Positions 1-64,000 of a stretch of 64,000 nucleotides of DNA are shown in pieces (positions within the stretch are counted from its first letter, which is position 1; the number at the start of each line of letters is the position of its first letter). This DNA is from an uncultured Flavobacteriaceae bacterium (GTDB lineage: Bacteria > Bacteroidota > Bacteroidia > Flavobacteriales > Flavobacteriaceae). Position numbers and translations under genes: made by a program. Location: assembly GCA_937136455.1 (NCBI GenBank), contig CAKZOO010000066.1:62001-126000 (forward strand). Direction: 5' to 3'. The notes below the pieces were generated by a model that saw only the letters and a list, made by a program, of their open reading frames with translations, was not told where the DNA came from and did not search any database.

Positions 1-1
1 A

Positions 2-3000
2 ACGGATGAACACGGAAATTATGAAATATCTGCAATTCCTTATAGTGGGAATGGACAGTCGTTTACCATTATTCCAACCCTTGGAAAACACGCATTTAAT
101 CCTTCACAAGAACTCGCTTATATAGGAGCCAATTCATCGGTGGTCAACAATGTCGATTTTACAGATAAATCATCCTTCATATTTAAAGGTAATGTAGTCT
201 ATGACTCCAGAGGAGTATTTCCAGCGACATCAGATGAACCAATTACTGGAGATATAAAAGAAGGTGAAGTTTACAATGCCTACACCGTTGGAAACTTAAC
301 TTATCAAAAAGGAGAATATTGGGCTGAGAAAGATGAAAATGGAAACATTACTAAACTATTGCGCTATGCTAAGATTCCTGTTCCTAATGCATATGTTTAT
401 ATAGATGATTTACAGGTAATTGATGAAAATAATGTACCCATACAGACAGATGTCAACGGTCAATTCACCATTGAGGTTCCTATTGGTAAACACGCCATAA
501 CAATACGAAAAACTTCTCATGATTTTGAATTTGAAGGCCGCTTTCCTGCAAAGACTAGTGAGGATATCAATGGAGAAACCTTTGTAACAAACACCTATGT
601 TGATTTTTATGAAGATCGTGATGTTCCAATAACTTTTATTGATAACACTAAAGTAATAGTTGTTGGAAGAGTAGTTGGAGGTAATGTAGAAGCCGACAAA
701 CCAATAGGTTTTGGTTTTGATGGTGAAAAAATATATTCAAGTGAAGGAGCAATAGATGTTGTTTATACCTCAAAAAATAATATTGGTAAAGCAAAGTTAA
801 CTTTAGGTTATATGCCGGTTGGTGCTACCAGTATCACTCCTGAATATGAAACTTCATTTACAACCAATAGTGTTACAGGAGAATATAGGGTAAGTATTCT
901 TCCATTAAAATATACGCTATCAAAGAATAACTTAAACTTTGTAAGTGGTAAAAACCCTGATGATAAATTGCTTTTGGAATCGGATAAAGTAGTTAATTAT
1001 TCGGAGATAAAATCCCTTACATATCCTTCGTATTCAATCAATAATCAAACGATTACAGGGGATCAACCCTATCAAGAAATACTCTCGTTTACTCATTTAA
1101 CAGCTCCTGAGTCAACCGTTTTAAATCAAACGTGCTTAACATCTTATGAAAAGGATGGAAAAACCTATCAAATAGATAGTTTACAAAGACCTTTGTTATA
1201 TATGCAACTCAATTTTTACGCAATCAAAATAAAAACTTTTGAATCGTATTATAATTATGATGAAAGCCTAACAGAACCATCAGTAGATGAGGTTGCAGTT
1301 AAAGATAGAGAGCTTATCGTAACTAATAATTTAGCTAGAGAACAAAGTGGAACTATCACCTATGATGTTTCAGAAGATGGCATTACGTTATATATTTTTC
1401 AAGGAGGCTTACCAAATACAGATGCAGAACAAAATTATAAGAGAACTATAGATTTAAAGATGAGAGTGAATGAGATTGATTATCCTATTGCTAATTATGA
1501 ATCTGAAGGGATCGTATTAGGGGGAATTGAAGACGGTTCTAATACATTTATGACTGCAGGCCCTGATCAAGTAGATTTTATATTACGTGATCCTCCTGGG
1601 TCTAGTAGTTCAGCAACCATTGAAAAAGGGTCGAGTTTCTCTTTTGTAACAACTGGAAGTTATTCACATTCTGATGGAAACACAACAGAAGCAGAATTAA
1701 ATTTAGGAAATAAATGGGAAGTAGGAGGAGGAACACTTGGCCCATTAAATTCAACAGAATATATAAGTGATAGATTAAATAATATATCGGTACAGGTATC
1801 TTCTTCACGTGGAACTGATATAGAAAAAACGTATACATTTAATCAAAGTATTTCTACTAGTGATGAGCCACAGTGGGTGGGTAGTGATGCTGATTTGTAT
1901 ATTGGTACAGCTGCAAATATTTATTACGGAACTTTTGATAATTTAGTATTGAGTGATTCTGTTTCAGAAACCAAATCATCGGATTCAATTAAAGTAACCG
2001 ATGAAGATGGCAATGAGCTAGAATTTTATCCAACAGTAGAAAAAGGATTTTCATTTGTCGAATCTGAAGACAAAACAATATTTGTTTATAGTCAACATAC
2101 TATTTTAGAAGAAATAATCCCCAAACAGGAAGAAATTTTAGAGAAATTAAGAAGTGGTGAACTTACCCAAAATGAGGGTAATGTTAAAGATACTACATAC
2201 TATAAATCAAATATTAACCTTTGGAGGCAGACGATCCTTCAAAATGAATTAACTAAATACCAGGCATATAATGATCGAGAGGGATTAAAAACTTCTATAG
2301 AAAGTTTAATCAATGATTTAAAAGAGTCATCGGATACTAAAGATGGTCTTAGGAGTATGCTCAATGAAACGTTCTTCAAAAACATCTCGTTTGATACAGG
2401 GACAGGTGAGTTTACTCAAAGTTATGAGATTGAAGGTGTAAAAACTAAAACGCATATAACCACTACTCAAATTGATGAAGAAATAGGCGGAAAATTAGGT
2501 CTTAAATGGAATGAAAAAGGATTTGAAATTAAGACTCTATATACTCGAAGTTGGGATCATGAAGAAGGAGATGTAAACAGTCAAACAAATACGTTAAATG
2601 TAAGCTATTCATTTGCTGATTATGATGAGTTTAACATTCATTCAGTTGATGTAATTAATTCTTTTGACGGAAATGGACCAATTTTTATTACTAAAGCCGG
2701 AGAGACCTCTTGTCCCTACGAAGGATCTGAAAAATCTCATTTTTACAACCCTGATCATGAAAATGTAACTAATCCAGATACTGATATAAAGGAATTAAAT
2801 CCTCTCACAGAAAGTATGGATCTTTCAGTAGGTACAATAGCTTTAGAAATTCCAGAATTAACGGTAGAGGTAGCTTCAGTGAGTAATATTCCTGATGGTC
2901 GTAATGCAGAATATGTTTTAAAACTCAGAAACGTCAGTACCATTGAAAATGAAGCGCTATTTAGATTAAAAGTCGATCAAACCACAAATCCTCACAATGC

Positions 3001-6000
3001 CGATATTAATATTGACTCTGATGGAGTTGAATTAATTATTCCTTCAGGAGAAACAATTGAATATACAGTTACTCTTGCTAAAGTTGTGGAAGATCAGTTT
3101 GATTATGAGGATATTCGAATCTATCTAGAATCTGCTTGTGGTGGAGTTGAGAGAAATTCATTTTTAGTTAATTTAGGAACTGGATTAAGAGGTGAAGTTT
3201 TTCTTTCAGCTCATTTTGTCCCAGCTTGTTCGCCAGTTACTATTACCGCTCCAGATGAAAATTGGTTGATGAACAGAAATACCACTTTTACTGGAGATGA
3301 AACAAATCCTGTGATGATTACCCTTAGTGAATACAATACAGAATTTGAAAGTTTAAATAAAATAAGTTTAGAATATCGTTATAAGGGAACACCAAATTGG
3401 ATAGGATTAAAAACCTATTACAAAGATGAGGAGGCCTATAATGATGCCATTAGTGGAGGTGATACCAATGTAGCTTTAATAGATGGAGCTCAATTAAATT
3501 ACGCTTGGGATATTGCCGGTCTAGGACTTGCTGATGGTGACTACGAACTCAGAGCACGAACCGATTGTTATAACGGAACTGGATTTGTTTCTGAGACCAT
3601 TGAGGGATCTATCGATTTAACATCGCCAGTCTTATTTGGAACACCTACTCCTAAAAATGGAATTTTAGGTCTTGGGGATGATTTATCACTTCGATTTAAT
3701 GAACCTGTTAAAAAGAACGGTACGGTATCTAAGTTTGAATTTTTAGTTCAGAAAAATCAACTAGCTGTTAATCATGAAGTTTCACTTGCTTTTAATGGAC
3801 AATCAAATTCTGCAACGATTCAAAGACCTTCACTTTCAAATGGTGATTTTAGTATCGAGTTTTGGTTAAAGAACACTAGTGGAGAAGGATCGTCAACATT
3901 AATAAGTCAACAAGATGGTATTAAAGTTACTTTGATCAATGATAAGTTGAATTTTAGTGTTGGAGCTGTATCTATTGAAAGGGAAATCATGAAAGATAAT
4001 AGCTTTAATCACTATGCGCTTACCTATAATGATACACAACAAGTGATGAGTATTTTTGAAAATGGAGATTTAAAATTTTTTGATACAGTTGGTAAGGTAT
4101 TATTTGCTAACAGTAATCCAATAGTGATTGGAGGTAGTTCATTTTCTGGTAATATTCACGATTTAAGAATATGGAAAAAGACACTATCTAAAGATGATAC
4201 TTCCTTAGAGATGAATAATGTCCTAACGGGACATGAAAAGAATCTCATTGGTTACTGGCCTATGAATGAAGGGCATGGAGACCTTGCGTACGATATTGCT
4301 CGTTACAAACATTTAATCATTGAAAATGCCAATTGGGATATCAAGCCAAAGGGGTTTTCTTATGAGTTTAATGGTGAAAACTATTTGGATTTTGATCAAA
4401 TGTCTAAGGTAATTATCACTAATGAAATGGATGCTACTTTATCTTTCTGGATGAAATCAAATCAACATACAAATGCTACTTTAATTTCAAATGGAACTCA
4501 TGATTACGACGATGACGGAATATTTGATAAAGTTGATGTTGATGTAAATGGAGATGGTGTCATAGATAATGGAGCTGACCAAGACAATGATGGAATAAAG
4601 GATGCTGCAGATGCTGACGTGAATGGTGATGGAGAAATCGATAATGGAATTGATGTCGATGGAAATGGGGTTAATGATGCCTATGATAGTCCTTCAAATA
4701 CCTGGAATTTGGACCTTGAAAATGGAATATTAGTATTGCATTCAGAGGGTGATGCTTATTCCTTTGGAAACAGATTACTCAACGATGATAGTTGGCATCA
4801 TATAGCGATGAGTTTGTCTAGAAATGGAACGATTCGTATGTATATAGACGGAGATGAACTCAGTTCTTATGCGAGTACAGCAATTGGAGGTTTTGAATCA
4901 GGACATTTGTTTGTGGGTGCTAGAGGGCATATCAATAATGATACTTCCATAGAAATCGATCGTTACTACAAAGGAATGATTGATGAGCTTCGAATTTGGA
5001 ATTCATCGCGAACTGCAGATCAAATTCTCGAAGATCAATATTTTGAAGTTGATTTAGAAACAACAGGTTTGTTGTTCTATAGTCCCTTCAATGTGTTAGC
5101 TCCTACAACCTCTTCAGGTCCAAGTGGTCCTAAGTATTACTATCCTGTTAGTTCAAGCTCAGGATCCAAGCTTAGTTCATATGCGAATGTTTATGGAGAA
5201 CTCTTGCCTTCAGAAGTCACTCCAGGAGTCAAACCCTATCGACCTACAGAATCACTAAACGTCAATGCAATCATCAGCGGATCTGAACTATTATTAAACC
5301 CTGATATAACAGATTGGGCTAGCGTTGAAGGTAAAATAGCAACTATCACCGTATCAGGACTTAATGATCTATCTGATAACAAACAAGCTTCTCCAGTTAC
5401 TTGGAGTACTTATATTAGTAAAAACCCTGTAAAATGGTTTGTTGAAGGTCATAGTGATATAGTTCATATTGTTCATAGAACAGAAAAAGGAACAGGATTT
5501 GAGATTACTTTAGTCAATCAAGGGGGGGCTTATGAATCGTTTAGTATTGATGCTCCAAGTTGGCTAACGCTTTCCTCTAAATCTGGAACACTTGATCCGA
5601 ATAGTACCTTGACGATATCTGCAGTGGCGGATGAGAAACTAGCTACTGGAGACTACAATGAAGTTTTGTCATTGACTACCGATTACGGATTTAATGAACA
5701 AATACACTTAGAATTCAGAGTCTTGGCAGTAGAACCAGACTTCTCATTTGATCCATCTGCCTTTACTAAATCGATGAATATTATCGGAAAAGTGAAAATT
5801 GATGAAATCTTTACCAATGATATCTATGATAAAGTTATCGTAAAAGTAGGTGAAGAAGTTAGGGGTGTTGGTTCTGTTTTATTTGATGAAGATCTGAATG
5901 AATACTTTGTTTATATTACTGTTTACAGTAATGCTGATGAAAGTGAAAGACTCAGTTTTTATATTTGGGACGCTGAGGTTGGAAAACTTCGCGAAGCACT

Positions 6001-7246
6001 TCTAAATGACGAATTGTTTGTTGATTTTGTAGAGAATGAAATAATCGGAACCTATCTAAATCCTGCAATCATTAAAAATACCGATGTGGAAACTCAAGAA
6101 ATTCCACTTAACAAAGGATGGAATTGGGTGTCGTTTAATGTTCAGGATCCAGATTTTGACGATTTAAATGCACTTACTAAAGAATTAGATCTCAGTACTT
6201 CTGATATTATTCAATCGAATGCTCCTGCATTATTTGATGCTTATCAAAAGGATGATTATAATCCTGATAATAGTGGCTGGTCGGGTTCTCTATCGGCTTA
6301 TGGAGGTGTTAATGTCAATCGTATGTATAAGATAAAAGTGGCAAAAGCTCAGAACTTTGTTGTGAAGGGAGTTCCAGTTGATTTAAGTGATTGGTATTTT
6401 GAAGTGACTGAAAATTGGAATTGGTTGCCCTTTGTAGGATTAAGTAATCAACCGATAAAAGATGCTCTTGCAAATTTTGACGCAAGTGAAGGAGATTTGA
6501 TTAAATCTCAGAATGAATTTGCGATCTACAGTGCTGAAATAGGTTGGAAAGGATCGCTAGATTATCTCGATGAAGGTGTTGGTTATATGCTTAAATCAGC
6601 TAAAGCGCAGCAATTTAGTTATCCTATCTATTTAGATCAAACGATGGCTAAGTACAACAATTCATCTAAAGGAATTGAAAGTGATTTAACACACGATGAC
6701 CTTATAAGAGAATTTAATTCTTATCCAAGTACTATGAGTGCTGTTGTGAAGCTTCCTTTGGGTTATAATCAAATTGCTTTCTACGATCAAAATATGAAAT
6801 TGAGAGGAATTGCAAATACAAGAGAGGTAAATGGTGAATCACTTGCTTTTGTGACGCTTCACGGTGATCAAACCGAGGAACTGATTGCGTTTATAGGTTC
6901 AGAATCTAAGGAATTGACCTCAACAGCTCATGCAGTAAGTTTTTCAAACAACAGTATTTTGGGAAGTCTAAAAGAACCTTATATTATTGAGTTGTTAAAA
7001 GATAAGGTGACATTCTATCCAAATCCATTTACGGATCATTTTGAATTAGCGATTAAATCTGATGAAAGTACTTCAGCAGAGCTCATCATTACCAATCTAA
7101 ATAATCAAATGGTATTTAGAGAAACTGTTGAATTAGTAGTAGGTGAAAACTTAGTTAAACGCCAGGTTAATGTTCAAACGGGAGTTTATGTTCTTAGAAT
7201 CATTATTGGAGATACAACTCTTGTAAGTAAAATAGTTAAACAGTAA
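2..7246 (+). CDS. Giant T9SS-secreted surface protein, 5'-truncated by the window: carboxypeptidase-regulatory-like segments, two LamG-like domains, TSP3-like Asp-rich repeats, Ig-like and BACON-like regions, C-terminal type A sorting domain
   Basis: Frame is open from base 2, upstream of the ORF-track ATG at 140 (TDEHGNYEISAIPYSGNGQSF...). LamG-like motifs (FSIEFWLKN, HDLRIWKKTL, DELRIWNSSRT). C-terminus VTFYPNPFTDHFELAI...TGVYVLRIIIGDTTLVSKIVKQ is a T9SS sorting domain. Confidence 0.88.
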   Translation, partial: TDEHGNYEISAIPYSGNGQSFTIIPTLGKHAFNPSQELAYIGANSSVVNNVDFTDKSSFIFKGNVVYDSRGVFPATSDEPITGDIKEGEVYNAYTVGNLTYQKGEYWAEKDENGNITKLLRYAKIPVPNAYVYIDDLQVIDENNVPIQTDVNGQFTIEVPIGKHAITIRKTSHDFEFEGRFPAKTSEDINGETFVTNTYVDFYEDRDVPITFIDNTKVIVVGRVVGGNVEADKPIGFGFDGEKIYSSEGAIDVVYTSKNNIGKAKLTLGYMPVGATSITPEYETSFTTNSVTGEYRVSILPLKYTLSKNNLNFVSGKNPDDKLLLESDKVVNYSEIKSLTYPSYSINNQTITGDQPYQEILSFTHLTAPESTVLNQTCLTSYEKDGKTYQIDSLQRPLLYMQLNFYAIKIKTFESYYNYDESLTEPSVDEVAVKDRELIVTNNLAREQSGTITYDVSEDGITLYIFQGGLPNTDAEQNYKRTIDLKMRVNEIDYPIANYESEGIVLGGIEDGSNTFMTAGPDQVDFILRDPPGSSSSATIEKGSSFSFVTTGSYSHSDGNTTEAELNLGNKWEVGGGTLGPLNSTEYISDRLNNISVQVSSSRGTDIEKTYTFNQSISTSDEPQWVGSDADLYIGTAANIYYGTFDNLVLSDSVSETKSSDSIKVTDEDGNELEFYPTVEKGFSFVESEDKTIFVYSQHTILEEIIPKQEEILEKLRSGELTQNEGNVKDTTYYKSNINLWRQTILQNELTKYQAYNDREGLKTSIESLINDLKESSDTKDGLRSMLNETFFKNISFDTGTGEFTQSYEIEGVKTKTHITTTQIDEEIGGKLGLKWNEKGFEIKTLYTRSWDHEEGDVNSQTNTLNVSYSFADYDEFNIHSVDVINSFDGNGPIFITKAGETSCPYEGSEKSHFYNPDHENVTNPDTDIKELNPLTESMDLSVGTIALEIPELTVEVASVSNIPDGRNAEYVLKLRNVSTIENEALFRLKVDQTTNPHNADINIDSDGVELIIPSGETIEYTVTLAKVVEDQFDYEDIRIYLESACGGVERNSFLVNLGTGLRGEVFLSAHFVPACSPVTITAPDENWLMNRNTTFTGDETNPVMITLSEYNTEFESLNKISLEYRYKGTPNWIGLKTYYKDEEAYNDAISGGDTNVALIDGAQLNYAWDIAGLGLADGDYELRARTDCYNGTGFVSETIEGSIDLTSPVLFGTPTPKNGILGLGDDLSLRFNEPVKKNGTVSKFEFLVQKNQLAVNHEVSLAFNGQSNSATIQRPSLSNGDFSIEFWLKNTSGEGSSTLISQQDGIKVTLINDKLNFSVGAVSIEREIMKDNSFNHYALTYNDTQQVMSIFENGDLKFFDTVGKVLFANSNPIVIGGSSFSGNIHDLRIWKKTLSKDDTSLEMNNVLTGHEKNLIGYWPMNEGHGDLAYDIARYKHLIIENANWDIKPKGFSYEFNGENYLDFDQMSKVIITNEMDATLSFWMKSNQHTNATLISNGTHDYDDDGIFDKVDVDVNGDGVIDNGADQDNDGIKDAADADVNGDGEIDNGIDVDGNGVNDAYDSPSNTWNLDLENGILVLHSEGDAYSFGNRLLNDDSWHHIAMSLSRNGTIRMYIDGDELSSYASTAIGGFESGHLFVGARGHINNDTSIEIDRYYKGMIDELRIWNSSRTADQILEDQYFEVDLETTGLLFYSPFNVLAPTTSSGPSGPKYYYPVSSSSGSKLSSYANVYGELLPSEVTPGVKPYRPTESLNVNAIISGSELLLNPDITDWASVEGKIATITVSGLNDLSDNKQASPVTWSTYISKNPVKWFVEGHSDIVHIVHRTEKGTGFEITLVNQGGAYESFSIDAPSWLTLSSKSGTLDPNSTLTISAVADEKLATGDYNEVLSLTTDYGFNEQIHLEFRVLAVEPDFSFDPSAFTKSMNIIGKVKIDEIFTNDIYDKVIVKVGEEVRGVGSVLFDEDLNEYFVYITVYSNADESERLSFYIWDAEVGKLREALLNDELFVDFVENEIIGTYLNPAIIKNTDVETQEIPLNKGWNWVSFNVQDPDFDDLNALTKELDLSTSDIIQSNAPALFDAYQKDDYNPDNSGWSGSLSAYGGVNVNRMYKIKVAKAQNFVVKGVPVDLSDWYFEVTENWNWLPFVGLSNQPIKDALANFDASEGDLIKSQNEFAIYSAEIGWKGSLDYLDEGVGYMLKSAKAQQFSYPIYLDQTMAKYNNSSKGIESDLTHDDLIREFNSYPSTMSAVVKLPLGYNQIAFYDQNMKLRGIANTREVNGESLAFVTLHGDQTEELIAFIGSESKELTSTAHAVSFSNNSILGSLKEPYIIELLKDKVTFYPNPFTDHFELAIKSDESTSAELIITNLNNQMVFRETVELVVGENLVKRQVNVQTGVYVLRIIIGDTTLVSKIVKQ

Positions 7247-7268
7247 ATAGATTTAGATACTAATTCTT

Positions 7269-8174
7269 ATGAAAAAACTAGTATTACTTATTGTGTTGTT
7301 ACAGATTTCAGTGGTACAACTGTATGCTCAGAATCCACCTTGGAATGTCGATGAGAGTGCATATCAATTTACAATGACGTTTATAGCAAAACTCAATGTA
7401 GATGGGATTCAACTCGATGACACTAATGATGTAGTAGGAGCTTTTGTTGGAAATAATTGTAGAGGAGTCGCTCATTTGACTTTTGTGGAAAGCAAGGATG
7501 ATTACTATGCTTATTTAACTGTGTTTTCAAATTCTCAAGATGAGGTAATTTCTTTCAAAGTATACGATAGTTCCAAAAGTACTATTACACAAATTAATAA
7601 GACCGTTCAATTCAAATCAGGTACTAATAATGGTGATTTATTTCAGTCTTTTAGTATTGCTGAGCCTGCTTTAAAGAGTGAGGCCGAACTATTGTCCTTT
7701 CAGTTTGGGGGATCTGATTCCAATAAAGTGAAAATAAGTGGTGATAGTGTTGAAGTTAATTTGGATCAAAGCTTTGACCTTTCAAATTTGAGACCTGAAT
7801 TTACCATAAGTGAAGGAGCTAAACTATATAAGAATGGAGAAGAACTCTTCTCCTCTGAAAAGAGCGATGATTTTACTTCAGAAATCACCTATAGTGTTTT
7901 ATCAGAAGATGAATCAACACTTAACACTTATAGTGTCAATGTATATCAAAATGCATTTTACAAGAAAGATGCTGTATGTTATACTGGCGGTGCGATCAAA
8001 GTTGTTTCCAATCAAGAAGGGGCTAGTGTTGAACTCATCAGTGATGGTAATAGTAGATATTCAAAAAGTATTACTGATGGTGTCGCTGAGTTTACTGATT
8101 TGGAAAGCACTTTTTACACGGTTACCATTGGGAATCAAACAAAAAAAATTCAGATTAATATGATTACAAAATAA
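7269..8174 (+). CDS. Secreted protein sharing a ~100-aa domain with the upstream giant protein
   Basis: Signal peptide MKKLVLLIVLLQISVVQLYAQ. Domain YQFTMTFIAKLNVDG...DVVGAFVGNNCRGVAHLTF...YYAYLTVFSN resembles SMNIIGKVKIDE...GVGSVLFD...YFVYITVYSN in the giant protein. Confidence 0.8.
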   Translation: MKKLVLLIVLLQISVVQLYAQNPPWNVDESAYQFTMTFIAKLNVDGIQLDDTNDVVGAFVGNNCRGVAHLTFVESKDDYYAYLTVFSNSQDEVISFKVYDSSKSTITQINKTVQFKSGTNNGDLFQSFSIAEPALKSEAELLSFQFGGSDSNKVKISGDSVEVNLDQSFDLSNLRPEFTISEGAKLYKNGEELFSSEKSDDFTSEITYSVLSEDESTLNTYSVNVYQNAFYKKDAVCYTGGAIKVVSNQEGASVELISDGNSRYSKSITDGVAEFTDLESTFYTVTIGNQTKKIQINMITK

Positions 8175-8175
8175 G

Positions 8176-8307
8176 ATGAAAAAAAAGTTTACGTATAGTT
8201 TTCAAATTCTAGCTTTTATATTAATTATAGTGCTATTTACCAAATGCAAACAAGAAGAATTTGATTGTACTACTGTGGTTCAACCTGAATATGAATTAGT
8301 AGAATAA
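8176..8307 (+). CDS. Small putative lipoprotein, 43 aa (not in ORF track)
   Basis: Manual translation: MKKKFTYSFQILAFILIIVLFTKCKQEEFDCTTVVQPEYELVE*. N-terminal hydrophobic stretch followed by a lipobox-like FTKC; lies between two collinear genes. Confidence 0.6.
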   Translation: MKKKFTYSFQILAFILIIVLFTKCKQEEFDCTTVVQPEYELVE

Positions 8308-8318
8308 AGAGATATAAA

Positions 8319-9287
8319 ATGAATAGATTAAAAAATAATCAAATGTTTTATCCAATCGTGTTTATGATACTTTCTCTTAGCTGCAATAAGAGTGAAGAAC
8401 CAGTTGAGGAGCAAAGCTGTACTACAGATCAAGTTTTAGACGATACAAGAGGTGTGTGTAATGAAACCCTGCCATTTGATTCATCATATCACGAAACGAT
8501 TTCAGGATCTGTGAGAACTATAACAGCAAATAGTATTCCCAATCACAAAGTAGGGTTGTTTGGAAAAGTTGCTGGAGCCTTAAATCCTAATGTGATTACT
8601 GAGCAATCAGAAACATACCAAATCAGTTCTAATCCATCAATAGCATCAGAATTAACCCCTTTATTGTCGACTCAAGGAGTTGTTCCAAATGCTGGACCTC
8701 AATATTCATTTGGAATTATATTTAACGGGGTAGAATTAGATCCTACTCCAGCTGAGCCTTTTCCTCATGAAGGTATTTTTAGTTCAAATGTCAATTGGGA
8801 ATGGAATTTAGAAGCCCTTAATGTAAATCTAGGTTTGGATTGTAATAACGCACATGTACAACCTCAAGGAAAGTATCACTACCACGGATCGCCATTGCTG
8901 TATTTGGAAAATTTAAATCTTCCTACCGATAAAATGACTCTTGTGGGATATGCAGCAGATGGTTTTCCAATCTATTATAAATACGCTTTTGCTGTTGCAA
9001 CTGATAATACTTCACAAGTAATTGCCATGACATCAAGTTATCAGTTAAAAACAGGAAATAGACCAGGTGATGGAATTACTGCACCATGCGATGTGTACAA
9101 TGGTATTTATTCAAATGATTACGAGTATATCAATGACTTAGGGAGCTTAGATGAAGCGAATGGAAGAACAGGTATTACACCTGAGTATCCAGATGGAACT
9201 TATTATTATGTCCTAACAGATGAATTTCCATCGATTCCCAGATATTTTAAAGGAACTCCATCTGATGACTTTAAAATTGGAAGATAA
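8319..9287 (+). CDS. YHYH domain-containing lipoprotein
   Basis: Lipoprotein signal (MILSLSCNKSEE) and the signature GKYHYHGSPLLYL, followed by LVGYAADGFPIYYKYA. Confidence 0.85.
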   Translation: MNRLKNNQMFYPIVFMILSLSCNKSEEPVEEQSCTTDQVLDDTRGVCNETLPFDSSYHETISGSVRTITANSIPNHKVGLFGKVAGALNPNVITEQSETYQISSNPSIASELTPLLSTQGVVPNAGPQYSFGIIFNGVELDPTPAEPFPHEGIFSSNVNWEWNLEALNVNLGLDCNNAHVQPQGKYHYHGSPLLYLENLNLPTDKMTLVGYAADGFPIYYKYAFAVATDNTSQVIAMTSSYQLKTGNRPGDGITAPCDVYNGIYSNDYEYINDLGSLDEANGRTGITPEYPDGTYYYVLTDEFPSIPRYFKGTPSDDFKIGR

Positions 9288-9866
9288 TTGAGGCGTAAAA
9301 TACTATATCTATTATTTGTATTGTGCATTGAGTTTGTCAATGCTCATGAGGTTAATGAAGCTTTTTTTGAATTCGTTATTAAGAGTAATTCAGTAGAAGT
9401 TTATGTGGAGTTCCCATGGACCATGAGAAATGCACTTATCGAATACAATCCAGATTTAAAACACTCAACATCAAAAGCAGATTTTGTAAAAACATTTGAA
9501 AAATACCTAATAGAAAATTTAATTCTTGAAAATTCAGATAGAAGACAATTGAATTTTGATTTCTTTGAAGAGCTTCCTCAAAATGGTGAATCACATCAAA
9601 ACAAGTATATGCTAGTGTATAGTGGTAGTAATTTGGCTAGAGTTCAAAATACGATCATGTTTAATCTATATGACAACCAAGTCAACTACAATAGTTTTCA
9701 AATCAATGCTGAGAAGAAAACATACGAAACGAATAAGAGTAACCCTTTTTTTTATTTAAAAGATGACGTTAATGATTTTATGATTTACCTGGTAATGATT
9801 GGAATTCCTTTACTCTATTTAATCATAAGAGCAATAAAAAAAAGCTCCAGCGAGAGATCAACTTAA
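9288..9866 (+). CDS. Secreted, C-terminally membrane-anchored protein of unknown function
   Basis: TTG start immediately after the preceding stop. Signal peptide ending VNAHEVNEAFF; C-terminal TM MIYLVMIGIPLLYLIIRAIKKSS. Confidence 0.65.
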   Translation: MRRKILYLLFVLCIEFVNAHEVNEAFFEFVIKSNSVEVYVEFPWTMRNALIEYNPDLKHSTSKADFVKTFEKYLIENLILENSDRRQLNFDFFEELPQNGESHQNKYMLVYSGSNLARVQNTIMFNLYDNQVNYNSFQINAEKKTYETNKSNPFFYLKDDVNDFMIYLVMIGIPLLYLIIRAIKKSSSERST

Positions 9867-9895
9867 TTGAATTTATAACACAAATCAAATTTTCT

Positions 9896-10327
9896 ATGAA
9901 TATTCACAAGATTCTAACTATTGTATCTTTAAGCGTAATATTAAGCTCATGTGTTGAGAATAATAATGCTGAAATAACCGTTGAAACTATTGTTAAATCA
10001 AATCATTCTTGGAATGATGTTCTACTAGAGCCCTACTTAGAAGGACAACCTCAAGTTCAGATTTTAAAATATACCATCCCACCGCATTATAAATTACCAG
10101 AGCACAAACATCCTGCAATGAATGCTGGAATTGTAACCAAAGGAAAATTAAGAGTTATCAGTACTCAAACAAATGATACTTTGATCATTTCAAAGGGAGA
10201 GCCTATTGTTGAACTAATCAATACCTGGCATTACGGAGAAAATATATCTGATTAACAATTGGAAATTATTGTGTTTTACGCTGGAGTAGAAGGTGTTCCG
10301 ATTACTGTAAAAAGAGAGGATAAATAA
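9896..10327 (+). pseudogene. Cupin domain protein interrupted by an in-frame TAA (10253-10255)
   Basis: ORF 9896-10255 ends ...[14 protein letters not shown]. The same frame continues [23 protein letters not shown] to 10327, which reads as the normal cupin C-terminus. Confidence 0.7.
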
Positions 10328-10329
10328 AG

Positions 10330-10524
10330 TTATTTTATTTTTCTGCCATTTACTAGGTAAACAAATGATCCAATAAATGGGAGTAATAGTACTAATGCAA
10401 TCCATAAGAGTTTTGTCTTAAAATCACTATTGCTATTTAATATTTTATAGATGCAGTAAAATGGGAGTGCTATTAGAATTAATGCAAAGAGTTGCCAAAT
10501 CAGAAGAGAAAAATTGAATTCCAT
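10330..10524 (-). CDS. Small PLD N-terminal-like (PLDc_N) membrane protein
   Basis: MEFNFSLLIWQLFALILIALPFYCIYKILNS...LLWIALVLLLPFIGSFVYLVNGRKIK: two TM segments with the PFIGSFVYL motif. Internal ATG at 10524 preferred. Confidence 0.7.
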   Translation of the reverse strand: MEFNFSLLIWQLFALILIALPFYCIYKILNSNSDFKTKLLWIALVLLLPFIGSFVYLVNGRKIK

Positions 10525-10643
10525 AATTGTATTTTCTATAAAATTAGAACTTATAAATTTCAAGAGGGTCCATAGTCGTTAATCGGTATTCCTATTCATT
10601 TTTAATCAACAGAGTTATCTTTAAGGTATTATAGTTTGATGTA

Positions 10644-11198
10644 ATGGACAATTTTCTTATATTTATGGACAAATGTCCAGTTATGATTTCAGATCAACAT
10701 ATTATTTCTGTGAAGGACCTAGAAGATTTAGATAAATCGATTAAAGTTTATGTGAGTAGATTTGATAAATTATCAAAAGATTCTACAAAATTTGAAAAGA
10801 TATCTTATTCTAATTTCTTCGATAATAAAATACTCATCAGTAAATCGATAAGACGAGGATTTCCTTTTGATTTATTCAATAAAATTAGAAAGGTGACTCC
10901 CTTTTCAGAAGATGATTGGTCTGAATATTTGAACTTATCGAAAAAAACGTTACAAAGACACCAAAAAGATTCTAACTTTTTATTTAAGCCTATACACACT
11001 GAAAAAATTATCGAAATTGCCGAGGTCACAAAATTTGGCACTGAGGTTTTTGATTCTGTAGAAAAATTTTACCTATGGCTTCAAACCCCTTCAATAGCTT
11101 TGGGTAGTTTAAAACCTTTTGAGCTTTTAAAAGATTCATATGGTAAGGAATTAGTGATGTCAGAATTGAATCGTATTGACCAAGGAATTTTTGCCTAA
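10644..11198 (+). CDS. Type II TA antitoxin, Xre/MbcA/ParS family (DUF2384-type)
   Basis: C-terminus TPSIALGSLKPFELLKDSYGKELVMSELNRIDQGIFA is typical; directly precedes a RES-domain gene. Confidence 0.88.
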   Translation: MDNFLIFMDKCPVMISDQHIISVKDLEDLDKSIKVYVSRFDKLSKDSTKFEKISYSNFFDNKILISKSIRRGFPFDLFNKIRKVTPFSEDDWSEYLNLSKKTLQRHQKDSNFLFKPIHTEKIIEIAEVTKFGTEVFDSVEKFYLWLQTPSIALGSLKPFELLKDSYGKELVMSELNRIDQGIFA

Positions 11199-11656
11199 TG
11201 AGAGTTTATAGGTTGACAAGGGAAAAATATTCAACTGATTTAAACGGAAGAGGTGCTGCGAAATTCGCTAATCGTTGGAATTCAAAAGGAACGGAACTTA
11301 TTTATACTTCAGAAAGTAGAGCATTAGCTATGTCAGAAGTAGCTGTCCATCTATCTTTAGCTTTATTGCCAAACGATTATGTAATGTTAGTAATTGATAT
11401 TCCAGAAGAAGTTTCGATAAAAACCATGGATATGAAAAGTGTGCCTAAGGATTGGAATACACATCCTCCTAGTATTTGGACTCAGCGAATAGGTGATGAA
11501 TTTATAGATGCTAATAAATTTTGTATCCTTAAAGTACCGTCTGCTGTAGTACCTGGTGACCATAATTTGTTAATTAATCCTCATCACAAAGACTTTAAAA
11601 AAATTTCAATAGTTGAAGTAAAAGGTTTTCAGTTTGATAAACGATTATTTAAATAA
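11198..11656 (+). CDS. RES domain toxin
   Basis: VYRLTREKYSTDLNGRGAAKFANRWNSKGTELIYTSESRALAMSEVAVHL; start overlaps the antitoxin stop (TAATG). Confidence 0.9.
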   Translation: MRVYRLTREKYSTDLNGRGAAKFANRWNSKGTELIYTSESRALAMSEVAVHLSLALLPNDYVMLVIDIPEEVSIKTMDMKSVPKDWNTHPPSIWTQRIGDEFIDANKFCILKVPSAVVPGDHNLLINPHHKDFKKISIVEVKGFQFDKRLFK

Positions 11657-11690
11657 AAAAGCCCAATCCTAAGATTGAGCTTTTTGTTTT
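11656..11690. terminator. Bidirectional terminator between RES toxin and pnp
   Basis: Inverted repeat aaaaagcccaatc-ctaa-gattgagcttttt, flanked by A- and T-tracts. Confidence 0.75.
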
Positions 11691-11704
11691 CAGAACAGTT
11701 GAGA

Positions 11705-13918
11705 TTAGTTTTTATCTCTTCTGTTATCTCTTCTATTGTCTCTTTTATTATTGTCTCTTCTGTCGTTATCTCTCGGTTTAGGAGGTTGATAACCTTCAGG
11801 TTTTGGCAACAATGCTTTTCTAGAAACTTTGTCTTTTTTAGTTCTAGGATCAACTCCAAAGTATTTTACATCAAATACATCACCCATATTAACAACGTCA
11901 GTTACACTTTCAGTGCGTTCCCAAGCGAGTTCTGATACGTGAAGTAATACTTCGTTTCCTGGAGCTTCTACATACTCAACTACAGCACCAAAATCTAAGA
12001 TCTTGATCACTTTCACTTCGTATACAGATCCAACTTCTGGTTTAAAGCTAATCGAAGCGATTTTTGCAAGTACTGCATCAATTCCTTCTTGACTTGTACC
12101 AAGGATTTCAACGATTCCTTCTTCAGTTACAGGATCTTCATTGATTACAATGGTACATCCTGTTGCTTTTTGAAGCTCTTGAATCACTTTTCCACCTGGT
12201 CCGATTAATGCTCCAATGTATTCGTTAGCAATACGTTCTGTAATCATTTTAGGAGCATGTGCTTTTACATCAGCATTTGGAGTATCGATGGTTTCAGTGA
12301 TCTTAGAAAGGATGTGTAAACGACCATCTCTTGCTTGTTTTAAAGCATTCACTAAGATTTCATAAGAAAGACCTTTTACTTTGATGTCCATTTGACAAGC
12401 AGTAATTCCATCAGCTGTACCCGTAACTTTAAAGTCCATATCACCTAAGTGATCTTCATCACCTAAGATGTCAGAAAGAACGGCATAAGCACCTGAATCA
12501 GCATCAGAAATCAATCCCATTGCAATACCAGATACTGGCTTTTTCATTTGTACCCCTGCATCCATAAGTGCCATTGTACCAGCACAAACAGTAGCCATTG
12601 AAGAAGAACCATTTGATTCTAAGATTTCAGAAACTACACGTACAGTGTAGGGACAGTTATCAGGAATCATTCCCTTTAGGGCTCTTTGAGCAAGGTTACC
12701 ATGTCCAACCTCTCTTCTTGAAGTACCTCTAATTGGTCTTGCTTCTCCGGTTGAGAATGGAGGGAAGTTATAGTGTAGGTAGAATGTTTCTTCTCCTTCG
12801 AATGAAGGCATATCGATTTGGTTTGCTTCTCTCGAAGTACCAAGGGTTACTGTAGCTAATGCTTGAGTTTCCCCACGAGTAAAGATTGAAGAACCGTGTG
12901 TTGAAGGTAAGTAATCAACCTCACACCAGATTGGTCTGATTTCAGTAGTCTTACGACCATCTAAACGAAGCCCTTCTTTAAGTGTTAAATCACGAATAGC
13001 ATTCTTTTCAGCTTTGTGGTAGTATTTAGAAATTAAACCACCTTTTTCTTCTAATTCCTCTTCAGAGAAAGAAGCTTTAACTTCGTCTTTGATAGCTGAA
13101 AAAGCAGCAGAACGTTCGTGTTTTGCAGAACCAGCCTTGGCGATGGCATATACTTTATCATATGCAAGTTCTCTTACTCTAGCTTCTAAAGCTTCATCTT
13201 CTTCAGCTGGAGTGTATGTTCTAGTTTCTTTTTTGCCGAATGCTTGAGCTAAAGCTACCTGTGCAGCACATTGAACTTTGATGGCTTCATGAGCAAATTG
13301 AATGGCCTCTGCCATTTCTTCTTCGCTGATCTCTTTCATTTCACCTTCAACCATCATAACAGAATCAGCAGATGCACCGATTACCATATCGATATCAGAT
13401 TCTCCTAATTGAGCAATTGTCGGGTTGATGATGAATTCGCCGTTAATACGTCCAACTCTTACTTCAGAGATTGGAGTTTCAAATGGAATATCTGAAAGTT
13501 GAATAGCAGCAGAAGCAGCTAATCCAGCCATAGCATCAGGCATTACATTTTCGTCGTGAGACATTAATTGAATCATCACCTGAGTTTCAGCGTGGTAATC
13601 TTTAGGGAATAATGGACGTAATACACGATCCACTAAACGCATGGTTAATACTTCTCCATCAGAAGGACGTGCTTCTCTTTTGAAGAATCCACCAGGATAT
13701 CTTCCTGCAGCAGCAAATTTTTCTCTGTAATCTACTGTAAGTGGTAAGAAATCCACGTCAGCTTGATCGTAATTAGAAACTACAGTACAAAGTAGCATAC
13801 AGTTACCAGAACGAACCACGACAGAACCGTGTGCTTGTTTGGCTAATTTTCCAGTTTCGATAGAAATCTCTCTACCGTCACCGAGGTCAATGACCTCTTT
13901 AAATACTTTTGGTATCAT
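11705..13918 (-). CDS. pnp: Polyribonucleotide nucleotidyltransferase
   Basis: Full-length PNPase ([32 protein letters not shown]...; [18 protein letters not shown]1 domain; RDN-rich tail). Confidence 0.98.
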
Positions 13919-14043
13919 AAAATAGATTTAAGTCTTATAAGTAAGACTGTGTTAAACAATGGTCATCAGTAGGATTACTGATCTTGTTGTGTTGTGTGTG
14001 TTCGACCAATGAAAAACTAAAGTGTCAGCTTTAAAAGAAAAGC

Positions 14044-14067
14044 AAAAAAAGGGAAGCATTGCTTCCC
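14044..14067 (-). terminator. Rho-independent terminator for rpsO
   Basis: gggaagc-att-gcttccc with an A-tract on + (T-tract for the - strand). Confidence 0.75.
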
Positions 14068-14074
14068 TTTTAAC

Positions 14075-14344
14075 TTATTTACGAATATTCAATTCTTTAA
14101 TTAACTCACGATATCTAACGATATCATTGGCTTTTAAGTAATCGAGTAAACTTCTACGTTTACCTACTAATTTTACTAACGAACGCTCTGTATTAAAATC
14201 TTTACGATTGTTTTTTAAGTGTCCTGTTAAGTGGTTAATTCTGTAAGTAAAAAGAGCGATTTGCCCTTCAGTGTTACCTGTGTTTGATTCGCTTCCGCCG
14301 TATTGTTTAAAAATTTCGGCTTTCTTTTCTTTTGATAAATACAT
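14075..14344 (-). CDS. rpsO: 30S ribosomal protein S15
   Basis: MYLSKEKKAEIFKQYGGSESNTGNTEGQIALFTYRINHLTGHLKNNRKDFNTERSL...; 89 aa from the internal ATG at 14344. Confidence 0.97.
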   Translation of the reverse strand: MYLSKEKKAEIFKQYGGSESNTGNTEGQIALFTYRINHLTGHLKNNRKDFNTERSLVKLVGKRRSLLDYLKANDIVRYRELIKELNIRK

Positions 14345-14397
14345 TCCAATATTGTTTAAATGATTCTTATGTATGTGATTGATTTTCAATCAGGCTG

Positions 14398-14405
14398 CAA
14401 ATATA
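14398..14405 (-). promoter_or_regulatory. Bacteroidota -7 box for rpsO
   Basis: CAAATATA on + = TATATTTG on -; implies a ~50-nt leader before 14344. Confidence 0.5.
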
Positions 14406-14415
14406 AAATAAAATT

Positions 14416-15276
14416 TTAGTTACGCAGCGGATTATTCTGAATTAAATCAATATAAAGGTTGATGTTCTTTTTTAGCTTTGATCGATGTGAAATAAAATCC
14501 AAGAAACCGTGTTCTAATAAGAACTCAGAAGTTTGAAATCCTTCTGGAAGATCTTGTCCAGTAGCTTCTTTAACCACTCGAGGTCCAGCAAATCCAATTA
14601 ACGCTCCTGGTTCAGAGATATTGATGTCTCCGAGCATAGCGTAAGAGGCTGTAGTACCACCAGTTGTTGGATCGGTACACAAAGAAATATAAGGGAGTTG
14701 TGCTTCCGCTAATTGAGCGAGTTTCGCAGAAGTTTTTGCAAGTTGCATTAACGAAATTGCAGCTTCCATCATACGAGCACCACCAGATTTTGATATCATT
14801 ACAAATGGTAATTTGTTTTTGATAGCATAGTCTATTCCTCTGGAAATCTTTTCACCAACTACAGATCCCATAGATCCACCGATAAAACCAAAATCCATAC
14901 AACAAACCACTAAGTCTTTTCCTTGAGACTTTCCTACCGCTGTTCTAACAGCGTCTTTCAGACCTGTTTTTTTCTGAGCAGCCTTTAGACGTTCGTCGTA
15001 TTTTTTGGTATCTACGAATTTTAAGGGATCCTTAGATGTGATATTTGCATCTAATTCCTTGTATTTATTGTCATCGAAAAGAATTTCAAAATACTCTTTA
15101 GAGCCAATTCTAACGTGGTAATCATCCTCTGGACTTACATAAAAGTTTTTTGCAAGTGCGTCAGATTCAACTATTTTACCTGTTGGAGATCGGTACCATA
15201 AGCCTTTAGGAGTATCCTTTTTTTGCTCGGTAGTTGTTTGAATTCCTTTTTCAGTTCTTTTAAACCATGCAGCCAT
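14416..15276 (-). CDS. accD: Acetyl-CoA carboxylase carboxyltransferase subunit beta
   Basis: [14 protein letters not shown]...[12 protein letters not shown]...[21 protein letters not shown]...[19 protein letters not shown]. Confidence 0.96.
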
Positions 15277-15309
15277 ATAACTATATCTTTTAAAAGATAA
15301 AGATAGTAT

Positions 15310-16377
15310 TTATAATGTATTTACATTATTTAAATCTTCAAAAGCTTGCTTTAAACGAGCTACAAAAGTCTTTTCACCTTCTCTTAACCAAACTCTTGGA
15401 TCGTAGTATTTTTTGTTTGGTTGATCGTCTCCTTCTGGATTTCCAATTTGAGATTGTAAGTAATCTTTTTTGTCTTGGATAAAGTCTCTAACACCCGTTA
15501 AGAAACCGTATTGTAAATCGGTATCGATGTTCATTTTGATTACTCCGTATCCGATAGACTCTCTTATTTCTTCTAAAGTAGATCCAGATCCACCGTGGAA
15601 CACAAAATCGATGTGATTTTCTTCAACACCGTATTTCTCTGTAATGTACTCTTGAGAGTTTTTTAAGATTTTAGGAGTTAATTTAACGTTTCCAGGTTTG
15701 TATACTCCGTGAACGTTACCAAATGCAGCAGCAATCGTAAAACGAGGGCTTACTTTAGAAAGCTCTTCATAGGCGTAGGCTACTTCTTCAGGTTGTGTGT
15801 ATAGTTTAGAAGCATCAACATCAGAATTGTCCACTCCGTCTTCTTCACCACCTGTTATTCCGAGTTCAATTTCAAGGGTCATACCCATTTTACTCATTCT
15901 CGCTAAGTATTCTTTACAGATAGCGATGTTTTCTTCTAATGGCTCTTCCGATAAATCAATCATATGAGAAGAGAATAATGGAGCTCCAGTTTCAGCAAAA
16001 TGTGCTTCAGAAGCTTCTAATAAACCATCAATCCATGGCAATAATTTTTTAGCACAATGGTCTGTGTGTAAAATTACAGGAACACCATAGGCTTTAGCTA
16101 ATTGGTGTACGTGTTTTGCACCAGCAATTGCTCCTTGTATAGCAGCGTTTTGGTTTTCATTTGAAAGTCCTTTTCCAGCATTGAACTGAGCACCTCCATT
16201 TGAGAATTGAATAATAACTGGAGCGTTGAGTTCTGCAGCAGCTTCTAAAACACCGTTAATGGAATTTGATCCTGTTACATTGACTGCTGGTAAAGCAAAT
16301 CCTTTTTCTTTAGCGTAATTAAAAATTTCTTGTACTTGATCACCGGTCGCAACACCAGGTTTAATATTATGCGCCAT
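15310..16377 (-). CDS. fbaA: Class II fructose-bisphosphate aldolase
   Basis: HTDHCAKKLLPWIDGLL, ELGITGGEEDGVDN, FVFHGGSGSTLEEI. Confidence 0.96.
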   Translation of the reverse strand: MAHNIKPGVATGDQVQEIFNYAKEKGFALPAVNVTGSNSINGVLEAAAELNAPVIIQFSNGGAQFNAGKGLSNENQNAAIQGAIAGAKHVHQLAKAYGVPVILHTDHCAKKLLPWIDGLLEASEAHFAETGAPLFSSHMIDLSEEPLEENIAICKEYLARMSKMGMTLEIELGITGGEEDGVDNSDVDASKLYTQPEEVAYAYEELSKVSPRFTIAAAFGNVHGVYKPGNVKLTPKILKNSQEYITEKYGVEENHIDFVFHGGSGSTLEEIRESIGYGVIKMNIDTDLQYGFLTGVRDFIQDKKDYLQSQIGNPEGDDQPNKKYYDPRVWLREGEKTFVARLKQAFEDLNNVNTL

Positions 16378-16406
16378 GATAATGGTTTTGGTTATTAATA
16401 GTGCGG

Positions 16407-16414
16407 CAAAAATA
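16407..16414 (-). promoter_or_regulatory. Bacteroidota -7 box for fbaA
   Basis: CAAAAATA on + = TATTTTTG on -, 30 bp upstream of the start. Confidence 0.45.
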
Positions 16415-16428
16415 CAAATAAATCTAGA

Positions 16429-18897
16429 CTAAAAAGGATAATTTATCCCTATGTTTATTACGGAATTCGCAAAATTAAAGCTTCTAAACCAGCGATTTCC
16501 TAAACTGAGGGAGGGATCGTGGGTCTTAAACCCTAAATCAACTCTAAACACGAAGTAGTCGAAGTCATATCGGATACCAAACCCGGTACCTAATGCGATG
16601 TCTTTAAGGGATTTAAATCCGTCAAAGGTACTTTCAGGCTCGTTGATTTGATCGTATACATTCCAGATATTTCCGGCATCCGCGAAGAGTGCAGCTTTGA
16701 TGTTTCCAGCAAGTGGGAAACGATATTCTAAATTGAAAGCTAACTTAAAATTGGCCTCGTTGAAGTCATTTTGATTTTTAGTGGCTCCAGGTCCTAATTC
16801 ATAGGCATTCCAAGCTCGTATATCATTGGAACCACCTGCAAAATAGGATCGAGTAAAGGGAACAGAAGTAGAATTTCCATAGGGGATAGCAATCCCTGCA
16901 AAGCTTCTAAAGGCAATCATTCGATCGTCACCAGTTCTCCAGTGCTTTATGTAATCCACCTCTGTTTTGAAATACTGAGAAAAGGGCACCCCAGCGATCA
17001 CATAAGTACCTGAATCGTTTTGATTGACGTTTAAGTTTCTAGAAAGCATTGCTAAAAGGTTTCCAGCAGACTCAAACTTAAGCCTCAACTGATAGAAGCT
17101 TGGATCGGTAATTCCTTTTGAATTATTTTTTGTTATGGTGTAATAAGAAGCGGCAATTAGGTTGTTTTCAGTCAATCTTTTTTGTCGTTCAGCAATCGAA
17201 TTAATCTCTTTGTAGTCTTGTGATTGTGGATCTTCACTGCTCAAAAATTCATTGATAAATCCTTCTGTTCCCTCTGGAATACTTAGTTGAATGCCTTCTG
17301 TTCCCGATTCAAAAAAGGAATTGTATCGATTGTAGGTGTTGTAATTGATCGCAGTATTGTTTAATCGGTCAAAAGTGTTTTGATATACAGCAAAGAAGCG
17401 ACTGGGATTGAGGTTTTGAATGTATTGAACATCGATGAGAGAAAGACTGTGTTTTACGGCATCTTCTTTAGACCAATTGAATCCATAAGTAGTGTTAAAA
17501 GTTTGTTTGTCTAGACCGATATTCGACTGAATACTCCTACCTAAGCTCAATCTTGTTTTAGGAAGCATATAAGTTGGGATCCACGACTTGATATTGATGA
17601 TTGGAAACCAAAGAGAGGGAATGTTTAAATTGAAATCCAATCCAAATTCTGAAACGTAATCCTTGGACGATACTGCAGCATCACCTAAAAGCCCTATCGA
17701 TCCTCTAGCAGATACGCTGAGTAATTCGGCTCCTTTAAATACGTTTCTAGCGATAAGTGAACTGCTGAATGCCAAACCTAATTTTTGAATGTTAGAGTGG
17801 GTGACATCCAAACTCGATTCAGAGGTGTATTTGTCTTTTGAATTTAAAAAAATAGAAGTTTCAAGATCTCTGGTGTCAGCTTGTTCATAAAAACTAATAC
17901 TTGGATATTTAAAGGTGCTTAAATTGGATATTTGACGATAGGTTCGTTGGCGATCCAGCTCACGATACAAACTATCTTTTGTGAAATAGATCGCATCAGT
18001 AATTACTTTAGGTTTGTATTTCAAGGGAGCTGAATAAAATAGTTTATAGTTGAAATAATCCAATGAGTCCATCTTTTGATCGATTTCAGGAAGGACATCT
18101 ATATAAACTTTGATCTGATCGATCCGATGTTTTTGAAAGGCTTTAATAGGAGTCCCATCGACTCCAACCCCTTTGGGGTTTTCTATTTTCATCAAAACCT
18201 CCAATGAGGGATCAAATTCAGCTAAGGTGTCTCTTGTGATGGAATAACGAATTGCTGTTGGTTGAAAATTGTAAACACCATTATTTTTAAACCATTGCGT
18301 AATTCTATTTTGTTCTTCTTTGAAATTGTTGAGTTTAAAAGTTTCACCTTTTTGAATAAAGCTCTTAGAAGAATCATTGTTGTAGATCGAATCGATTAGT
18401 TTGGATGCAAAATCTGTAGCAGTACTGTCTATTTTAAAAGGATGCCCCAAACTAACCATATAGCGAACTTTTGCCTTGTTCTTTTTTTTGTGTTTTAGGA
18501 TGCTATCTTCGATTTTGACTTTAAAATACCCTTGGGCTTCAAAGAATGATTTGAGCTTCATTTTTGACTGCTCAATATCTTTTTGGTTAACGACAACTTC
18601 AGGTTCACCAACCTTTGCTAACCAAGATTTTTTTATTCCTTTGGAATCTTGAGGAGCGATTTGATAGAGAAATAATTTTAATGGATAGGTGAATATTCGA
18701 GTATTGGGTTTTGGACTCACAAGAGATAAAACACTATCAGTCTTACTTTTTTTACCGTCGAGATAAAGTTGGTTTTCAAGTAATAAATACTCGTCCTGAG
18801 CTAGGTTTTTGAGTGGATTACACGAGAAAAAGCTCAAAACTAGCAAGATAAAGCTTAGTTTTGTAAGAAAGAATGATGTCGTAGTCGTCCTATTCAT
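16429..18897 (-). CDS. tamL: TamL-type BamA/Omp85-family outer membrane lipoprotein
   Basis: Lipobox LSFFSC-NPLKNL...DEYLLL; C-terminal Omp85 barrel FTRSYFAGGSNDIRAW...FRVDLGFKTHDPS. Confidence 0.9.
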   Translation of the reverse strand: MNRTTTTSFFLTKLSFILLVLSFFSCNPLKNLAQDEYLLLENQLYLDGKKSKTDSVLSLVSPKPNTRIFTYPLKLFLYQIAPQDSKGIKKSWLAKVGEPEVVVNQKDIEQSKMKLKSFFEAQGYFKVKIEDSILKHKKKNKAKVRYMVSLGHPFKIDSTATDFASKLIDSIYNNDSSKSFIQKGETFKLNNFKEEQNRITQWFKNNGVYNFQPTAIRYSITRDTLAEFDPSLEVLMKIENPKGVGVDGTPIKAFQKHRIDQIKVYIDVLPEIDQKMDSLDYFNYKLFYSAPLKYKPKVITDAIYFTKDSLYRELDRQRTYRQISNLSTFKYPSISFYEQADTRDLETSIFLNSKDKYTSESSLDVTHSNIQKLGLAFSSSLIARNVFKGAELLSVSARGSIGLLGDAAVSSKDYVSEFGLDFNLNIPSLWFPIINIKSWIPTYMLPKTRLSLGRSIQSNIGLDKQTFNTTYGFNWSKEDAVKHSLSLIDVQYIQNLNPSRFFAVYQNTFDRLNNTAINYNTYNRYNSFFESGTEGIQLSIPEGTEGFINEFLSSEDPQSQDYKEINSIAERQKRLTENNLIAASYYTITKNNSKGITDPSFYQLRLKFESAGNLLAMLSRNLNVNQNDSGTYVIAGVPFSQYFKTEVDYIKHWRTGDDRMIAFRSFAGIAIPYGNSTSVPFTRSYFAGGSNDIRAWNAYELGPGATKNQNDFNEANFKLAFNLEYRFPLAGNIKAALFADAGNIWNVYDQINEPESTFDGFKSLKDIALGTGFGIRYDFDYFVFRVDLGFKTHDPSLSLGNRWFRSFNFANSVINIGINYPF

Positions 18898-18920
18898 GAA
18901 TTCAAAATTACACTATTTGG

Positions 18921-19643
18921 ATGGTTGTAAAAAGTATTATAAAGCTTATCAAGAGTCTACAGCAAAAAAAATATAGAAATGAACATCAATTGTTTGTCGT
19001 TGAAGGTAAAAAATCTGTAGAGGAACTATTAGATTCTGACTTTAAATGCTATGGTGTATACCATACTGCAGAAAATGATCTTATCGATTCGTATTCTAAA
19101 GCTGAGCTAGTTAGTGCAAAAGAACTCGCTCAAATGAGTAGTTTGACAACACCTCCTGGAATCTTAGGGGTATTTCATTTTCCAAAACCTACAACCCCTG
19201 TTTTTGATGATTGGTCTCTTGTTTTAGATGACATCAGAGATCCTGGAAACTTAGGGACTATTATTCGATTGTGTGATTGGTTTGGGATTCGACAACTCAT
19301 TTGTTCCAAACAAACGGTTGATTGTTTCAATCCAAAAACACTACAAGCAACGATGGGTTCCATCTCAAGAGTTCAAATTCACTATGTAGATCTCAAGGAA
19401 TTTCTAACGCAATCAGAGCTTCCAATCTATGGAGCATTTATGGATGGCGATTCAATTTACAAGGCCAAATTGCCTCAAAAAGGATTACTTGTCATGGGAA
19501 ATGAGGCCAATGGAATTAGTGAAGCAGTTCAAAAGTTGATAAGCCAACGCATTTGTATTCCTTCCTATAGAGAATCTTCTACTGAGAGTCTTAATGTCGC
19601 TATGGCTACGGGGATCTTGCTCAATGAGATTAGAAGAGGATAA
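18921..19643 (+). CDS. TrmH/SpoU family RNA methyltransferase
   Basis: LDDIRDPGNLGTIIRLCDWFGI, LVMGNEANGIS, IPSYRESSTESLNVAMATGILL. Confidence 0.93.
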   Translation: MVVKSIIKLIKSLQQKKYRNEHQLFVVEGKKSVEELLDSDFKCYGVYHTAENDLIDSYSKAELVSAKELAQMSSLTTPPGILGVFHFPKPTTPVFDDWSLVLDDIRDPGNLGTIIRLCDWFGIRQLICSKQTVDCFNPKTLQATMGSISRVQIHYVDLKEFLTQSELPIYGAFMDGDSIYKAKLPQKGLLVMGNEANGISEAVQKLISQRICIPSYRESSTESLNVAMATGILLNEIRRG

Positions 19644-19737
19644 CTCCTTTTAAAATATATGTTTTGAAATCTATTTTATTGTGTATATATTACTCAATCA
19701 ATTTTAAATAAAGTTTTACCAAACAACAAACTAATAA

Positions 19738-21219
19738 ATGATTGAACTTATTGAACGCGCTAAAGATTTTTTAGATCGAAGAGCATTAGTAGACCCTAAA
19801 GGAGAACTCACTTATGCAGAATTGCTAGAGCAATCTGCAATCGTAGCTTCTCATTTACTGGATGGTAAAAAGGATTTGAATGAAGCCCGAATAGGATTTA
19901 TTGTAGATCCCTCTTTGGAATACACGATTCTTCAATGGGGTATTTGGCGAGCAGGAGGAATTGCGGTTCCACTATGTGTTAAACATCCTTATGATTCAAT
20001 ATTGTACACGGTACAAGATGCTGAAATTTCTAAGGTAGTTTATCACAATGATTTTCATACATTGATTGAACCTTTAGAAGATGATACTTCTGTTGAATTA
20101 ATTTCGATCGATTCAATCAAATCCAAAAAGGTTTCACTTCCAGATGTAGCGATGAATCGCAAAGCGATGATTCTCTACACTAGCGGAACTACCGGTAAAC
20201 CAAAAGGAGTGGTGACTTCACATCTCAATATCAATTGTCAAATTAAAAGTTTGGTCACTTCATGGGAGTGGTCACAGGATGATTACATCTTAAATGTATT
20301 ACCGCTACATCACGTTCATGGAATTATCAATGTCATGAGCTGTGCTCTCTACAGTGGTGCTTGTAATGAATTTTTACCCAAGTTTAGTGAAAAGGCCATA
20401 TTTGATCGTTTTAAAAAAGGAAGCTGTAATCTCTTTATGGCGGTGCCTACGATTTATTACAAATTGATTCATTACTATCAATCATTGGGTAATGAAGAAC
20501 AATCTGAAATTTCTTCAGCATTAAAAGAATTTCGATTAATGGTTTCTGGATCAGCTGCTTTACCTGTTAAAACATTAGAGCAGTGGAAAGCCATCAGTGG
20601 TCATACACTATTAGAACGCTATGGAATGACTGAGATGGGAATGGCGATCTCAAATCCTTATAAAGGAGAACGAAAGCCTGGCTATATTGGACAAGCATTA
20701 AGCGGAGTGACCGTTCGTTTGGCTGATGAAAACGATCAGGAAATTACTGATGGAGGTCAGGGAGAAATTCAGATTAAAGGAGCTAATGTGTTTGTTGAAT
20801 ATTACAATAGGCCAGAGGCTACTGAAGAGACCTTTGTGGATGGTTGGTTTAAAACAGGAGATATCGCTGTTTTTGAGGATGGTGCTTATCGAATATTAGG
20901 TCGTAACTCGGTAGACATTATCAAGTCAGGAGGTTATAAAATATCAGCTCTTGAAATTGAAGAAGTACTTAGAAAGCACCCTGCAATAAAGGATTGTGGA
21001 GTAGTGGGGATTCCTGATGAAGAATGGGGTGAGCTAATAGGTGTGAGTTTGATTTTAGCAGATCAAACAGTATCGATCGATTCAATAAAAGACTGGATGA
21101 AAGATAAAATAGCAGCTTATAAATTACCTAGAAAATACATTGTTCAAGAGGATTTACCTAGAAATGTGATGGGTAAGGTTACCAAAAAGGAACTCCAAAA
21201 AATCCTCGCTGAGTCATGA
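19738..21219 (+). CDS. matB: Malonyl-CoA synthetase-like acyl-CoA synthetase
   Basis: AMP-binding motifs LYTSGTTGKPKGVVTSH, LERYGMTEMGMAISNPYKGERKPG, GWFKTGDIA; overlaps and precedes madL/madM. Confidence 0.85.
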   Translation: MIELIERAKDFLDRRALVDPKGELTYAELLEQSAIVASHLLDGKKDLNEARIGFIVDPSLEYTILQWGIWRAGGIAVPLCVKHPYDSILYTVQDAEISKVVYHNDFHTLIEPLEDDTSVELISIDSIKSKKVSLPDVAMNRKAMILYTSGTTGKPKGVVTSHLNINCQIKSLVTSWEWSQDDYILNVLPLHHVHGIINVMSCALYSGACNEFLPKFSEKAIFDRFKKGSCNLFMAVPTIYYKLIHYYQSLGNEEQSEISSALKEFRLMVSGSAALPVKTLEQWKAISGHTLLERYGMTEMGMAISNPYKGERKPGYIGQALSGVTVRLADENDQEITDGGQGEIQIKGANVFVEYYNRPEATEETFVDGWFKTGDIAVFEDGAYRILGRNSVDIIKSGGYKISALEIEEVLRKHPAIKDCGVVGIPDEEWGELIGVSLILADQTVSIDSIKDWMKDKIAAYKLPRKYIVQEDLPRNVMGKVTKKELQKILAES

Positions 21220-21596
21220 AAATATACGGTGTAGCCATATTGGTTTTTTGTTTTTTAATCGGAAAGTATTTAGGAGGATTACTAGCTGCATTGATCGGTA
21301 TTTCAGGAGATGTCGGAGGTGTTGGATTCGCAATGTTACTTCTGATGTTTGCCAATGGGTTTTTAAAGCGATTTAGTTGGTATGAAGTTCAAACAAAATC
21401 AGGAGTATTGTTTTGGAGCAGTATGTATATTCCTGTAATTGTCGCCATGGCAGCTACTAGAAATGTGCATGCTGCCATCTCTGGAGGATGGACTGCTTTA
21501 ATAGCAGGAGTAGCTGTAACCCTTGTTGGTTTTATGTTAGTGCCTCTGCTTTCAAAAATAAAAACCACAAAAGAAGAATCTGATGGAATTATTTAA
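21216..21596 (+). CDS. madL: Malonate transporter subunit MadL
   Basis: MKIYGVAILVFCFLIGKYLGGLLAALIGISGDVGGVGFAMLLLM...SGVLFWSSMYIPVIVAMAATRNVHAAISGG. Confidence 0.9.
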   Translation: MKIYGVAILVFCFLIGKYLGGLLAALIGISGDVGGVGFAMLLLMFANGFLKRFSWYEVQTKSGVLFWSSMYIPVIVAMAATRNVHAAISGGWTALIAGVAVTLVGFMLVPLLSKIKTTKEESDGII

Positions 21597-22329
21597 AGAA
21601 TTGATCTCTAAAAATGGGCTCTTATTTGCATTTCTATTAGTGGGACTTATATTAGGGGCTTCACAACTGCTTTCCAAACATATATTTAAGGGTAGAATAC
21701 CAGCAGCGGCCATCGCGATCATTGGAGCCTTGTTTTTAGCTCTTTTTGGAGCGGACAAAGGATTGGCTAATATTGAAATATTTACAGGTTTAGCTGTTTT
21801 AGGTGGATCGATGTTTCGCGACTTTACCGTAGTTGCAACTGCAATGGGAGCTGAAATTGAAAAAATTAAACAAGCAGGATTAGCAGGTATCCTCTCCTTG
21901 TTTATAGGAGTTACTTTTTCATTTGTACTCGGAGTCATCATTGCTTATACAATGGGCTATACCGATGTGAAGGATCTGACAGCCATTGGAGCAGGTGCCT
22001 GTACTTATATAGTGGGACCGATCACTGGAACTGCAATTGGTGCGAGTTCTGATGTGATCGCACTTGGAATAACTGCTGGGGTAGTTAAGACCATAGTTAC
22101 AACTATTTTAACTCCACTGGTTGCGAAGCAAATCAAATTGACAACTCCTCATGCCGCAATGGTATTTGGTGGTCTGATTGGAACCACCAGTGGTGTCACC
22201 GCAGGATTGGCGGCCACAGATAAGGAATTAGTTCCTTATGGCGCTTTTACTGCAACTTTTTATACAGGATTAGGATGTCTGTTGTGCCCATCAATCTTTT
22301 ATTATCTATTGATGCAGCTAATGGGCTAA
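21583..22329 (+). CDS. madM: Malonate transporter subunit MadM
   Basis: GGSMFRDFTVVATAMGAE...GAGACTYIVGPITGTAIGASSDVIALGITAGVVKT. Confidence 0.9.
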   Translation: MELFKELISKNGLLFAFLLVGLILGASQLLSKHIFKGRIPAAAIAIIGALFLALFGADKGLANIEIFTGLAVLGGSMFRDFTVVATAMGAEIEKIKQAGLAGILSLFIGVTFSFVLGVIIAYTMGYTDVKDLTAIGAGACTYIVGPITGTAIGASSDVIALGITAGVVKTIVTTILTPLVAKQIKLTTPHAAMVFGGLIGTTSGVTAGLAATDKELVPYGAFTATFYTGLGCLLCPSIFYYLLMQLMG

Positions 22330-23067
22330 TTATTCAAAAGTCAACACAAAAAAGACCCCTCTTGTAAGGGCAGCGCTAATTTGATCTGAATAATTTCTAA
22401 TTTCTTTAGTCTTTGGAACTGATTGATCATCGTGAATCATTTCATCGACAAGACCAAATACTCCTCTAATAGAGGGTGTAAATTTAAAATAGGGAAGGTA
22501 GAATTCAACTCCAACACCTATTTCATAGTTATAAGTAAGGCTTTTTAATTTAAACACACCACTTTCGATAGAATCAGGTGAATTTTGGTTGCTACTCATA
22601 TTGTATGAAATTGAAGGACCTCCAATAACAAAAGGTCTCCAGTTTCCAATTCTTTTAGCACCGTATTTGATTAAAAATGGAAAGTTTAAGAAGGTCGATT
22701 TTACCGATCGAAGTGGATCTCCAGCGGCTGGATCAATAGGGAAGTACAAGTCTCTTTTAGTACTGTATAGTCCAGGTTCAAAGCGAAGATCAAAATAATC
22801 GTTGAGTCTTAGTTCGCCTACCAAACCAACTAAAAAACCTTTGCTGGTCTCTACTTGGATACTTTCAAAACCGCCATCTGTGGCAGTGGGATAGGCTTCA
22901 CTGTAGTTGAATTTAAAATCGTAGGCATTTCCACCTAAATAATATCCCCAGTTAAATTTTTTGTAATCATCAGTTGGGATATTTTCAACGGGGTTAACAT
23001 TGAATTGTCCATAAACACTTGTGCTTATGAGCAGTAAAAGGAGATATGTTAAATTGTTGCTCTTCAT
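22330..23067 (-). CDS. porT: Type IX secretion/gliding outer membrane protein PorT
   Basis: Signal peptide plus barrel-like protein, KKFNWGYYLGGNAYDFKFNY; directly downstream of ubiE as is common in flavobacteria. Confidence 0.82.
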   Translation of the reverse strand: MKSNNLTYLLLLLISTSVYGQFNVNPVENIPTDDYKKFNWGYYLGGNAYDFKFNYSEAYPTATDGGFESIQVETSKGFLVGLVGELRLNDYFDLRFEPGLYSTKRDLYFPIDPAAGDPLRSVKSTFLNFPFLIKYGAKRIGNWRPFVIGGPSISYNMSSNQNSPDSIESGVFKLKSLTYNYEIGVGVEFYLPYFKFTPSIRGVFGLVDEMIHDDQSVPKTKEIRNYSDQISAALTRGVFFVLTFE

Positions 23068-23798
23068 TATTTTTTGGAGGCGATATAAATACTTGCCACT
23101 CCAAATGTTTGAGGTTTGTTCTCTACAGCTATAAACCCTGTTTTTTCTAAAATATTGTTGAAGGCTTTTCCATGTGGAAATTTTGCGGCTGAATCAGACA
23201 GGTATTTGTAAGCTACTTTGTCCTTTGAGAATAATTTTCCAATCAGAGGAAGAATTGTTTTAGTATAGAAGTAATAACCTTGTTTAAATGGAAATTTTTC
23301 TGGTACCGACGTTTCCAAAACCACGAACTGCCCCCCTGGTTTTAAAACACGAAGGATTTCACTAAGTCCTAATTCTAAGTTTTCAAAATTGCGAACTCCA
23401 AATGCAACGGTAATCGCATCAAATACATCATTTTCAAAGGGGAGATTTTCACTGTCTCCAACGACCATATCGATGGTCTGATCCAATCCTAAATCAGCTA
23501 CTTTGTTTCGACCAATTTCGAGCATTCCCTTTGAGATGTCGAGCCCTGTGATTTTAGAAGCACCTGTTTCTACTAACGAAATTGCTAAATCACCAGTTCC
23601 TGTTGCAATATCTAAAGCATTCTCTGGGGATGATTTTGAAATAATTTTCACCACTTTCTTTCTCCAAGAAACATCAATACCAAAAGAAATGACACGATTT
23701 AAATGATCGTAATTTCCAGCGATGGTATCAAACATACTCGTTACTTGTTGTTTTTTACTCTCCTTGGAATCTTTATAAGGGGTAACAGGATTACTCAT
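23067..23798 (-). CDS. ubiE: Demethylmenaquinone methyltransferase
   Basis: [32 protein letters not shown]...[11 protein letters not shown]...[26 protein letters not shown]. Confidence 0.96.
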
Positions 23799-23813
23799 CT
23801 AAAAATTTTTTGA

Positions 23814-23821
23814 CAAAGATA
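23814..23821 (-). promoter_or_regulatory. Bacteroidota -7 box for ubiE-porT
   Basis: CAAAGATA on + = TATCTTTG on -, 16 bp upstream of the start. Confidence 0.45.
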
Positions 23822-23900
23822 GGTGATGTACTTTGAATCTTTAGTATTGTATTCAAAATGTTTAATGCAATTGGTTGTTATAAATACTGTCAAAATTATG

Positions 23901-23908
23901 TAAATTTG
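23901..23908 (+). promoter_or_regulatory. Bacteroidota -7 box for trkA-trkH
   Basis: TAAATTTG with an upstream TTG at 23875-23877. Confidence 0.45.
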
Positions 23909-23973
23909 TAGTTGAATTCTTTTGTCAAAGGTTATATTTAAATTTTGAAAATGAATTCGTTAGAAGTATTCTT

Positions 23974-25323
23974 ATGAAAATATTAATCGCTGGAGCCGGT
24001 GAAGTAGGCTATCATTTAGCAAAATTTCTCTCAGTTGAATCCCAAAATATCACGTTGATCGATGTTGATGAAGATCGCCTGCAATACGCTGATAAACATT
24101 TGGACATCAAAACAATGAAGGGAGATTCTACTTCGATCAGTCTTCTAAAAGACGCGCAAGTAGATCAAACAGATCTGACCATTGCAGTTACTGCCTCAGA
24201 AACTACGAACCTAACCACTTGTTTTATAGCTAAACAATTGGGATGTGAAAAGACAATCGCTCGTATCTCCAATCCAGAATTTATCGACTCTGATGTTGAA
24301 ATAGATTTTAAAAAAATGGGAGTAGATGAGTTGATTTCACCTGAAAAGTTAGCGGCCAATGAGATCAAGTTACTTTTAGCTCAATCGGCTTTTAACGATA
24401 CCTTTGAATTTGAAGATGGAAAGCTCAATCTAGTAGGGTTGTGTTTAAATGAAGATGCTCCATTTATTGGAAAAACAGTAGAAGAAGCAGCTTCTATCTT
24501 TCCTGAAGTACACTATAATCCAGTGGCTATTAAACGAAAAGGAACCCAATATTCAATTATTCCAAAGAGTGATACTCAGTACAAAATAGAAGATCAAGTA
24601 TATTTTGTGACTTCTAAAGAAGGTGTTGAAGAACTTTATAAAATGACTGGTACGGTCGCCGAAGAGATTAAAAATGTTATGATTCTTGGAGGTTCTAAGG
24701 TTGGGCAGAAGACAGCAACAGATCTTTGTTCGATGAAATTCAATGTAAAAATCATTGAAAAGAACGAAAAGAAAGCTGACGATTTAGCAGATCGATTCCC
24801 CAATGCACTTTTAGTGAAGGGAGATGGATCCAATGTGGAACTCTTAAAAGAAGAAAGTCTAGAGGCTATGGATGCCTTTATTGCGGTGACGGGTAATTCA
24901 GAAACCAATATCATGTCCTGTTTGGTTGCAAAGAGCAAGAATGTTAAGAAAACAATAGCTCTTGTTGAGAATATGGATTATTTTCAATTGTCTCAATCCA
25001 TTGGAATCGATACACTGATCAATAAAAAGTTGATTGCAGCTAATGAAATTTTTAGATATGTTCGAAAAGGTGAGGTTGTTGCGCTCACGAGGCTCAATAA
25101 CTTAGATGCTGAGATTTTAGAATTTGCAGTGACTTCAAATTCTGCAGTTTCTAACGAGTACCTAAGAGATATCAACCTTCCAAAGTTTTCAATTATTGGA
25201 GGGGTCATACGTGCAGATGAAGGAATTATTCCTGGTTCAGATTTTAAAATACTCGCTGGTGATAAAGTAATTGTATGTTGTTTGCCTTCTGCAATTAGAA
25301 AGACCGAAAAACTCTTTTTATAA
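23974..25323 (+). CDS. trkA: Trk potassium uptake regulatory subunit TrkA
   Basis: Two RCK domains: MKILIAGAGEVGYHLAKFL...IDVDEDRL and VMILGGSKVGQKTATDL. Confidence 0.95.
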   Translation: MKILIAGAGEVGYHLAKFLSVESQNITLIDVDEDRLQYADKHLDIKTMKGDSTSISLLKDAQVDQTDLTIAVTASETTNLTTCFIAKQLGCEKTIARISNPEFIDSDVEIDFKKMGVDELISPEKLAANEIKLLLAQSAFNDTFEFEDGKLNLVGLCLNEDAPFIGKTVEEAASIFPEVHYNPVAIKRKGTQYSIIPKSDTQYKIEDQVYFVTSKEGVEELYKMTGTVAEEIKNVMILGGSKVGQKTATDLCSMKFNVKIIEKNEKKADDLADRFPNALLVKGDGSNVELLKEESLEAMDAFIAVTGNSETNIMSCLVAKSKNVKKTIALVENMDYFQLSQSIGIDTLINKKLIAANEIFRYVRKGEVVALTRLNNLDAEILEFAVTSNSAVSNEYLRDINLPKFSIIGGVIRADEGIIPGSDFKILAGDKVIVCCLPSAIRKTEKLFL

Positions 25324-26813
25324 TGCGATTTAATCGTAAAATAGTCATCCATCTCTTAGGCGTTTTAATGCTTTTTAATGGATTTTTTATGCTCATTGCA
25401 GCACTGGCCTCTGCCTATTACAAAGATGGTGTAACCCTTGAGATTTCTTTTTCAGCTATTGTGACCATGTTAATTGGTTTGGTTGCGATGTTCTTTACGA
25501 GGAATTATTCTAACAACCTTCAAGCAAAGGAAGGTTATATGGTGGTAACTATGGGATGGGTAGTGATGACCTTCTCAGGAATGCTTCCCTACTTAACTTC
25601 AGGAGCAATACCTTCACTTACCAATGCTTTTTTTGAAACCATGTCGGGCTATACCACCACAGGAGCTTCAATAATGAATGATATTGAAATCATGCCGAAA
25701 GGAATCTTATTGTGGAGGTCATTGACACATTGGATAGGGGGTATGGGAATTATCGTTTTAGCGATTGCGATTCTTCCACTACTAGGAATCGGGGGGATGC
25801 AGTTGTTCTCAGCAGAATCTCCTGGTCCTTCAGCAGATAAATTACACCCAAGAATCACTGATACCGCTAAAAGACTTTGGTTGATTTACGTTGGCTATAC
25901 TGTGGCTGAAACCATACTTTTAAATTTATCTGGGATGTCGTTATTCGATGCGATTAATCATTCGATGTCTACTCTTTCAACAGGTGGATTCTCCACCAAG
26001 AATGCATCCTTAGCTTATTGGAATTCAAATCCATTAATTGAATACATAGTTATCCTCTTTATGTTTTTGGCTGGTTCCAACTTTGTACTAAGCTATTTTG
26101 CATTCAAAGGAAAAGTTGCTAAGGTTCTAAGAGATGAAGAATTTAGATGGTACGGGATGTTTATCTTAGGGTTTACACTACTGGCTTTTTTCATTATTAT
26201 ATTTCAAACCAATCAAGAAGTCAATGATTATTTCCCAATGGTATTTGGATTTGAAGAACACGCATTTAGACATAGTTTATTTCAAGTTTTAGCTGTGGTA
26301 ACTACTACGGGTTTTGTAACGGCTGATTTTACAGCTTGGACTCCATTTATAACAATAATGTTCTTTGCACTAATGTTCTTAGGAGGATCTGCTGGTTCTA
26401 CCGCAGGAGGAATTAAAGTAGTACGCCATTTGCTCATTATTAAAAACGGTCTTTTAGAATTTAAAAGAACCCTACATCCAAATGCCGTGATTCCGGTTCG
26501 TTACAATAACAAATCTGTAAAGGAGCATATCGTTTACAATATCATTGCATTTTTTGTGTTGTATATGTTACTCTTTATTGTTGGAGCAGGTGTGTTGGGA
26601 GCATTGGGATTGGATTTTGTATCAGCCTTAGGGGCCTCTGCTACATCCTTAGGGAACGTAGGTCCTGGTTTTGGAATTGTCAACCCACTTTCTAATTTTG
26701 AATCGTTGCCGATGCTTGCTAAATGGTGGTGTTCCTTTTTAATGTTATTGGGAAGACTCGAACTCTTTACGGTGATGATTATCTTCACACCTTATTTCTG
26801 GAAGAAAATATAA
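25323..26813 (+). CDS. trkH: Trk potassium transporter TrkH
   Basis: FETMSGYTTTGAS, LTHWIGGMGIIVLAIAILP, GGSAGSTAGGIKVVR; TAATG overlap with trkA. Confidence 0.95.
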   Translation: MRFNRKIVIHLLGVLMLFNGFFMLIAALASAYYKDGVTLEISFSAIVTMLIGLVAMFFTRNYSNNLQAKEGYMVVTMGWVVMTFSGMLPYLTSGAIPSLTNAFFETMSGYTTTGASIMNDIEIMPKGILLWRSLTHWIGGMGIIVLAIAILPLLGIGGMQLFSAESPGPSADKLHPRITDTAKRLWLIYVGYTVAETILLNLSGMSLFDAINHSMSTLSTGGFSTKNASLAYWNSNPLIEYIVILFMFLAGSNFVLSYFAFKGKVAKVLRDEEFRWYGMFILGFTLLAFFIIIFQTNQEVNDYFPMVFGFEEHAFRHSLFQVLAVVTTTGFVTADFTAWTPFITIMFFALMFLGGSAGSTAGGIKVVRHLLIIKNGLLEFKRTLHPNAVIPVRYNNKSVKEHIVYNIIAFFVLYMLLFIVGAGVLGALGLDFVSALGASATSLGNVGPGFGIVNPLSNFESLPMLAKWWCSFLMLLGRLELFTVMIIFTPYFWKKI

Positions 26814-26835
26814 GACAATAAACTTTGTAGTTATT

Positions 26836-26864
26836 AAAAAAGGCAGCTAATAGCTGCCTTTTAT
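26836..26864. terminator. Bidirectional terminator trkH/aminotransferase
   Basis: aaaaaggcagcta-atagctgccttttat. Confidence 0.75.
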
Positions 26865-26884
26865 AGTTTATTTGAAGTTGAGTT

Positions 26885-28075
26885 CTAGCTCAATGCTTTT
26901 TTAATTCTAGCAATCGCTTCTTTTAATTCTGCTTCTGATGCAGCATATGAAATACGAATACAGTTTGGATTTCCAAATGCTTCACCAGTTACCGTTGCAA
27001 CATTCGCTTTATCCAACAAGAATAAGGAGAAATCTGATGCATTGTTAATTTGCATACCGTCTATGGTTTTTCCAAAGAATGATGAAATATCAGGGAATAC
27101 ATAAAAAGCACCTTCTGGTACATTGAGGTTAAATCCTTCGATTTCACCAAGTAATCCCAATATAAGATCTCTTCTTTTGTGGAATTCATCAATCATGTAT
27201 TGAATTTTCTCTTTTGGAGCTTCTAGAGCAGCAATTGTAGCTCTTTGAGCAATCGAGTTTGCTCCTGAGGTTACTTGACCTTGAAATTTATTAGTAGCTT
27301 TAGCAATCCATGCTGGAGCACCGATAAATCCGATACGCCATCCTGTCATTGCAAATGCTTTCGATACACCGTTTACGGTGATCGTTCTGTCGTACATGCC
27401 TTCTATTGCAGCGATACTTACATGACCTCCTGTAAAGTTGATGTGTTCGTAAATTTCATCAGATACCACAAAAATTCCTGGGTGGTTTCTTAAAACAGCT
27501 GCAAGAGATTCTAACTCTTCTTTTGAATATACAGATCCTGAAGGGTTACAAGGTGATGAGAACCAAAGCATTTTAGTCTTAGGTGTGATCGCATCCTCTA
27601 ACTGTTGAGCAGTCATTTTAAAGTCAGTGTCAATTGAAGTTGGAACTTCAACAGGAACACCACCTGCTAATTTAACGATATCGCTATAAGAGACCCAATA
27701 AGGAGCGGGAAGTACAACTTCATCACCTTCGTTGATCATTGCCATTGCAACATTTGCAAGGGATTGTTTTGCTCCAGTTGAAACTACAATTTGATCTAAT
27801 CCGTAGTCTAGGTTGTTGTCTCTTTTGAACTTGTTTGCAATTGCTTGTTTAAGGTCAGCATACCCGTCTACAGGAGAATAAGAACTGTAGTTCTGGTCAA
27901 TTGCTTCTTTTGCAGCTTCCTTAATAAAATCAGGAATATTGAAGTCTGGTTCACCGAGACTGAGTCCAATTATGTCTCTTCCCTCTGCTTTTAATTCTCT
28001 AGCTTTTGCTGCCATCGCCAAGGTAGCAGAAGTAGCCATGTTGTTGATTCTTTCCGATAAAAAATCTGTACTCAT
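26885..28075 (-). CDS. Class I/II PLP-dependent aminotransferase (aspartate aminotransferase-like)
   Basis: LGEPDFNIPDFIKEAA, PAPYWVSY, SPCNPSG, VNGVSKAFAMTGWRIGF. Confidence 0.94.
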   Translation of the reverse strand: MSTDFLSERINNMATSATLAMAAKARELKAEGRDIIGLSLGEPDFNIPDFIKEAAKEAIDQNYSSYSPVDGYADLKQAIANKFKRDNNLDYGLDQIVVSTGAKQSLANVAMAMINEGDEVVLPAPYWVSYSDIVKLAGGVPVEVPTSIDTDFKMTAQQLEDAITPKTKMLWFSSPCNPSGSVYSKEELESLAAVLRNHPGIFVVSDEIYEHINFTGGHVSIAAIEGMYDRTITVNGVSKAFAMTGWRIGFIGAPAWIAKATNKFQGQVTSGANSIAQRATIAALEAPKEKIQYMIDEFHKRRDLILGLLGEIEGFNLNVPEGAFYVFPDISSFFGKTIDGMQINNASDFSLFLLDKANVATVTGEAFGNPNCIRISYAASEAELKEAIARIKKALS

Positions 28076-28085
28076 AAGATTGGTT

Positions 28086-29186
28086 CTAAAATTGTAATTC
28101 TGGTTTTTGTCCTAAAGACTTTAAGTGTCTAAAGTGCGAAATTATAGCTTTTCTTGTAGTTTCATACTCATTGTATGGCAAATTGAACTCTTTTGCTGTT
28201 TCTTTAACAATTTTTGAAATTTTTGTGTAATGTATATGACTGATATTCGGGAAGATGTGATGTTCAACTTGGTGATTTAATCCTCCGGTATACCAGTTCA
28301 TCAAACGATTTTTTCTAGCAAAATTCACGGTAGTATGCAATTGGTGAATGGCCCAAGTGTTTTCCATTTTTCCTTCAGTATCAGGAAGAGGTGTTTCTGC
28401 TTGATCAACTACATGAGCTAATTGAAATACTACCGATAAAATAAGTCCAGCAACATAGTGCATGGTAAAGAAACCAATAAGAACTTTGTACCAAGCGATA
28501 TCTAAAACAAGCATAGGGATCACAATCCAAATTCCAAAATAGATCAGTTTTGTAATTAAAAGTACCGACCAATTAATCGCTGGCTTTGGAAATGAACCAT
28601 AAGCTAATTTCTTCTTGGTATAACGATACATCTGCATAAAGTCTGTTGAGATAGCCCAGTTGAATGTGAGTAATCCGTATAAGAACACCGAGTAAAGGTG
28701 TTGAAATTTGTGGTGTTTTCTCCACTTGTCATGCTCGGTGAATCTAAGGATTCTCCCTGCTTCTAAATCTTCGTCGTGATTGTGAATATTGGTGTAGGTA
28801 TGGTGAAGTACATTGTGTTGTACTTGCCAGTTGTAAACATTTCCCGCTAAGATGTAGATACTACCTCCCATAAGGTTGTTGACCCATTTCTTAGATGAAT
28901 AGGCTCCGTGATTTCCATCGTGCATCACATTCATACCAACACCAGCCATTCCAATTCCGATTACTACCGTGAGAAGTAAATTTAACCAGTTAGGAAGATC
29001 CATGCTGAGTATTACAAAATAGGGAGCTAAGAAAATCCCAAACATAATCACTGTTTTAAAGTGAAGTGCTAAGGTCCCTGTTTTTTTTAAATTGTTGGAT
29101 TGAAAGTATTCGTTGACCCTTTTGTTAAGCGTTCTAAAGAACTGTTGAGGATCTTTTCTGGAAAATCGTACGGATTGTTGTGACAT
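28086..29186 (-). CDS. Fatty acid desaturase (acyl-CoA desaturase)
   Basis: Histidine boxes HDGNHGAY, HNVLHHTYTN, HQVEHHIFPNISH. Start moved to the ATG at 29186 because a -7 box overlaps the ORF-track start. Confidence 0.93.
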   Translation of the reverse strand: MSQQSVRFSRKDPQQFFRTLNKRVNEYFQSNNLKKTGTLALHFKTVIMFGIFLAPYFVILSMDLPNWLNLLLTVVIGIGMAGVGMNVMHDGNHGAYSSKKWVNNLMGGSIYILAGNVYNWQVQHNVLHHTYTNIHNHDEDLEAGRILRFTEHDKWRKHHKFQHLYSVFLYGLLTFNWAISTDFMQMYRYTKKKLAYGSFPKPAINWSVLLITKLIYFGIWIVIPMLVLDIAWYKVLIGFFTMHYVAGLILSVVFQLAHVVDQAETPLPDTEGKMENTWAIHQLHTTVNFARKNRLMNWYTGGLNHQVEHHIFPNISHIHYTKISKIVKETAKEFNLPYNEYETTRKAIISHFRHLKSLGQKPELQF

Positions 29187-29207
29187 ATGTAGAGTAGAAA
29201 TTTCTTG

Positions 29208-29215
29208 CAAAGATA
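29208..29215 (-). promoter_or_regulatory. Bacteroidota -7 box for the desaturase
   Basis: CAAAGATA on + = TATCTTTG on -, 21 bp upstream of the ATG at 29186. Confidence 0.5.
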
Positions 29216-29278
29216 AGGGAAGCGTAAGACTTCGATAGTTAAAATTTTAAAAAAAATGGAAAATACAACTACTTTAGA

Positions 29279-29286
29279 TACTTTTG
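29279..29286 (+). promoter_or_regulatory. Bacteroidota -7 box for rsmG
   Basis: TACTTTTG, 15 bp upstream of the start. Confidence 0.45.
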
Positions 29287-29301
29287 CACAAAGTTTAAAC
29301 T

Positions 29302-29931
29302 ATGGATGTCCATCTTATTACCAACTATTTTCCAGATCTAAGTCCAGCTCAGATTGAACAGTTTTCTAAACTCGAGGAACTTTATAAAGATTGGAATCTC
29401 AAAATTAATGTAGTGTCCAGAAAGGATATTGATGAATTGTATTTAAGACATGTATTGCACTCTTTGGCAATTGCAAAATTTATCCAATTTAAACCGGGTT
29501 CAAAAATATTGGATGTAGGTACTGGTGGAGGTTTTCCTGGGATTCCTTTAGCTATTATGTTTCCAGAGGTCAGTTTTACTTTGGTAGATTCCATCGGTAA
29601 AAAAATCAAAGTAGTTGAGGAAGTTGTTGAAGGTTTAGGACTGACCAATGTGGTAGCCAAACACCAACGAGTTGAAGAAGAAAAAGAGCAGTTTGACTTT
29701 GTGGTCTCTAGAGCGGTAGCAGCAATGCCAACCTTTATGCGTTGGATTAAAGGAAGAATATCAAAAAAATCCAATCACGAAATAAGAAATGGAGTTCTCT
29801 ATCTCAAAGGAGGTGATTTGGAGGAAGAACTCAAAGATTATACGACTATCGAAATCTACGACCTAAAAGATTTTTATAATGAAGAATTCTTTGAAACTAA
29901 AAAATTAGTGTATTTGCCAAAAAAGCAATAG
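29302..29931 (+). CDS. rsmG: 16S rRNA (guanine527-N7)-methyltransferase
   Basis: NVVSRKDIDELYLRHVLHSLAI...ILDVGTGGGFPGIPLAI...VVSRAVAAMPTF. Confidence 0.96.
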   Translation: MDVHLITNYFPDLSPAQIEQFSKLEELYKDWNLKINVVSRKDIDELYLRHVLHSLAIAKFIQFKPGSKILDVGTGGGFPGIPLAIMFPEVSFTLVDSIGKKIKVVEEVVEGLGLTNVVAKHQRVEEEKEQFDFVVSRAVAAMPTFMRWIKGRISKKSNHEIRNGVLYLKGGDLEEELKDYTTIEIYDLKDFYNEEFFETKKLVYLPKKQ

Positions 29932-29953
29932 AAGATTTAATACAACTGAACGT

Positions 29954-29986
29954 GAAAAAAAAGGGAGTCATTGACTCCCTTTTCTG
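29954..29986. terminator. Bidirectional terminator rsmG/pruA
   Basis: aaaaaaaagggagtca-ttgactcccttttct. Confidence 0.75.
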
Positions 29987-30004
29987 TTTTACAATACAAA
30001 CTGA

Positions 30005-31633
30005 TTAGTTTCCAAGGAATGGATATCTGTAATCAGTTGGTGTGTCAAAAGTCTCTTTGATCAATCGAGGTGACACCCATCGAAGTAGGTTTTGAGCAGA
30101 ACCAGCTTTGTCGTTCGTTCCTGAAGCTCTTGCACCTCCAAATGGTTGTTGCCCCACTACAGCACCGGTAGGTTTGTCATTGATGTAGAAGTTACCTGCT
30201 GAATTTTGTAATGCAACTGTTGCCTCAGTAATCGCATAGCGGTCTTTCGCTAGAACAGCTCCTGTCAGTGCGTAAATAGAGGTGTTGTCAACGAGTTTTA
30301 AGGTATCTGACCAATCTTCATCCTTATAGACATAAATTGTTACTACAGGTCCAAAAAGTTCTGTTTCCATAGTCGTATATTTTGGATCCTTTGTAAGGAT
30401 GGCAGTCGGTTCGATGAAGTATCCTTTTGATTTGTCGTAACCTCCACCAGCAATAATTTCAACATCATTATCATTTTTGGCTGCATCTATATAAGAAGCT
30501 AATTTGTCAAAAGCACCTTCGTGTATCACAGCAGTGACAAAATTACTCATGTCTTCTGGTGATCCTGGCTTATTAATTGAAGCCATATCATTTTTTAAAT
30601 GCTCTAGTATTTCATCTGCTTTAGATGCTGGTATGTACACTCTCGAAGCAGCACTACACTTTTGTCCCTGAAGCTCAAATGCCCCTCTTACAATTGCTGT
30701 AGCTACTTGTTTGGAATCTGCAGATGGATGAGAAATAATAAAATCTTTACCACCAGTTTCACCTACAATTCTAGGGTAGGTTTTGTAAGTCTGTATATTG
30801 TTTCCAATTTGAGTCCATAAGGATTTAAAGACTTGAGTAGACCCGGTAAAGTGAATACCCGCAAAATCAGCATGAGATAAAATCGTTTCTGTTACCATTA
30901 TAGGGTCTCCGTAAATCACATTGATCACTCCATCGGGAAGTCCAGCCTCTTTGAAAATATCCACAATTACTTTAGCAGAATAAATTTGTGAATCTGAAGG
31001 TTTCCAAACCACGACATTACCCATTAATGCTGCAGAAGCAGGAAGGTTTCCAGCAATTGCAGTAAAGTTAAAAGGAGTGATAGCGTATACAAAGCCTTCT
31101 AGTGGTCTGTATTCTACACGATTCCAAATTCCGTCAGATGAAATTGGTTGATCGCTGTAAATTTGTTGCATAAAGCTAACATTGAATCTCAAGAAATCTA
31201 TAAACTCACAAGCAGCGTCAATCTCTGCTTGATGAATTGTTTTTGATTGAGCGATCATCGTCGCCGCATTGATTTTGTAGCGGTACTTTTTAGAAATTAA
31301 ATCAGCAGCTTTTAAAAAAACGGCTGCTCTTTGTTCCCATGGAGTATTAGCCCATTTGCTTCTATTTTCAAGTGCGTTTTCAATAGCTTCTTGAACGTGT
31401 TTTTTTTCAGCTAAATGATAGGTTCCTACCTGGTGCTTGTGATCGTGAGGAGGCGATAAGGGTTTAGTGTTCCCAGTTCGAACTTCCTCAGATCCTATAT
31501 ACATTGGAATATCAACCGTGCTGTTAAACATACTTTTGTATTCGCGGAGGACTTCTTCACGCTCCAAACTTCCAGGAGCATAGGATTTTACAGCCTCATT
31601 TACTGGAGTTGGTACATTGAAAAATGCATTCAT
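30005..31633 (-). CDS. pruA: L-glutamate gamma-semialdehyde dehydrogenase
   Basis: ALDH family with FNFTAIAGNLPASAALMGNVVVWKPSDSQIYSA, VGETGGKDFI, ELQGQKCSAASRVYIP, QQPFGGARASGTNDKAG. Confidence 0.95.
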   Translation of the reverse strand: MNAFFNVPTPVNEAVKSYAPGSLEREEVLREYKSMFNSTVDIPMYIGSEEVRTGNTKPLSPPHDHKHQVGTYHLAEKKHVQEAIENALENRSKWANTPWEQRAAVFLKAADLISKKYRYKINAATMIAQSKTIHQAEIDAACEFIDFLRFNVSFMQQIYSDQPISSDGIWNRVEYRPLEGFVYAITPFNFTAIAGNLPASAALMGNVVVWKPSDSQIYSAKVIVDIFKEAGLPDGVINVIYGDPIMVTETILSHADFAGIHFTGSTQVFKSLWTQIGNNIQTYKTYPRIVGETGGKDFIISHPSADSKQVATAIVRGAFELQGQKCSAASRVYIPASKADEILEHLKNDMASINKPGSPEDMSNFVTAVIHEGAFDKLASYIDAAKNDNDVEIIAGGGYDKSKGYFIEPTAILTKDPKYTTMETELFGPVVTIYVYKDEDWSDTLKLVDNTSIYALTGAVLAKDRYAITEATVALQNSAGNFYINDKPTGAVVGQQPFGGARASGTNDKAGSAQNLLRWVSPRLIKETFDTPTDYRYPFLGN

Positions 31634-31665
31634 AGTTTAGTGTATTAAAGAGGATTATTAATGGT

Positions 31666-31673
31666 CAAATATA
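31666..31673 (-). promoter_or_regulatory. Bacteroidota -7 box for pruA
   Basis: CAAATATA on + = TATATTTG on -. Confidence 0.45.
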
Positions 31674-31704
31674 CAAAAGTGAGCAAGAAAACCATGGTGA
31701 TTCA

Positions 31705-32958
31705 CTAGTTTTCTATTTGCTGTGAATTTGCGATTCCAATACCGACTAATCGATCGTATATCGAACCAAATTTACGATAATATACTAAGATGTGATATTG
31801 ATTTTCTGTCACGTGAAAATTCCCACTTATAATATTGTCCAATCTTTGATTTTTTTTATCAACTGCTATGTATTTGTAATTGTAGAACCCTTGCTTTAAT
31901 AAAAGACTCGCCTGATATCGATTGATGTCTTTGTCAAAGGTCATTTTTGTTTCTTCATTCCAACTATAGTTGTTGAATTTTCCACTGAGATAGATCTGAT
32001 CTATGTCGTTGTTGATAGGTGGTTCTAAGCTAAAGTGAACCCAAGTGTAATCAGCCTCAATATTTGGATTGGTTCCTTGAGTGGTGTTTATTCTAAAATC
32101 TCCATTGATGTCTGGAAAATAAGTGTAAGACAATTGTGCTCTTGATCGATTTCCGTAAAGCCAATGCTCGTAAATTTCTGCGAGTTCAATTTTAGCAATT
32201 GTTCCTTGTGCAGCTCTTATGTCTTTAGTGTCAAAATTGAGGTATTCATTTCCTGCTTCAAAGCTCGCCTGGTTGGAATAGCGAAAAACCAACTCATTAC
32301 CTTTGTTATATTGAGGAAAGAGATCTCTGATGGAAGTGTTCCAATCGTAATTTTGCATCAGGGCAATTTTAATCTCTTTTTTGGGGTTAGCGGTGTTTAA
32401 ATTTTCAGTGAAAATTGAAAATTCTAAATTTTGTCTGGTATTCATACTTTCAAAATCTCTATTGCGTTTTACTTGTGCTGAAACTTTTGAAAGATTTTCA
32501 AATACGATAAATCTTCTTGAAAACATTAGTTCGTCATAGGAGTCAACTATTTCAATTATGTAATTCCCGCTAACTTTTAAGTTTAAATCTGCATTGGGAA
32601 TGGTTAGTTGGTAATTGGAATATTGAACTAATGTATTGTAGGAATTATTGTAATCTCTAATGCGTTGATTGTCGTTTCCATTCAAATATTCACTTTTTAA
32701 AAGTTTTGATGGTGTCCAATCGTAATTACAGTGAATAATTCGGTAATAGTAATCACTTTCATCCGCTTTGAGATCGTCGAAACTCAAAAAAAAAGGTTCT
32801 CCTAATCGGACAATTGGAAATTGATCGTCAGAGGCTGCTTTAAAAATAATGGTACGCAGGTATTGTGGAGGTTCTTTTTCTAATAATTCTTGAGCTATAA
32901 GTGCCTGATATATAGCTAAAAACATAAGAAGCACAATAAAAGTTCGCTTTTTTAACAT
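31705..32958 (-). CDS. DUF5103 / T9SS plug-domain-like protein
   Basis: PPQYLRTIIFKAASDDQFPIVRLGEPFFLSFDDLKADESDYYYRIIHCNYDWTPSKLLKSEYLNG...; family pattern recalled, not searched. Confidence 0.75.
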   Translation of the reverse strand: MLKKRTFIVLLMFLAIYQALIAQELLEKEPPQYLRTIIFKAASDDQFPIVRLGEPFFLSFDDLKADESDYYYRIIHCNYDWTPSKLLKSEYLNGNDNQRIRDYNNSYNTLVQYSNYQLTIPNADLNLKVSGNYIIEIVDSYDELMFSRRFIVFENLSKVSAQVKRNRDFESMNTRQNLEFSIFTENLNTANPKKEIKIALMQNYDWNTSIRDLFPQYNKGNELVFRYSNQASFEAGNEYLNFDTKDIRAAQGTIAKIELAEIYEHWLYGNRSRAQLSYTYFPDINGDFRINTTQGTNPNIEADYTWVHFSLEPPINNDIDQIYLSGKFNNYSWNEETKMTFDKDINRYQASLLLKQGFYNYKYIAVDKKNQRLDNIISGNFHVTENQYHILVYYRKFGSIYDRLVGIGIANSQQIEN

Positions 32959-33050
32959 GAGCTAAAGATAGTATTTTTTGAAAGATTTGTATTTCAAAAT
33001 ATTGCCAAAAATTTAATTGTTAATTATTATGAATACTCTCAATTTAGTCA

Positions 33051-33058
33051 TAAATTTG
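33051..33058 (+). promoter_or_regulatory. Bacteroidota -7 box for the nqr operon
   Basis: TAAATTTG, 40 bp upstream of the nqrA ATG. Confidence 0.45.
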
Positions 33059-33098
33059 CATCAATTTTTTAAAGAAATTAACTAAAGGTCTACATAAT

Positions 33099-34451
33099 AT
33101 GTCTACAGACATTCGAATCAAAAAAGGATTAGACATTAATCTTGTAGGAGCCGCTCAAAAAGAGACTAGTGTTCTCAAAGACAGTGATTCCTATCAGATT
33201 AATCTAGATGACTTCCACGGAATTATTCCAAAATTACTTCTCAAGCAAGGTGAACAAGTTAAAGCAGGACAAGCGTTGTTTTACAACAAAGACAATCAAG
33301 ACATGCTTTTTGTTTCTCCAGTAAGTGGAGTGATTGATGAAATCAAAAGAGGAGCTAGAAGAAGAGTATTAACCATTACTATTAAAGCTGATGGAACTAA
33401 TGCGTCTGAAAAACTTCAAGTTGTGAATCTTGAAAATGACAGTGCTGATCAAATTAAGAAAGCATTGTTAGCTGGTGGTTGTTGGCCGTTTATCAAACAA
33501 CGTCCTTATGATATTATCGCAAATCCAGCTGATACTCCAAAGGGTATTTTTATTTCAGGATTCGACACAGCGCCATTAGCTTCCGATTTAGATTTCACCT
33601 TAAAGGGACAAGAAAAATACTTACAGGCTGCAGTTACAGCACTTGGAAAGTTGACTACTGGATCTGTTCATGTATCTGTTAAAGATCGTTCTTCAGTTCT
33701 CGCTGGTTTAGAAGGAGTACAGTTTCACACTGTATCAGGACCACATCCTGCTGGACTCGTTGGAACGCTTATCAACAAGGTTGATCCAATTAACAAAGGA
33801 GAACGCGTTTGGACTTTAAATGCTGCTGATTTAGAAATCATCGGTAAGCTTTTAGTGGAAGGAACCTTTGACGGTTCAAGAACAATTGCTGTTGCAGGTT
33901 CTGGTGTTGCAAAACCATCTTATGTTCGCGTTAAATTAGGTGCAGAAATCAAAACGGTTTTAGATGCAGTAGGAGGTCTCACTGATGAAAATGTCAGAGT
34001 GATCAATGGAAATGTTCTTACAGGAACAGGAGTTGCTCCTTTTAGATATTTGCGATTTTATAATAACTCAGTTACGGTGATACCAGAAGGAAATGATTAC
34101 GATCTTTTTGGATGGGCTAAACCGATTACAAATAAGGTGTCAATAACTAGAGCATTGACATTTTCTTGGCTCACAAAAAACAAATCATTCGATTTGAACA
34201 CCAATACTAATGGTGAACACAGAGCCTTTGTTTTAACAGGTCAATACGAGCAAGTATTTCCATTGGATATTTATCCAATGCAATTACTGAAGTCGTGTAT
34301 GATTAAAGATCTCGATGAAATGGAACAATTAGGTTTATACGAAGTTGCTCCTGAAGATTTTGCACTTACTGAATTTGTGTGTGTTTCTAAACAGCCACAC
34401 CAAAAAATTATAAGAGAAGGATTGGATTTATTACATAAAGAAATCGGATAA
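33099..34451 (+). CDS. nqrA: Na+-translocating NADH:quinone reductase subunit A
   Basis: IRIKKGLDINLVGAAQ...; first gene of a complete nqrA-F run. Confidence 0.96.
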   Translation: MSTDIRIKKGLDINLVGAAQKETSVLKDSDSYQINLDDFHGIIPKLLLKQGEQVKAGQALFYNKDNQDMLFVSPVSGVIDEIKRGARRRVLTITIKADGTNASEKLQVVNLENDSADQIKKALLAGGCWPFIKQRPYDIIANPADTPKGIFISGFDTAPLASDLDFTLKGQEKYLQAAVTALGKLTTGSVHVSVKDRSSVLAGLEGVQFHTVSGPHPAGLVGTLINKVDPINKGERVWTLNAADLEIIGKLLVEGTFDGSRTIAVAGSGVAKPSYVRVKLGAEIKTVLDAVGGLTDENVRVINGNVLTGTGVAPFRYLRFYNNSVTVIPEGNDYDLFGWAKPITNKVSITRALTFSWLTKNKSFDLNTNTNGEHRAFVLTGQYEQVFPLDIYPMQLLKSCMIKDLDEMEQLGLYEVAPEDFALTEFVCVSKQPHQKIIREGLDLLHKEIG

Positions 34452-34452
34452 A

Positions 34453-35670
34453 ATGAGTTTAAAAAATAAGCTACACCTTTTAAAGGAAAAATACAGTAAC
34501 AAGAAGTTTGCTCCAGCATTCAATGCTTTTCACACCTTCTTGTACAGCCCAAATGAAACAACTCATTCAGGGGCTCATGTTCGTGTTGCAGATGATTTAA
34601 AAAGAACGATGAATACCGTAATCACATCCTTGATTCCTGTATTGATCTTTAGTTTCTTTAATGCTGGTTACCAACACTATTCAGCAATTAATGGTTTTCC
34701 ATCAGACTTTAGTGTTCTTGAACACTTTTTAACCTTAGATAATTTCTTAGTAGGAATCGTGACTATTCTTCCACTGGTTGTTGTATCCTATGGAGTTGGA
34801 TTGGGAGTTGAATTTTTATTTGCGGTTCTTAAAGGTCACGAGGTAGAAGAGGGTTATTTGGTTACTGGAATGTTAGTTCCTTTAATTATTCCAGTCGATA
34901 CACCATTGTGGATGTTAGCGATCGCTGTAATTTTTGGAGTGGTGATTGGAAAAGAAGTATTTGGTGGTACAGGGATGAATATCCTAAACCCAGCACTTAC
35001 CATTAGAGCATTCTTGTTCTTCTCATATCCTACATGGATGAGTGGTGATAAAGTATGGGTTCATGAGGCAGTTGAACGCGCTGGGACTGCAGATGCTATT
35101 TCTGGTGAAACTATTTTAGGATCTCTTGCACAGGGAGCAGAATATTCCTATTCAGTATCAGATATGTTCTTTGGATTTATCCCAGGATCAGTTGGTGAAA
35201 CTTCAACCTTCTTAATTTTATTAGGAGGTTTGTTTTTAATCTTTACTAAGATTGGATCTTGGAGAATCATGCTAAGTGCTGTAATCGGAGCACTTGTAAT
35301 GGGATTAATCTTTAACGGCGTTGTAGATGCAGGTTGGATTCACTCTAGCTCAAAATTCTATCACTTAATGAGCCTGCCTTACTGGCAACATTTGTTAGTT
35401 GGAGGATTGGCATTTGGTATTGTCTATATGGCAACTGATCCAGTAACTGCTGCTCAAACTGAAAAAGGTAAATGGTATTACGGATTCTTGATCGGATTTA
35501 TTTCGGTGATGATTCGCGTATTTAACCCTGCTTATCCAGAAGGAGTATTCTTAGCGATTCTTCTTTTGAACGTTTTTGCACCTACTATTGATCACTATGT
35601 GGTTAGTGGAAATGTAAAGAGACGTTTAAAACGTACCAAAAAATCAATTGCTAACCTTGAAACTGTTTAA
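34453..35670 (+). CDS. nqrB: NqrB
   Basis: Multi-TM RnfD/NqrB family; operon position. Confidence 0.96.
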   Translation: MSLKNKLHLLKEKYSNKKFAPAFNAFHTFLYSPNETTHSGAHVRVADDLKRTMNTVITSLIPVLIFSFFNAGYQHYSAINGFPSDFSVLEHFLTLDNFLVGIVTILPLVVVSYGVGLGVEFLFAVLKGHEVEEGYLVTGMLVPLIIPVDTPLWMLAIAVIFGVVIGKEVFGGTGMNILNPALTIRAFLFFSYPTWMSGDKVWVHEAVERAGTADAISGETILGSLAQGAEYSYSVSDMFFGFIPGSVGETSTFLILLGGLFLIFTKIGSWRIMLSAVIGALVMGLIFNGVVDAGWIHSSSKFYHLMSLPYWQHLLVGGLAFGIVYMATDPVTAAQTEKGKWYYGFLIGFISVMIRVFNPAYPEGVFLAILLLNVFAPTIDHYVVSGNVKRRLKRTKKSIANLETV

Positions 35671-35672
35671 CA

Positions 35673-36419
35673 ATGGCAATTAATACAGATAAAAATTCAT
35701 ATACTTTTATTTTCGCAATTATCATGGTTGCGGTAGTAGGAGCCTTATTAGCTTTTGTGTCTTCTTCTTTAAGTGGAACCATCAGCGAAAACATACGATT
35801 AGAAAAACAACAAAACATCCTCTATGCGATGGGTGTTAACAATAACGATGAGGGAAGCGTTGAGTTTATATCAACTTCTGAAGTAGCTCAAGTTTTTAAT
35901 CAGTATATCAAAAAACAATTAGTAATCGAAGGAGATCAAATTTCTGAAGACAACGAAGCATTCCTTATCGACTTAAAGAAAGAAGGAGAGCGTGCTAAAA
36001 ATGGAGGAGAGCGTCGTTTACCTGTTTTTATTGGAGAAAAGGATGGTAAGACCTTCTACGTTATTCCAATGCTAGGAAAAGGACTTTGGGATGCTATTTG
36101 GGGATATGTTGCCTTAGATGACAAATTGGTGATTCAGGGAGCATACTTTGATCATAAGGGGGAAACTCCTGGTCTTGGAGCCAATATTAAACAGCGTTTC
36201 TTTATGGATGACTTTACTGGGGAATCTATCTTAAAAAACGATCAAATTGTCGGAGTTAAAGTATTAAAAGGAAACAACGATCCTTTAAACAATGACAAAT
36301 TAGATAACGAAGTTGATGCACTTGCTGGAGCAACTATTACTGGTAATGGATTGTCGGCAATGCTTTCAGACAGCTTTAAGTTATACGAGAATTATTTAAA
36401 CAGCATTTTAGTAAAATAA
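35673..36419 (+). CDS. nqrC: NqrC
   Basis: N-terminal TM; flavinylation-type motif DALAGATITGNGLS; operon position. Confidence 0.96.
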   Translation: MAINTDKNSYTFIFAIIMVAVVGALLAFVSSSLSGTISENIRLEKQQNILYAMGVNNNDEGSVEFISTSEVAQVFNQYIKKQLVIEGDQISEDNEAFLIDLKKEGERAKNGGERRLPVFIGEKDGKTFYVIPMLGKGLWDAIWGYVALDDKLVIQGAYFDHKGETPGLGANIKQRFFMDDFTGESILKNDQIVGVKVLKGNNDPLNNDKLDNEVDALAGATITGNGLSAMLSDSFKLYENYLNSILVK

Positions 36420-36423
36420 GATT

Positions 36424-37071
36424 ATGGGATTACTATCTAAAAAAGATGCAGCCTTAATAAAGGATCCGTTATTTGACAATAACCCAATTACAATTCAGGT
36501 GTTGGGGATCTGTTCAGCGCTTGCCATCACAGCAGAATTAAAGGCATCTATCGTAATGGGATTGTCAGTACTCTTTGTTTTGGGAATGGGTAATGTGGTG
36601 ATCTCACTTATGAGAAACATCATACCGTCAAAAATTAGAATTATTGTTCAATTGGTTGTTGTAGCGGCGCTTGTAATTATTGTGGATCAAGTTCTAAAAG
36701 CTTTTGCTTATGAGCTAAGTAAAACACTTTCAGTATTCGTTGGACTTATTATTACCAACTGTATTATCATGGGACGTTTTGAAGCTTTTGCTCTAGGTAA
36801 CGGACCTTGGAAAGCCTTTTTAGACGGAATTGGAAATGCCGGAGGATATGCTATCATATTGGTGATCATTGGATTCTTTAGAGAACTCTTAGGATCTGGA
36901 ACACTTTTAGGGTTCCAAGTATTAGGAGATCCAATCGCTAAAACAGGAGTATACGCTTTAGGATATGAGAACAACGGATTTATGTTATTATCTCCAATGG
37001 CTCTTATTGTAGTTGGACTTATTATTTGGGTTCAACGTTCTAGAAACACTAAACTTCAGGAATCTCACTAA
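36424..37071 (+). CDS. nqrD: NqrD
   Basis: Multi-TM, PLFDNNPITIQVLGICSALAIT...IITNCIIMGRFEAFA. Confidence 0.96.
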   Translation: MGLLSKKDAALIKDPLFDNNPITIQVLGICSALAITAELKASIVMGLSVLFVLGMGNVVISLMRNIIPSKIRIIVQLVVVAALVIIVDQVLKAFAYELSKTLSVFVGLIITNCIIMGRFEAFALGNGPWKAFLDGIGNAGGYAIILVIIGFFRELLGSGTLLGFQVLGDPIAKTGVYALGYENNGFMLLSPMALIVVGLIIWVQRSRNTKLQESH

Positions 37072-37081
37072 GAAATAAATT

Positions 37082-37816
37082 ATGGAACATTTAGAACTAT
37101 TATTCAAGTCTATTTTTATTGACAATATGGTCTTTGCCACATTCTTAGGGATGTGTTCATATTTGGCTGTATCTAAAAAGGTGTCAACTGCTGTGGGATT
37201 AGGTGCCGCTGTAATCTTTGTGATGGCAGTAACCGTACCGATGAACTGGCTTTTAGATCAGTATTTATTAAGAGATGGAGCCCTTGCATGGTTAGGGCCA
37301 GAGTACGCTGATTACAACCTAGGCTTTTTATCATTCATCCTATTTATAGCAACCATCGCTACTATGGTACAATTAGTAGAGATTATTGTTGAGAAATTTG
37401 CTCCAGCACTCTATAACTCTTTAGGGATTTTCTTACCGCTAATAGCTGTAAACTGTGCTATTTTAGGTGGATCTCTATTTATGCAATCAAGAGAAATTCC
37501 TTCTTTAGCTTTAGCTTTTAATTACGGAATTAGTTCAGGTATAGGATGGTTTTTAGCGATTTTAGCAATTGCTGCTATTCGTGAAAAAATTCGTTATTCA
37601 AATGTACCTCCAGCTTTAAGAGGTCTTGGAATTACTTTTATCATCACAGGATTAATGGCCATTGGATTTATGAGTTTTGGTGGAATGTTAACCGGTGACA
37701 ATCCAATTCCAGAAGCAGCTGTTGAAGAAACAGCTACTGTAGTAGAGGATAAAAAAGAAGATTTAAAAGAAGAGAAAGAATCAGATGCTATCTCTTACAA
37801 TGATTTAAATAAATAA
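37082..37816 (+). CDS. nqrE: NqrE with an acidic/lysine-rich C-terminal extension
   Basis: [30 protein letters not shown]...[17 protein letters not shown]. Confidence 0.96.
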
Positions 37817-37818
37817 GC

Positions 37819-39126
37819 ATGATTTTAGCGACAAGTACACTTACTACCATAGTTATTACAGTAGTTGCCTTTTTGGTATTGCTACTAGTATTGGTTTCTT
37901 TATTGTTGTTTACTAAAGAAAAATTATCTCCTTCAGGCCCTGTAACCATCACCATCAATGGTGAAAAAAAGGTAGAGGTTGCTTCAGGAGGATCACTTTT
38001 GTCAACTCTAGGTGGTCAAAAGATTTTCTTGCCTTCAGCTTGTGGAGGAGGAGGAACCTGTATTCAGTGTGAATGTCACGTTCACTCTGGTGGAGGGGAA
38101 GCGCTTCCAACTGAAACACCTCACTTTTCTAAAAGAGAACTCGTTGAGGGAGCTCGTTTAGCATGTCAAGTAAAGGTAAAACAGGATATGGATATCTCTA
38201 TTCCTGAAGAAGTATTTGGAATTAAGAAGTGGCAAGGTAAAGTAGTTCGTAACTACAATGTAGCATCATTTATCAAGGAATTCGTAGTAGAAATCCCTGA
38301 AGATATGAACTACAAGGCTGGTGGATATATTCAAATTGAGATTCCTCAGTGTGAAATCAAATACTCTGATATCGATATTACAGCGCATCCAGAAGAGCAC
38401 GAAACTCCAGATAAATTTAAAGCTGAATGGGATAAGTTTAACTTATGGCCTTTAGTGATGAAAAATCCTGAAACAGTAGAACGAGCTTATTCAATGGCTT
38501 CATATCCTGCAGAAGGAAGAGAGATTATGCTCAACGTTCGTATTGCTACTCCACCGTGGGATCGCAATAAAAACGGATGGATGGATGTGAATCCTGGAGT
38601 TGCATCCTCCTATATCTTCTCTCGTAAAGCTGGAGATCCTGTAACGATTTCTGGACCTTATGGTGAATTCTTTATCAACGAGTCAGAAGCAGAAATGCTT
38701 TACGTTGGTGGAGGAGCTGGTATGGCGCCAATGCGTTCACACTTATACCACCTTTTCAAAACCTTAAAAACGAATAGAAAAGTAACCTATTGGTACGGGG
38801 GACGTTCTAAGAGAGAATTGTTCTATATCGATCACTTTAGACAATTAGAAAATGAGTTCCCTAACTTTAAATTCTATTTAGCACTTTCAGAGCCAATGGA
38901 AGAAGATAATTGGAAAGTAAAGGAAGATATCGATAGCCCAGGGGATGGATTCGTAGGGTTCATTCACAATGTGGTAATCGATCAATACTTATCAAAACAC
39001 GAGACACCAGAAGATATTGAATTGTATTTCTGTGGACCACCACTTATGAACAAAGCAGTTCAAAAAATGGGTGAAGACTTTGGTCTAGCTGATGAGAACA
39101 TACGCTTCGACGATTTCGGAGGATAA
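37819..39126 (+). CDS. nqrF: NqrF
   Basis: 2Fe-2S motif [16 protein letters not shown]...LACQ; C-terminal FAD/NADH domain [11 protein letters not shown]. Confidence 0.97.
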
Positions 39127-39131
39127 AACAA

Positions 39132-39160
39132 GAGCCAGTAGTTTTCTACTGGCTTTTTTT
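39132..39160 (+). terminator. Terminator downstream of nqrF
   Basis: gccagtag-tttt-ctactggc followed by ttttttt. Confidence 0.75.
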
Positions 39161-39168
39161 TAGCTTTG
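39161..39168 (+). promoter_or_regulatory. Bacteroidota -7 box abutting the nqrF terminator
   Basis: TAGCTTTG ends 4 bp before the ATG at 39173. Confidence 0.45.
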
Positions 39169-39172
39169 CTTT

Positions 39173-39532
39173 ATGAAAATACTGACAGAACAGGAATTGC
39201 ATAATTTGGCGATGAATTATGTGGGCAAAGAGTTAGAAGCTCAGGGTTATGAGTTTATGGCCGTGAATTCTAAACTCAAGAAACACCCTCAATTTGTTTG
39301 TTTAAAGGATAAGCTATTGCATTTCATTTTAGTGGAAGCCATCTGCTATCCTAGAAATCCGCATATCATTAACAATGATCGAGCTGAGAAAATGAGAGAT
39401 CACGCTAAAAAGTTTGAAGGGCATACTTATTATGCAGCAGTAGGGCTTCACAATACTGAAGATCCGAGTTTGCCAATTTATCTCAACCAACCCTATACGA
39501 TTACTTATCCCGGTTTAAAAGAAATTAAATGA
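39173..39532 (+). CDS. Small cytoplasmic protein between nqrF and apbE, function unknown
   Basis: 119 aa, no signal peptide or Fe-S motif; ATGA overlap with apbE. Confidence 0.85.
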   Translation: MKILTEQELHNLAMNYVGKELEAQGYEFMAVNSKLKKHPQFVCLKDKLLHFILVEAICYPRNPHIINNDRAEKMRDHAKKFEGHTYYAAVGLHNTEDPSLPIYLNQPYTITYPGLKEIK

Positions 39533-40542
39533 AAAGATTCCTTAACATACTTGCTTTAAGTTTTTTAGTTGTTTCATGTGGTTCAGATGTTCACATCAAT
39601 AAATCTCAATTTAGAGGAGAGGCTTTTGGAACGACCTATTCGATTATCGTTACGGATACCAAATCAGTGGATTTACATTTTGAAATTGATTCAGTGATTC
39701 AGGTGGTTAATCAATCGCTTTCGACTTATATTCCGACTTCTGATATATCTAAAATCAATCAGGGAGATACTACTATTGTAGTTGATCATATGTTTAGAGA
39801 TGTCTTTAACTTGTCCGATGAAATCTATCAAAAAACTTCAGGTTATTTTGATCCTACTGTTGGAATCTTCGTCAATGCATGGGGATTTGGTCCTGGAAAG
39901 CAAATCGATATGAATGATCACATCATCGATAGTTTGATGAATTACGTGGGTTATTCAAAGGTTAAGATGACTGATGATCTTCGAATTGTAAAAGAACATC
40001 CTTCTATCTATTTTGATTTTAACGCCATCGCAAAGGGTTATGCCATTGATCGACTAGGGGTGGCATTGGATCAAAGAGGTCTTGAGAATTACCTCATTGA
40101 AGTAGGAGGTGAGATTGTTACTAAGGGAATCAATACGGCATCAAATAAAAATTGGGTTGTTGGAATTGATGATCCACTTGCAGAAGATCGCTTGAATCCA
40201 ATTCGCTTACTTCAACTCAAAGACAGAGCCTTGGCTTCTTCGGGTAATTATAGAAAGTTTCGTGTAGATCCTATTACAGGAGAGAAGTACGTACACACTA
40301 TTAATGCGCTAACAGGCTATACTCAGAATTCAAAAGTATTGGCGGTAAGTGTTTTGGCTAATGATTGCGCCACAGCTGATGGATATGCAACTGCTTTTAT
40401 GGCTATGGGTCTTGAAAAGACAAAAAAACTTATTGAAAGCGATGCTTCACTTGATGCCTTTGTAGTCTATTTAGATGAGACTGATCAAACAGCAATTTGG
40501 GCTTCTGAAGGCTTTAAATCGGCTTTCTTATCAAAGGAATAA
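39529..40542 (+). CDS. apbE: FAD:protein FMN transferase
   Basis: RGEAFGTTYSIIV...SGYFDPTVGIFVNAWGFGP...FDFNAIAKGYAIDRL...IEVGGEIVTKG. Confidence 0.95.
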   Translation: MKRFLNILALSFLVVSCGSDVHINKSQFRGEAFGTTYSIIVTDTKSVDLHFEIDSVIQVVNQSLSTYIPTSDISKINQGDTTIVVDHMFRDVFNLSDEIYQKTSGYFDPTVGIFVNAWGFGPGKQIDMNDHIIDSLMNYVGYSKVKMTDDLRIVKEHPSIYFDFNAIAKGYAIDRLGVALDQRGLENYLIEVGGEIVTKGINTASNKNWVVGIDDPLAEDRLNPIRLLQLKDRALASSGNYRKFRVDPITGEKYVHTINALTGYTQNSKVLAVSVLANDCATADGYATAFMAMGLEKTKKLIESDASLDAFVVYLDETDQTAIWASEGFKSAFLSKE

Positions 40543-41287
40543 GTTCTCCTTTAGCAAGTCTGTAACGATTGAGCTCTTCCTCGGAGAATTGTTTGGTGAA
40601 GTCAACCATCTCTACTTCAAATCCAGCTTTTTCTAGAAAAATTGGGTAATCTAAACCGTAAACTCTCAGATGGTCGTATTGACCAAAAATATTGGTTCGC
40701 TCTTTGGGATCGGTGATGGAATCATCCTCAAAGGTGTGTTCCCTATTGCGATCTTGAGGAATTTGAACAATAGCCCATCCACCGGGTTTAAGAACACGAA
40801 AGAGTTCTTTCATGGCTTTTTGGTGATCAGGGATGTGTTCTAATACGTGATTACATAGGATAACATCATAAGTGTTCTCATCAAATGGAAGATTGCAGAT
40901 ATCTGCTTTAACGTCCGCCAGAGGTGAGTTTAGGTCAGTTGTCGTATAATCGATATTCTTTAGCTTTTTAAATCGTTTAAAAAATGCTTGCTCTGGAGCA
41001 AAGTGAAGAAGCTTTAATTCTTTTGTAAAAAAGTCTGTTTCATTTTGGAGAAAGAGCCACAGTAATCGATGACGCTCCAATGAAAGAGTAGAAGGTGCTA
41101 GTACATTATTGCGTTGTGTTTGATATCCATAAGGGAGAAAGCTTCTAAAGCTCTTTCCATCAATAGGATCGGTATAGTTGCTTCCCTTGTAATAGAGTGC
41201 TAATAAAGGTCTTATTCCATAACTCAGCTTAATTAGTAGCGGTCTTGGAATACGATTTAAGAGCAGTTTAAATAAGGATTTGATCAA
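40514..41287 (-). CDS. Class I SAM-dependent methyltransferase
   Basis: YDVILCNHVLEHIPDHQKAMKELFRVLKPGGWAIVQIP. Confidence 0.92.
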   Translation of the reverse strand: MIKSLFKLLLNRIPRPLLIKLSYGIRPLLALYYKGSNYTDPIDGKSFRSFLPYGYQTQRNNVLAPSTLSLERHRLLWLFLQNETDFFTKELKLLHFAPEQAFFKRFKKLKNIDYTTTDLNSPLADVKADICNLPFDENTYDVILCNHVLEHIPDHQKAMKELFRVLKPGGWAIVQIPQDRNREHTFEDDSITDPKERTNIFGQYDHLRVYGLDYPIFLEKAGFEVEMVDFTKQFSEEELNRYRLAKGELIPLIRKPI

Positions 41288-41292
41288 ATCAA

Positions 41293-42099
41293 TTACTTTT
41301 TTCTAAAGGGGTCTTCTTCATTTGAAGTAATCCCTAAAGCCTCGTAAATATAATCGAAAGTCGATAATAATTGAGGTTTTCCATCGACGATTGCCACATC
41401 GTGTTCAAAGTGTGCCGATGGTTTTTTATCTGCAGTTAGAATAGACCAACCATCGTTGAGTTGAATGATGCGTTGAGTACCCATATTGATCATTGGTTCA
41501 ATAGCGACTACTTGTCCCTCTTGAAATTTCTTCCCTCTCCCGCGTTTACCGTAGTTTGGCATTTCAGGATCTTCGTGCATGGTTTTTCCTAGTCCGTGTC
41601 CAACGAGTTCGCGAACCACTCCATAACCGAAAGATTCTGTGTATTCTTGGATGGCATAACCAACATCACCAACGCGATTACCTAGTTTGAACTGTTCGAT
41701 TCCTATATAAAGTGATTTTTTTGTGACTTCGAGAAGTTGTTTGACCTCTGGACTCACTTCACCTACTTCAAAAGTATAGGCATGATCCCCATAAAAACCA
41801 TTTTTAAGTGCACCACAATCAATAGAGATGATATCACCTTCTACTAGTGGAGTGTTATTTGGAATCCCATGAACAACTTGTTCGTTAGGACTCATACACA
41901 GGGTATTTGGAAAGTCGTATAAACCTAAGAATCCAGGTTCAGCACCATGATCTCTTATGAAGCTTTCCGCCAGTGCATCGAGTTCTAAAGTCGTCACTCC
42001 TGGTTTTACTTCAGAAGCCAACATTCCTAAGGTTTTAGAAACAATTAATGCACTTTCACGCATTAATTCTATTTCTTCTGGAGTTTTTAAATGGATCAT
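41293..42099 (-). CDS. map: Type I methionyl aminopeptidase
   Basis: MIHLKTPEEIELMRESALIVSKTLGML...SIDCGALKNGFYGDHAYTF...VGHGLGKTMHEDPEMPNYG. Confidence 0.96.
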   Translation of the reverse strand: MIHLKTPEEIELMRESALIVSKTLGMLASEVKPGVTTLELDALAESFIRDHGAEPGFLGLYDFPNTLCMSPNEQVVHGIPNNTPLVEGDIISIDCGALKNGFYGDHAYTFEVGEVSPEVKQLLEVTKKSLYIGIEQFKLGNRVGDVGYAIQEYTESFGYGVVRELVGHGLGKTMHEDPEMPNYGKRGRGKKFQEGQVVAIEPMINMGTQRIIQLNDGWSILTADKKPSAHFEHDVAIVDGKPQLLSTFDYIYEALGITSNEEDPFRKK

Positions 42100-42102
42100 G
42101 AA

Positions 42103-43623
42103 TTAACCGATTAGCGATTTTTGAGTCATCTCTGCAGGTTGTTCAACTCCTAAGATTTCAAGAATCGTTGGGGCTATATCACCTAAAACACCATCTTTTA
42201 CTGGTTTTCTATCGGGATCAACTAAGATAAATGGCACAGGATTCGTCGTATGTGCTGTATTTGGTGATCCGTCAGGATTCACCATAGTATCACAGTTTCC
42301 GTGATCAGCAATCACAAGGGTGCTATATCCATGAGCTGAAGCAGTTTCAATAACGGCTTTTGCACACTGATCAACAGTTTCACAAGCTTTGATGGCTGCA
42401 GACATGATACCAGTATGACCAACCATATCAGGATTGGCAAAGTTTAAGCACACAAAATCAGCCTCTTCTTTTTCTAATTCAGGAATAATCGCATCTCTGA
42501 TGTCAAAGGCACTCATTTCTGGTTGAAGGTCATAGGTGGCTACCTTTGGAGAAGGGCAGAGGATACGTTGTTCGCCCTGGTATGGTTCTTCTCTTCCTCC
42601 GTTAAAGAAAAAGGTTACGTGTGGGTACTTTTCTGTTTCAGCAATTCTAATTTGCTTTTTACCAGCATCAGCAATCACTTCTCCTAAAGTTCTTTTGATA
42701 TTTTCTTTGTTGTAAACGACTTCGATTCCTTGAAAAGACTCATCATACATGGTCATCGTTACATAGTACAAGTCTAGCTTGTGCATATTTTGTTCGTGGA
42801 AATCTTCCTGAGAAAGTACCTGAGTCAATTCTCGACCACGATCGGTTCTAAAGTTAAAGAAAACAACGACATCGCCATCCTTGATTTTAGCGTTCTCTGA
42901 ATCAATTCCCTTGGTATTGATGATTGGTTTTAAGAACTCATCAGTAACCTCTTCAGCATAGCTTTGTTTGATCGCTCCAATTACATCATCGGTTTGAGTT
43001 CCAATAGCATTGACTACAGTGTCATATGCGATTTTAACACGTTCCCAACGCTTATCTCTGTCCATAGCGTAATAACGACCTACTAGACTAGCTAGAGCAG
43101 CATTTTTACCTTGACAGTGTTCGATGATTTCTTCTGCAAATCCAAGTCCAGATTTAGGATCGACATCACGTCCATCGGTAAATGCGTGAATATACGACTG
43201 ACCAATACCACTTTCATAAGCAGCATCGATTAATCCTTTTAAGTGTTTGATATGAGAGTGAACTCCACCGTCAGAAAGCAGTCCTAAAAAATGAACAGGT
43301 TTGTTATTTTCTTTAGCGTAAGCAAACGCTTTTTGTAAAACCGCTTCATCCTTTAAGGTTTTATTTTCTACAGCGAGATTAATCTTAACAAGGTCTTGAT
43401 AAACAATCCTACCTGCACCTAAATTCATATGTCCCACTTCCGAGTTCCCCATTTGGCCTTCAGGTAAACCTACATGCATTCCATCTGTTCTAAGATTGGC
43501 ATTGGCATATTTAGAGTATAGATCATCGATAAATGGTGTGTTAGCTTGTGCTATTGCAGAAATTTTTGGATCAGGAGACTTCCCCCATCCATCTAAGATC
43601 ATTAAGATTGCTTTGTTATTCAT
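42103..43623 (-). CDS. gpmI: 2,3-bisphosphoglycerate-independent phosphoglycerate mutase
   Basis: AILMILDGWGKS...GQMGNSEVGHMNLGAGRIVYQDL...VIADHGNCDTM; internal ATG at 43623 chosen. Confidence 0.97.
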   Translation of the reverse strand: MNNKAILMILDGWGKSPDPKISAIAQANTPFIDDLYSKYANANLRTDGMHVGLPEGQMGNSEVGHMNLGAGRIVYQDLVKINLAVENKTLKDEAVLQKAFAYAKENNKPVHFLGLLSDGGVHSHIKHLKGLIDAAYESGIGQSYIHAFTDGRDVDPKSGLGFAEEIIEHCQGKNAALASLVGRYYAMDRDKRWERVKIAYDTVVNAIGTQTDDVIGAIKQSYAEEVTDEFLKPIINTKGIDSENAKIKDGDVVVFFNFRTDRGRELTQVLSQEDFHEQNMHKLDLYYVTMTMYDESFQGIEVVYNKENIKRTLGEVIADAGKKQIRIAETEKYPHVTFFFNGGREEPYQGEQRILCPSPKVATYDLQPEMSAFDIRDAIIPELEKEEADFVCLNFANPDMVGHTGIMSAAIKACETVDQCAKAVIETASAHGYSTLVIADHGNCDTMVNPDGSPNTAHTTNPVPFILVDPDRKPVKDGVLGDIAPTILEILGVEQPAEMTQKSLIG

Positions 43624-43644
43624 AATGGTGAATTGTTTAAAGTA

Positions 43645-43652
43645 CAAAAATA
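43645..43652 (-). promoter_or_regulatory. Bacteroidota -7 box for gpmI
   Basis: CAAAAATA on + = TATTTTTG on -, upstream of the ATG at 43623. Confidence 0.45.
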
Positions 43653-43737
43653 CCACCAATTCGTTAGAAACCCATAGGTTGTGATGTTTTTTAACAAATT
43701 AATAAACGAAGATGGTTTTGATTCTCAAATGAGAATT

Positions 43738-44175
43738 TTACATCAGAATTTTATGCATAATATAATGTGGACCATGTGGTGTAATTTCAAACGCTGAACC
43801 TTGTTTTTCATATCCTAATTTTTCATAGAAAGGTACTGCTGTTGTTCTGGCGTTCATCCATATAAGACGAACCCCTCTTTGCATGAGCCACTGTTCTGCA
43901 AAAGAAAGCAGTAGCGCTCCATAGCCCTTTTTTTGATAGTCACTTAGTACGGCCATTCCTCTTAGTTGTAGGGATTTGTGTCCTGGGTAGGGTACATAGG
44001 GAGCAAAGAAATAACTGGAAACTGCTACGAGCTTGTCATCGACAAAGCCACCTAAGTGAATGCTTCCAACTCTAGAATCGCCATCCATTTTACAGGATTC
44101 AATTGGCATACCGCGTCTGAGTTCGGCATGGCGAACTGGATAAGTTTCTTCGGCTGTAATTTGTCGTATTTTCAT
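43738..44175 (-). CDS. GNAT family N-acetyltransferase
   Basis: LRGMAVLSDYQKKGYGALLLSFAEQWLMQRG...FYEKLGYEKQGSAFEI; ATG at 44175 chosen. Confidence 0.92.
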   Translation of the reverse strand: MKIRQITAEETYPVRHAELRRGMPIESCKMDGDSRVGSIHLGGFVDDKLVAVSSYFFAPYVPYPGHKSLQLRGMAVLSDYQKKGYGALLLSFAEQWLMQRGVRLIWMNARTTAVPFYEKLGYEKQGSAFEITPHGPHYIMHKILM

Positions 44176-44176
44176 T

Positions 44177-44869
44177 TTAGAAGGGGAGTTTATCAGTGTC
44201 AATGGGTTTTTGATCAGGTATAAATAGTTTTGCCTTATGAGGTCCTACTAGGGTAAATTGATCGCCGATTACTCGAATATAATCTCCCTCAGGGATTCCC
44301 ACTACAGGGATCTTGTGAAAGTGTTGAAATTCTGCAATTCGTTCAATTCTACTCTCGCCATTGTGCTTTAATCCTTCGATGGGGTCCATATAATGAGCAT
44401 TGATATTAAAAGGAACTGCAGCAGTCGTTTCAAAGGATTGAGGCATCACAATGGGCATATCATTGGTGGTGTTCATGGTCATTCCAGCAATATTGCTACC
44501 AGCACTACAACCTAAATACGGAATGCCCGATTCCATCGCTTGTCTTAGGGGTTTCATTAAATCTTGATCGTAAAGTTCTTTAACTAGTACAAAGGTATTA
44601 CCCCCTCCAGTAAAGATTCCTTGAGCAGTTAACAGGGCCTTCTTTGGGTCTTGATATTCGTGAATCCCTTTGACAGCGATGCCAATTTTAGCAAATGACT
44701 GAGTTACATGTCTAGTGTAGTGATCCCAGCTAATTGCTCCAGGTCTAGCAAAAGGTATGAAACACAACTCTTGAACATCTTTAAAGAAGTCTTTGAGGTC
44801 ATCAAGGAGGTATTCTAAATGTTTTTCACCGTATAAAGTACTAGTGGAAGCTAAAAGAAGGTTTTTCAT
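44177..44869 (-). CDS. pepE: Dipeptidase E-like peptidase (S51)
   Basis: FTGGGNTFVLVKELYD...IPYLGCSAGSNIA. Confidence 0.94.
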   Translation of the reverse strand: MKNLLLASTSTLYGEKHLEYLLDDLKDFFKDVQELCFIPFARPGAISWDHYTRHVTQSFAKIGIAVKGIHEYQDPKKALLTAQGIFTGGGNTFVLVKELYDQDLMKPLRQAMESGIPYLGCSAGSNIAGMTMNTTNDMPIVMPQSFETTAAVPFNINAHYMDPIEGLKHNGESRIERIAEFQHFHKIPVVGIPEGDYIRVIGDQFTLVGPHKAKLFIPDQKPIDTDKLPF

Positions 44870-44977
44870 AGAGACAAATTAACAAAAGTTTAGTGTTTTA
44901 TTGCTAGCAAATTCTGCTGTTTTGAGTTTATTTTATCAATTGTAATTCGTAAATTTAAAGAACTAATTAAGACCCCC

Positions 44978-45712
44978 ATGAAATTTAAAGCACTCTTTTT
45001 AAGTCTTTTCTTGTTTTCATCGATTCTTTTTGCTCAAGAGGTGGATCGAAAACCTATTATGGGTCAGGTGCTGTATCGATCTAGTAATGTGGTGGATGAA
45101 CAGGTCATTAATACAACCACAGAGGACTTTACGATTACCGATGAAAATGGAAGATTTAGAATTGATGTAGCAGTAGGTGATGAGCTAGTGTTTATGGCGG
45201 TTAATTACGAATTAAAACACCTTGTAATTACTCAAGAAATCATCGATAACAATCGTATCGTTGTTGAGGTTAATGAGAAGGTGAACGTTCTCGATGAAGT
45301 GGTTATTTCTCCTGAAAACAGAGCGAAGTTTTTGGAACTCAAAAATGAAGAATTCAAACAATTCGTTTATGAAATTGACCGAGGAACGGAGGTGGAAAAC
45401 ATTGCTCAACCCATGTATTTAAGGGGGATGAAGAACGGAATTAATTTTGTGAATATTTTTAAGGCAATTTTTAAGGAAAACGCTGACAAGAATCGACCGA
45501 ACTTCAAGCTTTCTGAGGTTTTAAGAGCGGTATACGACGATCAGTTCTTTGTCGATAATTTGTATTTGTCTGTGGATATGATTGATGATTTTTTGAGTTT
45601 TTGCGATGCTCAAACTCCCGAAAAGTCACTGATGTTAAAGAAAAATGAATTTGAACTTCTTCAGTTTTTAGTAGAGCAATCACAAGCCTACTTAAATCAA
45701 AACAATGAATAA
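44978..45712 (+). CDS. Secreted carboxypeptidase-regulatory-like domain protein
   Basis: Signal peptide; GQVLYRSSNVVDEQVINTTTEDFTITDENGRFRIDVAVGDELVFMAVNYE. Confidence 0.82.
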   Translation: MKFKALFLSLFLFSSILFAQEVDRKPIMGQVLYRSSNVVDEQVINTTTEDFTITDENGRFRIDVAVGDELVFMAVNYELKHLVITQEIIDNNRIVVEVNEKVNVLDEVVISPENRAKFLELKNEEFKQFVYEIDRGTEVENIAQPMYLRGMKNGINFVNIFKAIFKENADKNRPNFKLSEVLRAVYDDQFFVDNLYLSVDMIDDFLSFCDAQTPEKSLMLKKNEFELLQFLVEQSQAYLNQNNE

Positions 45713-46484
45713 AAAACTTTGGACGCTTCTTTTATTGTTGCACTGTATTCAACTCAGTGCTCAAGAATCAGACTTCAAGAAACTAAATGGAGTGCTCAGT
45801 TCATTGTCAGGTGAAGTTAGCGGAATTCACATTATTAATACAACTAGTCAATTAGCAACAATCAGTAATGCAAATGGGTATTTTAGTATCAGTTCAAAAC
45901 TCAATGATACACTGATTATTAGAGGGGTTGGTTATCAAACGAAACAGCTGATCATCAACTCTGAGAATTACAATAAGTTTTCATTAGCAGTAGATTTAGA
46001 AGCAGAAGTAGTCGCATTAAATGAAGTAGTAGTGATGCCTTATAACTTATCAGGTGATTTGTTTGTGGATATGGAAGATATGCGTGCAGAAGATCAGGTC
46101 AGTGAGTTTACCCTGGGTTTACCCAACGCCGATGCTAGTCCGATGAGAAAATCACAGCGTATTTTACACGAGGCTACTACAGGTGGAGGAATATTGCCCC
46201 TAAATCCTATTTTAAATGGAATTAGCGGACGTACTAAAAAACTCAAAAAGATTGTGGAAGTTGATATGAGAAATCAACGAACACTTAAAGTGAGGCATTT
46301 TTACCCAGACTCGTTATTTGTCAACTATTTGAAGATTAAAAAAGAGAAAATTCAGGATTTTATGTACTATTGTGAAACTGATCCTGAGTTCAATCGTTAT
46401 GCGCGATTACAAGATAAATTTAAACTTTGGGAGCTAATGAATAAGAAGAGTAAAATGTATAGAGAACTCAACAATTTAAACTGA
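45705..46484 (+). CDS. Paralogous carboxypeptidase-regulatory-like domain protein
   Basis: Signal peptide; GEVSGIHIINTTSQLATISNANGYFSISSKLNDTLIIRGVGYQTKQL; overlaps the upstream gene by 8 nt. Confidence 0.82.
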   Translation: MNKKLWTLLLLLHCIQLSAQESDFKKLNGVLSSLSGEVSGIHIINTTSQLATISNANGYFSISSKLNDTLIIRGVGYQTKQLIINSENYNKFSLAVDLEAEVVALNEVVVMPYNLSGDLFVDMEDMRAEDQVSEFTLGLPNADASPMRKSQRILHEATTGGGILPLNPILNGISGRTKKLKKIVEVDMRNQRTLKVRHFYPDSLFVNYLKIKKEKIQDFMYYCETDPEFNRYARLQDKFKLWELMNKKSKMYRELNNLN

Positions 46485-46485
46485 T

Positions 46486-47001
46486 ATGAAACACTTAAAG
46501 ATTTTTAAATGGGTATTGATCTCAACAGCAGTACTATTGATGTCATTTAGTGCTCTGCACAAGTTTTACCTCAGTGTTTCTGAAATCACTTATTCTGAAT
46601 CCGATCAAAAACTGCGAATCGTCAGCAGAATTTTTATCGATGATTTAGATGCGGTACTCTTATCGCGATATGAAATCGATTCCAAGCTTACGACAGAGTT
46701 TGAAGATCAAATGGCACAATACTATGTGGAGAAGTATCTCAAAGCAAAATTACTGTTAAGAGTAAATGGAACTGTTTTAGAATACAATATCCTAGGACAT
46801 AAGGTCGATAACGATCAATTAGTGTTCTTTATGGAAGCTGATTTTAAAGAACTTGAGAACATAAAATCCATTGAAGTGCAGAATGAAGTCTTGATGGATT
46901 TATTTGAAGAGCAACAAAACATCGTTCACCTACAATTAAAAGGGAAAAAGAAGAGTTTGATGCTCATTCGTGAAAGGTCATCAGGCCTGTTAAATTTTTA
47001 A
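46486..47001 (+). CDS. DUF6702-like secreted protein
   Basis: SALHKFYLSVSEITYSESDQKLRIVSRIFIDDLDAVL; directly upstream of the M1 peptidase. Confidence 0.8.
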   Translation: MKHLKIFKWVLISTAVLLMSFSALHKFYLSVSEITYSESDQKLRIVSRIFIDDLDAVLLSRYEIDSKLTTEFEDQMAQYYVEKYLKAKLLLRVNGTVLEYNILGHKVDNDQLVFFMEADFKELENIKSIEVQNEVLMDLFEEQQNIVHLQLKGKKKSLMLIRERSSGLLNF

Positions 47002-47063
47002 CAAAACCTTCTTTTAAAACGAATTAATTAACTATTTTCATCCAAAATTATAAACCCGAACTA

Positions 47064-49382
47064 ATGAAACGACTTAACAAACTATTTTCACTTCTTTTTA
47101 TCGGTGTTTCTATGGTAGTTACTGCCCAAGAAGAAGCTCCGAAAAGAGAGGGAGGACATGAGAATCAAAGTAAATTCAGACAGTTGTATCAAGAGTTTGC
47201 TTCGCCAAACACTTATAGATCTGCTTCTGGTGCTCCAGGTCCTGATTATTACCAACAACAGGCTAATTACAAAATGAATATTGTTCTCGATGACAAGAAT
47301 GCGAGAATTGATGGAGAGGAAACGATTACCTATATCAATAATTCTCCTGATGCTTTAGAGTTTTTATGGTTACAACTCGATCAAAACGTTAGAGCTAAGG
47401 ATTCTAAATCACCTCTTAGAGACGGTAGTGGTGTTCCATTGGCACAACAAGCTTCTGCTTTTGCTTCATCTTACCTAACGGAACCTTTTGACGGAGGATT
47501 TAATATTCTTTCAGTTACAGATGAGCGTGGAGCTCCTATGCGTCACACCATCAATCAAACCATGATGCGTATTGATCTCTACAAACCGTTGGCTTCTGGA
47601 GAATCGGTTAGTTTTAATATCAAGTGGTGGTATAATATTCCTGATCACACTGTTAATAGAGCGCGTTCTGGTTATGAGTACTTTGCAAAAGACGGTAACA
47701 GAGCCTATGTAATCGCTCAATTCTTTCCAAGAATGGCCGTTTACAGTGATGTAGAGGGGTGGCAAAACCATCAATTTTGGGGATCAGGTGAATTCGCATT
47801 AACCTTTGGAGACTACGAGGTAAGTATCACCGTGCCAGAAGACCATATTGTTGATGGAACTGGTGAACTTCAGAACAGAAAACAAGTATTTTCAAGAGAA
47901 ATGATGAGTCGCTATGAACAGGCTAGCAAATCTTATTCTGAACCTGTTATGATTGTGACTCAAGCCGAAGTTGAGGCAAAAGAAGCGGCTCACACTTCAG
48001 ACAATCCGCCTTCAAAAACAAAGACTTGGGAATTTAAGGCTCAAAATGTAAGAGATTTTGCGTTTGCATCTTCACGAAAATTCATCTGGGATATGATGGC
48101 TGTAAAAATTGGAAATAGAGATGTGATGGCTGTTTCCATGTACCCAAAAGAAGGAAACCCACTTTGGGAAGATTGGTCTACTAAGGTTGTAGCTTCAACT
48201 TTAAAATCCTATTCTAAATACACTTTTGACTATCCTTATCCTAAGGCGATTTCAGTTCACGCGAAGAATCAAGGTATGGAGTATCCAATGATATGCTGGA
48301 ACTACGGACGTCCTAATGAAGATGGTACCTATTCGGATCGTACCAAGTACGGTATGATGAGTGTTATTATTCACGAGGTAGGACACAACTTTTTCCCGAT
48401 GATTGTTAACTCAGACGAGCGTCAGTGGGGATGGATGGATGAAGGCTTGGATACCTTTATGCAGTATTTAGCAGAGCAAGATTTTGGTGAAACTTATCCA
48501 GAGATCATCGCTCCAAATGAAAAATATCCATCGAGAAGAGGAGACCCAGCTAAAATTGTTCCTTATATGAAAGGAGATCAAAGTTTTATTGCTCCAATTA
48601 TGGCAAATCCAGAAAATGTTTATCAACTAGGTCCAAATGCCTATGCTAAGCCAGCAACAGCATTAAACATCCTTAGAGAAACAGTAATGGGTAGAGAGCT
48701 TTTTGACAAGGCCTTTAAAACCTATGCACAACGTTGGATGTTTAAGCATCCTTCACCTGAGGATTTCTTTAGAACAATGGAAGATGCTTCTGCAGTGGAT
48801 TTAGATTACTTCTGGAGAGGATGGTTCTATACAACTGATTATGTTGATATAGGAGTGAAAGGTGTTAAGAAATACTATGTGAGTAATGAACCTACAAAGG
48901 CTATGAAAGAATACATGGCAGAGCGCAATCTTACCGAGGCAGATTTGCCACCTTTAGTGTATCTAGCTGAAGAAGGTTCAGAAGATTACAATGAGGCTCT
49001 TAAAGGTAAAGCTCCATCAGAAACTTCTCAAACGCTTAAAGAGTATATGATGGACAACATGACTGCTGAGGAAAGAGCTGCAGTTAAAGAGCCTAAGTTT
49101 TTCTATGAGATTACTTTTGAAAAACCAGGAGGAATTCCAATGCCTCTTATTGTTTCTTATACCTATGCAGATGGTACTACAGAAGATGTAACCTATCCTG
49201 CTGAAATTTGGAGAAAGAACGATCAGGAAGTAAAACGCGTGGTTTCATCTGATAAAGAAATCGTTGGAATTGTAGTGGATCCAAAAGCTGAAACTGCTGA
49301 TATCGATACGACCAACAACAGTTGGCCAAAAGAAGAAATCAAGTCTGAATTCGACGAATTCAAAGAAAAGATGAAAGGATAA
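47064..49382 (+). CDS. M1 family metallopeptidase
   Basis: Zinc motif HEVGHNFFPMIVNSDERQWGWMDEGLDTF; signal peptide. Confidence 0.94.
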   Translation: MKRLNKLFSLLFIGVSMVVTAQEEAPKREGGHENQSKFRQLYQEFASPNTYRSASGAPGPDYYQQQANYKMNIVLDDKNARIDGEETITYINNSPDALEFLWLQLDQNVRAKDSKSPLRDGSGVPLAQQASAFASSYLTEPFDGGFNILSVTDERGAPMRHTINQTMMRIDLYKPLASGESVSFNIKWWYNIPDHTVNRARSGYEYFAKDGNRAYVIAQFFPRMAVYSDVEGWQNHQFWGSGEFALTFGDYEVSITVPEDHIVDGTGELQNRKQVFSREMMSRYEQASKSYSEPVMIVTQAEVEAKEAAHTSDNPPSKTKTWEFKAQNVRDFAFASSRKFIWDMMAVKIGNRDVMAVSMYPKEGNPLWEDWSTKVVASTLKSYSKYTFDYPYPKAISVHAKNQGMEYPMICWNYGRPNEDGTYSDRTKYGMMSVIIHEVGHNFFPMIVNSDERQWGWMDEGLDTFMQYLAEQDFGETYPEIIAPNEKYPSRRGDPAKIVPYMKGDQSFIAPIMANPENVYQLGPNAYAKPATALNILRETVMGRELFDKAFKTYAQRWMFKHPSPEDFFRTMEDASAVDLDYFWRGWFYTTDYVDIGVKGVKKYYVSNEPTKAMKEYMAERNLTEADLPPLVYLAEEGSEDYNEALKGKAPSETSQTLKEYMMDNMTAEERAAVKEPKFFYEITFEKPGGIPMPLIVSYTYADGTTEDVTYPAEIWRKNDQEVKRVVSSDKEIVGIVVDPKAETADIDTTNNSWPKEEIKSEFDEFKEKMKG

Positions 49383-49404
49383 TTTCTAGATTATATTTTT
49401 TAAT

Positions 49405-49435
49405 GAAAGCGGTGCATATGCATCGCTTTCTTTTT
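49405..49435 (+). terminator. Terminator downstream of the M1 peptidase
   Basis: gaaagcggtgcatatgcatcgctttc followed by a T-tract. Confidence 0.7.
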
Positions 49436-49442
49436 ATATTTG
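49435..49442 (+). promoter_or_regulatory. Bacteroidota -7 box for tatA
   Basis: TATATTTG overlapping the end of the terminator T-tract; ATGs at 49447 and 49450. Confidence 0.5.
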
Positions 49443-49446
49443 CCTT

Positions 49447-49731
49447 ATGATGTTAAACAGTATTCTATTTATTTCTGGTGCAGAAATCTTCTTTATCATG
49501 TTCATTGTGGTCATGGTATTTGGTGCTGATAAAATTCCTGACATTGCAAGAGGTCTTGGAAAAGGGATGAGACAACTCAAAGATGCTTCTGAAGATATCA
49601 AAAGAGAAATCTATAAAAGTGCTGATAAACACGGTGTTGATGCCTCAGTAACCAAAGACATCAAAAAGGAAATAGACGAAGTTAAAGATGGTTTAGACGA
49701 TTTAACAGGATCTATTAGAAGAAAATTCTAG
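49447..49731 (+). CDS. tatA: Twin-arginine translocase TatA/TatE family subunit
   Basis: ISGAEIFFIMFIVVMVFGADKIPDIARGLGKGMRQLKDASEDIKREI. Confidence 0.92.
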   Translation: MMLNSILFISGAEIFFIMFIVVMVFGADKIPDIARGLGKGMRQLKDASEDIKREIYKSADKHGVDASVTKDIKKEIDEVKDGLDDLTGSIRRKF

Positions 49732-50369
49732 AGGACTCTACTCATGGTTAACCCATCTCTAATGGGTAATAAAACCGTTTCAACTCTTGGATCAATTGCC
49801 AATTTCTTATTAAAATCCAACAAAGCTTTTGTCGTTTTATCTTTAGGACTTAAGGGTTCTACTACTTTTCCAGTCCAGAGTACATTATCTGAAAGTATCA
49901 CTGTTCCTGGTTTTGACTTATTCAATACCGCTTCAAAATAAGCGTCGTATTGCTTTTTTTCAGCATCGATAAATACTAAATCAAACACCCTATCAAAATT
50001 GGGAATTAGTTCAACTGCATCTCCAATATACTGATGAATTTGATTTCGATAAGAACTTTTGTTAAAGTATTTATTTTGAATCGACTCCAGTTCTGGATTG
50101 ACATCGATGGTGTGAAGTTCACCCTCTTTTTGAAGACCTTCTGCTAAACAAAGCGCAGAGTATCCTGTGTAAGTCCCAATTTCTAGAATGTACTTCGGAT
50201 TGATGAGTTTCGAAAACAAACTGAGAACCCTTCCCTGAAAATGCCCGGTGATCATTCTGGGTTGAATTACCTTTAAATGTGTTTCTCGACTGAGTTCACT
50301 CAAGAGTTCTGGTTCCTTTTGGGAGTGCTCTACGATATAGGATTCAATGAGTTCAGGTAAAAAATGCAT
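49728..50369 (-). CDS. SAM-dependent O-methyltransferase
   Basis: ILEIGTYTGYSALCLAEGL...DLVFIDAEKKQYDAYFEAVL...LSDNVLWTGKV. Confidence 0.93.
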   Translation of the reverse strand: MHFLPELIESYIVEHSQKEPELLSELSRETHLKVIQPRMITGHFQGRVLSLFSKLINPKYILEIGTYTGYSALCLAEGLQKEGELHTIDVNPELESIQNKYFNKSSYRNQIHQYIGDAVELIPNFDRVFDLVFIDAEKKQYDAYFEAVLNKSKPGTVILSDNVLWTGKVVEPLSPKDKTTKALLDFNKKLAIDPRVETVLLPIRDGLTMSRVL

Positions 50370-51548
50370 CTAGACAGTTTTATTGGTTTTAATCAGTAAA
50401 TAACTACTGAGAATTAGTACAAAGATACAAGAGCTCAGTAAACCGTAAAAGCTGTATTCCAATCCAAATTGTTCAGCGGTAAGACCGAGAATAACAGGGC
50501 CTATTAAAAATCCGCTATATCCAAAACCCGCTACTATGGTCAGTGCTTTTGCAGCGTCTATTTTTGAGGTTCTTCCAGTGATTCTAAAGAGTTCAGGAAC
50601 CATTACAGAGAATCCGAGTCCTATGAGTCCGAAACCTCCGATACTAATGTAAAGATCGTTTACAAGTACTAATGTATATCCAATACAGGCTACGAGTGCA
50701 CCGAGAAGTAAAACGCGTACCGATCCTATTTTTTGACTGATGCCATCACCAAAAAAACGCCCTATGGTCATCGCGATAGAAAACCCTAAAAACCCAGCCC
50801 CAAAGAGTACTGTTGGAGCCATCGTAATATCTTTGAGATAAAGTCCGCTCCAATCTGCAATCGCACCCTCAGAACCCATAATTATGAATGAAATCAAACC
50901 TAATAACAATATGGTTTTAATGTAAGACCAATCAATTTTTTCTTTTGATTCGGCTTCTCCTGTAAGACTATTGTATTCTTTTGAAAGCCAAAAGTTGATA
51001 CCAATTGACAAAAGCGTCGCTATAGAAATATGCAGGACAGGATTGTTTAAGCTTGTGATGGCAAAGGTTCCCAAACCTGAAAGAGCTCCTCCCAGACTAA
51101 AGAAGCCATGCATGGCAGACATGAGATTGATTTGATCTTTTTTTTCGATGATGGTCACTAAATTATTCATCGAAATATCGAGAATTCCTTGAACAACTCC
51201 CATTGCAAATAGTGCTATAAAAAGACCTGTAAGTGAATCGACTAAAAAGGGAAGCATATAGAGCAGTGGTAAGATTAAAACACTAAGTTTAGTCGCCCTA
51301 CCGCTTCCTAAAATGGATATGATTTTAGGCACAAATCCCATGATGCTAAAAATTCCCAGTGCAAAGGCAAAAAGAGCTATTCCTAGCTCTGCCTTATTTA
51401 AGTCGAGTTGTTCTTTGATATAGGGAATGTAAATAGCCCAAGTTCCGTAGAGAATGTTCAGTGTCGTAAATACGTATGCTACTGAAAAATAGGTTCTGTT
51501 CTTTAGAATAGCTATAAGTGAATTCATAGTCGATTTTAACAATTGCAA
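50370..51548 (-). CDS. MFS transporter
   Basis: About 12 hydrophobic helices; AIYIPYIKEQLDLNKAELGIALFAFALG...GEGAIADWSGLYLKD. Confidence 0.9.
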   Translation of the reverse strand: MQLLKSTMNSLIAILKNRTYFSVAYVFTTLNILYGTWAIYIPYIKEQLDLNKAELGIALFAFALGIFSIMGFVPKIISILGSGRATKLSVLILPLLYMLPFLVDSLTGLFIALFAMGVVQGILDISMNNLVTIIEKKDQINLMSAMHGFFSLGGALSGLGTFAITSLNNPVLHISIATLLSIGINFWLSKEYNSLTGEAESKEKIDWSYIKTILLLGLISFIIMGSEGAIADWSGLYLKDITMAPTVLFGAGFLGFSIAMTIGRFFGDGISQKIGSVRVLLLGALVACIGYTLVLVNDLYISIGGFGLIGLGFSVMVPELFRITGRTSKIDAAKALTIVAGFGYSGFLIGPVILGLTAEQFGLEYSFYGLLSSCIFVLILSSYLLIKTNKTV

Positions 51549-51607
51549 ATATAAACTTTAAGGATTAATTAGTGATTTTTATTATTAGCTAAAAGATTTT
51601 ATAATAG

Positions 51608-51615
51608 TATATTTG
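51608..51615 (+). promoter_or_regulatory. Bacteroidota -7 box for the ClpP paralog
   Basis: TATATTTG, 21 bp upstream of the ATG at 51637. Confidence 0.5.
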
Positions 51616-51636
51616 AAATAGATAAAATATGTACCA

Positions 51637-52185
51637 ATGAGTAAAGCAAAAGGAAAAATTCAAGAAAAAATAGATGAGAAATTACTCGAAGAGCGCAAGG
51701 TATTTCTCTGGGGGCAGGTAGATGATGATTCTGCAAAACACGTCATCGATCGACTATTGTATTTGGATTTAATCTCTCATGATGAAATTCAATTAATCAT
51801 TAATTCTCCAGGAGGATATGTAACCTCAGGTTTTGCGATTTACGACACTCTAAAATCACTTAAGAGTCCTGTATCAACGGTATGTTCTGGTTTAGCAGCT
51901 TCTATGGCTTCCATCTTGTTGTCTGCAGGGAAGAAGGGAAGAAGATTTATAGAGCCTCATGCACAGGTGATGATTCATCAACCAAGCGGAGGAGCTAGAG
52001 GGCAGGCATCGAATATTGAAATTCAAGCCAGAGAAATTATCAAAACAAGAACGCTTAGCGCAGAAATTTTAGCAACTAACTGTAACCAAAATACAGATAA
52101 AGTTCTAAAAGATTTTGATAGAGACTATTGGATGAATGCTCAGGAGTCTATTGAATATGGAATTGTAGATGGAGTAAAAGAATAG
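51637..52185 (+). CDS. ClpP-family serine protease (ClpP paralog)
   Basis: LIINSPGGYVTSGFAIYDTL, GLAASMASILLSAG (Ser), AQVMIHQPSGG (His), FDRDYWMNAQESIEYGIVD (Asp). Confidence 0.92.
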   Translation: MSKAKGKIQEKIDEKLLEERKVFLWGQVDDDSAKHVIDRLLYLDLISHDEIQLIINSPGGYVTSGFAIYDTLKSLKSPVSTVCSGLAASMASILLSAGKKGRRFIEPHAQVMIHQPSGGARGQASNIEIQAREIIKTRTLSAEILATNCNQNTDKVLKDFDRDYWMNAQESIEYGIVDGVKE

Positions 52186-52210
52186 ATTTAAGCTCAATAA
52201 GATATCAACT

Positions 52211-52248
52211 AAAAAAAGCCTCTTAAAATCAATTAAGAGGCTTTTTTG
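52211..52248. terminator. Bidirectional terminator ClpP paralog / coiled-coil protein
   Basis: aaaaaaagcctctta-aaatcaat-taagaggctttttt. Confidence 0.8.
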
Positions 52249-52264
52249 TATTCCTGTTATTCGA

Positions 52265-53044
52265 TTAAATCTTATCGAATAATTTGTGCATTTTTTCTTG
52301 CTCTTCTTCAGCTAATAGTGGGTCAACAAGAATTCTTCCTGAATGCTCATCAGTGATGATTTTCTTCCTAGAAGCGATTTCTACTTGAACCTGTGGCGGA
52401 ATGGTGAAGAATGAACCTCCAGAAGCACCTCTTTCGATTGCTACTACTGCTAAACCATTTCTAGTTTTGGTTCTAATTCTTTGGTAAGCATTGATTAAAC
52501 GTTCTTCGATTTTAGCTTGAAATTCTTCAGATTTCTTAAGAAGTTCAGCTTCTTCTTTTTCAGTTTCAGCTAAAATACTATTGAGTTCACTTTTTTTGTG
52601 ACCTAAGTGCTCCTCTCTGTTAGAAAGACGTTCCTTAGCTTGTTCAATAGCTTCTTTTTTGTGCTCGATTTGAGCCTTAAACTCTTTGATGTTCTTTTCG
52701 GCTAATTCGATTTCTAATTCTTGGAATTCAATCTCTTTAGACAGCGAATTGTACTCTCTGTTGTTTCGTACGTTCTTTTGCTGCTCAGCATATTTCTTAA
52801 TAGCAGCTTTTGAATCATCAATTAAATTCTTCTTGTTAGAAATCTCAACTTTAAGAGTTTCTAAATCAGAATTTAATTTATCCAATCTAGTTTTTAATCC
52901 TGCTACTTCGTCTTCAAGATCTTCAACTTCTAAAGGAAGTTCTCCGCGAACATTTCTGATTTCGTCAATTCTCGAATCGATAAGTTGCAAATCGTACAGT
53001 GATCTTAACTTTTCTTCAACTGTAACATCTTTATTTTTTGCCAT
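52265..53044 (-). CDS. Coiled-coil protein of the C4 zinc-ribbon (zf-RING_7) family, without the zinc-ribbon cysteines
   Basis: Long N-terminal coiled coil, then NGLAVVAIERGASGGSFFTIPPQVQVEIASRKKIITDEHSGRILVDPLL. Confidence 0.85.
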   Translation of the reverse strand: MAKNKDVTVEEKLRSLYDLQLIDSRIDEIRNVRGELPLEVEDLEDEVAGLKTRLDKLNSDLETLKVEISNKKNLIDDSKAAIKKYAEQQKNVRNNREYNSLSKEIEFQELEIELAEKNIKEFKAQIEHKKEAIEQAKERLSNREEHLGHKKSELNSILAETEKEEAELLKKSEEFQAKIEERLINAYQRIRTKTRNGLAVVAIERGASGGSFFTIPPQVQVEIASRKKIITDEHSGRILVDPLLAEEEQEKMHKLFDKI

Positions 53045-53046
53045 AT

Positions 53047-54141
53047 TTAGTAATACTTAACTGGATTAGTTAGGGTCTCTGATAGAGAGGGTGCAAAATT
53101 AGGAATTTTTTTTGTAAGATACTCAACTAAAAGGTTTTTTGTAAACTGTTCACTCTCAAAATGTCCAATATCTGCCAAAAGAATACTTCCTTCAGCTTTA
53201 AAATAGTCGTGATATTTAAGGTCTGCAGTCACAAAGGCATCTGCTCCAGCTCTTTTTGCGGCCTCAATTGCAAATGCTCCTGATCCTCCTAATACGGCTA
53301 CTTTAGAAATCATTTTATCGGTATAGGCAGAGTGTTTAATCACTTCAATGCCGAATTTTCCTTTGAGTTTTGATAAGAACTGATGTTCATTTATCGGTTC
53401 TTCTAAGACTCCGATGCGCCCCATGCCAACTTCCCCGTGTGAATTGTCAAGAGTTACAATGTCATAAGCAACAGTTTCATAAGGGTGGGATTCGTTTAAG
53501 GCTTGGATCACTGAAGCTTCTTTATCAGCAGTAAACACTAATTGTAGTTGAACTTCTTCGACCTTTTCAGATTGATTGTGATTTCCAAGGGTAGGATTAG
53601 AACCTTCAAGAGGTGTAAACTCTCCTAGACCCAATGAGCTAAAGCTGCAGTTTTCATAATTTCCAATGGTCCCTGCACCAGCTTCGTATAGAGCTGACTT
53701 TACTCTTTCAACACTTTCTTTTGGAATATAAGTGCTCAATTTTTTGATCAAACCTGTTTTAGGAATCAACACCCTTACTTCTTTAAGTTTAAGTTTTTGA
53801 GCTATGGCAGCATTAACTCCTTCCTTAACATTATCTAAAGCTGTGTGCATACTGTAGATGGCAATATCGTGCTTAATTGCTTTAATAACAGTTTTAGTGA
53901 CGTAGTTAGAGGGTGTAAGTTGTTTGATACCACCGAAAATAATGGGGTGAAAGCTTACGATGAGGTTGCAGTTCTTTTCAATAGCTTCATCGACAACAGA
54001 TTCTAAGGTATCTAAAGTAACTAGGATCCCACTGACCTCCTCTTGGTAATTCCCAACTAAAAGTCCAACATTGTCAAAATCCTCTGCATAAGCTAAGGGA
54101 GCTAATTCTTCTAAGATCTGACATACTTCTTTTACAATCAT
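53047..54141 (-). CDS. Nif3-like dinuclear metal center protein
   Basis: LAYAEDFDNVGLLVGN...IVSFHPIIFGGIKQLTPSNYV...AVLGGSGAFAIEAAKRAGADAFVTADLKYHDYF. Confidence 0.93.
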   Translation of the reverse strand: MIVKEVCQILEELAPLAYAEDFDNVGLLVGNYQEEVSGILVTLDTLESVVDEAIEKNCNLIVSFHPIIFGGIKQLTPSNYVTKTVIKAIKHDIAIYSMHTALDNVKEGVNAAIAQKLKLKEVRVLIPKTGLIKKLSTYIPKESVERVKSALYEAGAGTIGNYENCSFSSLGLGEFTPLEGSNPTLGNHNQSEKVEEVQLQLVFTADKEASVIQALNESHPYETVAYDIVTLDNSHGEVGMGRIGVLEEPINEHQFLSKLKGKFGIEVIKHSAYTDKMISKVAVLGGSGAFAIEAAKRAGADAFVTADLKYHDYFKAEGSILLADIGHFESEQFTKNLLVEYLTKKIPNFAPSLSETLTNPVKYY

Positions 54142-54162
54142 GCTTACTTTTTTTAGGTATAA

Positions 54163-54170
54163 CAAATATA
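54163..54170 (-). promoter_or_regulatory. Bacteroidota -7 box for the Nif3-like gene
   Basis: CAAATATA on + = TATATTTG on -; supports the start at 54141. Confidence 0.5.
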
Positions 54171-54189
54171 ATTATTATAATTTCGTCAT

Positions 54190-55179
54190 ATGAATCTAAG
54201 AACTGTATTATTATTTCCGCTGTCGCTTAAATATGCTTATGTAGTGTTTTTTCGCAATAAGTTTTATGATTGGGGAGTGTTTAAAAGTCACAGTTTTAAA
54301 ACCCCAACAATCTGTGTGGGTAATATTTCTCTAGGAGGAACAGGAAAAACACCTATGATTGATTTATTGATCAATCATTATCAGAATAAGAAGGTTGTAG
54401 TACTCTCCAGAGGTTATGGAAGAAAAACAAAGGGGCTGATTCACGCTCATAGTAATTCGACAGCTTCAGAAATAGGAGATGAGCCCAAACAGCTTCTTAG
54501 TATGCACCCAGAAATTGAACTGGTGGTTTCAGAAGCTAGAGTAAAGGGGATGCAGTATATAGAATCTCAAATAAAGCCAGACTTAGTGCTCTTAGATGAT
54601 GCTTTTCAACATCGAAGTCTTAAAGCGAAGGTCAATATTTTATTAACGACCTATTCAAAACCGTATTTTAAGGATTATTACCTTCCATTAGGAACTCTAA
54701 GAGATCATAGAATCAGTGTTAATAGAGCAGATATGCTTGTGGTTACAAAGGCACCTAAGCAGGTGTGTTTAACGGATAAAAGTGAATTTAAATCACAATT
54801 TACAACAACTAAACCGATTCATTTTGCACATTTAGAGTATGCGGAACAATGTATTGGAGAAGTGAATACGCTATCTGTTGAGGAGTTGAAAAATTCAAAA
54901 GTGAATTTGGTTACGGGGATTGCTAACCCTAAACCACTCTTGGATTATTTAACACAAAAAGGAATTGAGCTGTCTCATTATAAATATAAAGATCACCATC
55001 AATACACCAGTAAGGATGTAGAATGTTTTACTGAAAATTCAGATGTCATATTGACGACTCAAAAAGATTTTGTCAAACTAAAAGGAATGTGTGACTCCTT
55101 ATATTATATAGGAATTCAACATCAGTTAGAACAAGAAGATTTGTTTTTTAATTCCCTTGATCAACTATTGAATTCTTAG
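54190..55179 (+). CDS. lpxK: Tetraacyldisaccharide 4'-kinase
   Basis: [21 protein letters not shown]...[13 protein letters not shown]...[12 protein letters not shown]. Confidence 0.96.
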
Positions 55180-56054
55180 GTCATGTGTTTTTGAGCCTTG
55201 TAGGAAGATCGTACTAAGGCAGAACTTTCTACATGTCTAAAGCCCATTTTTAATCCTATTTCCTCGTATTTTTTAAACTGCTCAGGGGTTATAAAATCAA
55301 CTACAGGTAAATGTTTTTTTGATGGTTGTAAATACTGACCGATGGTCACAATATCTACCTTGGCATCTTTGAGATCTTTCATAGTTTCAATTACTTCCTC
55401 TTCAGTTTCACCAAGTCCTAACATGATACCAGATTTGGTTCGATTAATCCCCTGATCTTTTAAATAACGGAGAACTTCAAGAGAACGATCATACTGTGCT
55501 TGAATACGAACAGAGCGCGTCAATCTTCGAACGGTTTCCATATTGTGTGATACAACCTCTGGAGCAACTGAAACAATGCGATCTAGTTGTTTGTGGTTGC
55601 CTTGAAAATCTGGAATGAGAGTTTCTAGTGTCGTGTTGGGGTTGAGTCTTCTAATTGCTTGAACAGTTTCAGCCCAAATAATCGAACCTCCATCCTTTAA
55701 ATCATCGCGATCTACAGAAGTAATTACTGCGTGCTTGATGTTCATGATCTTAATCGACTGAGCTACCTTTTCGGGCTCTTCCCAATCAACTTGATCGGGT
55801 CTTCCAGTCTTTACCCCGCAAAAACCACAAGAACGCGTACAAATATTTCCAAGAATCATAAAGGTGGCGGTGCCTTCACCCCAGCATTCACCCATATTCG
55901 GGCAAGAACCGGAGGTACATATGGTATGCAAATCGTATTTATCGACTAGTCCTCTTAGTTGAGTGTATTTCTTTCCAGTTGGAAGCTTAACGCGTAACCA
56001 TTTAGGTTTACCAACTTTTTTAGGCTCTTCTTTTAGTGTAATCGTATCAGACAT
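55176..56054 (-). CDS. lipA: Lipoyl synthase
   Basis: [34 protein letters not shown]...[13 protein letters not shown]. Confidence 0.98.
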
Positions 56055-56063
56055 AATTGCTTT

Positions 56064-56627
56064 TTAATCGGTATCGTTTTCAGATTGTATGCTCTGAGCA
56101 AGTAATTTCTTTGCTCTTAAGAGTTTTACCTTTATAGAATTTAAAGGTTGATTGAGTTGATCAGCAATAGCAGCATATCTCATTTGTTGAAAATACCTCA
56201 AATTGATAATTTCTCTGTAATGAGGTTTTAATTGATTGATGTGTTTGAGTAAGTTGTCCAATTGCTGTTCTTTGATTAAATCATCTTCTGCACTTGGGGC
56301 TTCATCCACTACATTCTGTGCTACAAAGTCCTCTTCAATAGAATTGTTCGTCGGTACATTCTTGTGTTTTCTAAGAAGATCAATTCTAATGTTCTTAGAA
56401 ATCGTAATGAGCCAAGTCTTAAAATTGTAATTAGAATCAAACTTATCAATATTATCGAAGGCTTTAGAAAAGGTTTCAATGCAAATATCTTCAGCGTCAT
56501 TTTCATTCTTAAACTGATTCTGAAAATTAAACACATCCTTCCAGTAGATATCTAAAAGTGTGCTAAAAGCAAGTTGATCACCTTTTTTAGCAGCTTCGAT
56601 GGTATGTTGAAGTTGATCTTCGCTCAC
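56064..56627 (-). CDS. RNA polymerase sigma-70 (ECF-type) factor
   Basis: AEDICIETFSKAFDNIDKFDSNYNFKTWLITISKNIRIDLLRK...LKPHYREIINLRYFQQMRYAAIADQLNQPLNSIKVKLLRAKKLL. Confidence 0.93.
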   Translation of the reverse strand: MSEDQLQHTIEAAKKGDQLAFSTLLDIYWKDVFNFQNQFKNENDAEDICIETFSKAFDNIDKFDSNYNFKTWLITISKNIRIDLLRKHKNVPTNNSIEEDFVAQNVVDEAPSAEDDLIKEQQLDNLLKHINQLKPHYREIINLRYFQQMRYAAIADQLNQPLNSIKVKLLRAKKLLAQSIQSENDTD

Positions 56628-56825
56628 TTAAGCCTCAGCCTTTCGTTCACATTGATGATCTGGAACTTTTCCACAGTAACCACAGGTAACTCCTTCTTTG
56701 TTTAAAAAAGGAGACTGACTCGCACAGGTTCCTGCAAACTTACCGTCCTTTTTTCCCCATATTTTGATTGCAATTCCTGCAAATGCTAAAGCTAAAATGC
56801 CAATTGTCAATAAGGCTAATTTCAT
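56628..56825 (-). CDS. Small membrane protein with Cys-rich C-terminus
   Basis: One TM helix then FAGTCASQSPFLNKEGVTCGYCGKVPDHQCERK. Confidence 0.8.
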   Translation of the reverse strand: MKLALLTIGILALAFAGIAIKIWGKKDGKFAGTCASQSPFLNKEGVTCGYCGKVPDHQCERKAEA

Positions 56826-56841
56826 AGTTGAAAAATTTGTA

Positions 56842-56849
56842 CAAAATTA
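56842..56849 (-). promoter_or_regulatory. Bacteroidota -7 box for the 56628-sigma-lipA unit
   Basis: CAAAATTA on + = TAATTTTG on -. Confidence 0.4.
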
Positions 56850-56900
56850 CAAAAAAAGATTGGAATGAGTGTAGTGAAAAGGAGAGGTAAAATGAAAGGG

Positions 56901-57917
56901 TTATTTGATAATCCTAACCTCAGGTTCAAGAGTAATTCCAAACTGTTCTTGGACCTTATTGATGATTTCCATTGCAAATTCGTAGACTTCTTTTCCAGTA
57001 GCATTTCCATGATTTACTAGTACAAGTGCTTGCTTGTGATGGGAACCAACATTGCCTTTTATTTGACCTTTAAAACCAGCCTTTTCAATAAGCCATCCTG
57101 CAGCAAGTTTTACCTGATTGTTTTCTTGAACGTAATGAGGAATTTTTGGATAGGTCTTTTGTAGTGATTCTAACTGTAGTTGATCGATAATGGGATTCTT
57201 AAAAAAACTTCCTGAATTTCCCAGCTCTTTTGGATTGGGGAGTTTTTCAGATCTGATTTGAATAACGGCTTCAGACACATCTTTAATACTAGGGTTTTTA
57301 ATGCCCTTTTCTTTTAGAACTGATTGAATAGCTCCATAATCAATATGGAGTTTGTGATTGTTCTTTTGAAGCTTATAAATCACCGAAGTGATGATGTAAC
57401 GATTCTGGTATTTTGATTTAAATATAGAATCTCTATAGCCAAATTCACAGTCGCTATTTGATAGTGTTACTAATTCATTGGTAGTCTTATCGAGAACTTC
57501 GCAGGAGTAAAAACTAGCTCCTTGCTCTACTCCATAGGCTCCAATATTTTGAATAGGTGCAGATCCCACATAGCCAGGAATGAGCGAGAGATTTTCTAGC
57601 CCTCCGTAGTGGTTTTCAATACACCAAAGTACAAACTCATGCCATACTTCGCCAGCCATGGCTTTTACTAAAACTTCATCAGTGGTCTCACTGATAACTT
57701 CAATGCCTTTGAGCCCCATATGAATCACCATTCGATCCAAATCATTCATCAATAGAAGGTTGGATCCACCGCTTAAAATAAAGGGGTTTTTAGAGCGGTC
57801 TTGTGCAAGTGCTTCTTTAAGAGTGTCTATCGTTTGAACATAAAGGTAATTGGAAGCCTTTACATCAATTCCAAAACTATTGAATTCTTTTAACGATATG
57901 TTCTCTTTTAGGTTCAC
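56901..57917 (-). CDS. murB: UDP-N-acetylmuramate dehydrogenase
   Basis: FILSGGSNLLLMNDL...GLENLSLIPGYVGSAPIQNIGAYGVE...SGSFFKNP. Confidence 0.97.
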   Translation of the reverse strand: MNLKENISLKEFNSFGIDVKASNYLYVQTIDTLKEALAQDRSKNPFILSGGSNLLLMNDLDRMVIHMGLKGIEVISETTDEVLVKAMAGEVWHEFVLWCIENHYGGLENLSLIPGYVGSAPIQNIGAYGVEQGASFYSCEVLDKTTNELVTLSNSDCEFGYRDSIFKSKYQNRYIITSVIYKLQKNNHKLHIDYGAIQSVLKEKGIKNPSIKDVSEAVIQIRSEKLPNPKELGNSGSFFKNPIIDQLQLESLQKTYPKIPHYVQENNQVKLAAGWLIEKAGFKGQIKGNVGSHHKQALVLVNHGNATGKEVYEFAMEIINKVQEQFGITLEPEVRIIK

Positions 57918-59107
57918 AAGGTTCTATAGGTTTCTAATCCTTTAGCTAAGATACGCATTGCTTCTCTAAGCTTGTTTTCTTCGAGGACATAGGCGATGCG
58001 AATTTGATTTCGACCCAGTCCATGAGTTGAATAGAAACCAGCAGCAGGGGCAACCATTACCGTTTTATTGTTGAGGTTAAAATGTTCTAACATCCACTGT
58101 GCAAAATGATCAGCATCATAGATTGGAAGCTCTACAACACAGTAAAACGCTCCGTTGGGAATACCCACCTTAATATCTGGTATCCTCTCTAATTCCTCGA
58201 TGAGGATATTTCTTCTTTTTTCATATTCCTGTTGAATTTCTTCGTAGTAGGAATCTTCAATATCTAAAACAGATTCTGTTGCTAGTTGAGCATAAGAAGG
58301 GGGGGAGAGTCTGCATTGAGCAAACTTCATCGCTGTGTGAATCACCTCTTTGTTTTTAGAGACGATACACCCAACACGAGCTCCACACATAGAGTATCGT
58401 TTGGAAACAGAATCAATCAAAATCGCACATTTTTCACTTCCTTCAATACTTAGAATCGAGTGATGTTTGTGGCCGTTGTAAACAAATTCGCGATACACTT
58501 CATCAACGACTAAAAAGAGATCGTGTTCGTTTGCAAAGCCTACGAGTTCTTCTAATTCCTCTCTCGTATACAAATAACCTGTTGGATTGCCAGGATTGCA
58601 AATTAAAATAGCCTTAGTTTTGGGACGTAAAAAGCGCTCCAAATACTTGATGCTTGGCATTTTAAAGTTGTCATCAATCGAGGTAGTGATCGGTACCAAA
58701 TTCACCAAGTTCAAGGTCGTATAACCGTAGTAATTGGCGTAAAAAGGTTCAGGAACCAAAAGTTCGTCTCCTGGATCAGCTATAGATCCAATCGTAAACG
58801 TTAGTGCTTCAGATCCTCCAGTGGTAATAATGATATCACTTGGTTCTAAATCAACTTGATGTTTTTTGTAATAATCAGCAAATTTTTGACGTAGGCTTAC
58901 AGATCCTTCAGTCTTGCTGTAGGATAATACATCAATAGTATTGTTCTTTACAGCATCTAGTGCTACTTTAGGAGTTGGAATATCAGGTTGACCAATATTG
59001 AGGTGAATTACTTCTATCCCATTTTCTTTCGCACGATCAGCATAGGGTACTAATTTTCGAATCGGAGATTCGGGCATATGTGACCCTTTTGTAGATATTT
59101 TAGGCAT
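57914..59107 (-). CDS. Class I/II PLP-dependent aminotransferase
   Basis: LNIGQPDIPTPKVALDAV...CNPGNPTGYLYTREEL...DSVSKRYSMCGARVG; overlaps murB by 4 nt. Confidence 0.94.
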   Translation of the reverse strand: MPKISTKGSHMPESPIRKLVPYADRAKENGIEVIHLNIGQPDIPTPKVALDAVKNNTIDVLSYSKTEGSVSLRQKFADYYKKHQVDLEPSDIIITTGGSEALTFTIGSIADPGDELLVPEPFYANYYGYTTLNLVNLVPITTSIDDNFKMPSIKYLERFLRPKTKAILICNPGNPTGYLYTREELEELVGFANEHDLFLVVDEVYREFVYNGHKHHSILSIEGSEKCAILIDSVSKRYSMCGARVGCIVSKNKEVIHTAMKFAQCRLSPPSYAQLATESVLDIEDSYYEEIQQEYEKRRNILIEELERIPDIKVGIPNGAFYCVVELPIYDADHFAQWMLEHFNLNNKTVMVAPAAGFYSTHGLGRNQIRIAYVLEENKLREAMRILAKGLETYRTL

Positions 59108-59127
59108 AAATATGTTAATGGTTGATT

Positions 59128-59490
59128 TTACTCAACCCTTCCTTTGATAATTATTTTTTTTGTTTCTCCCGCATTTGAACTCACCCATGTAGTCTTAAAA
59201 AACGGTCCTACTCTGTTGGTGTCATACTTCACTTTGATCACTCCTTCTTTTCCAGGTAGAATAGGGTCTTTTGGCTTTTCAGGTACAGTACATCCACAAC
59301 TCGATCTTACTCCAGTAATCACTAATGGGGCATCACCAGTGTTGGTAAAGGTGAATGCACGTGCACCGTCAGCGCCTTTTTTGATAATTCCATAGTCAAT
59401 AGTATCCTTTTGAAATTCAATTTTGGCTTGTTGGGCATTAGCAGTAAAAGCCACAAGGGCAAATCCTATAAGTAAAATGAGTTTTTTCAT
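59128..59490 (-). CDS. DUF1573 secreted protein
   Basis: Signal peptide ending TANAQ; FTFTNTGDAPLVITGVRSSCGCTVPEKPKDPILPGKEGVIKVKYDT. ATG at 59490 preferred to the TTG at 59496. Confidence 0.92.
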   Translation of the reverse strand: MKKLILLIGFALVAFTANAQQAKIEFQKDTIDYGIIKKGADGARAFTFTNTGDAPLVITGVRSSCGCTVPEKPKDPILPGKEGVIKVKYDTNRVGPFFKTTWVSSNAGETKKIIIKGRVE

Positions 59491-59493
59491 AAC

Positions 59494-59501
59494 CAAAGGT
59501 A
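59494..59501 (-). promoter_or_regulatory. Bacteroidota -7 box for the DUF1573 gene
   Basis: CAAAGGTA on + = TACCTTTG on -, ends 3 bp before the ATG. Confidence 0.45.
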
Positions 59502-59671
59502 TTAATAATCAACGGCAAAGTTAACAAATTCAATAAGCTGAGCGATTTTTATAATTAGAAAATAGCGTTAAAAATCTTCAAGATTTAAAAAAAATGTGAT
59601 GAATTTAAATAAATATTGCCGTGATCTTATTGTTAAACATCATTTTGGAGGGAAATTGTAGTTCATTTTTC

Positions 59672-59679
59672 TATTTTTG
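59672..59679 (+). promoter_or_regulatory. Bacteroidota -7 box for valS
   Basis: TATTTTTG, 18 bp upstream of the ATG at 59698; overlaps the ORF-track start. Confidence 0.45.
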
Positions 59680-59697
59680 CAGCTATATAAATTAGCT

Positions 59698-62337
59698 ATG
59701 AATATTCCATCGAAATACAACCCTCAAGAATCTGAACAGAAGTGGTACGATTACTGGATGAAAAACAATTATTTTCACTCCACACCAGATGAACGAACAC
59801 CTTATACTATTGTAATTCCACCACCAAATGTTACGGGAGTCCTCCATATGGGGCATATGCTTAATAACACGATTCAAGATGTGCTAATTAGACGTGCGCG
59901 TTTAAAAGGACTCAATGCGTGTTGGGTACCTGGTACGGATCACGCATCTATTGCGACTGAGGCAAAGGTTGTAGCTCGATTAAAAGAACAAGGAATTGAA
60001 AAGTCCGACCTCACTCGTGATGAATTTTTAAAACACGCTTGGGAGTGGAAGGAAGAGTACGGAGGCGTAATTCTTGAACAACTCAAAAAGTTGGGATGTT
60101 CTTGTGATTGGGATCGCACCGCTTTTACAATGGATCAACATATGTCTGATTCGGTGATTGAAGTCTTTGTTGACTTGTTTAACAAGGGACAAATATACAG
60201 AGGATATCGAATGGTCAACTGGGACCCACAGGCACTTACAACGCTTTCAGATGAAGAGGTGATTTATGAAGAAAAGCAAGGTAATTTGTATTATGTTTCT
60301 TATCAAATAGTAGATTCTGATGAGACGATCACCATAGCTACTACAAGACCTGAGACTATATTGGGAGATACGGCAATCTGTATTCACCCAGATGATGAAC
60401 GCTATTCAAAACTCAAAGGAAAGAAAGTAATCGTTCCTATTGCAAACCGAGAAATTCCAATCATTGAAGATGAATATGTCGATATGGAATTTGGAACTGG
60501 TTGTTTGAAAATTACACCTGCTCACGATATCAACGATTACGGAATAGGACAAAAACACCAATTAGAAACCATCGATATCTTTAATGCTAACGCGACTCTA
60601 AATAGTTTTGGTTTAGAGTTTGAAGGGATGGATCGTTTTGAGGCACGAAAGGCCGTAGCTCAAAGGCTCGAAGAATTGGGAGTTTTAATTAAGAAAGAGT
60701 CTCATATGCACAAGGTGGGAACCTCTGAACGCACCAAGGCAGTTATTGAGCCTAGGCTTTCTGATCAGTGGTTTTTAAAGATGGAAGACTTAGTAAAACC
60801 AGCTATAGATGCTGTGTTAAAAGATGAAGAAGTAAAACTCTTCCCTTCCAAATTTAACAATACCTATCGCAACTGGGTAGAGAATATTCGCGATTGGAAT
60901 ATCTCTAGACAACTCTGGTGGGGTCAACAGATACCGGCATACTATTACGGAGATGGACAAGATGATTTTGTGGTTGCTCAAACTGCTGAAAAGGCCTTAG
61001 AGCTCGCTAAAGCAAAATCCTCAAACAATGACTTAAAGGCTTCAGATCTCAGACAAGACGAAGATGTTCTCGATACCTGGTTTTCTTCTTGGCTTTGGCC
61101 GATGAGTGTATTCAATGGAATCCTCGATCCCGATAATGAAGAAATCAACTATTACTATCCAACCAATGATTTGGTAACAGGTCCAGATATTCTGTTCTTT
61201 TGGGTAATTCGCATGATCATTGCTGGATATGAATTTAAAGGAACAAAACCTTTTTCAAATGTGTATTTAACGGGTCTTGTTCGTGATTCCCAGCGAAGAA
61301 AAATGTCGAAGTCTCTCGGAAATTCACCAGATGCTTTAAAACTCATCGAGGATTACGGAGCAGATGGTGTAAGAGTTGGATTGCTGCTGAGTTCTGCAGC
61401 GGGTAATGATTTGATGTTTGATGAGAGTCTGTGTAACCAAGGAAAGAATTTTGCCAACAAGATTTGGAATGGATTTAGATTAGTTCAATCGTGGGATGTG
61501 AATGAAGAGCTTCCACAACCTAAGGCTGCAGCCTTAGCGATTGAGTGGTACCAATCAAAGTTTAATCAAACTTTAGAGCAGATAGAAGATCATTTTTCTA
61601 AATACAGAATATCAGATGCTTTAATGGCAACTTACAAACTCATATGGGATGATTATTCTTCTTGGTTATTAGAGCTGGTTAAACCAGAATATCAAAAGCC
61701 AATTGATCAAAAGACATATGAAGCTATTGTTAGGCTGTTAGAAGATAACTTAAAGATCTTACATCCATTTATGCCATTCTTGACAGAGGAGGTATGGCAA
61801 TACATCAATGAGCGTACTAATGATCAAGCATTGATTGTTTCATCCTGGCCTAAGGCTGGTTCATTTGATCAAGATCTAATTGATTCATTTGAAAATGCTA
61901 CAGAGATCATCTCTGGAATTAGAACTATTAGAAAAGAAAAAAATATTCCTAACAAAGACGCTCTTGAGTTATTTGTGATCGAAGGGGAAGCTGGATACGA
62001 TGCAAGGTGGAATGCCGTACTAGAGAAAATGGGGAATTTGAGTTCTCTTCAAAGAACAGAATCTCCAATTGACGCAGCCTTAAGTTTTAGGGTGAAGTCA
62101 ACAGAATTCTTTATTCCTATTGGTGATGCTATCGATATTGAGGCTGAATTAGAGAAAATTGAAAAGGAGCTATCGTATACAGAAGGATTTTTAAATTCTG
62201 TACGTAAGAAACTTTCTAATGAACGCTTTGTGTCGAATGCACCAGAGCAGGTTATAGCTATAGAACGCCAGAAGGAAGCTGATGCTCTTGCAAAGATTGA
62301 AACCCTAAAGCTAAGTATGTCTAATCTTAAAAAATAA
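59698..62337 (+). CDS. valS: Valyl-tRNA synthetase
   Basis: [22 protein letters not shown] (HIGH-type), [12 protein letters not shown] (KMSKS); Arm coiled coil at C-terminus. Confidence 0.98.
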
Positions 62338-62383
62338 GAAACTAAATCACAGAATTTCATATATTTAAGCAAATGAAATTCTT

Positions 62384-63649
62384 ATGGCTTCTTATGCTCA
62401 GGCACTTTTAATTGCCATTCCTTTTTTTATCCTTCTCATGTTTGTTGAGATTGGGTATGGAATTCTAAAGAAACGTCAAACATATAGTGTTGTTGATACC
62501 ATTACTTCATTGAGTTCTGGTATTACCAATTCTATTAAGAATCTACTCGGGCTTGGCTTAATTATACTCTCGTATCCCTATTTACTTGAAAAATTAGCAC
62601 TTTTTCAACTGGATGATCAGTGGTGGGTTTGGGTAATAGCATTTGTTTTTATAGATTTTGCAGGTTATTGGAGTCATCGAATTAGTCATAGTATCAATCT
62701 TTTTTGGAACGATCATATCATACATCACTCAAGTGAAAACTACAATTTAGCCTGTGCACTCAGACAGCCTATATCAGACTTACTGCGTTATTACCCCTTA
62801 TTGTTATTGCCAGCTGCACTAGTAGGGGTGCCACATGAAATCATTGCTTTTATAGCACCCATACATCTCTTTATGCAGTTTTGGTATCATACGGTTCATA
62901 TAGGGAAGTTGGGCTTTTTAGAATACCTCATCATAACCCCTTCACAGCATCGTGTACACCATGCCATCAACGCTCCATATATCGATAAGAATTTAGGACA
63001 GATTTTCTCTCTATGGGATCGCATCTTTGGTACCTTTCAAGAGGAACTAGAAGATGAGGTTCCTCAATATGGAGTATTAAAACCTGTTCGAACTTGGAAT
63101 CCGATACGTATCAATTTTTTACACTTATGGCAGCTTGCTAAAGATGCATACAGAGCGAAATCGTTCTGGGATAAGCTACGAATTTGGTTGATGCCTACAG
63201 GATGGAGACCTGCTGATGTGGCTAAAAAGTATCCATTAAGTCTTATTGAAGATGTATATGGATTTGAGCGATACGATACCCGTGCCTCTGTGAATTTTCA
63301 GATCTATGCTGTTTTTCAGATGCTATCTGTCTTGGGGCTTTTTTTATTGATGATAGCAGGTTTTGAAAACTTGAGTACTTCTGAGATACTACTCTTTAGT
63401 TTGTATATCGGTATTAGTATCTACGGTTATAGTGATTTACTAGATCTCAAATTCAGTGGATTCGTCATTGAATTAATACGAACAGGATTTGGTTTTTGGC
63501 TTCTGGGAAATTTAGAGCATTGGGAAGGACTCAACAATTTATTTGCTCCCTTTTATGCTGTATTAGTGGGGTATTTAGTAATGACACTTATAGGGACTAT
63601 CTACGTGATTTCCATTGAATTTCCAAAGTCTAAGAGCGTTTTAGTCTAA
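62384..63649 (+). CDS. Sterol desaturase / fatty acid hydroxylase family protein
   Basis: Histidine motifs WSHRISHSINLFWNDHIIHHSSE and PSQHRVHHA. Confidence 0.92.
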   Translation: MASYAQALLIAIPFFILLMFVEIGYGILKKRQTYSVVDTITSLSSGITNSIKNLLGLGLIILSYPYLLEKLALFQLDDQWWVWVIAFVFIDFAGYWSHRISHSINLFWNDHIIHHSSENYNLACALRQPISDLLRYYPLLLLPAALVGVPHEIIAFIAPIHLFMQFWYHTVHIGKLGFLEYLIITPSQHRVHHAINAPYIDKNLGQIFSLWDRIFGTFQEELEDEVPQYGVLKPVRTWNPIRINFLHLWQLAKDAYRAKSFWDKLRIWLMPTGWRPADVAKKYPLSLIEDVYGFERYDTRASVNFQIYAVFQMLSVLGLFLLMIAGFENLSTSEILLFSLYIGISIYGYSDLLDLKFSGFVIELIRTGFGFWLLGNLEHWEGLNNLFAPFYAVLVGYLVMTLIGTIYVISIEFPKSKSVLV

Positions 63650-64000
63650 ATCCTCTTCTTTGTCGTTCGTGGTGGCGATAATTGATTTTGCACCTACTAC
63701 TTTTTGGCCTAATTGAACAGCAACAAGGGCGTCCAATGGTAAAAAGATATCAATTCTTGATCCGAACTTTATAAATCCAGCATCAGCTCCCTGAATTGCT
63801 TTATCACCCACTTTAGCGTAGTTGACAATGCGTCTCGCGACAGCGCCCGCAATTTGTCTATATAATACTGCTCCAAACTTTGGAGTTTTGATTACTATAG
63901 TTGTACGCTCATTCTCAGTACTTGATTTTGGATGCCATGCAACTAGGTATTTACCTGGGTGGTATTTAGAGTATTCCACAACTCCACTACAAGCGTAACG
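63641..64000 (-). CDS. psd: Phosphatidylserine decarboxylase family protein, truncated by the window edge (N-terminus missing)
   Basis: YHPGKYLVAWHPKSSTENERTTIVI...VLYRQIAGAVARRIVNYAKVGDKAIQGADAGFIKFGSRIDIFLPL; frame stays open to base 64000 (RYACSGVVEYSKY). Confidence 0.88.
   Translation of the reverse strand, partial: RYACSGVVEYSKYHPGKYLVAWHPKSSTENERTTIVIKTPKFGAVLYRQIAGAVARRIVNYAKVGDKAIQGADAGFIKFGSRIDIFLPLDALVAVQLGQKVVGAKSIIATTNDKEEDLD

Follow-up and report, generated by a model that had tools for sequence, protein, structure and literature searches.

A zinc ribbon without zinc ligands in a flavobacterial DUF164/COG1579 protein, and a parallel in the primase DnaG

Background

The DUF164/COG1579 family includes HP0958/FlgZ of Helicobacter pylori, CT398/CdsZ of Chlamydia trachomatis and MSMEG_4306. 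Published screens found it to be essential in M. tuberculosis. Actinobacteria generally lack RpoN. Zinc ribbons are known to persist without their cysteines: Cys-less ("C-minus") paralogs of the ribosomal proteins L31, L33, L36 and S14 constitute a zinc-sparing device, and they are usually zinc-regulated second copies. HP0958 protects RpoN and requires its Cys residues to do so; the C202S or C223S variant reduces the level of RpoN, and thus a plain exchange of Cys for Ser is not tolerated in this protein. HP0959, the Nif3 protein of the same bacterium, is dispensable for RpoN stability, and in several phyla the DUF164 genes adjoin rpoD and dnaG (PMC3372290). Pereira et al. 2011 also describe the motif SXXS_X20_DXXS as general in the DUF164 proteins of Flavobacteria and leave their zinc binding open, so the core observation of the present work was already known (PMC3372290). 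According to the literature on DUF34, the link between Nif3 and DUF164 is the commonest one for DUF34, and eukaryotic Nif3/DUF34 proteins have Tyr where the HHP motif starts with His (PMC8469502).

Here we analyze a member of this family from an uncultured Flavobacteriaceae bacterium. The window, i.e. the whole stretch of DNA analyzed, spans 64,000 nucleotides. The original prediction held that a zinc-ribbon protein encoded there had lost all four zinc-binding Cys residues while retaining the surrounding scaffold for a zinc-independent role.

Results and Discussion

Identity of the protein and its genomic neighborhood

The protein (Table 1) matches its COG1579/DUF164 relatives HP0958/FlgZ, CT398/CdsZ and MSMEG_4306 over the full length. 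In Pfam, PF02591 (Zn_ribbon_9) scores 33.1 bits against a cut-off of 29.1, and the CT398 coiled coil PF24481 falls under the cut-off (E=0.001). The phmmer alignments cover residues 13-240 with HP0958 (3na7) and 10-240 with CT398 (4ilo), and HP0958, CT398 and MSMEG_4306 are the only three matches of Foldseek against the PDB at E<=0.001. The N-terminal hairpin typical of CT398 and HP0958 is present, as seen from the whole-length alignment to 3na7 and 4ilo and from the AlphaFold2 helices (9-91, 95-178 and 181-193), with pLDDT mostly 72-93 through residue 180 and then 66 and 47 in the final two blocks. Confidence in the modeled ribbon is low (blocks spanning 191-259, pLDDT 36-52) because the input alignment was shallow; its order of elements, b1-helix-b2, is that of the MSMEG_4306 ribbon, at pLDDT below 53.

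Table 1. Features of the DUF164 locus and of the DnaG protein of the same genome
Feature	Position	Strand	Basis
DUF164/COG1579 protein (HP0958/CT398/MSMEG_4306 family), Cys-less ribbon, 259 aa	52265..53044	-	ORF, Pfam, phmmer, Foldseek
Coiled-coil hairpin, about residues 9-192	52470..53020	-	AlphaFold2 helices
C-terminal ribbon, residues 208-239	52328..52423	-	sequence and alignment of 128 family members
S208	52421-52423	-	column is zinc Cys in relatives
S211	52412-52414	-	column is zinc Cys in relatives
F213, hydrophobic; Asn/Ser in zinc-binding relatives	52406..52408	-	tally over family proteins
D232	52349-52351	-	column is zinc Cys in relatives
S235	52340-52342	-	column is zinc Cys in relatives
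Nif3/DUF34, directly upstream of the DUF164 gene; first His of HHP motif is Phe (SFHPIIF)	53047..54165	-	ORF, PF01784
lpxK-like gene, divergent from the Nif3-DUF164 pair	54190..55179	+	ORF; named from sequence, not family search
DnaG without all four CHC2 zinc ligands (S..S/D..S)	contig C107 of this genome (G000)	-	sequence

Near the C-terminal end of the ORF the sequence reads IERGASGGSFFTIPPQVQVEIASRKKIITDEHSGRILVDPLL, as originally quoted, and the zinc site CXXC_X18-26_CXXC of the family is absent, its four Cys positions being taken by S208 and S211 (S/S) and by D232 and S235 (D/S). The homology to DUF164 nevertheless stands, because the published family includes Cys-less members (PMC3372290); only the attribute "zinc-binding" fails. 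We reject sequencing error, contamination or misassembly, because the same residues are found in 80 independent named-record loci, nearly all from Flavobacteriaceae (79 at 77-81% identity, and one identical protein from a MAG), and in all genomes of the same genus that were examined. The search for a canonical Cys-containing paralog, which had been suggested as a check, came out negative: PF02591 has a single match in the whole genome, and with no Cys-containing second copy the protein does not qualify as a zinc-regulated C-minus paralog.

The order of Nif3/DUF34 followed by DUF164 on the same strand, seen in the window, recurs at most of the family loci examined, and lpxK lies divergently upstream of the pair at many loci in Bacteroidia. 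PF01784 likewise has a single match in the genome. Many Cys-less Flavobacteriales have F or Y instead of the first His in the HHP motif of Nif3. The Nif3 metal site was not lost in step with the DUF164 cysteines, however, as this residue is H in the Cys-less families f4, f7, f14, f20, f30 and f67 and F/Y in the CCCC families f88, f90 and f93 (in our numbering, f1 stands for Flavobacteriaceae). An apparent Nif3-DUF164 fusion in f24 (frames of 660 and 767 aa) was also discarded, the two matches being overlapping frames rather than one protein. Convergent with the DUF164 gene lies a gene for a ClpP-like protease (51637-52185; motifs GLAASMAS and MIHQPSGG), which was named by eye.

Constraint and compensation in the ribbon

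In the Cys-less clade, 47% of the ribbon columns are conserved at >=95%, vs 25% of those in the coil, and at a coiled-coil identity of 0.5-0.6 the identity of the non-Cys ribbon positions is 79% in Cys-less and 73% in CCCC proteins. Asp at the third ligand position and Ser at the second and fourth are near-invariant over the clade, which exceeds chance; position 208 varies (S, P, A, T, I). Over 154 distinct sequences, both kinds of Ser codon, AGY and TCN, occur at S235, and D232 uses each of the two GAY codons. The residue at position 213, which follows the first knuckle, is hydrophobic in 66/66 Cys-deficient but only 1/61 CCCC proteins, the other 60 having a polar residue such as Asn or Ser, or else Gly; this count is to be read with the alignment of the position being uncertain in the lineages with deletions (Rhodothermia and three rows of f11) and the independent pairs being too few for significance. 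With a compensating polar-to-hydrophobic change at this position and conservation above that of the coiled coil, the ribbon looks re-engineered to do without zinc rather than decaying, and the claim that the scaffold was retained without its ligands is borne out.

Distribution and history of the cysteine loss

All Flavobacteriaceae proteins examined are Cys-less, and the same state is fixed in most of the Flavobacteriales families sampled (f1-f5, f7, f9, f10, f12 and f16). Among the core Flavobacteriales proteins 47/49 have P/A/S/T/I-S-D-S and the remaining two T-S-S-C; family f14 has T..S/S..C. The pattern CxxC...CxxC is found in f6, f8, f11, f13 and f15, except for partial losses in three f11 genomes. 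At these three f11 loci the first knuckle is shortened to C-x-G-Y and the second is kept in full or in part, i.e. they represent separate partial losses. As the zinc columns hold Cys in these other families of the order and in most of the phylum, they must have been Cys ancestrally. The word "lost" is therefore appropriate at the level of the phylum and of the order, but not for an event specific to this genome, since the change is old and clade-wide; conversely, the objection that these columns were never Cys in the clade is true within Flavobacteriaceae and fails beyond it.

A tree calculated from the coiled coil with the ribbon excluded requires at least 7 changes for the Cys-deficient state, three of them forced by well-supported branches. 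Compared with the RpoB tree, losses map to the core Flavobacteriales, to three families from other orders of the class (f20, f67 and f30) and to the Rhodothermia-like f79, f84, f87, f89 and f91, with two partial losses in f11. Within f30, the DUF164 of genus g175 (G413 and G444) scores like CCCC proteins, and that of genus g118 (G334) is among the losses. In the coil tree the f20 proteins cluster with those of the core Flavobacteriales, and hence horizontal transfer may explain their state. Comparable losses occurred about four times or more in Bacteroidota; without f20, about four independent ones remain, or three when f30 and the partial cases in f11 are discounted as well. In one single-contig genome (G037) rpoB contains frameshifts and stops, probably due to sequencing error. 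Intermediates exist, namely T..S/S..C in f14, S..S/S..C in genome G438, and A-CT and A-CS in Rhodothermia, and they indicate that the order of loss varied: the third and fourth positions are S and C in f14 and G438, and C and S/T in Rhodothermia. The endpoint D-E-x-S-G was reached in five groups. The cysteines were thus lost, the loss was repeated in the phylum, and what remains of the ribbon is strongly constrained.

Proposed function

We consider it probable that, as a whole, the protein is an ordinary single-copy flavobacterial member of DUF164/COG1579 with a zinc-free ribbon core, which acts as an adaptor of RNA polymerase and a sigma factor. In an ancestor, the C-terminal ribbon would have exchanged its structural zinc for a zinc-free core, in which Asp232 and Ser235 would take over the hydrogen bonds that stabilize the turn of the second knuckle, and Phe213 would fill the vacated zinc site. 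The ribbon could then serve as a structural docking module at the base of the coiled-coil hairpin, and the hairpin may bind RNA polymerase via a sigma factor: sigma-54 where it is present, as for HP0958 and CT398, and elsewhere perhaps the primary sigma factor or some other core partner. RpoN was found in 41/45 genomes searched, including this one and Cys-less symbionts of 300-600 kb. Two symbionts of 300 kb (G260 and G275) keep a Cys-less DUF164 and gave no match for RpoN or Nif3, nor for DnaG on the contigs examined (209 and 249 kb). Sigma-54 is therefore not the sole partner, and DUF164 is of use beyond RpoN and Nif3. The zinc-independent binding of protein or RNA that was originally suggested is plausible by analogy to HP0958 and CT398.

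A parallel in DnaG and alternative explanations

The replicative primase DnaG of this genome reads YKGLSPFSDERTPSFMVSPVKQIWKDFSSGKGG where its relatives have CPFH...CFGC. We located DnaG by phmmer and compared its state with that of DUF164 over 29 genomes; the zinc ligands of DnaG are lost in this genome and 18 others. Both proteins are Cys-deficient in 18 genomes and intact in 7, while one genome (f6) has lost the ligands only in DnaG and three (Rhodothermia/Balneolia) only in DUF164. Within Bacteroidia, DnaG has lost its ligands in 18/18 genomes with a Cys-deficient DUF164 and kept them in 7/8 with a CCCC one. The second knuckles of both proteins have become D-x-x-S (DEHS in DUF164 and DFSS in DnaG). 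On the RpoB tree the independent pairs agree in 4/4 cases, and in 3/3 on well-supported branches (p 0.25). A global loss of zinc ribbons is ruled out for RpoC, whose Cys residues are retained in 21/21 genomes with a readable stretch, and for ClpX, DnaJ and MetRS, which retain theirs in G052 (a fully read genome of 630 kb). A strict dependence between DUF164 and DnaG is contradicted by the symbiont G320 (285 kb contig), which has a zinc-less DnaG and no match for DUF164, Nif3 or RpoN, and is weakened by G260 and G275. Neither loss requires the other, with exceptions both ways, and the association is suggestive, not established. We found no description of this parallel loss in DnaG in the open-access literature. 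It is tempting to speculate, although we regard it as unlikely, that in several lineages of Bacteroidia these two unrelated ribbons gave up zinc jointly and converged on a D-x-x-S second knuckle as parts of one module or under one pressure, in which case the primase that starts DNA replication would be zinc-free in most Flavobacteriales.

If the two ribbons formed one functional module, perhaps with Nif3 as a metal insertase, the loss of zinc in one could have freed the other. The tracking of the two states in Bacteroidia, the shared D-x-x-S, the concordant pairs, the selectivity of the loss and the dnaG-rpoD-DUF164 clusters of other phyla (PMC3372290) all fit such a module; nonetheless we find it quite unlikely, given the discordant f6 and Rhodothermia/Balneolia genomes (the latter with CHCC DnaG), the DnaG of G320, too few independent events for significance, and the finding that Nif3 is unnecessary for RpoN stability in H. 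pylori (PMC3372290). An outside pressure, such as zinc scarcity, thiol oxidation or mis-metallation stress, could instead have removed zinc wherever folding allowed, with no link between DUF164 and DnaG. It would account for similar chemistry in two unrelated ribbons of largely the same lineages, and the ribosomal C-minus paralogs offer a zinc-sparing precedent, but the cysteines kept in RpoC, ClpX, DnaJ and MetRS, the only other zinc proteins compared, and the absence of a Cys-containing paralog kept for zinc-replete growth make it unlikely.

Two further possibilities concern DUF164 itself. If the protein depended on its coiled coil alone, the ribbon might be decaying, which would agree with the disappearance of all four ligands and the variation at position 208. 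We regard decay as extremely improbable, since no other part of the protein is as conserved in the Cys-less clade and the ribbon survives in genomes of 300 kb. A metal could still be held by D232, E233, H234 and Ser, as DEHS supplies O and N ligands and both D232 and E233 are near-invariant. This is very unlikely, since H234 is also His, as a non-ligand, in zinc-binding relatives and gives way to Asn or Tyr in some of the Cys-less proteins, S208 is variable, and the hydrophobic F213 lies beside the site. We therefore prefer the zinc-free core described above.

A clade with a conserved zinc-free site provides a natural control that separates the role of the fold from that of the metal, in a family retained even by symbionts with genomes of 300 kb, and the parallel in DnaG bears on the question why primases carry zinc. 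The Cys-less DUF164 is real, well conserved and already reported; it is its parallel in DnaG that deserves to be followed.

Comparison with known systems

Like the protein from the window, HP0958/FlgZ (3NA7) consists of a hairpin and a ribbon, is homologous over the full length and has Nif3 upstream; its four Cys residues, however, hold zinc and are needed for the accumulation of RpoN, while the window protein has none (PMC3372290). CT398/CdsZ (4ILO) and MSMEG_4306 (5Y05/5Y06), which are Foldseek hits 2, 3 and 5, share the same two-domain architecture, but their ribbons bind zinc via CXXC pairs that the window protein lacks. As in the C-minus ribosomal proteins, a zinc ribbon is kept without its Cys residues; those are usually second copies, whereas the flavobacterial DUF164 is the only copy and has changed over whole families. 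The DUF164 proteins of Flavobacteria described by Pereira et al. 2011, of the same family and taxon and with the same SXXS_X20_DXXS motif, are the same thing, and the phylogenetic mapping, the compensating change and the DnaG parallel presented here are absent from the part of that paper available to us (PMC3372290). Thus, what looks new in this work is the ancestral presence and repeated loss of the Cys residues, the change at position 213, and the parallel in DnaG.
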